From Pseudomonadota bacterium (GTDB taxonomy: Bacteria > Pseudomonadota > Gammaproteobacteria > Steroidobacterales > Steroidobacteraceae), in the NCBI GenBank assembly GCA_026398785.1, contig JAPLSF010000033.1:1-33368 (forward strand): a DNA stretch of 33,368 bases, written 5' to 3'. This document shows, one piece after another, positions 1-33,368 of the stretch (the stretch's first letter is position 1; every line of letters starts with the position of its first letter). Position numbers and translations under genes: made by a program. The notes beneath the pieces were generated by a model that worked only from the letters and a program-made list of their open reading frames with translations, was not told where the DNA came from and did not search any database.

Positions 1-1549
1 CGATGAGCATGTAGGAATTGAGTGGCGTGACGATGTTCACCACGGAGTCACCGATGCGATAGGCCGCCGTCGTGAGTTCGGGGCTCATGCCGACGATCAT
101 GAACATCGGCACGAAGATCGGCGCGAGCACGCCGAACTTCGACAGCATGCCGCTCATCGCGAAGTCGCCGAGCACGACGACCAGCACGAACAGCATCAGC
201 AGCAGCGGGATCGGCAGCGCCGCGTCGAAGAGCAGCGAGCCGCCGGCGTAGGCAAGCATGCGGTCCATCTGCGAGTACGCGAAGTAGTTCACGAACTGCG
301 CGAGGAAGAAGAGGATCACGAGCACCGGCACGATCGAGCGGATGCCGTGGTTCAGCGCCGCCACGAAGTCCGCCTGCGTCCGCAGCGTGCCGGTCATGCG
401 GCCGTAGACCATGCCGGGCAGCAGGAACGACAGCAGGATCATCGGCACGATGACTTGCGACCAGCGCGGCCCCGGCCCCTCCACGAGCCGCGCCGGCGCA
501 TCGGCTGCCACGACCGAGAGCGGCTCGCGCGCAAGCAGCGTCGCGCCTTGCGCCGCCGGAGTGCCCGCCGGAGCGACCTCGACCGGCTGCTGCACGAGCA
601 CCCGCCCGTTCGCGAGCGTCGGCTGCCCCGGGCCGTGCAGCGGCGAGCCCGGCATCCAGATGAGCGCCGCGAACACGGCGAGCACCGCCGCCATGGTGGC
701 GAGCGACCACTTGAGCGCGTGCCGCTCGGCCGGCGCGAGCGTCATGTCGGCAAGCTCGCCACTGCCGTCCGTCCGCGCGTCGCCCGGGTGCAGCCGCGCC
801 AACCGCGGCTCGACGACCCGATCCGTCACCCACCAGCCGACCGCGGTCACGACGAACGCCGAGACGATCTTGAAGTAGTAGTTGTGCAGGATCGTCACCG
901 AGTACGCCGGATCGATGACGTGCGCGGCTTCCTGGGCGAAGCCCGTGAGGACGCCATCCCCGCCCGTCGGGAACAGGCCGCCGCCGAAACCGCCCGCCAC
1001 GCCGCAGAAGGCCGCCGCGAGCCCCGCGACGGGATGCCGTCCCGCTGCGAGGTACAGCGCCGCGGCAAGCGGCGGCAGGATCACGTAGCCCGCGTCGCTC
1101 GCGACCGAGCTGTTCGCACCCAGGAACACGATCACGGGCGTGAGCAGGCGCGCGGGCGTCACGAACGCGAGCTGCCGCATCAGCGCCGAAAAGAGGCCGA
1201 ACTTCTCGGCGAGCCCGATGCCGAGCATTGACACGAACACGAGCGGCAGCGCCGGCATCGTCGCGAAGTTGCGCAGCATCGAGGAGAACATGAAGTAGAG
1301 CCCCTCGGCGGTGAGGAGGCTCCTGGGCTCGACCAACGCGCCAGCCGCGACCAGCGAGACGCTCACGCCCTCGGGCCCGGGCACGGCGACCGGCTTGAGT
1401 GGCTGGACGCTCCACCCAACCGCGGCACCGATCGCGGAACCGAGCACCACGAAGAAGGCGAGCCAGCAGAACAGGATCGGCGGCTCGGGCAGCTTGTTGC
1501 CGAGCCGCTCGATCAGGTCGAGCAGCGACGCGCGGGAGCGATCGGACAT
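1..1549 (-). CDS. AbgT-family transporter, 3' end cut by window edge
   Basis: Inner-membrane transporter of the AbgT family, whose members carry p-aminobenzoyl-glutamate or export antimetabolites such as sulfonamides. The reading frame from ATG 1549 runs open for 516 codons to the left edge. It begins MSDRSRASLLDLIERLGNKL, followed by a hydrophobic helix (ILFCWLAFFVVLG). Family-like features are the NSSVASDAGYVILPPLAA segment and the glycine-rich GGFGGGLFPTGGDG around residues 185-200. The last residues seen (NSYMLI) match the region near the C-terminus, so only a few tens of residues are probably missing (AbgT proteins are usually about 510-530 aa). No good Shine-Dalgarno precedes the ATG. 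It lies downstream of gyrB on the same strand with a 164-bp gap, so it is probably a separate unit. The family call is strong; the substrate is unknown. Confidence 0.88.
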   Translation of the reverse strand, partial: MSDRSRASLLDLIERLGNKLPEPPILFCWLAFFVVLGSAIGAAVGWSVQPLKPVAVPGPEGVSVSLVAAGALVEPRSLLTAEGLYFMFSSMLRNFATMPALPLVFVSMLGIGLAEKFGLFSALMRQLAFVTPARLLTPVIVFLGANSSVASDAGYVILPPLAAALYLAAGRHPVAGLAAAFCGVAGGFGGGLFPTGGDGVLTGFAQEAAHVIDPAYSVTILHNYYFKIVSAFVVTAVGWWVTDRVVEPRLARLHPGDARTDGSGELADMTLAPAERHALKWSLATMAAVLAVFAALIWMPGSPLHGPGQPTLANGRVLVQQPVEVAPAGTPAAQGATLLAREPLSVVAADAPARLVEGPGPRWSQVIVPMILLSFLLPGMVYGRMTGTLRTQADFVAALNHGIRSIVPVLVILFFLAQFVNYFAYSQMDRMLAYAGGSLLFDAALPIPLLLMLFVLVVVLGDFAMSGMLSKFGVLAPIFVPMFMIVGMSPELTTAAYRIGDSVVNIVTPLNSYMLI

Positions 1550-1713
1550 CAGGGTGCTATCTGGTGATTGTTGGCCTAAGAAAATCGGTTCGTGGCGACG
1601 AGGGGGGTGGATTCACAGGCCGAACACGTGGCCGCAGCCACGCCAATCGTCGCGGCCACGCCTGAACGAGAATTGGTTCTTGCGAATGCGGTGGGCGAGT
1701 CCGACAGCAGCAG
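1550..1713. other. gyrB-abgT gap, inverted repeat only
   Basis: This gap between the gyrB stop and the transporter start contains a perfect 9-bp inverted repeat (CGTGGCCGC at 1627-1635, GCGGCCACG at 1652-1660, 16-nt loop). No T-run follows on the minus strand, so I do not call a rho-independent terminator. I see no convincing sigma-70 promoter and no small gene. Confidence 0.4.
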
Positions 1714-5880
<4,167 letters not shown>

Positions 5881-5896
5881 TCAGAGGGACGTGGGA

Positions 5897-6970
5897 TTAT
5901 AGCAGAGAGGTGATTTTTCCGTGTTCCACGTGAAACCTTCGGGTCGCGGAAAGCCGTTGGAACGCTTCCATATTCGGGTCCAGGGCCGTCACGAAGAGCT
6001 GCCCCGGCAGCTCCAACACCACCGAGAGCAGCCGTTCCAGGTTGGCCACGTCGAGTTCTGCCGCAGGGTCATCCACAAGTAGCGCCGCCGTAGGACTGCC
6101 CAACACGTCATCGCATTTGAGCTGCCCAAGGAGCATCGCTGAGGCTGTCAGCTTCTGCTGACCGCGGGACACGCGGTGCTTGGCCAGATCCCCCGCCACG
6201 CGGATCGACAGGTCGGCTCGATGAGGACCGGAGTGCGTTGTCCCCCGCTCCCGGTCCCTCGGCCAGGAATGCTCGATCGCATCTCTCAGTTCAGTCCCGG
6301 CTGCCCAACCATCGCTGAGCGAGAGCTCGATGGTCGTGCCTAGAAGGCGCTGCCCGACCGCCGCGACGTAAGGCTGCAACTTGGCGAAGTACTCCCGGCG
6401 GGAAGTGGCCAGGGAACGGCCGGACTCCAACAGCTCCGGATCCCAGGCACGGACCACTTGTTCAGGCGCCTCGGCCCTCAACGCGGCGTTGCGCTGTTTG
6501 AGCGCGCGCTGGTACCGACGCCACTGCTCCACGAACCTTGGTTCCACGTGGAACACTCCCCAGTCCAGGTAGCGGCGACGCTCCTGTGGGCCCTCCTCAA
6601 CCAAGCGATGGACTTCGGGGTCAATCGCCTGCACCGGCAGGATCGTGGCAAGTTCAGCCAGGCTGCCAACCCGGTTGCCCGCCGCCCGGGCCTCGAATCC
6701 TTCCCGGCTGTACCGAACGCCGACCGGGCGGACACTTTCGCCGACTTCGAAGCGTCCCGTGAGCAGCAACTCCTGGGCGCCTTTGCGAATCAGGGTTTCG
6801 TTGCGGGTGGTGCGGAATGAGCGTCCACGCCCCAGAAAGAAGATCGCCTCCAACAGGCTGGTCTTGCCCGAGGCGTTTGCACCGCTGATCAGGTTGCAGC
6901 GGCCGTCGAATTCGAGATCCGTCGAGGCAATGCAACGGAAATCGCGGACCTCGAGGTGGCGCAGACTCAT
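5897..6970 (-). CDS. recF: DNA replication and repair protein RecF
   Basis: SMC-like ATPase that binds gapped DNA and, with RecO and RecR, loads RecA at stalled forks. The 357-aa length is normal. Walker A is GANASGKTS at residues 30-38, the ABC signature is SRGQQKL, and Walker B is LLVDDPAAELD. The start MSLRHLEVRDFRCI is the standard RecF N-terminus. The gene lies between dnaN (132-bp gap) and gyrB (28-bp gap) on the same strand. Two near-consensus parS sequences are inside its coding region (5922-5937 and 6540-6555), so part of the protein sequence (for example FHVEHG near the C-terminus) is set by a centromere site. Confidence 0.97.
   Translation of the reverse strand: MSLRHLEVRDFRCIASTDLEFDGRCNLISGANASGKTSLLEAIFFLGRGRSFRTTRNETLIRKGAQELLLTGRFEVGESVRPVGVRYSREGFEARAAGNRVGSLAELATILPVQAIDPEVHRLVEEGPQERRRYLDWGVFHVEPRFVEQWRRYQRALKQRNAALRAEAPEQVVRAWDPELLESGRSLATSRREYFAKLQPYVAAVGQRLLGTTIELSLSDGWAAGTELRDAIEHSWPRDRERGTTHSGPHRADLSIRVAGDLAKHRVSRGQQKLTASAMLLGQLKCDDVLGSPTAALLVDDPAAELDVANLERLLSVVLELPGQLFVTALDPNMEAFQRLSATRRFHVEHGKITSLL
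5922..5937. promoter_or_regulatory. parS-like ParB binding site 1 (in recF)
   Basis: TGTTCCACGTGAAACC, 15 of 16 bases of the parS consensus TGTTYCACGTGRAACA. It lies in the last codons of recF, just before the gyrB leader. Confidence 0.88.
6540..6555. promoter_or_regulatory. parS-like ParB binding site 2 (in recF)
   Basis: GGTTCCACGTGGAACA, 15 of 16 bases of the parS consensus, lying inside recF about 0.6 kb from site 1. Confidence 0.85.
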
Positions 6971-6988
6971 GGCGTCAGGCTAAACCGA

Positions 6989-7004
6989 TGTTCCACGTGG
7001 AACT
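6989..7004. promoter_or_regulatory. parS-like ParB binding site 3
   Basis: TGTTCCACGTGGAACT, 15 of 16 bases of the parS consensus, in the recF-dnaN gap 18 bp upstream of the recF start. It is part of a 28-bp segment (6988-7015) repeated nearly exactly at 7042-7069. Confidence 0.88.
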
Positions 7005-7042
7005 AACCTGAGCGCGTTCAGGACAACCGTACGTTCGCCGGA

Positions 7043-7058
7043 TGTTCCACGTGGAACC
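7043..7058. promoter_or_regulatory. parS-like ParB binding site 4
   Basis: TGTTCCACGTGGAACC, 15 of 16 bases of the parS consensus, 54 bp from site 3. The flanking AACCTTAGCG matches AACCTGAGCG beside site 3, so the pair looks like a local duplication. Confidence 0.88.
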
Positions 7059-7102
7059 AACCTTAGCGGCGCAGACCTGGACGTGCGCCAGCCCTCCGCC
7101 GC

Positions 7103-8203
7103 TCAGAGCCGCATCGGCATGACGACGTAGCGGGCCGACCCGTCCTGCGTGGCACGGATCAGGCAGCTGCTGTTGCCGTCGGTCAAACCCACCTGCACGT
7201 CTGCGCCGTCTACAGCCGCCAGCGCGTCGAGCAGGTAATTGACGTTGAAGCCGATTTCCAGCTCTTCGCCGTCGTAAGTTACTTCGACTTCTTCTTCAGC
7301 CTCTTCCTGCTCCGGGTTGTGCGCCTGGATCATCAGCGCATTCGGCTTGAGCGCGAAGCGGATGCCGCGATACTTCTCGTTCGACAGAATCGCCGCACGC
7401 TGCAGCGCCTGGCGCAAATCGTCGCGAACTGCGCCAATCGTCTTGGGCGGCGTGGCAGGGATCACGCGGCTATATTCCGGGAAACGGCCGTCAATGAGCT
7501 TGGAAGTGAAGCGAATTTCGCCAATCTGGACGCGAAGATGATTGGATCCGATCGAAACCTCGAGCATCTGGTCTTCGTTGCCCAGAATCCGCTGCAATTC
7601 GAGCACGCCTTTGCGTGGAACGATGACCTGTTGGCCTGCTTTTCCGCCATTTGGCAGCTCAACTTCGCACAATGCGAGCCGATGGCCGTCAGTTGCGACA
7701 GCTCGCAACATTTTCGCCGAAGTTTCAAGCAGCAGGCCGTTCAGGTAGTACCGGACGTCCTGCTGAGCCATCGAGAAGTGGGTCTTGTCGAGCAGCCGCT
7801 TGAAGTCCTTCTGGGGCAGCTGCAGGGTCTGCTCTGCGTTGATCTCCTCCACGGTGGGGAACTCTGCCGCCGGGAGCGTGGAGAGCGTGAAGCGACTCTT
7901 GCGAGCGCGTACGAGCATCCGTTCGCCTTCCTGCGTGAGCGTGATCTCGGTGCCTTCCGGCAACGCGCGACAGATGTCCAGCAGCTTGCGTCCCGGGATC
8001 GTGATGTCACCGCCTCGCTGCACGTCCACGTCGGACGTGGCGACGAGTTCGACTTCGAGATCCGTCGCCGTGATCGAGAGCTTGCCGCCTTTGGCCGATA
8101 CCAGCACGTTCGCCAGGATCGGCATCGTCTGCTTGCGCTCGACGACACCGATGACGGCCTGCAGCGGGCTCAGGATCGCTTCGCGCTTCGCGATGATCTT
8201 CAT
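7103..8203 (-). CDS. dnaN: DNA polymerase III subunit beta (sliding clamp)
   Basis: The ring-shaped processivity clamp for DNA polymerase III and a docking platform for many repair proteins. The 366-aa length and N-terminus MKIIAKREAILSPLQAVIGVVERKQTMPIL-type are standard for gammaproteobacteria, and the C-terminus ends with the conserved RYVVMPMRL. The whole reading frame aligns with the family without breaks. It lies between dnaA and recF. The start at 8203 faces the likely oriC, and there is only a weak purine-rich stretch (AGAAG) immediately before the ATG. No alternative start is better supported. Confidence 0.97.
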   Translation of the reverse strand: MKIIAKREAILSPLQAVIGVVERKQTMPILANVLVSAKGGKLSITATDLEVELVATSDVDVQRGGDITIPGRKLLDICRALPEGTEITLTQEGERMLVRARKSRFTLSTLPAAEFPTVEEINAEQTLQLPQKDFKRLLDKTHFSMAQQDVRYYLNGLLLETSAKMLRAVATDGHRLALCEVELPNGGKAGQQVIVPRKGVLELQRILGNEDQMLEVSIGSNHLRVQIGEIRFTSKLIDGRFPEYSRVIPATPPKTIGAVRDDLRQALQRAAILSNEKYRGIRFALKPNALMIQAHNPEQEEAEEEVEVTYDGEELEIGFNVNYLLDALAAVDGADVQVGLTDGNSSCLIRATQDGSARYVVMPMRL

Positions 8204-8411
8204 CTTCTATAGTTCCGGAGTCTTTATATAAGAGATCTATTGTTATGACTTTTAGCACAGCCCATGTCTGTGCAAAACCTCAGTTTTCCCAATGCCAGCG
8301 CGCATTTGCCGACCGGGTCAGCACCCCTTGCAACGCACGCAAGCCCTGTCCGCAGCCTGTGGATGAAATGTGGAGTACTCGACCTTCGATTTCATCCACA
8401 GGTTAATCATG
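8204..8411. other. Probable oriC (dnaA-dnaN intergenic region)
   Basis: A 208-bp gap between the dnaA stop and the dnaN start. Next to dnaN it holds an AT-rich stretch containing GATCTATTGTTAT (8234-8246), one mismatch from the E. coli oriC unwinding 13-mer GATCTNTTNTTTT. Near dnaA lie two DnaA-box-like 9-mers TCATCCACA in opposite orientation (8358-8366 minus, 8392-8400 plus), each one mismatch from TTATCCACA. A short inverted repeat GCACAG/CTGTGC lies at 8255-8273. Flanking by dnaA and dnaN and the nearby parS cluster support the call. Few strong DnaA boxes are visible, so part of the origin may lie in the rpmH-dnaA gap. Confidence 0.75.
8356..8402. repeat. 14-bp inverted repeat built from two DnaA boxes
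   Basis: CCTGTGGATGAAAT (8356-8369) and its exact reverse complement (8389-8402) are separated by 19 nt. Each arm contains the 9-mer TCATCCACA. The repeat starts 10 bp beyond the dnaA stop, so it could serve as paired DnaA binding sites, as a hairpin at the dnaA mRNA 3' end, or both. No T-run follows it. Confidence 0.8.
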
Positions 8412-9818
8412 TCATCCCGCAAGCGTTCTCAACAGGTTTGAATAGTCCTCGTTGAGCCGCTGCTGCGAAGTCCGCAGCTCCTTCACGACGCGGCAGGCAT
8501 GCAGCACCGTCGTGTGGTCACGGCCACCAAAAGCATCGCCGATTTCCGGCAGGCTGTGATTGGTCAGCTCCTTCGACAATGCCATCGCCATCTGCCTCGG
8601 CCGCGTGATCGAGCGGCTGCGCCGGCGTGACAACAGATCGGCCACGCGGATCTTGTAGTACTCCGCGACCGTCTTCTGGATGTTCTCGATCGTGACCAGG
8701 CGCTCCTGCAGCGCGAGCAGGTCCTTGAGCGCTTCCTTCGCAAAATCCAGCGTGATCGGCCGACCCGTGAATTGCGAGTTCGCGATCACGCGGCGCATTG
8801 CTCCTTCGAGTTCGCGCACGTTGGAGCGGATGCGCTTGGCGACGAAGAACGCGACCTCCTCCGGCAGCTCGACGCCGCTGGCTGCAGACTTGCTCATCAG
8901 GATCGCGACGCACGTTTCGAGTTCGGGCGGCTCGATCGCCACCGTGAGTCCCCAGCCGAAGCGCGACTTGAGACGCTCCTCCAGGCCTTCGACTTCCTTC
9001 GGATAGCGGTCGCAAGTGAGGATCACCTGCTGCTGCCCTTCGAGCAGCGTATTGAACGTATTGAAGAACTCTTCCTGCGAACGATCCTTGCCCGCGAAGA
9101 ACTGGATGTCGTCGATCAGCAGCGCGTCGAGGGTGCGGTACGCCTGCTTGAACTCGTTGATGGTGTTGTGCTGCAGCGCGCGGACCATGTCGCCGACGAA
9201 GCGCTCGGAGTGCACGTAGGCGACTTTTGCGTCCTTGTTGCGCGCGCGGATCTGGTTGCCGACGGCATGCATCAAGTGCGTCTTGCCGAGGCCGACGCCA
9301 CCGTAGATGAACAGCGGGTTGTAGGCGCGCCCCGGGTTCTCGGCGACCTGGACCGCGGCGGCGCGCGCCAACTGGTTGCTCTTGCCCTCGACGAAATTCG
9401 CGAACGTGAACTCGGCGTTCAGCCGGCCGCCGAACTGGGGCAGGGGGTCGATCGTGCGCCGGGGAGGCGCACCGGGCTGAGACTCAAACGTGGCCGGCGG
9501 CCGAGCCACGGAGCGCGGTTGCACCGGCAGGCCGATTCCATCCGTCATCTGGGTTGGTGTGGGGAGCGGCTGGCGCCGGGACCCGATTTCCACGGTCACT
9601 TGTGGGGCCGGCGCAGGCACCAGCTCGTCCACCAGTTCGCTGATGCGCGACGTGCAGTTCTGATTGACCCAATCGACCACGTACCGGTTGGGCGCCAGCA
9701 GTCGCAGCCGGTCCCCGTCTTCGACGGCCTGCAGCGGGCGGATCCAGGTGTTGAAAGCCTGTTCCGGTAGCTCCGCTTCGAGCCGGCGGAGGCATTGATG
9801 CCAGAGCGAAATCTCCAC
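8412..9818 (-). CDS. dnaA: Chromosomal replication initiator protein DnaA
   Basis: AAA+ initiator that binds DnaA boxes and opens oriC. I choose GTG 9818, giving 468 aa beginning (M)[19 protein letters not shown], because domain I starts here in gammaproteobacteria. The 74 in-frame codons upstream are low-complexity and unlike DnaA. An AGAAAGG lies about 11 nt before the GTG. Walker [10 protein letters not shown] is at about residues 173-181, followed by Walker [10 protein letters not shown]. The C-terminal duplex-binding signature [12 protein letters not shown] is complete. A P/T-rich linker (domain II) separates domain I from the ATPase. It is divergent from rpmH, with a DnaA-box-like site at 9897 that could mediate autoregulation. 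Confidence 0.96.
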
Positions 9819-9896
9819 GAACCGACGGGCCTTTCTAAGGGACGGTGAGCGCTTGCCAGCGGGAAGGGGCGGCGAGTGTATACCGGCCTCCAGGCC

Positions 9897-9905
9897 TGTG
9901 GATAT
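9897..9905 (-). promoter_or_regulatory. DnaA-box-like site upstream of dnaA
   Basis: ATATCCACA on the minus strand, one mismatch from TTATCCACA, in the rpmH-dnaA divergent gap. It is positioned to allow DnaA autoregulation or to form part of a bipartite origin. Confidence 0.6.
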
Positions 9906-9917
9906 CTTCGGTTGAGG

Positions 9918-9946
9918 TTGACTCTGCCAGGGTCCGTGCGTATTCT
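9918..9946 (+). promoter_or_regulatory. Sigma-70-type promoter for rpmH
   Basis: TTGACT (9918-9923), a 17-nt spacer and TATTCT (9941-9946), reading toward rpmH. This is the best promoter match in the divergent gap. Transcription would begin near 9953, about 75 nt before the rpmH start. Confidence 0.65.
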
Positions 9947-10027
9947 TCCCGGCCCTTTTACGGCCAGTGCATGTTGTTGTTTCTGGTCCTGTTTTCCGGT
10001 CCTGTTTAGGACACTTCGGAGCCGAAG

Positions 10028-10162
10028 ATGAAGCGCACATTCAACCCGAGCAACCTGCACCGCAAGCGAGTCCATGGCTTCCGTGCGCGCATGGCCACCA
10101 AGGGCGGTCGTCTCGTCCTCGCCCGTCGTCGCGCGAAGGGCCGCAAGCGCCTTGCGGTCTGA
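10028..10162 (+). CDS. rpmH: 50S ribosomal protein L34
   Basis: A 44-residue, very basic protein of the large ribosomal subunit. It begins [20 protein letters not shown] and ends [12 protein letters not shown], the complete L34 pattern. The Shine-Dalgarno GGAG (10018-10021) lies 6 nt before the ATG. It is too short for most open-frame scans. It is first in the plus-strand unit rpmH-rnpA-yidD-yidC and diverges from dnaA, the classical origin arrangement. Its TGA overlaps a CTG that may start rnpA. Confidence 0.97.
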
Positions 10163-10551
10163 CCGTTCTCACCAGCAGTAACGATCGCACGCCTGTCTCG
10201 CGACGCTTCCCGCGCGCGAGCCGCCTGACCGACAAGCCCCAGTTCGACGCCGTTCATCGGCAAGGTCAGCGATCTGCCGATGCGCTGTTCCTCGTGCTCA
10301 CTCGTCCCAACGCAGCGGGACAGGCCCGGCTCGGACTCGCCGTCGGCATCAAGGCCGCGGGCAACGCCGTCAAGCGCAATCGCATCAAGCGCCTCGCCCG
10401 CGAATCGTTCCGTCACCGCCAGCAGGAACTGCCGCCCTTGGACGTCGTCGTCAATGCGCGACCTGCCGCCAGCAGCAGCAGCAGCGTCGAGATCCGCGCG
10501 AGCCTGCAATCGCACTGGGATAGGATCGTGCGACGATGCGCCCGTTCCTGA
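10159..10551 (+). CDS. rnpA: Ribonuclease P protein component, start uncertain
   Basis: Protein subunit of RNase P, which helps the catalytic RNA trim tRNA 5' leaders. The conserved core is clear: [20 protein letters not shown], then the RNR motif [18 protein letters not shown]. The frame has no ATG, GTG or TTG between 9967 and the middle of the conserved domain. I place the start at CTG 10159, which overlaps the rpmH stop (CTGA) and gives 130 aa, the normal size. Alternatives are CTG 10231, or ATG 9967 upstream of rpmH. The latter would make a 194-aa protein whose gene encloses rpmH in another frame, as I recall being described for Thermus. It ends 16 nt inside yidD, implying tight coupling. 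Confidence 0.88.
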
Positions 10552-10796
10552 TCGCCCTCATCACGTTCTACCGGTGGTTCATCAGCCCGATGCTCGGGCC
10601 GAACTGCCGCTTCCATCCCACGTGCTCCTGCTACGCGCAGGAAGCCATTCAACGTCACGGGGCGCTGCGCGGCTCGTGGCTCGCGGCGCGTCGCATTGGA
10701 CGCTGCCACCCCTGGAATCCCGGCGGCTGCGATCCCGTGCCCGCATGCACGCACACGCCGCACGACCACACTGATAAGCGACCGAGTCATGGATAA
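10536..10796 (+). CDS. yidD: Membrane protein insertion efficiency factor YidD
   Basis: Small membrane-associated protein thought to assist YidC-dependent insertion. The 86 aa carry the family signatures [27 protein letters not shown] and [12 protein letters not shown]. It overlaps the rnpA end by 16 nt and the yidC start by 8 nt (ATGGATAA), the standard compact order. The C-terminus is His/Asp-rich as in many homologues. Confidence 0.95.
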
Positions 10797-12457
10797 CCCG
10801 CGCCTGTTTCTCTGGATTGGTCTCGCACTGCTCGCGTGGATGAACATCATCCAGTGGGACCGCGATTACGGCTCGCAGCCGGCTGTTGCATCGGCCACGA
10901 CGGCCGCGCCCGGCGCGACGTCAACGGCGGCCGCGCCTGCAGTGGGCACCACGCCATCGAGCCTGCCGTCGCTGCCTTCCGCCGCGGCGCCGGCCGCTGG
11001 CACGACCGCTGCGGCGGCCGTGCAAACGCCGGCCATCGGCGCCGTGGCGACGGACGTGCCGACGATTCGCGTCGTCACCGACGTGCTGGACATGGACATC
11101 AGCCTGCAGGGCGGCGACCTGCTGCGCGCGGACCTGTTGAAGTATCCGCAGGACAAGAAGCCGGGCAGTCCCGCGGTGAGATTGCTCTCGACTGACGACA
11201 CCACCTTCAGTGTCGTGCGCAGCGGCCTGCGTGCCGCCGACGGTCGCGCCGAACCGACGCACCTGGCCACGTACACCGCGCCCGCCACCGAGTTCCGCCT
11301 CGCGCCGGGCGCGCAGGAACTGCGCGTGCCGTTGACGTGGACGGATGGACAGGGCGTCACCGTGATGAAGACCTACGTCTTCAGGCCGGGCCAGTATGCG
11401 ATCGACGTGCAGTACGACGTGCAGAACGCTTCCACGGCGGATTGGAAGGCTGCTTCGTACGTGCAGTTTGCGCGGCACGTGTATTCGCAGAAGCGTTCGA
11501 TGTTCGACGTCGAGAGCTACGCGTTCCGCGGCCCGGCCGTGTACGACGGCAACAAGTATCAGAAGCTCACCGTCGACAAGGACGATGCGGCGTTCCGCGC
11601 ACCACTTCGTGTCGGCCGCCGTGCCGCCGAAGGGCGAGACCTACGATTTCTCGCTGCAACGTGAAGGCGACCATTCGCTGGTCAGCTACCGCGGCCCGCT
11701 CAAGAGCGTGCCCGCCGGCGCCAGCGCCGCGTTCAGCGAAAAGCTGTTCATCGGGCCCAAGCTGCAGGACCAGCTGCAGAAGACCGGCCCAAAGCTCGAG
11801 CTCACGGTCGACTACGGCAAGCTCACGATCCTTGCCAACCCGCTGTTCCACCTGCTCCAGTGGGTGCACAAGTACGTCCAGAACTGGGGCGTCACGATCA
11901 TCATCGTGACGATCCTGCTGAAGCTGCTGTTCTACAAGCTCACCGAAAAGAGCGGCCGCTCGATGGCCAAGATGCGAGCGATCGCGCCGCGCATCAAGGC
12001 GATCCAGGAGCGCTACAAGGACGATCGCGAACAGCTCGCGAAGCAGACGATGGAGCTGTACAAGCGCGAGAAGATCAACCCGGTTGCGGGCTGCCTGCCG
12101 ATCCTCGTGCAGATCCCCGTGTTCCTTGCGTTCTACTGGGCGCTGCTCGAGAGCGTCGAGATGCGCCAGGCGCCGTTCTTCGGCTGGATCCAGGACCTGT
12201 CGTCGAAGGATCCGTACTTCATCCTGCCGATCCTGATGGGCTTCGGCATGTTCGCGCAGTTCAAGCTGAACCCGGCGCCGCCCGATCCCATGCAGGCAAA
12301 GATGTTCGCCTTCATGCCCGTGATCATGACGGTGATGATGGCGTGGTTTCCGGCGGGCCTGGTGCTGTACTGGCTCACGAACACGCTGCTGTCGATTGCG
12401 CAGCAGTGGCAGATCAACCGGGTCGTCCTGGCTGAAGCAGCCAAGAGCGGCTCCTGA
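10789..12457 (+). pseudogene. yidC: Membrane protein insertase YidC, frameshifted with internal deletion
   Basis: YidC (Oxa1 family) inserts proteins into the inner membrane and is normally essential. Two frames are needed here. The first (from ATG 10789) encodes the N-terminal anchor LFLWIGLALLAWMNIIQW, an Ala/Thr/Pro-rich linker and the periplasmic domain up to KLTVDKDDAAF. It then goes out of register and stops at 11664. The second frame picks up at about 11597 with HHFVSAAVPPKGETYDFSLQ and continues through the 60KD insertase domain (NWGVTIIIVTILLKLLFY, GCLPILVQIPVFLAFYWALL) to 12457. Homologues have roughly 10-14 residues between these points, including a GGW-A-LQ-like motif that is absent here. 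So a stretch of non-multiple-of-three length appears lost near 11598. An assembly or sequencing error is at least as likely as a true lesion. Confidence 0.85.
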
Positions 12458-12466
12458 CGTCGTCCT

Positions 12467-12494
12467 GACCTCTCCCGCCGCAGCGAGAGAGGTC
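12467..12494. repeat. CCTCTC-type hairpin after yidC
   Basis: GACCTCTC (12467-12474) pairs with GAGAGGTC (12487-12494) across a 12-nt loop, 10 bp after the yidC stop. It has no T-run. It may act as an mRNA 3'-end stabiliser or simply be part of the repeat family. Confidence 0.6.
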
Positions 12495-12570
12495 GCGCCG
12501 AGCCGCGGGTGAGGGCCCTGGCGTTGGACCCGGCATGTCCTGCCATGATCGGAAACGCGGACACGCGCGG

Positions 12571-12624
12571 GTTGCAGGCGGTCGATCCGGTACCTTGCCC
12601 CGAGCTTGAAAAGGCAGACGCGCG
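12571..12624 (+). repeat. Partial copy of the 18-nt-loop hairpin element
   Basis: It begins GTTGCAGGCGGTCGATCCGG, continues CCTTGCCCCGAGC and then has the core TTGAAAAGGCAGACGCGC. This is the left arm plus core of the hairpin family. The right arm is missing (GCACGGTG follows instead). Confidence 0.75.
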
Positions 12625-12647
12625 CACGGTGACAGGCGGTCGATCCG

Positions 12648-12697
12648 GTACCTTTCCCCGAGCTTGAAAAGGCAGACACGCGCTCGGGGAAAGGTAC
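12648..12697. repeat. Hairpin element H1 (16-bp arms, 18-nt loop)
   Basis: GTACCTTTCCCCGAGC (12648-12663) is exactly complementary to 12682-12697. The loop is TTGAAAAGGCAGACACGC. Beyond the right arm, GCCTG matches the CAGGC further out on the left after a gap of about ten bases, so longer arms may have been trimmed. Confidence 0.85.
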
Positions 12698-12706
12698 GCC
12701 TGAACT

Positions 12707-12728
12707 CGTTTTCGGCGCGCCGAAAACG
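12707..12728. repeat. Perfect 22-bp palindrome
   Basis: CGTTTTCGGCG followed immediately by its reverse complement, with no spacer. It lies between hairpin H1 and the TCGCACGGC tag and has no counterpart in locus 2. Confidence 0.8.
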
Positions 12729-12765
12729 TCGCACGGCGCAAGCAACGCCACCGCGCTCCGATCAA

Positions 12766-12792
12766 AACCTCTCCCGCTAAACGGGAGAGGTT
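12766..12792. repeat. 11-bp-stem hairpin before the toxin-antitoxin unit
   Basis: AACCTCTCCCG (12766-12776), loop CTAAA, then the exact complement (12782-12792). It resembles the hairpin at 12467 and the imperfect ACCCTCACCCCCAAAGCGGG at about 31198. Without a T-run I treat it as a repeat module rather than a terminator. Confidence 0.65.
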
Positions 12793-12843
12793 GGCTGAAG
12801 CACGGGCGAGGAGCCCAGTAGTCTCTCGCATGCACGAATAGTG

Positions 12844-12872
12844 TTGTTGCAAAAGCAACAGATAAGAATAAA
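12844..12872 (+). promoter_or_regulatory. Promoter with palindromic operator for the RES-Xre pair
   Basis: TTGTTG (12844-12849), a 17-nt spacer and AATAAA (12867-12872) form a plausible promoter in an AT-rich island. A perfect inverted repeat, TGTTGC-AAAA-GCAACA (12845-12860), overlaps the -35 and spacer, where an Xre antitoxin would bind to repress its own operon. The inferred transcript start is close to ATG 12881, so the mRNA may be nearly leaderless. Confidence 0.6.
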
Positions 12873-12874
12873 AT

Positions 12875-13270
12875 GTGCTAATGGAGCGCCTTTCCCCTAC
12901 CTTAACGACCCATGCCGTGGCCGACGGGGCCAACCTCCGTCCCGCGGAAGTGCTGACGCGCGCGCTCGTCAAAGCAGGCAAGGAGCTTGGCCTCACCCAG
13001 GCCGATCTCGGCGCCATCGTCGGCCGTGACCGCACCGCGCTGAGCCGCGGTGCCCTCGAACCCGACACCAAGTCCGGTGAGCTCGCGCTGCTCTTGATCC
13101 GCGCCTACCGCTCGCTCTTCTTACTCGTGGGTGGCGAACCCCGCCAGATGAAGCACTGGATGCACGCCCACAATCATCACGTGGGCGGCGTGCCAGCCGA
13201 GCTCGTCCGCTCCGTGCCGGGCCTCATGCGCGTGGTCGAATACCTCGACGCCATCCGGGGTCGCGTGTGA
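12875..13270 (+). CDS. Xre/MbcA/ParS-type antitoxin of a RES-Xre system
   Basis: Antitoxin of the Xre-MbcA-ParS family, which neutralises a RES-domain toxin and represses its own promoter. It has an N-terminal helix-turn-helix-like region (ALVKAGKELGLTQADLGAIV, about residues 30-49) and a C-terminal toxin-binding region (HWMHAHNHHVGGVPAELV ... GLMRVVEYLDAIRGRV). It is 131 aa from GTG 12875; ATG 12881 two codons later is equally possible. Its TGA overlaps the toxin GTG by 4 nt (GTGA), typical of a coupled pair. A palindrome in the promoter is the likely operator. Confidence 0.9.
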   Translation: MLMERLSPTLTTHAVADGANLRPAEVLTRALVKAGKELGLTQADLGAIVGRDRTALSRGALEPDTKSGELALLLIRAYRSLFLLVGGEPRQMKHWMHAHNHHVGGVPAELVRSVPGLMRVVEYLDAIRGRV

Positions 13271-14019
13271 GCGACATCTGGGAGGCGTGCTCCGACCGCG
13301 CCGTACCCGTTGCCCTGCAAGGCGAAGTATTCCGTCTCGTCGAGAGCCAGGAACAGGTCGCAACGAATTCCCTCGTGGGCACTCTCGCCGAACAGGCGTT
13401 GCTCGAAGACCTGATCGAAGCCTCCAAGCCGCAGCTCCCCGGACCGGCAATCGGTCTGCACTACCTGTTGGCGACACCGTTCCGCTACCCGCCGCTGCCT
13501 TGGGGTTCACGGTTCGGCAGGCGCTTCGAAGCCAGTCTGTTCTATGCGGCGCGAAGCACCGATACGGTGCTCGCCGAGAGCGCGTACTACCGGTTCGTCT
13601 TCTGGTCCGGCATGGCCGCACCACCGCCCGCGCCGCTCGACACGCGGCACACGCTGTTCCGCGCTTCGATCGGTACCGCCCGCGGCCTGCAACTGCAGCA
13701 CGCACCGTTCGAAGAGCATGCGGTGGCACTGCTCGATCGCCGCTACTACGGCGTCACCCAGGCCCTCGGCTCGGCCATGCGCGACGCCGGCATCGAAGCC
13801 TTCGAATACCGCTCGGCGCGTGATCCGCAGCAGGGGTTGAACGTCGCGCTCTTTACGCCCGCCGCGCTCAGAGCGTCCAGGCCTGACATCCTCGACGAAT
13901 GGCTGTGCCAGACCACCGCTGAGCGCGTGAGTTACTACAGTCGCCCCGGTGGCGGCATTTGCGAGTTTCCAATCGACACGTTTCTGGTCGAAGGCAAGCT
14001 GCCCTTGCCAGCCGCATGA
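13267..14019 (+). CDS. RES-domain toxin (probable NAD+-degrading)
   Basis: Toxin of a type II RES-Xre module. Characterised RES toxins (for example MbcT) consume NAD+ or ADP-ribosylate targets, arresting growth. The 250-aa protein shows the RES core: PWGSRFGRRFEASLFYAARS followed by LAESAYYRF, with the likely active-site residues Arg82, Tyr93 and Glu104. The C-terminal half ends in RVSYYSRPGGGICEFPIDTF. It overlaps the antitoxin stop and is followed 10 bp later by mnmE. That places the toxin directly upstream of a housekeeping gene that may be co-transcribed with it. The reading frame is intact. The exact enzymatic activity is inferred from the family. Confidence 0.9.
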   Translation: MSDIWEACSDRAVPVALQGEVFRLVESQEQVATNSLVGTLAEQALLEDLIEASKPQLPGPAIGLHYLLATPFRYPPLPWGSRFGRRFEASLFYAARSTDTVLAESAYYRFVFWSGMAAPPPAPLDTRHTLFRASIGTARGLQLQHAPFEEHAVALLDRRYYGVTQALGSAMRDAGIEAFEYRSARDPQQGLNVALFTPAALRASRPDILDEWLCQTTAERVSYYSRPGGGICEFPIDTFLVEGKLPLPAA

Positions 14020-14029
14020 GCAGCGCCCC

Positions 14030-15391
14030 ATGAGTGCAACGGCAAGCGAAACGATAGCGGCGATTGCGACCGCACCCGGTCGCGGCGGGATCGGCATCGT
14101 TCGCGTGTCGGGCCCGCAGACCGTGAACATCGCCCGCTCGCTGCTCGGGACCGCCCTTGAACCGCGACGCGCCGAATTGCGCGCGTTTCTCGATGCTGCC
14201 GGCTCACCCATCGACACGGGCCTGGCGCTCTACTTTGCGGGACCGCATTCGTTCACCGGCGAAGACGTGCTCGAGCTGCATGGGCACGGCGGCCCAGTGG
14301 TCATGGAGCTGCTGTTGCAGCGCGTGCTGGCCCTCGGTGCGCGCGCAGCGACTGCTGGCGAGTTCACGCAACGCGCCTTCCTCAACGACAAGCTCGACCT
14401 CGCGCAAGCCGAAGCGATCGCTGACTTGATCGACAGTGGATCCGCGCAGGCGGCGCGCGCGGCATTGCGCTCGCTGCAGGGTGAGTTCTCCGCCCGCGTG
14501 CATGAACTCGCCGAGGCAGTTCTTCTGCTGCGGCTCTGGATCGAGGCGGCCATCGACTTTCCCGAGGAAGAAATCGATTTCCTTGCGGACCGCGCTCTCG
14601 GGGAACGCATGCGGGATGTGCGGCAACGATTCACCGCGCTGGCGGAAACCGCCCGCCAGGGCGCATTGCTGCGTGACGGCCTGACGGTCGTCATTGCGGG
14701 TCGCCCGAACGCAGGCAAGTCGAGCCTGTTGAATCGCCTGGCCGGTTACGACGCCGCAATCGTCACCGCGACGCCCGGCACGACGCGCGACGTGCTGCGT
14801 GAACGCATCTCGATCGACGGCCTGCCGCTGCACATCCTCGACACGGCAGGACTGCGCGAATCCCCGGACGAGACGGAAGCCGAGGGCATTCGGCGTGCCC
14901 GCCAGGAAATCTCACGCGCAGACCGTGTGCTCTTCGTCGTCGATGCCGCGGATCCCCAGGCGATCGCCGCGATCGACAACGACCTGCAGCACGTACCCGC
15001 AAAGATTCCACTCACGCTCGTCTTCAACAAGATCGATCGCAGCGGTGACGCGGTGAAGGTGGAGGCGGGGCAGGGCGGCGCGCCGCGTGTCTACCTCAGC
15101 GCAGGTTCAGGCGCGGGCCTCGACGGCTTGCGTCAGCACCTCAAGGACTGCATCGGCTTTCATCCTGCATCGGACGGCGCGCTCTCGGCACGAACCCGGC
15201 ACATCGATGCGTTGCGACGCGCACGGGAGCATGTCGAGACGGCGCATGAGCTGCTGACGACGCGGCATGCGGGCGAACTTGTCGCGCAGGAACTGCGTGA
15301 CGCACATCAGGCGCTGGGTGAGATTACCGGCGAAGTGTCGAGCGACGATTTGCTGGGCCGGATCTTTGCCAGCTTCTGCATCGGCAAGTGA
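14030..15391 (+). CDS. mnmE: tRNA uridine-5-carboxymethylaminomethyl modification GTPase MnmE
   Basis: GTPase that, with MnmG, builds the cmnm5 group on U34 of certain tRNAs. I choose ATG 14030, which gives 453 aa (E. coli MnmE is 454) beginning MSATASETIAAIATAPGRGG, the family N-terminus. The upstream in-frame extension lies in the toxin gene and is not MnmE-like. G1 GRPNAGKSS is near residue 223, G3 DTAGLRE follows, and G4 NKID is near 333. The C-terminal FCIGK with its catalytic Cys is present. It is separated from mnmG by about 3.8 kb of unrelated genes. Confidence 0.97.
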   Translation: MSATASETIAAIATAPGRGGIGIVRVSGPQTVNIARSLLGTALEPRRAELRAFLDAAGSPIDTGLALYFAGPHSFTGEDVLELHGHGGPVVMELLLQRVLALGARAATAGEFTQRAFLNDKLDLAQAEAIADLIDSGSAQAARAALRSLQGEFSARVHELAEAVLLLRLWIEAAIDFPEEEIDFLADRALGERMRDVRQRFTALAETARQGALLRDGLTVVIAGRPNAGKSSLLNRLAGYDAAIVTATPGTTRDVLRERISIDGLPLHILDTAGLRESPDETEAEGIRRARQEISRADRVLFVVDAADPQAIAAIDNDLQHVPAKIPLTLVFNKIDRSGDAVKVEAGQGGAPRVYLSAGSGAGLDGLRQHLKDCIGFHPASDGALSARTRHIDALRRAREHVETAHELLTTRHAGELVAQELRDAHQALGEITGEVSSDDLLGRIFASFCIGK

Positions 15392-15430
15392 GTTAGTGTT
15401 CCCCGCCGAAGCGCTGGAATCGCGCTGGCG

Positions 15431-16957
15431 CTATCTGCGCGATACTTTGATCCGTCGCATTACTTCCGCGAGCTCCGCATCCCGTCCGGCCGCAATGTCC
15501 TCGAGGCGAGGTTGCACGTAGACGTCGGGTTCGATACCCGCGTCGGGCAGCGGTCCAGCGGCGATTGGGAACTGTCCGATCAATGGCACGTCGGTTTCGA
15601 TGTGGGATTTCGGTAATCGCAAGAAGAAGAACGCACCGCCGGTGATACCGCGTTGGTTGCCGCCCGTGGCCTGGCCGACCAGCGTGCCCAACCGATGGCG
15701 CTGCACGGTCGCGGCGAACTCAAACGTCGCCGAACTGTTCACGGCGCCGACCAGCACCCACACGCGTCCGCTGTAACGCGGACTCAATGCCCTGACGACT
15801 GAACCCTCGGCGTCGTTGTCGTACTTCGTCAGGCGATAGAAACCGTCGCCGAGGTCGACGGCCGAATCGCCCCAGTCGTAGAACGTGCGATCCCAGGTTT
15901 CCAGCATCGGCCGCAGGTCGTCGGGCACCTTGCGATAGCGCGTCTTGCGCACGATCGGTTCGGCGGGCAGGCCGCTGGTCGTGAGGTGCGCGAGGATGCG
16001 ATCGCCCACGCTGCTGCCACCTTCGTTGGCGCGCAGGTCGATGATCAGATCGCCGTTGCCTTTGGCATCAAGCCTGCTGAACAACTGATCGAGGTATGGT
16101 TCCCAGGCGAACTTCGAGTTGTACAGTGCCCAGGTCGGCATGCTGAGCAGTCCCACGCCCGGTGCTACCTCCGCGTAGCTCCACGGGTTCGTGTCATCGC
16201 GTGGCGTGCCTTCAGTGGCGACTCGCTTGTCCCACGCCAAAGCAGGAACCTGCAATGATCGCACCTTGGCACCGGGCGATGTCCGGACCTCAAGCACGAA
16301 GGGACTACCTTCGTCGCGTGGAAACGCGAGCGGAAAGTAGACGTCGAACGCTTCATAGCGACCGTAGCCCTGCACTTCGAGGTTGCTGACGCGCTTCGCG
16401 TCGTTACCACCGTCGGCGCGTGAGTATGGGAGCAGGCCCTCGAGGATCGCCGCGACAGGGCGGCCGTCGATCGACAGTACCTCGGTTCCGCGCTGCAGTC
16501 CCGGCACGTCGACGTAAGCGCGCGTGACGACCATGCGTCGATCCAGCCAGCGGAACGCGAAGGGGATCCGCGGTCGTTGCAACAGAGTTCGCTCTACTTC
16601 CTCACCCTGGTTGAAGAAGTTGGGATAGGTGTGACCGCACTGGATGAACGTCGTGAGCCGGGCAATGGCCAGATATGCGTCGGCGAGGGTTCGATCCCGA
16701 GCCAACTCGCTATCGAGCGCGGCGAACGCGTCGTCGATCTGGGCCTTGGACCGGTATCGATACAGCCCCGGGTGCAGCGTCTCGTAGGCCCGGCGCAGGA
16801 CCGCAGCGTCCGCCTGCAGGTCCGCCGCGGGAATGAGCCTCCCGGTCGCAGGCGCCGGAACATTTCCCGCTGCAGCGACCCCTGGCACGACGAAGGCTGC
16901 GAGCAGCGTCGTCGTCGCCGCAAAGGCCCAGAATCTCCGCCATGTCCTTGCCTGCAC
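15431..16957 (-). CDS. S41-family peptidase, secreted
   Basis: Probable periplasmic or secreted serine protease of the C-terminal-processing (S41) type. I choose GTG 16957, preceded by AGGGAG at normal spacing; this gives 508 aa with a signal-peptide-like N-terminus (RFWAFAATTTLLAAFVVPG). S41-like features are LIIDLRANEGGSS and the segment VLVGAVNSSATFEFAATVQR, where a Ser of NSSA is the likely nucleophile, followed by GQATGGNQRGITGG. A PDZ-like middle part contains GTEVLSIDGRPV. It converges on mnmE with 39 bp between the stops and diverges from the acyltransferase gene. The substrate is unknown. Confidence 0.82.
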   Translation of the reverse strand: MQARTWRRFWAFAATTTLLAAFVVPGVAAAGNVPAPATGRLIPAADLQADAAVLRRAYETLHPGLYRYRSKAQIDDAFAALDSELARDRTLADAYLAIARLTTFIQCGHTYPNFFNQGEEVERTLLQRPRIPFAFRWLDRRMVVTRAYVDVPGLQRGTEVLSIDGRPVAAILEGLLPYSRADGGNDAKRVSNLEVQGYGRYEAFDVYFPLAFPRDEGSPFVLEVRTSPGAKVRSLQVPALAWDKRVATEGTPRDDTNPWSYAEVAPGVGLLSMPTWALYNSKFAWEPYLDQLFSRLDAKGNGDLIIDLRANEGGSSVGDRILAHLTTSGLPAEPIVRKTRYRKVPDDLRPMLETWDRTFYDWGDSAVDLGDGFYRLTKYDNDAEGSVVRALSPRYSGRVWVLVGAVNSSATFEFAATVQRHRLGTLVGQATGGNQRGITGGAFFFLRLPKSHIETDVPLIGQFPIAAGPLPDAGIEPDVYVQPRLEDIAAGRDAELAEVMRRIKVSRR

Positions 16958-17129
16958 GCGGTCTCCCTGAGCGTTGCTGATCGTAACGAAGACCCTGGCC
17001 TGTTCGTGCCTGACGACGGAACGGTTCCGGGGACGATGCGCCGGACAGGCGGGCGACTCTGCCCGAAGCGCGGATTGGCTTATCATTCCCAACCCGGCCA
17101 GGGATTTACGCCGGGGTAAAGGGGCGGCC
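16958..17129. other. Divergent gap, S41 protease / WS-DGAT
   Basis: A 172-bp divergent region that should carry both promoters. The only hint is TATCAT near 17081, without a good -35. I see no small gene. Confidence 0.3.
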
Positions 17130-18788
17130 ATGAGACAGCTTTCCGGTGCGGATTCGATGTTCCTGCAGTTCGAGCGCGGGAACAATTTCATGCACGTCGC
17201 TTCACTGGCGATCTACGACCCGTCGACCGCACCGGGCGGTGGGGTGCGGTTCAAGGACGTGCTGCGGCACTTCGCCACCCGCGTCGCCCAGTTCCCGCAG
17301 TTCCGCCGCCGGCTGGTGTCCCTGCCGTTTTCGCTCGACCGTCCGTACTGGGTTGAGTCCGACAGCATCGATGTCGAATTCCACGTTCGTCACATCGCCG
17401 TGCCGCACCCGGGCGACTGGCGGCAGCTCTGCATCCAGGTGGCGCGCCTGCACTCGCGACCGCTCGACCGCAGCAAGCCACTGTGGGAGGCCTACGTCAT
17501 CGAAGGCCTGCACGACGTCCCCGGCGCCCCGCCTGGCAGCTTCGCCTTGTACACGAAGATGCATCACTCGATCGTCGACGGCGAATCGGGCACCGAGATC
17601 ATGCGGGCGCTGCATTCGCTGATACCCGAACAGATCGATTTCGATGCCGAGGAACAGAGCGCGAGCGGGATCTACCATGCCGACCGCGAACCGACACTGG
17701 TCGAGCTGTACTCGCGCGCGCTGGCCCACAACGTGCAGAAGCTGCCGAACTTCGCGCGCTTCTCGCTCGGGACGGCGCGCAAGGTCGCGTCGCTCGGCGC
17801 CGAGGCATTGACCAGGTTCAATAACCTGGGACAGGGCGGCTTCGTCTCCAACGTCCGTTCACTGCTGACGGGTGACCTGAGCACGCTGCTGCCACGCATG
17901 CCGCCGCAGACGCGCTTCAGCGGCGATGTGTCGGCGCACCGTGTGTTTGAAGCCGTGTCGCTGCCGCTCGCCGACTTCCGCGCGATCCGCAAACAGGTGC
18001 CGGCGGCCACCATCAACGACCAGTTCCTCTGCATCGTCGGCGGAGCGCTGCATGCCTACCTGTCCGCGAAGAACGAATTGCCCGATTCGACCATGGTCGC
18101 CATGGTGCCGATGACGCTGCGCGGCCAGGAGAAGGGGGCCGACGTGGGTAACCAGGTCGGTTTCACGCTGATGCCCGTGCACTCCGAGATCGAGGATCCG
18201 CTCGAACGTTTGCGCACGATCTGCGACGCGGCTGCAACCTCGAAGCGCGTGACGGACGCCATCGGCAAGGAACTGGCGCGCGACCTGCTCGAGACGTTGC
18301 CGAGCATCGTGGCGGATCCGCTGCTGCGCAACGTGCGGCTGCCGCGCATCGGCCTCATCGTCTCCAACGTGCGCGGGCCTGACGTCCCGCTGTACATGGC
18401 GGGCGCACGGTTGGTGAACTACGCGCCGATCAGCATCGCGCTCGACGGCATGGGTCTCAATGTCACGGCCTTCAGCTATGCGGGAAACATGTGGCTCTGC
18501 GCAGTATCGTGCCGCGAAATGCTGCCGGATCCCTCGTTCTTCGCCGACTGCATGCGCACGTCGTTCGAGCATATGAAGGCAGCGGCTGAGCGTGAAGCGG
18601 CTTTCACGGTGGCCGAGGTGGCGGCCATCGCGCTGGTCGATGGCGACAAGACCATTGAAGGCAAGATCGCGCGCAAACCGGCCCGTCGCCGGGTGAAGGC
18701 GAAAGCCGCTCCGCGCGGAGTGCTGGCCAAGTCGGCCGCCAAGAAGCGTCGCAGCCGCAAGGCCGCTTCGCCCGAAAGCCCGGCCTGA
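17130..18788 (+). CDS. WS/DGAT-family O-acyltransferase (wax ester/triacylglycerol synthase)
   Basis: Bifunctional wax ester synthase/diacylglycerol acyltransferase type enzyme, which joins acyl-CoA to long-chain alcohols or diacylglycerol to form storage lipid. I choose ATG 17130, with AAAGGGG upstream. The 552-aa protein begins MRQLSGADSMFLQFE, as the family does. The catalytic HHxxxDG motif is HHSIVDG at residues 145-151. The C-terminal domain shows NVRGPDVPLYMAGA and later LNVTAFSYAGNMW. The last 45 residues are unusually rich in Lys, Arg and Ala (for example KPARRRVKAKAAPRG). The next gene starts within 6 bp of the stop. Whether it makes wax ester or triacylglycerol cannot be told. Confidence 0.92.
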   Translation: MRQLSGADSMFLQFERGNNFMHVASLAIYDPSTAPGGGVRFKDVLRHFATRVAQFPQFRRRLVSLPFSLDRPYWVESDSIDVEFHVRHIAVPHPGDWRQLCIQVARLHSRPLDRSKPLWEAYVIEGLHDVPGAPPGSFALYTKMHHSIVDGESGTEIMRALHSLIPEQIDFDAEEQSASGIYHADREPTLVELYSRALAHNVQKLPNFARFSLGTARKVASLGAEALTRFNNLGQGGFVSNVRSLLTGDLSTLLPRMPPQTRFSGDVSAHRVFEAVSLPLADFRAIRKQVPAATINDQFLCIVGGALHAYLSAKNELPDSTMVAMVPMTLRGQEKGADVGNQVGFTLMPVHSEIEDPLERLRTICDAAATSKRVTDAIGKELARDLLETLPSIVADPLLRNVRLPRIGLIVSNVRGPDVPLYMAGARLVNYAPISIALDGMGLNVTAFSYAGNMWLCAVSCREMLPDPSFFADCMRTSFEHMKAAAEREAAFTVAEVAAIALVDGDKTIEGKIARKPARRRVKAKAAPRGVLAKSAAKKRRSRKAASPESPA

Positions 18789-18793
18789 CGGTG

Positions 18794-19177
18794 ATGCGCA
18801 CGCGCGACCGGATGCCCCCCGAGCTGCGGCGGGCACTCACCGATCTCTTCGGCGACCCGGTCGACGACGTGGTGCTGCGTGAGCATTCCTGGTTCGCGAA
18901 GCTGCATGGGCACGCCACGGCGACGACTCGCCACAACACGATCTACCTGCGGGGCTCCGTCGACGACTTCTTCGCCAATCCCGAATTGCTGCTGCACGAG
19001 TATTTCCACGTGCTGCGACAGTGGAACCGCGGTCGCATGAACGTCCTCGACTACCTGCTCGAGTGGTATCGGCGCGGCTACTGGCAGAACCGCTACGAGC
19101 GGCAGGCCCGGCGGTTCGTGAAATTGCGGCTTGCGGCGTTCCGGGTGGCGGTGGCGCGCCCGGCAGCGGCCGCCTGA
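18794..19177 (+). CDS. Small HExxH protein, putative metallopeptidase-like
   Basis: A 127-aa protein of no family that I can name with certainty. It contains LLLHEYFHVLRQW, an HExxH zinc-binding motif at residues 68-72, and downstream YWQNRYERQARRF. The Glu at 102 in N-x-x-E could be a third zinc ligand, as in DUF4157-like gluzincins. There is no signal peptide or membrane segment. It starts 5 bp after the WS/DGAT stop (ATG 18794; GTG 18791 is also possible) and ends 9 bp before mnmG, so it is probably co-transcribed with both. A peptidase role is inferred from the motif only. Confidence 0.7.
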   Translation: MRTRDRMPPELRRALTDLFGDPVDDVVLREHSWFAKLHGHATATTRHNTIYLRGSVDDFFANPELLLHEYFHVLRQWNRGRMNVLDYLLEWYRRGYWQNRYERQARRFVKLRLAAFRVAVARPAAAA

Positions 19178-19186
19178 AGTACGCCG

Positions 19187-21115
19187 ATGACGCGCTTCGC
19201 CGAATGTTTCGACGTGATAGTGGTGGGTGGCGGCCATGCCGGCACCGAGGCTGCACTCGCCTCGGCACGACGCGGCGCGCGCACGCTGCTGGTTACGCAG
19301 AGCATCGAGGCACTCGGGCAGATGAGTTGCAATCCGGCGATCGGCGGCATCGGCAAGGGCCACCTCGTCCGCGAGATCGATGCGCTCGGCGGCGCGATGG
19401 CACGCGCGATCGACCGTGCCGGCATCCAGTTCCGCACCCTCAATGCGAGCAAGGGCCCGGCCGTTCGTGCGACGCGAGCGCAAGCCGACCGCGCTCTCTA
19501 CAAGAGGGCGATCCGCTCGATCGTCGAGAACCAGCCAGGCCTTTCGTTGTTCCAGGCCGAGGTCGCCGACCTCCGGCTCGAACACGGTCGCGTTGCCGGC
19601 GTCGTCACCGCGGTGGGCCTCGAGTTCGGCTCTCGTGCGGTCGTCCTCACGGTCGGCACGTTCCTGGGCGGCAAGATCCACGTCGGCCTCGAACAGTCAC
19701 CGGGCGGACGAGCAGGCGATCCGCCGTCGAACCGGCTCGCGGCCAGGCTGCGTGCATTGCCGTTGCGCGTCGGCCGTCTCAAGACCGGCACGCCGCCGCG
19801 AATCGACGGCCGTTCGATCGACTACACCGGGCTGCTGGTGCAGGCTGGCGATGAACCCGTGCCCGTCTTCTCGTTCCTCGGTCGTCGTGACGAACACCCG
19901 CGCCAGGTCTGCTGCCACATAACGGCCACCAACGAACGTACGCACGGGCTGATCCGCTCAGGCACCGACCGTTCACCAATGTTCACCGGCGTCATCGAAG
20001 GCGTCGGTCCGCGGTATTGCCCCTCGGTCGAAGACAAGGTCGTTCGCTTCGCCTACAAGGCCTCGCACCAGATCTTCATCGAGCCGGAAGGCCTCGACAC
20101 GCACGAGGTCTATCCGAACGGCATTTCGACCAGCCTGCCGTTCGACGTGCAGCAGGCGTTCGTGCGCAGCATCAGGGGCTTCGAACGCGCGCACATCACG
20201 CGGCCGGGTTATGCGATCGAATACGACTTCTTCGATCCGCGTGACCTGCTGCCAACGCTCGAGACGAAGCATGTGCCGGGACTGTATTTCGCCGGTCAGA
20301 TCAACGGCACCACCGGCTACGAAGAGGCCGCCGCGCAAGGCCTGCTCGCCGGCATCAACGCGAGCCTGCAGGTGCAGGCGCGGGAACCGTGGTTCCCTAC
20401 CCGTGGCGACGCCTACATCGGCGTGATGGTCGACGACCTCATCACGCGCGGCGCGCCCGAGCCGTACCGCATGTTCACGAGCCGCGCGGAATACCGTCTC
20501 ACGCTGCGCGAAGACAACGCGGATCTTCGCCTCACGCCCGCCGGCCGTGAACTCGGCCTCGTCGACGACGAGCGCTGGAGCCTCTTCGAACGCAAGCGGG
20601 TCGCCGTCGACGCTGAACTCGAGCGGCTTCACGCGATCCGGGTCCGGCCGGGCACGGCCGTCGCCACCGAGCTCGAACCGCTTTTCGGTGCGCCCCTGTC
20701 GCGCGAGCAGCGTGCGTTCGAAGTATTGCGTCGGCCCGAAGTACCGTACGCAGCCCTCGATGCCGCGCTTGGCGGCGGCAACGACGACTGGCGCGACGAT
20801 GAGAGACTCTCCGTGCAGGTGCCACTGCAGGTCGACGTGCAGGCGAAGTACTCCGGTTACATCGATCGCCAGCACGACGAGATCGAGCGCCAGCGGCGCA
20901 GCGAAGCAACGCGGCTGCCCGAGACGCTCGACTACGCGCAGGTGCGCGGCCTCTCGCATGAGGTGCGGCAGAAGCTCGCGCAGCAGCGGCCGACGACGCT
21001 CGGCCAGGCAGCACGCCTTCCAGGGCTAACGCCCGCAGCAATCTCGATCCTGCTCATTCACCTGAAGCGGCAGCACGAGACGCCCGGACCCACGCGAGCC
21101 GGCGCCGCCGGGTAA
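19187..21115 (+). CDS. mnmG: tRNA uridine-5-carboxymethylaminomethyl modification enzyme MnmG
   Basis: FAD-dependent partner of MnmE in U34 tRNA modification. The protein is 642 aa with the dinucleotide-binding [18 protein letters not shown] near the N-terminus and the signatures [20 protein letters not shown] and [16 protein letters not shown]. The C-terminal helical domain ends with the [10 protein letters not shown] type tail. It is a normal length and intact. In many proteobacteria mnmG is followed by rsmG, parA and parB. Here it is followed by an unrelated peptide-binding protein. Confidence 0.97.
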
Positions 21116-21117
21116 GA

Positions 21118-21140
21118 TCGGGCGCAGTTTTCGCGCCCGA
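21118..21140. repeat. 8-bp-stem hairpin between mnmG and the binding-protein gene
   Basis: TCGGGCGC (21118-21125), loop AGTTTTC, then GCGCCCGA (21133-21140). It lies 3 nt past the mnmG stop and overlaps the probable GAGG ribosome-binding site of the next gene. It could be a weak terminator without a T-run, or it could mask that site. Confidence 0.55.
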
Positions 21141-21152
21141 GGTTCGCATCCC

Positions 21153-22850
21153 ATGCCGCAGTCCATCCTTCGATCGAGCCGTCGAGCCGCGCCCGCGGCG
21201 AGCACATGGGCCATGGGTCTGTGCATAGCGATGCTCGCGCTCGTGGGATGCGGCGGCGGCAACGGCGGCGCGGACAAGGCCGGTGACGCGACGAAGACGG
21301 GGAGCACGGTTCCGTCCGACTTCAATCCCGCCGTCCTGCGGCGGGGCAACGGCCCCGAGCCGGACACGCTCGATCCGCAACTGGCGCGGACCGAAGGCGC
21401 GTTCAACATCCTGCGCGACGTGTTCGAAGGCCTGACCTCGATCGGTCCCGACGGCTCGCCCGTGCCTGCCGCCGCTGCAGCCTGGACCGTGACCCCGGAT
21501 GGCCTCGAATACCGCTTCACGCTACGCGACGGATTGCGCTGGTCGAATGGCGACGTGCTCAAGGCCGCTGACTATGTCGCCGGCATGCGCCGGCTCGTCG
21601 ATCCAAAGACGGCCTCGCCCTACGCGCAGTTTATCGATCCCGTGCTGAACGCCGGGGCCATCACGCGCGGTGAAAAGCAGCCCGAGGAACTCGGCGTCAC
21701 CGCGCCCGACGACCGCACCGTGCTGATCCGGCTGGCGACGCCCGCCCCTTATCTGCTCGGCCTGCTGTCGCAGCCGGGGACGTTCCCCGTGCACGGTCCT
21801 TCGCTTGCTGCGCATGGGGCGGAATACGCGCGACCCGGCAAGCTCGTCTCGAACGGCGCCTTCGTGCTGGCGGACTGGGTCATCGGGTCGCACGTGGTCC
21901 TGCGCCGGAATCCCAGCTACTGGAACAACGCGGCGACGAAGTTCGACGAAGTGCACTTCGTGCACATCGCCGACGCGGGCACCGAACTGCGCCAGTACCG
22001 CGCGGGTCAACTCGACGTCACGTACGTCGTGCCGGCGCCGCAGTTCCAGTGGATCAAGCAGAACCTGCCGGGCGAATTGCACGTCGCGCCGCAGCTCAGC
22101 GTCTATTACTACGGGTTCAACCTGACGCGGCCGCCGTTCAAGGACAACGCGAAGTTACGCCGCGCCCTGTCGCTGGCGATCGATCGCGACAAGCTGACCA
22201 CCGCGGTGACGGGCGTGGGTGAAGCGCCCGCCTACGGTTGGGTGCCGCGCGGGGTCTGGAACTACACGCCGCAGCAATTCGACTACGCGGGCAAGCCGTA
22301 CGCTGAACGGCTGGCCGAGGCCCGCCGTCTGTACGCCGAAGCCGGATACTCCGCCGCCAAGCCGCTGCAGATCGAGCTGCGCTACAACTCGGGTGACCAG
22401 CACAACCGGTTGGCCGTCGCCGTCGCGGCCATGTGGAAGGAAGGGCTCGGCGTCGAAACGACGCTCTATGCGGAGGAATTTCGCGCACTGCTGCAGAGCA
22501 TCCAGGCCCGCAAGGACACGCAGGTATTCCGGTCGAGCTGGGTCGGCGATTTCAATGACGCCTACACCTTCGCCCAGCTGCTCCAGACCAGTTTCGGCAT
22601 CAACCTGAGTGGGTACTCGAACCCGCGGTACGACGCGCTGCTGGCCGATGCGGTCAAGCAAGCCGACCCGGCACAACGCCGGGCGCTGCTCGAAGAAGCC
22701 GAGCGGGTAATGCTGGCCGACCATCCGGTGCTGCCGCTTTACTTCTACGTGAACAAGCACCTGGTGAAGCCGTGGGTCCGGGGCTGGACCGACAACGTCA
22801 TGAACGTCGTCTACAGCAAGGACCTTCGGCTCGAGCCGCTGGCTCCCTGA
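21153..22850 (+). CDS. Peptide ABC transporter substrate-binding lipoprotein (family 5)
   Basis: Extracytoplasmic solute-binding protein of the OppA/DppA family, which captures oligopeptides for an ABC importer. The 565-aa protein has a lipoprotein signal with lipobox LVGC (Cys33). Family features include RRGNGPEPDTLDPQLAR, the FNILRDVFEGL segment, WKEGLGVETTLYAEEF and a closing YFYVNKHLVKPWVRGW. No permease or ATPase genes follow in the window, so it is either an orphan or its transporter lies elsewhere. It starts 37 bp after mnmG. Confidence 0.9.
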   Translation: MPQSILRSSRRAAPAASTWAMGLCIAMLALVGCGGGNGGADKAGDATKTGSTVPSDFNPAVLRRGNGPEPDTLDPQLARTEGAFNILRDVFEGLTSIGPDGSPVPAAAAAWTVTPDGLEYRFTLRDGLRWSNGDVLKAADYVAGMRRLVDPKTASPYAQFIDPVLNAGAITRGEKQPEELGVTAPDDRTVLIRLATPAPYLLGLLSQPGTFPVHGPSLAAHGAEYARPGKLVSNGAFVLADWVIGSHVVLRRNPSYWNNAATKFDEVHFVHIADAGTELRQYRAGQLDVTYVVPAPQFQWIKQNLPGELHVAPQLSVYYYGFNLTRPPFKDNAKLRRALSLAIDRDKLTTAVTGVGEAPAYGWVPRGVWNYTPQQFDYAGKPYAERLAEARRLYAEAGYSAAKPLQIELRYNSGDQHNRLAVAVAAMWKEGLGVETTLYAEEFRALLQSIQARKDTQVFRSSWVGDFNDAYTFAQLLQTSFGINLSGYSNPRYDALLADAVKQADPAQRRALLEEAERVMLADHPVLPLYFYVNKHLVKPWVRGWTDNVMNVVYSKDLRLEPLAP

Positions 22851-22952
22851 GGATCGCGTCACAGATTGCCAATGTCGGCCCCCCCCGGAGTTGAGTGCGG
22901 CACCCTCGGCTTGCGACCATTCCGGCACTGGAACACTCACCGCAGAAAACTC

Positions 22953-23243
22953 ATGACCTGGTTCGTCGTCTTCGCCCTTTCCGCGTTTGGTGTCTGGTAC
23001 TGGCGGCACTACTCGGTGCAGCAGCGCGACCTCGAGAGCGCCTTGTCTCCGCAGCGCAAAGGCGAGCGATTCATCGGCCAGGTCGTGACGGTGCCGAAGG
23101 GCATCGCGAACGGTTCGGGTCGCGTGCAGCTGGGGCTGCAGCAGTGGACGCTGCGCGGGCCGGACGTCCCGCCCGGCGCCCAGGTTCGCATCACGGGCGT
23201 CGATGGCCGCGTGCTGATCGTCGACCGGATGCCGAGCCGCTGA
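22953..23243 (+). CDS. Small membrane-anchored NfeD-like protein
   Basis: About 96 aa from ATG 22953 (in-frame ATG 22872 would add 27 residues with no recognisable feature). One N-terminal membrane segment (TWFVVFALSAFGVWYW) is followed by a short beta-rich domain: GERFIGQVVTVPKGIANGSG, VQLGLQQWTLRG, then GAQVRITGVDGRVLIVDRM. This pattern (G-V-x...G-x-V-x-x-W...G-x-x-V-x-V-x-x-V-x-G-x-x-L-x-V) is that of the NfeD C-terminal OB fold. NfeD proteins usually pair with an SPFH/stomatin protein, but none is adjacent. A run of eight C lies just upstream (about 22879-22886). Confidence 0.6.
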   Translation: MTWFVVFALSAFGVWYWRHYSVQQRDLESALSPQRKGERFIGQVVTVPKGIANGSGRVQLGLQQWTLRGPDVPPGAQVRITGVDGRVLIVDRMPSR

Positions 23244-23443
23244 TACCGCTCCGGGGCCCAGCCGCTGGACCGCGGATCGAGGGCGGATTCCGCCGCGGCC
23301 ATTCAGCCGGAAAACTTTACAATAGAGTCTTATTTCGATGACCAGGAAGACTGGAGACTCGAAATTCTGAATAGTCAAGATGCCACGGACCGAGCCGCCC
23401 TCGAGCGCCCTGCCCCGGTGTTATGTCAAAATGCTGCTTCGTA
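23244..23443. other. Convergent gap of 200 bp
   Basis: Gap between the NfeD-like gene and the SIMPL-protein gene, whose 3' ends face each other. It contains a short AT-rich stretch (about 23311-23336) and an open frame of only ten codons at 23338. I see no convincing gene, terminator or promoter. Confidence 0.35.
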
Positions 23444-24178
23444 TCACGGAACCAGCAGTTCGAACTGCGCGCTCACGTTGGCCGTGAACTTCATCTCGGA
23501 CGGCTGATAAGTCTGTTCGGCCTCATCGGCCATCGGCGCCGCAGCGACTGACATCGCCTTCTGGGCGTACATGGGCACCGGCATCGTTCCCGTGGTGCTC
23601 AGGCTCTGCACGGGACCCAGTTTTGCGCCTGCTGCACGGGCCAGGGTATCCGCGTTGAGGCGGGCGTCGACGACGGCTTGCGTCAGTGCCGCGCGCTCCA
23701 GTTCCTTGCGCCGCGACGAGTCGAGCCGCGCCCCGCCCACCTGGTTCACACCGGCCGAGACCGACTTCTCGAGCAACGTGCCGAGGCGGTCGAGGTCATG
23801 CAGTTCCACGTCGACTTGCCGGCTGACGACGTACCCGAGCAGCACCTGCCTCGACTCCTTCTCGTCCCAGCGATAGTCGGGCTGTACCTGCAGCCGGGTC
23901 GAGTCCACGAACTTCGGTTCGATCTTCAACTCGCGGGTCAGGGCCAGGAGCCGTTCGACCGTCGCGTTGACCTCCGTCCGGGCTTCCGCCAGCGTCGGTC
24001 TGCGCGCCTCCACCCCCAGGGTCACGTAGGCCATGTCGGGCTGGGCTTTTACCTCGCCCGAGCCGGTCACGCTGACCGATCGCAGCGGGACGTCGGCCGC
24101 CGTCGCGACGCCTGCTGACGCCAGCATCGAGGCGGCCATGAGAACAGCAAGCCACGGGGTCCGAACCAGCTGGGTCAT
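23444..24178 (-). CDS. SIMPL-domain (DUF541) periplasmic protein
   Basis: A 244-aa exported protein of the SIMPL/DUF541 family (E. coli YggE and relatives), associated with oxidative-stress phenotypes but without a settled biochemical role. It has a signal peptide (WLAVLMAASMLASAGVATAA), then VSVTGSGEVKAQPDMAYVTLGVEA, the hallmark opening of the domain, and AVVDARLNADTLARAAGAKLG, the conserved helix. An AAGGA lies about 8 nt before ATG 24178. It diverges from the cytochrome c4 gene across 180 bp. Confidence 0.9.
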   Translation of the reverse strand: MTQLVRTPWLAVLMAASMLASAGVATAADVPLRSVSVTGSGEVKAQPDMAYVTLGVEARRPTLAEARTEVNATVERLLALTRELKIEPKFVDSTRLQVQPDYRWDEKESRQVLLGYVVSRQVDVELHDLDRLGTLLEKSVSAGVNQVGGARLDSSRRKELERAALTQAVVDARLNADTLARAAGAKLGPVQSLSTTGTMPVPMYAQKAMSVAAAPMADEAEQTYQPSEMKFTANVSAQFELLVP

Positions 24179-24358
24179 CGCGGGAATCCTTGCTGAGGGT
24201 GTGCAAGGCGCAGTCTATGCCAACCGTGGCCGGGGACAGGACCGGGTCTCCATTCGACTCGCCAGAGCATTTTTATTAACATGCCCGACCCTTCAGCTGA
24301 CCCCCCGGGCTTTCCCTCGGCCGCCGAAGCCAGTATGACGATTCCGCAGGAGTTTTCC
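24179..24358. other. Divergent gap, SIMPL protein / cytochrome c4
   Basis: A 180-bp region that should hold promoters for both genes. An AT-rich run (24268-24282, including TTTTTATTAACAT) is the likely -10 zone for the cytochrome gene. No clear -35 is seen. Confidence 0.35.
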
Positions 24359-24985
24359 ATGACCCCGAGATCGGCCTGGCTCGCACTGATCCTGACCCTT
24401 GCGTTGCTCGCCCCGGGCTTCGCGCAGGCCGCTGACACCGTTCGTGGCGGCAAGCTGGCCTACACGTGCCATGGCTGCCACGGCATCCCGAACTACAAGA
24501 ACGCGTATCCGATCTACAGCGTGCCGAAACTGGGTGGCCAGCACACCGCGTACCTGGTCGCCGCGCTCAAGGAGTACAAGTCGGGCGATCGCGCGCATCC
24601 CACGATGTACGCGCAGGCGACGACGCTCGCCGACGCGGACCTGGCGGACATCGCCGCGTACCTGTCGGGGACCGAGCTCAAGCCGACGGGTCGTGCGGTC
24701 GGTACGGCGCCGAAGGCCAGCCAGACGTGCGTCGCCTGCCACGGTAACGATGGCGTGGGCATCCTGCCGGAGTATCCGAACCTCGCCGGCCAGCACGAGG
24801 ACTACCTCTTGCACTCGCTGCGCTCTTACAAGAGCGGCGTGCGCAAGAACGCGATCATGTCCGGCATGGCCGCCGCACTGACGGAAAAGGACATCCGGGA
24901 ACTGGCGAAGTACTACTCGTCGCAGCGTCCTGGCCTCTGCGCCACGGACGAAATCCGCGAGGCGGGCAAGTGCGAGGGGCAGTGA
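24359..24985 (+). CDS. Cytochrome c4, dihaem, periplasmic
   Basis: Periplasmic dihaem cytochrome that passes electrons toward terminal oxidases. I choose ATG 24359 because AGGAG lies 7 nt upstream and a signal peptide follows at once (AWLALILTLALLAPGFAQAA); this gives 208 aa. Two haem-binding CxxCH motifs are visible: CHGCH at residues 37-41 and CVACH at 124-128. Each is followed by a c4-type repeat (LGGQHTAYLVAALKEYKSG and LAGQHEDYLLHSLRSYKSG) and a Met that could be an axial ligand. Two extra Cys near the C-terminus (GLCATDEIREAGKCEGQ) could form a disulfide. Confidence 0.93.
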   Translation: MTPRSAWLALILTLALLAPGFAQAADTVRGGKLAYTCHGCHGIPNYKNAYPIYSVPKLGGQHTAYLVAALKEYKSGDRAHPTMYAQATTLADADLADIAAYLSGTELKPTGRAVGTAPKASQTCVACHGNDGVGILPEYPNLAGQHEDYLLHSLRSYKSGVRKNAIMSGMAAALTEKDIRELAKYYSSQRPGLCATDEIREAGKCEGQ

Positions 24986-25007
24986 TCTCAGCCCATCTTC
25001 CTATGGC

Positions 25008-25964
25008 ATGACCTCATGCGAACAAGGCCGCGTTGCCCAGTCGATGGGCGGTGGCCTCTACCTGATCGACACTGAATACGTGCGTCCGGGGCTCGCGGCG
25101 AGCCACCTGGTGGTGGACCAGGGTCGCGCCGCCTTCATCGACACCGGCCCCGGTCCGGCCGCGCCCAGGTTGCTGGCGGCGCTCGACGAGCTCGGCATCG
25201 CGCGCGAGCAGGTCGATTACCTGTTCCTGACGCACGTGCACCTCGATCACGCGGGTGGCGCGGGGCAGATGATGCGGGCACTGCCCAACGCGAAGGCCGT
25301 GCTGCATCCGCGCGGCGCCCCGCACCTCGTCGATCCGTCCAAGCTCATCGCCGGCACCATCGCCGTCTACGGCGACGCGGTGTATCGCCAGCTCTATGGC
25401 GAACTGCTGCCGATCCCGGCCGACCGCGTGCTGTTGATGGCAGACGGCATGCGGCTGCAGCTCGGCGCACGCACGTTTGAATTCATCGATGCGCCGGGCC
25501 ACGCCAGGCACCACCACTGCCCGATCGACCTCGATCATCGCGACGTCTATGCCGGCGACAACTTCGGCATCTGCTACCGCGAGTTCGACACGGCCGCCGG
25601 ACCGTTCATGCTGCCGACGACGACACCGGTGCATTTCGAGCCTGACTTGCTGCACCAGACGATCGACCGGTTGCTGTCTTACCGCCCGCGCCGGATCGTA
25701 CAGACGCACTTCGGGCCGGTCACCGATCTCGACCGTCTGGCGCGCGATCTGCACGCGGACCTCGACGTACTCGTCGCGATGGGCAGGCGTCATGTGGCCG
25801 CGCCCGATCGCACGCAGCGCATCCAGCACGACATGTTCGAGCACTTCAACCAGCGGCTCGATGCGCACGGCTATGCAGGCAGCCTTGCGCGCCGCCATGA
25901 ATTCATCGACGAAGACGTGAACCTCAATACCCAGGGCCTCGAAGTGTGGCTCAGTCGGCAATAA
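25008..25964 (+). CDS. MBL-fold metallohydrolase
   Basis: A 318-aa metallo-beta-lactamase-fold hydrolase. The zinc motif HxHxDH is HVHLDH (H76, H78, D80, H81). Further likely ligands are the His in DAPGHARHHH, the Asp in VYAGDNFG and the His in THFGPV. There is no signal peptide, so it is probably cytoplasmic. It starts 22 bp after cytochrome c4. The family hydrolyses diverse substrates (glyoxalase II-like, lactonase-like and others), and the substrate cannot be assigned here. The C-terminal 60 residues (HDMFEHFNQRLDAHGYAG) look like an added helical segment. Confidence 0.85.
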   Translation: MTSCEQGRVAQSMGGGLYLIDTEYVRPGLAASHLVVDQGRAAFIDTGPGPAAPRLLAALDELGIAREQVDYLFLTHVHLDHAGGAGQMMRALPNAKAVLHPRGAPHLVDPSKLIAGTIAVYGDAVYRQLYGELLPIPADRVLLMADGMRLQLGARTFEFIDAPGHARHHHCPIDLDHRDVYAGDNFGICYREFDTAAGPFMLPTTTPVHFEPDLLHQTIDRLLSYRPRRIVQTHFGPVTDLDRLARDLHADLDVLVAMGRRHVAAPDRTQRIQHDMFEHFNQRLDAHGYAGSLARRHEFIDEDVNLNTQGLEVWLSRQ

Positions 25965-26036
25965 CCCTGCATTGCCGGCGATAAACTGCCGCACCGCAGA
26001 ATTAGAGCACGCAAACCGATCACTGGCGCGGTAGCA

Positions 26037-27047
26037 ATGACGTTTGACATAAAATCCTTCGAGGCGTTTCGCGTTCACCGACAGGGCGGCCAGATCACTG
26101 CCCAGTTCGACCAGATCGGGCTGTCCGACCTGACGGCGGGCGACGTGGTCGTGCGCGTGACGTACTCGGACATCAACTACAAAGACGCACTGGCCGCGAC
26201 GGGCACTGCGCCGATCCTGCGTAAGTATCCGCTGGTGGGCGGCATCGACCTGGCTGGCGAAGTCGTGTCTTCGTCTGATCCGCGGTTTGCGCCGGGGCAG
26301 CGGGTGCTCGTCACCGGTTGCGGTCTCAGCGAAACCCAGGACGGCGGTTACGCGGAATACGCGCGCGTGCAGGGCGACTGGGCCATTCCGATTCCACCCG
26401 GCATGACGGATGCGGATGCGATGAAGCTCGGCACCGCGGGATTTACGGCGGCGCTCGCGATTCATCGCATGGAGCAGAACGGCCAGCAGCCGCAGCACGG
26501 CCCCGTCGTCGTTACGGGCGCGACCGGCGGAGTCGGCAGCCTCGCCATCAACATGCTGGCTGGCCGCGGCTACGCAGTGGTCGCCGTGAGCGGCAAGCCC
26601 GAGGCGGACGCGTACCTGCACGAAATCGGCGCTTCGCAGATCCTGCGGCGCCAGTCGCTGGACCTCGGCACCAGGCCGATGGAAGCCGCACTGTGGGCCG
26701 GCGCCGTCGACAATGTCGGCGGCGAAGTGCTGACCTGGCTCACGCGCACCACGGGCTATGGCGGCAACATCGCCAGCGTCGGACTGGCCGCCAGCCACGA
26801 ACTGCACACCACGGTGATGCCGTTCATCCTGCGCGGCGTGAACCTGCTCGGCATCAATTCCGTCGCCACGCCGCGTGAGTTGCGGCTTGAGGTCTGGAAC
26901 CGCATCGCCACCGACCTGCGGCCGTCGAAGCTCGACCGCATCGCCGGTAAGTGCGTGAAGTTCAGCGAGCTGCCCGCGCAGTTTGGCGAATACATCGAGG
27001 GCCGGGTCATCGGCCGAACCGTGGTAAGGATCGCAAAGAACACATGA
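26037..27047 (+). CDS. acuI: YhdH/AcuI-type NADPH-dependent acrylyl-CoA reductase
   Basis: Medium-chain dehydrogenase/reductase of the YhdH/YhfP group, whose member AcuI reduces acrylyl-CoA to propionyl-CoA. The 336-aa protein shows [20 protein letters not shown] and [17 protein letters not shown] in the catalytic domain and the NADPH-binding [18 protein letters not shown] in the Rossmann domain. No zinc-site cysteine array is present, as expected for the group. The stop overlaps the first cysD by ATGA. Family placement is strong; activity on acrylyl-CoA is inferred. Confidence 0.88.
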
Positions 27048-28012
27048 CTACCAACATTGCCGCGACGAAGTCGCTCGCTGCGGCTGCAAAGGACAAGCCG
27101 TTGGTGACTCCGGAGCGGCTCACGCACCTGCAGCGCCTGGAGGCCGAGAGCATCCAGATCATGCGCGAGGTGGTCGCCGAGTGCGACAAGCCCGTCATGC
27201 TGTATTCGATCGGCAAGGACAGCGCCGCGATGCTGCATGTCGCGCTCAAGGCGTTCTATCCGGCCACGCTGCCGTTTCCCCTGCTGCATGTCGACACGCT
27301 GTGGAAGTTCAAGGCGATGTACGAGCTGCGCGCGCAGATCACGCAGAAGTACAACCTGCAGCTCATCGTGCACACGAACCCGGACGGCATCGCGCAGGGC
27401 ATCAATCCGTTCACGCACGGTTCGACGATCCACACCGACATCATGAAGACGCAGGGGCTCAAGCAGGCGCTCGACATGCACGGCTTCAATGCCGCCTTTG
27501 GCGGCGCGCGCCGCGACGAAGAAAAGAGCCGCGCCAAGGAGCGAGTCTTCTCATTCCGCTCGTCGCAGCATCGCTGGGATCCGAAGAATCAGCGGCCGGA
27601 ACTCTGGTCGCTCTTCAACACGCGCATGCACAAGAGCGAAAGCCTGCGCGTGTTCCCGATGTCGAACTGGACCGAGCTCGACATCTGGCAGTACATCTAC
27701 CTGCACGACATTCCGATCGTGCCGCTCTACTTCGCTGCCGTGCGGCCGGTGGTGGATCGCAACGGTACGCTGATCATGGTCGACGACGACCGCATGCCTT
27801 TGCACCCCGGCGAGAAGCCGATGCTGAAGAAGGTGCGCTTCCGCACGCTCGGGTGTTATCCGCTGACGGGTGCGATCGAGTCCGAGGCCGACACGCTCAC
27901 TGCGATCATCCAGGAGATGCTGCTCACCACGACTTCGGAACGGCAGGGTCGCATGATCGACCACGACCAGTCGGCGTCGATGGAAAAGAAGAAGCAGGAG
28001 GGCTACTTCTGA
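27044..28012 (+). CDS. cysD: Sulfate adenylyltransferase subunit 2, copy 1
   Basis: Catalytic subunit of ATP sulfurylase, which with CysN converts sulfate and ATP to APS. The 322-aa protein has the PP-loop [12 protein letters not shown] and the family signatures [42 protein letters not shown] and [13 protein letters not shown], all close to canonical CysD. About 20 extra residues at the N-terminus ([20 protein letters not shown]) are Ala/Lys-rich. ATG 27044 overlaps the acuI stop. A second, diverged CysD follows 37 bp downstream and then CysNC. Both copies end [10 protein letters not shown]. Confidence 0.95.
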
Positions 28013-28049
28013 GCCGCCGCGCAGCGTGGCTCACGCAGCAACCGCTACC

Positions 28050-28961
28050 ATGAACGACACCATCCATCTGACACACCTGCAGCGCCTCGAGGCGGAAAGC
28101 ATCCAGATCATGCGCGAGGTGGTCGCCGAGTGCGAACGCCCCGTGCTGCTGTACTCGATCGGCAAGGACAGCTCGGTGATGCTGCACGTGGCGCGCAAGG
28201 CCTTCTATCCCGCGCCGATCCCCTTCCCGTTGCTGCACATCGACTCGAGGTGGGAGTTCCGGGACATGTACGCGCTGCGCGAGCAGACCGCAGGACGCTA
28301 CGGAGTGCGCATCATTGCTCACCTCAATCCAGAGGCCGTGGCGATGGACGTGAACCCGTTCGATCACGGATCCCAGATTCATACCGACCTTTGGCGAACG
28401 CGGGGACTGAAGCAGGCGCTCGACGAGCACCGCTTCGACGCCGCCTTTGGCGGCGGTCGGCGCGATGAGGAGAAGAGCCGCGCCAAGGAGCGCATCTTCT
28501 CCTTCCGTTCGGCGCAGCACCGCTGGGACCCGAAGAACCAGCGCCCGGAGCTCTGGTCGCTCTACAACGCGCGCATGCACAAGGGCGAGTCGATCCGTGT
28601 CTTCCCGATCAGCAACTGGACTGAGCTCGACGTCTGGCAGTACATCCTGCTCGAGAAGATTCCGATGGTGCCGCTGTACCTCGCCGCCGAGCGCCCAGTG
28701 GTCGAGCGCGACGGCACGCTGATCATGGTCGACGACGAGCGCATGCGCCTCAACCCGGGTGAGGTGCCCAGGATGCGCCGCATCCGCTTCCGCACGCTCG
28801 GCTGCTATCCGCTGTCCGGCGCGGTGGAGTCGGACGCCGACACGTTGCCGAAAGTCATCCAGGAAATGCTGCTCGCGCGGACCAGCGAGCGCCAGGGTCG
28901 GCTCATCGACCACGACCAGAACGCCTCGATGGAGAAGAAGAAGCAGGAAGGCTACTTCTGA
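28050..28961 (+). CDS. cysD: Sulfate adenylyltransferase subunit 2, copy 2
   Basis: Second CysD paralogue, 303 aa from ATG 28050 (E. coli CysD is 302; in-frame GTG 28026 is less likely). The PP-loop [12 protein letters not shown] and the segment [19 protein letters not shown] are intact. It differs from copy 1 at otherwise conserved places: [15 protein letters not shown] against [15 protein letters not shown], and [14 protein letters not shown] against [15 protein letters not shown] 38-nt stretch is identical in both genes (27149-27186 and 28098-28135). By eye the proteins are roughly 70 percent identical. It lies 46 bp before cysNC. Both copies look functional. Confidence 0.94.
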
Positions 28962-29007
28962 GCCGTCCCGCGCCCCCCGTCCACCAACCAATCCAACGCG
29001 AAGCACC

Positions 29008-30918
29008 ATGGCACACATCTCGGACCTGATCGCCACCGACATCGAGCAGTACCTGCACCAGCACGAGCACAAGAGCCTGCTGCGGTTCATCACCTGCGGC
29101 AGCGTCGACGATGGCAAGAGCACGCTGATCGGCCGTCTGCTCTACGACTCGAAGATGATCTTCGAGGACCAGCTCGCGGCGCTCGAGGCGGATTCGAAGA
29201 AAGTCGGAACGCAGGGCGGCGAACTCGATTTCGCCCTGCTGGTCGACGGCCTCGCTGCGGAACGCGAGCAGGGCATTACGATCGACGTGGCCTACCGCTT
29301 TTTCTCGACGGACAAGCGCAAGTTCATCGTCGCCGACACGCCGGGACACGAGCAGTACACGCGCAACATGGTGACGGGTGCGTCCAGCGCCGATCTCGCC
29401 GTGATACTGATCGACGCACGCAAGGGCGTGCTGACGCAGACACGCCGGCACAGCTACCTGGTGTCGCTGATCGGCATCAAGAAGGTCGTGCTCGCGATCA
29501 ACAAGATGGACCTGGTCGGGTACAGCGAGTCCACTTTCGACAAGATCGTCGAGGACTACACGGCGTTCGCCAGGCAGATCGGCATCAACGAGTTCGTCGC
29601 GATCCCGGTGTCGGGCCTGCGCGGCGACAACATCAAGGACCCGAGCGCGCACACGGACTGGTACCACGGGCCGACGCTGATGGGTTACCTCGAGACCGTC
29701 AACATCGAGGACGTCGCCCAGCATCGGCCGCTGCGAATGCCGGTGCAGTGGGTCAACCGCCCGAACCTCGACTTTCGTGGTTTTGCCGGCACGATCGCGA
29801 GCGGCATGGTGAAGCAAGGTGAGCGGGTTCGCGTGCTGCCCTCGGGCCGCGAGAGCACCGTCACGCGCATCGTGACGATGGACGGCGATCTCGACCACGC
29901 GATCGCTGGCCAGGCGATCACGCTCACGCTCGCCGACGAGATCGACATCAGCCGTGGTGACGTCATCGCCCGGCCGGACGACCTGCCGGGCGTCGCCGAT
30001 CAGTTCGAGGCGGTCGTCGTGTGGATGTCCGACGAACCGATGCTGCCTGGACGCCCGTACTGGCTGAAGATCGGCACCAAGCAGGTCGCCGCGACGATCA
30101 CGGAGCCGAAGTACAAGGTGAACGTCAACACGCTCGAGCACCTGGCGGCAAAGAAGCTCGAGTTGAACGAGATTGGCATCTGCAACGTGTCGCTCGACCA
30201 GCCGATCGCATTCGACCCGTACGAGCAGTGCCACGAGACCGGCTCGTTCATCCTGATCGACCGCCTCACCAACGCCACGGTCGGCGCGGGCATGATTCAT
30301 TTTGCCCTGCGTCGTTCGCAGAACATCCACTGGCAGGCGCTCGACGTGAACACGAAGTCGCGTGCGGCGCTCAAGGGGCAGCAGCCCGCGGTGTTGTGGC
30401 TGACGGGTCTGTCGGGCGCCGGCAAGTCGACGATCGCCAACATGGTCGAGAAGCGGCTGCTGGCCCTCGGCAAGCACACCTACCTGCTCGACGGCGACAA
30501 CGTTCGCCACGGCTTGAACCGGGACCTGGGCTTCACCGATGCCGACCGCGTCGAGAACATCCGGCGTGTGGCCGAAGTCAGCAAGCTGATGGCGGATGCC
30601 GGCCTGATCGTGCTCGTTAGCTTCATTTCACCGTTCCGGGCCGAGCGCCGCATGGCGCGTGCGCTGTTCCAGACGGGCGAATTCCATGAAGTTCACGTCG
30701 ATACCCCGCTCGCGGTCGCGGAGACACGCGACGTAAAGGGCCTGTACAAGAAGGCCCGTCGCGGCGAGCTCAAGAACTTCACCGGCATCGATTCGCCATA
30801 CGAAGCGCCCGAGAACCCGGAGATCTACATCGACACGACCAGGCGCACATCCGAACAGTCGGCCGAGGCGATCGTCGAGTACCTGCAGCAGGCTGGGGTG
30901 CTCAGTCCGGCCCACTAA
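29008..30918 (+). CDS. cysN: Bifunctional sulfate adenylyltransferase subunit 1 / APS kinase (CysNC)
   Basis: A 636-aa fusion. The N-terminal CysN GTPase drives APS synthesis with CysD: G1 [20 protein letters not shown]3 DTPGHEQY, G4 NKMD, then elongation-factor-like beta barrels. The C-terminal CysC domain phosphorylates APS to PAPS: P-loop GLSGAGKST near residue 466, then [15 protein letters not shown] and [13 protein letters not shown]. The start [20 protein letters not shown] is the usual CysNC N-terminus. Coupling both activities channels sulfate to PAPS for assimilation or sulfonation. It ends the acuI-cysD-cysD-cysNC run, and the repeat locus begins within about 10 bp. Confidence 0.96.
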
Positions 30919-30927
30919 GCGAACCAC

Positions 30928-31039
30928 GTTGCAGGCGGCCGATCCGGTACCATTTCCTGGGCTCGGAAAGCCGGGCACGCGCCAATTGCGAGCGCCTGCT
31001 CCGGTTCTCTTTCCGGCGAGCGGCAAGGCAGGCACGCGT
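30928..31039 (+). repeat. Two diverged partial copies of the hairpin element
   Basis: Copy one (30928-30982) starts GTTGCAGGCGGCCGATCCGG and ends with a degenerate core (GGGCTCGGAAAGCCGGGCAC). Copy two (30985-31039) reads TGCTCCGGTTCTCTTTCC and then GGCAAGGCAGGCACGCG. Both keep the AAGGC-GRCACGCG part of the core but lack a matching right arm. Confidence 0.6.
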
Positions 31040-31047
31040 TGACGTCA

Positions 31048-31127
31048 CAAGCGGTTGCTCCGGAGTCTTTCCCCGAGCTTGGAAAGGCAGACACGCGCTC
31101 GGGGAAAGACTCCGGAGCAACCGCTTG
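31048..31127. repeat. Hairpin element H2 (31-bp perfect arms, 18-nt loop)
   Basis: Positions 31048-31078 are exactly complementary to 31097-31127. The loop is TTGGAAAGGCAGACACGC. Only the inner part of the arm (CTTTCCCCGAGC) resembles H1; the outer 19 bases (CAAGCGGTTGCTCCGGAGT) are specific to this copy but still perfectly paired. Confidence 0.95.
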
Positions 31128-31296
31128 CGAGACTGCGCCTGCGCATCTTCCACGCAGGCGGAAAGGATCGCACGGCGCATGCAACGTCGATTTCGCACCC
31201 TCACCCCCAAAGCGGGAGGTCGGCTGCAGGCCGGATGAGGGTCCTGGCGTCTGACCCGGCATGTCCTGTCGCGATCGCAAAGGCTGACACTCGATA

Positions 31297-31384
31297 GTTG
31301 CAGGCGGCCGATCCGGTAGCTTGCCCCGAGCGCGTGTCTGCCTTTCCAAGCTCGGGGCAAGGTACCGGATCGGTCGCCTGCAAC
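31297..31384. repeat. Hairpin element H3 (35-bp arms, inverted 18-nt loop)
   Basis: Positions 31297-31331 pair with 31350-31384 at 33 of 35 positions. The loop GCGTGTCTGCCTTTCCAA is the exact reverse complement of the H2 loop, although the inner arms (CCCCGAGC ... GCTCGGGG) keep the same order. Confidence 0.95.
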
Positions 31385-31386
31385 CC

Positions 31387-31437
31387 GCACGTGTCTGCCT
31401 TTCCAAGCTTGGGGAAAGGCACGGGATCGGCCGCCTG
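31387..31437 (-). repeat. Inverted partial copy of the hairpin element
   Basis: On the plus strand it reads GTGTCTGCCTTTCCAAGCTT and then GGGGAAAGG ... GGATCGGCCGCC, i.e. core plus one arm in reverse orientation. It ends 7 bp before the stop codon of the regulator gene. Confidence 0.7.
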
Positions 31438-31444
31438 GGAGACA

Positions 31445-32857
31445 TCACTCGATCGAAAACGGGACGATGCGCCGTTCGTTCGTCCGGACGGTGAGCTTTC
31501 GACCGAGCGGCGGGAACGCGCGCTGGTGGCAATCGGGTCGCTCACAGATGCGGCAACTGACGCCAACGGGCACGGCCGCGCCATCGAGGCTGAGCCCTTC
31601 CGAGTAGACGACCTTATCGGCATGGGCGACTTCACAGCCGATGCCGATTGCGTATTGCCGGTTGGGGCGCAGGAAGTTGCCCGAACGTTTGACGATGCTG
31701 CGTCCCACGCACAGGTAGCGGACACCGTCTGGCATCTCCGCGACCTGCACCAGGATGCGGCCGGGATGACCGAAGGCCTCGTGCACGTTCCACAGCGGGC
31801 ATGCCCCACCGAAACGCGCGAACTGGAAGCGCGTCGAGCTGTGTCGCTTGGTGATGTTGCCGGCCTGGTCCACGCGCACGAAATAGAACGGCACGCCGCG
31901 CGCGCCCGGCCGTTGCAGCGTGCTCAGGCGGTGCGACACCTGCTCGAAGCTCGCGTTGTAGCGGTGCTGCAGTTGCTCGATGTCGTGGCGCAATTCCATT
32001 GCCGACGCCGCGAAGCGCCGGTACGGCATCACTAGCGCACCCGCCGCGTAATTGAGCAGACCGATGCGGGCAATGTCGCGTGCAGTCGCCGACTCGAGCT
32101 CGGCCGTCGCCAGCACGTCATTGCAGAGGTCCGTAAAGAGCAGATCGGCCAGTTGCGTCGCGAGCTGGAACGCACGAGTCGGCTCGGCCAGGTCGCGGTC
32201 GAGCGTCAGCACCTTCGTTGCGGGATCGTAATGACGGATCAGTCCGGCATCCGCCTGGGCCCGAACGACGCGGATACCGAACCGATCCGTCAGCGCCCGC
32301 TCAAGCGTGGCCACGGCATTGCCATCGCCGTCGATGCCGATGTCGGCCGCGAGCGCTTCGGCCGCGACGTCCAGTTCATCGACGTAGTTGTCGCGGTAAT
32401 GGAAGAAGTCCCGAACTTCCTGGTACGGCACCAGCGAGTCCGGCGCGTCCTCGGTCCGCATCCGCACCGTCTCGTCGAAGCGCAGGATCCGCTCATCGAG
32501 CGCGCGGTAGGCCCGGTGCAGGGCAAGGTACTGGCGAGCCAGTGTCGGGGTCGTGGCCGCCGCCATCTTAAGTTCCGAAAGTGCAGGGGACGGGAGCCCC
32601 AGGCCGAGGTCGGCGCTGGCCTCACGCAGGTCGGCGATCAACCGGGTTTCCTCGTCGCTGTCGAACTCACCTGGACCGACGGCGAAGATCCGCGAGAGCG
32701 CGATCAGGACCCGGGCAGTCACCGGCCGCTGGTTCGTCTCGATCTGTGACAGGTAGCTGGTCGAAAGCCCCAGCAGCTTGGCGCACGCATCGAGGGTGAG
32801 GCTCTGGCGTTCGCGCAGGGCCCGGACCTTCGGGCCGACAAACAGTTTGTCACGCAT
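31445..32857 (-). CDS. ScfR/PrpR-type short-chain fatty acyl transcriptional regulator
   Basis: Transcription factor of the ScfR group (RamB, MccR and Mycobacterium PrpR belong here), which senses acyl-CoA species and controls propionate and glyoxylate metabolism. I choose ATG 32857 (470 aa); the upstream 50 in-frame codons include the promoter. An Xre helix-turn-helix is at the N-terminus ([20 protein letters not shown]). A central IrrE-like region and the C-terminal ScfR domain ([20 protein letters not shown]) follow. A cysteine cluster near the end, CRICERPDC plus Cys in GIGCEVAH, resembles the region that, as I recall, binds an Fe-S cluster in mycobacterial PrpR. It is divergent from prpB, its probable target. 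Confidence 0.9.
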
Positions 32858-32920
32858 TTGCAGTTTTGCAATTTCGCAGAATTTCGCAAGTTTATACGCC
32901 CTTTTTTGCAGGCCTCGCAA
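32857..32920 (-). promoter_or_regulatory. scfR promoter with phased TTTGCA/TTTCGCA operator repeats
   Basis: On the minus strand, TTGCGA (32920-32915) and TATAAA (32896-32891) with an 18-nt spacer form a promoter. Downstream and overlapping the expected transcript start, the plus strand reads TTTGCA (32857), TTTTGCA (32864), AATTTCGCA (32870) and AATTTCGCA (32880); another TTTTTTGCA lies at 32902. Similar T-tract/GCA motifs are bound by RamB-type regulators, so this is a likely operator for autoregulation and possibly for control of prpB. Confidence 0.6.
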
Positions 32921-32982
32921 TGGCGAGTTGGAGCAAACTAGCGGTCCATTCGCCTGTACACCCGTCGGAGCACCCGCATCCC

Positions 32983-33368
32983 ATGCCAACGGCCAAGAGT
33001 CCCGCATCCGCCGGCGCGAGGTTTCGCGCCGCGCTGGCCGCAGAAAAGCCCCTGCAGGTCGTCGGCGCCGTCAATGCCTACTCCGCCCTGCTCGCCGAGC
33101 GAGCCGGGTTCAAGGCGATCTATCTCTCGGGCGCTGGCGTGGCCAACGCCTCGTTCGGGTTGCCGGACCTCGGCATCACCAGCCTGAACGACGTCTGCGA
33201 AGACGTCCGCCGCATCACCTCTGCCACCGACGTGCCGTTGCTCGTCGATGCGGACACGGGTTGGGGCGCGGCATTCAACATCTCGCGCACGATCGCGGAC
33301 CTGATCAAGTCGGGCGCCGGCGCCTGCCACCTCGAAGACCAGGTGCAGGCGAAGCGCTGCGGCCACCG
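32983..33368 (+). CDS. prpB: 2-methylisocitrate lyase, 5' part, cut by window edge
   Basis: Methylcitrate-cycle enzyme that splits 2-methylisocitrate into pyruvate and succinate, the last step of propionyl-CoA breakdown. The window holds the first 128 codons. Family signatures are [30 protein letters not shown] and the catalytic-loop KRCGH with its Cys at the very edge. ATG 32983 has CGGAG about 12 nt upstream. It is divergent from the ScfR-type regulator across 125 bp. Other prp genes would be expected to the right. Confidence 0.93.

Follow-up and report, generated by a model that had tools for sequence, protein, structure and literature searches.

The stretch of DNA analysed here (the window, 33,368 nt) is an entire contig of the draft genome G000 (3.12 Mb in 409 contigs). 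It carries dnaN, recF-like, and yidC genes, and a GTTCCACGTGGAAC palindrome occurs three times adjoining the recF-like and dnaN genes (6524-6555, 6987-7014, and 7041-7068), and the copies look like parS sites; by both features, the window is probably origin-proximal. Two neighbouring genes of the PAPS-reductase family (PF01507) at 27044-28961 are 76 to 82% alike across three aligned stretches and look like tandem duplicates. Three hairpins, H1 to H3, lie in gaps between genes. The H2/H3 pair takes up the space between a cysN/cysC-type sulfate activation gene (end at 30918) and a convergent gene for an ScfRs/IrrE-type regulator (end at 31445), and H1 is placed after yidC.

H2 (31045-31130, plus strand; 103 bits with model R1) consists of an arm (31045-31078), the 18-nt loop TTGGAAAGGCAGACACGC (31079-31096) between CCCCGAGC and GCTCGGGG, and the opposing arm (31097-31130). 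H3 (31298-31383; 98 bits with model R1) is the element of H2 on the minus strand, with inner arms identical to those of H2 and a loop (31332-31349) that is the exact reverse complement of TTGGAAAGGCAGACACGC. H1 (12630-12697, plus strand) has the loop TTGAAAAGGCAGACACGC (12664-12681), one change from TTGGAAAGGCAGACACGC, and its right arm is shortened to 16 bp. These direct sequence reads agree with the loops given in an earlier sequence-only reading of the window, and the arms of H2 and H3 exceed its description (34 nt at 97% for the 31079 loop; 33 of 35 paired for the 31332 loop).

Further parts of the element went beyond that description. On the 3' side of the 31079 loop is a second hairpin (31135-31178, plus strand), with a conserved foot GCGCCTG ... 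GCACGGCGC and a variable stem, and another directly follows H1 (12698-12739, plus strand), with the foot GCCTGAAC ... GCACGGCGC. Arm-less tandem units (arm plus loop) with a period of 57 to 58 nt precede the loops on the 5' side. The H1 copy has one at 12571-12623 (loop 12606-12623, 2 mismatches) and a decayed loop of a further 5' unit at 12549-12566; H2 has a decayed unit at 30928-30982 (3 mismatches at 30965-30981) and, just 5' of the hairpin, a unit with its loop at 31020-31037 (2 mismatches), all on the plus strand. H3 has a minus-strand unit on its 5' side (31385-31440; loop 31389-31406, 1 mismatch) and a decayed plus-strand loop on its 3' side (31277-31293). When folded as single-stranded DNA, H2 and H3 reached -39 to -45 kcal/mol (z of -9.9 to -13.6), and H1 had a z of -4.1. 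A 15-nt core with up to three mismatches occurs 10 times in the window versus 1.8 expected, a number reached by none of 100 shuffles, and a 17-nt core at the same tolerance gave 83 matches in the whole genome versus 12 for a reversed control pattern. No Rfam 15 family reached its gathering score in the window; a permissive search of 30900-31500 gave 18 matches, mostly to microRNA precursors, and Rfam families were rejected because all of these fell below the gathering score.

H1, H2, and H3 belong to an intergenic palindrome family that has so far been seen in one genus of uncultured bacteria; the named records that share it are Gammaproteobacteria MAGs. Few copies, which the sequence-only reading had named as counting against it, are not what was found: the loci examined in three same-genus genomes contain 46 (G000), 69 (G007), and 59 (G004) paired hairpins, numbers used here instead of first counts of at least 61, 63, and 68 that possibly count both strands of a palindrome. 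The genomes are drafts (78 to 91% complete), and the loci were fetched for carrying hairpins, so that empty sites are under-sampled. Early analyses of gene context and orientation used 81 loci and later ones 117, with L301 omitted because it overlaps L176. Loops with at most one mismatch were found in 4 of 98 genomes searched, namely, G000, G004, G007, and, as a lone unpaired match, G037. A covariance model made from 60 hairpins (78 before removal of near-duplicates) also scored in the sister genomes G006, G008, G001, G002, and G003, where part of the weak matches fall inside genes by chance. It gave two weak matches at one place in G032, of another genus, and no match in 51 of 60 genomes, including G005.

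Throughout the family the build is a conserved 18-nt loop on a stem of about 28 bp, many copies having the second hairpin on the 3' side and arm-less units on the 5' side; genome-wide, the loops are nearly invariant and the stems vary strongly. The second hairpin, searched with a stricter foot pattern, occurs in six of the nine genomes of the genus, and one subfamily has about 125 to 185 nt downstream in common. In L095 (contig C5 of G008), a palindrome of some 33 bp containing GGGGACATTC takes up the stem of the second hairpin and resembles another palindrome family, and in L096 of G001 a similar GGGGACATTCTGATTTTC palindrome makes the stem around a GGAAAGGCAGACA loop. Searches of the available literature listed no published description of the hairpin family. 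A phage origin was rejected: the 16-nt core occurs exactly in 40 viral-contig stretches, none of which shows arm pairing (8 of 20 positions at best), and these copies therefore look like chance matches.

The opposite loops of H2 and H3 had been read as the signature of inversion. This does not follow. With complementary arms A and A', A-L-A' reads as A-L'-A' on the opposite strand, so that a copy of the whole element in the opposite direction mimics a flipped loop, and a convergent pair of opposite copies suffices. The parts beside the loop allow the direction of a copy to be told. Among 138 distinct hairpins, a direct arm-less unit lies 5' in 39, and neither an inverted unit on the 5' side nor a direct unit on the 3' side was found in any; opposite units on the 3' side occur in three, which are H3 and its two orthologs. 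Of 175 distinct hairpins, 64 have the second hairpin 3' of the loop, 1 has it 5', and 110 have it on neither side. With a looser test of the 138 hairpins the second hairpin was only 3' in 52, on both sides in 1, and only 5' in 4; three of these four were judged false by eye, and the fourth is L145, described below. H2 and H3 each have an arm-less unit 5' of their own loop. Among 128 clusters, 82 contain a single hairpin, and the 46 with two hairpins comprise 45 in the +- arrangement, none in -+, and 1 in ++. The orientation of the window's pair is kept at the orthologous locus in G000, G004 (L203), and G007 (L152). Inversion at H2/H3 was therefore rejected on the polarity marks and the orthologs: H2 and H3 are two copies in opposite, convergent orientation. 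Given the decayed opposite unit beside H3, an old flip of H3 may have preceded the split of the three species. As a caution, finding opposite loops between equal arms does not on its own amount to evidence of inversion.

Gene context was assessed with our own codon-usage caller, which is error-prone. For 117 hairpins with both neighbours called, the setting was convergent in 59, co-directional sense in 33, co-directional antisense in 20, and divergent in 5; these hairpin-chosen stretches contain 298 gaps of 80 bp or more, 67 of them convergent and 92 divergent. Lone hairpins in co-directional gaps were mostly in the sense orientation, 3' of a same-sense gene (17 to 3; two-sided p = 0.003). When a co-directional gap holds a pair of hairpins, one member is antisense (16 of 34 pairs). 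In the 98 hairpins with an upstream gene in the same direction, the loop lies a median of 89 nt past the stop codon.

To what extent copies come and go was read from a less biased sample of 14 random G000 clusters, taken from the 32 with both flanking genes, at the corresponding sites of G004 and G007. Of the 28 site-genome pairs, 26 gave a flank match (one G007 flank, counted as hairpin present, at only 75% identity and another at 79%) and 2 gave none. The hairpin was present at 18 of the 26, cut off by a contig end at 3, and not seen at 5; one G004 contig stops 196 bases past the flank. Most copies are thus older than these species, though presence varies. Hairpins were lost or trimmed in L273 of G004 and L146 of G000, the hairpin of L178 in G007 was excised with a scar while its second hairpin was kept, and a hairpin of another type has taken the place of the original at L157/L191, so that a supposed inversion there is a replacement. 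A hairpin in G000 (L126, 1116) and one in G007 (L158, 4273) are identical at 56 of 56 arm positions, at non-corresponding places and beside partly different gene pairs, which suggests rearrangement or copying between loci. At one orthologous site (L132 in G000, L195 in G004, and L263 in G006), the pair encloses about 0.36 kb in G006 and 1.4 to 1.6 kb in G004 and G000, and the enclosed contents look different.

A REP/BIME- or MITE-like non-autonomous element, mobile at present and spread by a transposase acting on hairpins, would account for the dozens of dispersed copies and their scarcity in divergent gaps (5 of 117, against 92 of 298 gaps), for the subfamily with common downstream sequence, and for hairpins swapped, lost, or missing at orthologous sites. 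The age of most copies (18 of 26) speaks against it. Neither a clean empty site with a target duplication nor an autonomous parent was found. The transposases do not follow the copies. Among the nine incomplete drafts of the genus, Y1_Tnp (PF01797) was not found in G000, G007, or G001, yet it is present in the other six, which include G004 and copy-poor genomes, and Y2_Tnp occurs only in G004, G005, and G007. On these distributions, a RAYT and an IS91-type Y2 transposase were both rejected as partners of the hairpins. In L259 (contig C60 of G007, 895-2938), an integrase-like gene adjoins a strong Y2 transposase gene, an IS91-like pair. Overall, we regard current mobility of this kind as rather unlikely.

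The stems were examined for covariation. In the alignment of 60 hairpins, 95.2% of 1,674 cells pair, and each of the 28 pairs has been altered on both sides; double changes account for 348 cells, while 7 cells are one-sided with a standard pair, 80 are unpaired, and 9 are G-U. Shuffled alignments had 80 doubly changed cells on average, and none of 500 reached 348. When the partner was slid by one to three columns, the covariation score fell from 0.581 to at most 0.158. Strict pairing was 0.96 at stem position 28, 0.61 at position 29, and 0.30 at position 33.

The same pattern was found between orthologs. In 44 two-flank pairs of the same orientation, a non-independent set from three genomes (18 clusters of unequal number, 19 duplicates, and the flip were excluded), 922 of 1,232 stem positions are unchanged, 184 have compensated changes, 105 one-sided changes, and 21 other changes. 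Double changes numbered 205 versus 54 expected if the arms were independent. Of the compensated changes, 89 are transversions, and since transversions lack a G-U intermediate, these count for arm-to-arm copying. Across the same pairs, the loops differ at 24 of 792 positions versus changes at about 21% per arm; flanks differ at about 9% (median identity, 91%), which is not an estimate of the neutral rate. Together, these numbers indicate stems that change fast yet stay paired and a loop that is held. No core mismatch was found in 107 of 130 hairpin loops, and none had three; hairpins were found by loop similarity with up to three mismatches, so that diverged loops are under-counted, but this distribution indicates that loop conservation is more than an effect of the cut-off. 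One diverged loop was seen at an orthologous site (L191). Perfect loops occur in 8 of 24 arm-less units versus these 107 of 130 hairpins, a rough comparison because both sets were found by similarity.

Structural selection alone, in which an RNA or single-stranded DNA hairpin is selected and two-step compensatory mutations keep it paired, would fit the conserved loop, the constant stem length, and the placement of lone co-directional hairpins 3' of a same-sense gene (17 of 20). It would also fit the mismatches. In 122 hairpins, loop-strand mismatches comprised 82 A.C, 25 G.T, and 57 others; common ancestry inflates this skew (positions 23 and 24 hold 26 A.C), which without those positions is still 56 to 24, and the bias hints that the complementary strand may be the folded strand. 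The same skew speaks against the sense RNA as the selected molecule. Also against this reading, one hairpin is antisense in 16 of 34 pairs, those in co-directional gaps, compensated changes outnumber one-sided ones (184 versus 105) and almost half are transversions, and G-U cells are 9 of 1,674. We consider structural selection alone to be improbable.

Loop orientation at orthologous sites was compared directly. Pairs with unequal hairpin numbers or an arm similarity below 30/56 were left out (an earlier pairing had kept only pairs with at least 34/56), and the resulting 75 comparisons comprised 70 with the same orientation and 5 called flipped. Pairs tied by two flanks gave 43 same and 1 flipped (the 44 same-orientation pairs above were counted without the arm-similarity cut), and pairs tied by one flank gave 27 same and 4 flipped calls, one of them verified. 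Upon inspection of the five calls, two stood. Two that paired L149:4061 with L178 and L271 had the wrong hairpin and were dropped, as was the L200/L143 call, which was mis-assigned (71% flank identity). A further candidate, G000 L149 near 4706 compared with G007 L178 and G004 L271, is a decayed arm plus loop with no right arm; it was not counted and may be a decayed third flip.

The first inversion lies at locus X, a 102-bp gap between convergent genes (G007 L170 and G004 L202). Flanks and arms are collinear between the two genomes, and the loop is inverted, with one further base different. A mismatch in the arms, 6 bp away from the loop, lies on opposite sides in the two genomes, showing that the inversion took in the loop and at least 6 inner arm bases; when the loop is inverted together with 6 to 22 bases of arm, 1 mismatch remains, versus 15 for a collinear alignment. 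G000 has unrelated DNA at locus X and no hairpin. The roughly 108 bp between the locus X genes in L308 and L313 (contig C285 of G000) contain another imperfect palindrome, AGTGATCAGTG...CACTGATC.

The automatic search linked the two copies of the second inversion (G000 L145 and G004 L269) through a single flank, and alignment confirmed the case. The loop is flipped, and in G000 the second hairpin lies on the side that fits the G004 orientation. The outgroups G002 and G003 have the G004 orientation, judged by eye from a match on one side and with another loop type, and no hairpin was found at this site in G007. From the side of the second hairpin and the two outgroups, the flip most likely arose in the window's species. 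Past the stem, at positions 29 to 48, the flanks pair at 16 of 20 positions in G000 L145 and at 5 of 20 in G004, and the left sides of the two loci agree at 46 of 52 positions while the right sides agree at 29 of 52. These values indicate that the right flank in G000 was rewritten from the left as a reverse-complement copy, a footprint of replication template switching and not of an invertase. Of the two routes to inversion offered by the sequence-only reading, recombination between the arms and template switching, it is the latter that L145 matches.

True loop inversion thus occurs in the family, rarely, with two verified cases. The inversion idea fails for H2 and H3, the copies on which it was built, but it holds for two other orthologous loci; a loop orientation fixed at every locus, which had been named as the finding that would count against it, is nearly what was found (70 of 75), though not wholly. 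An invertible switch, in which a site-specific recombinase turns the loop over between its arms in the manner of phase-variable promoters, would draw on the same two inversions and on the layout of a loop between inverted repeats. Orientation is nevertheless kept in 70 of 75 comparisons, the flank outside the stem of L145 was overwritten, which a conservative recombinase does not do, and the arms are so variable that a fixed arm site is unlikely. We consider such a switch very unlikely.

Another reading takes the hairpins as integron attC sites spread from a cassette array. An integron integrase is present in G004 (456 bits) and, as a partial match just below the cut-off of 265 bits, in G000 (261 bits), but neither integrase contig (L257, contig C340 of G000; L258, contig C14 of G004) has a hairpin copy. 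The G000 contig instead has small reverse-strand genes in a row with ordinary attC-like sites, GCCTAAC...GTTAGGC, and G007, with 69 hairpins, has no integron integrase over the cut-off. This reading was not supported, and we give it a negligible probability. Nor is an assembly artefact, in which chimeric inverted reads make palindromes or flips, at all credible for the family as a whole: the assemblies are drafts and several copies lie near contig ends, but the unit is short (about 86 bp) and palindromes with differing stems and loops stand at orthologous sites of separate genomes.

The loops differ between lineages. At three orthologous sites, sister species carry hairpins of the same build with other loops where G000, G004, and G007 carry GGAAAGGCAGACACGC; these loops centre on GAAGAAGACATGC, vary somewhat more, and do not all end in ACAYGC. 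The sites are those of G006 L265 and G001 L266 with G007 L189, of G006 L263 with G004 L195 and G000 L132, and of the second inversion in G002 and G003. A joint change of a conserved loop across many sites would point to a partner that recognises it. None of the enzymes tested (Y1_Tnp, Y2_Tnp, and integron integrase) tracks the hairpin family. A tentative possibility is that the loop is the docking site of a lineage-specific factor that reads post-gene hairpins chromosome-wide. If the factor changed, many loops would change together while stems need only pair; orientation would matter, and most template-switch flips would be lost. The smaller share of perfect loops in arm-less units (8 of 24), a rough figure, would fit this possibility, as would the other loops of the sister species.

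Taken together, we hold with good confidence an account in three parts: the opposite loops of H2 and H3 are opposite copies, the arms are copied from each other by template switching that also gives rare flips, and the loop is kept by whatever reads it. The joint changes of the arms and the two inversions are direct results of the comparisons. The polymerase step we infer from the footprint: a replicating DNA polymerase would fold back at the hairpin and copy one arm from the other, which would explain why stems change fast with both arms jointly, and the same fold-back would occasionally copy the loop off the complementary strand and leave it inverted. The conservation of the loop would, in turn, be due to a reader, most likely a protein or RNA that is not the same in every lineage. 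Unpaired variants may also be purged by selection on the fold, since a purely mutational account does not predict the fixed stem length and the conserved loop. There are precedents for both kinds of change: the available text of PMC8604942 describes a flip and arm rewriting in one event at yeast REG2, and in that of PMC8794818 RNA genes, bacterial ones included, show compensated changes in their stems and inverted loops. With dozens of hairpins of one family in a few related genomes, arm copying and inversion can be counted at orthologs and polarised by outgroups. The family is thereby a natural test of template switching versus selection in keeping bacterial palindromes perfect.

Among known systems, REP/BIME elements with their RAYT are intergenic, present in many copies, of alternating orientation, and rare in divergent promoter gaps, and the present family is like them in each of these respects. 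It differs in that the loop is conserved and not a foot motif beside the stem (in alignment A1, columns beyond the stem and loop all stay below 90% conservation), in its longer stem, and in that a Y1 transposase was not found in two of the three copy-rich genomes. MITEs leave empty sites with a target duplication and have an autonomous parent; the sites without a hairpin seen here are locus X in G000, with its unrelated DNA, L178, with a scar, and 5 of the 26 sampled sites. Integron attC sites keep structure while their sequence varies, have R boxes of the form RYYYAAC...GTTRRRY, and lie in a cassette array behind intI. The hairpins share with them the precedence of structure over sequence and a mismatch skew that suggests one folded strand, but alignment A1 has no R-box columns, and there are no array and no copies on the intI contigs. 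In chloroplast genomes, small inversions arise where a hairpin loop between short inverted repeats flips, and the flips at orthologous sites here are alike; to our knowledge, chloroplast inversions are not a repeat family with a conserved loop.

Stem-loop repeat families (PMC2267715) are likewise intergenic repeats with a common stem-loop. An invariant loop on a freely covarying stem sets the present family apart from those described in the available text of that paper, and this genus is not among the entries of its table as available. There is a close likeness to template-switch inversions, which in the available text of PMC8604942 and PMC8794818 have a joint change of both arms in one step, an exact reverse complement of the spacer at the ortholog, and flip and arm rewriting in one event. 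Here, a reverse-complement spacer between collinear flanks was found in G007 L170/G004 L202 and G000 L145/G004 L269, and arm copying in the right flank of L145 and the 184 compensated changes. Unlike those cases, there are dozens of related hairpins with long stems and a conserved 18-nt loop; the yeast spacer inversions alter 2 to 5 bases and lie in genes (PMC8604942), and the loop inversions in RNA genes are mostly of 4 nt and up to 7 to 8 (PMC8794818), again as far as the available text of both papers goes. The family is thus a real hairpin repeat that bears the footprints of arm copying by template switching and of infrequent inversion of the loop.
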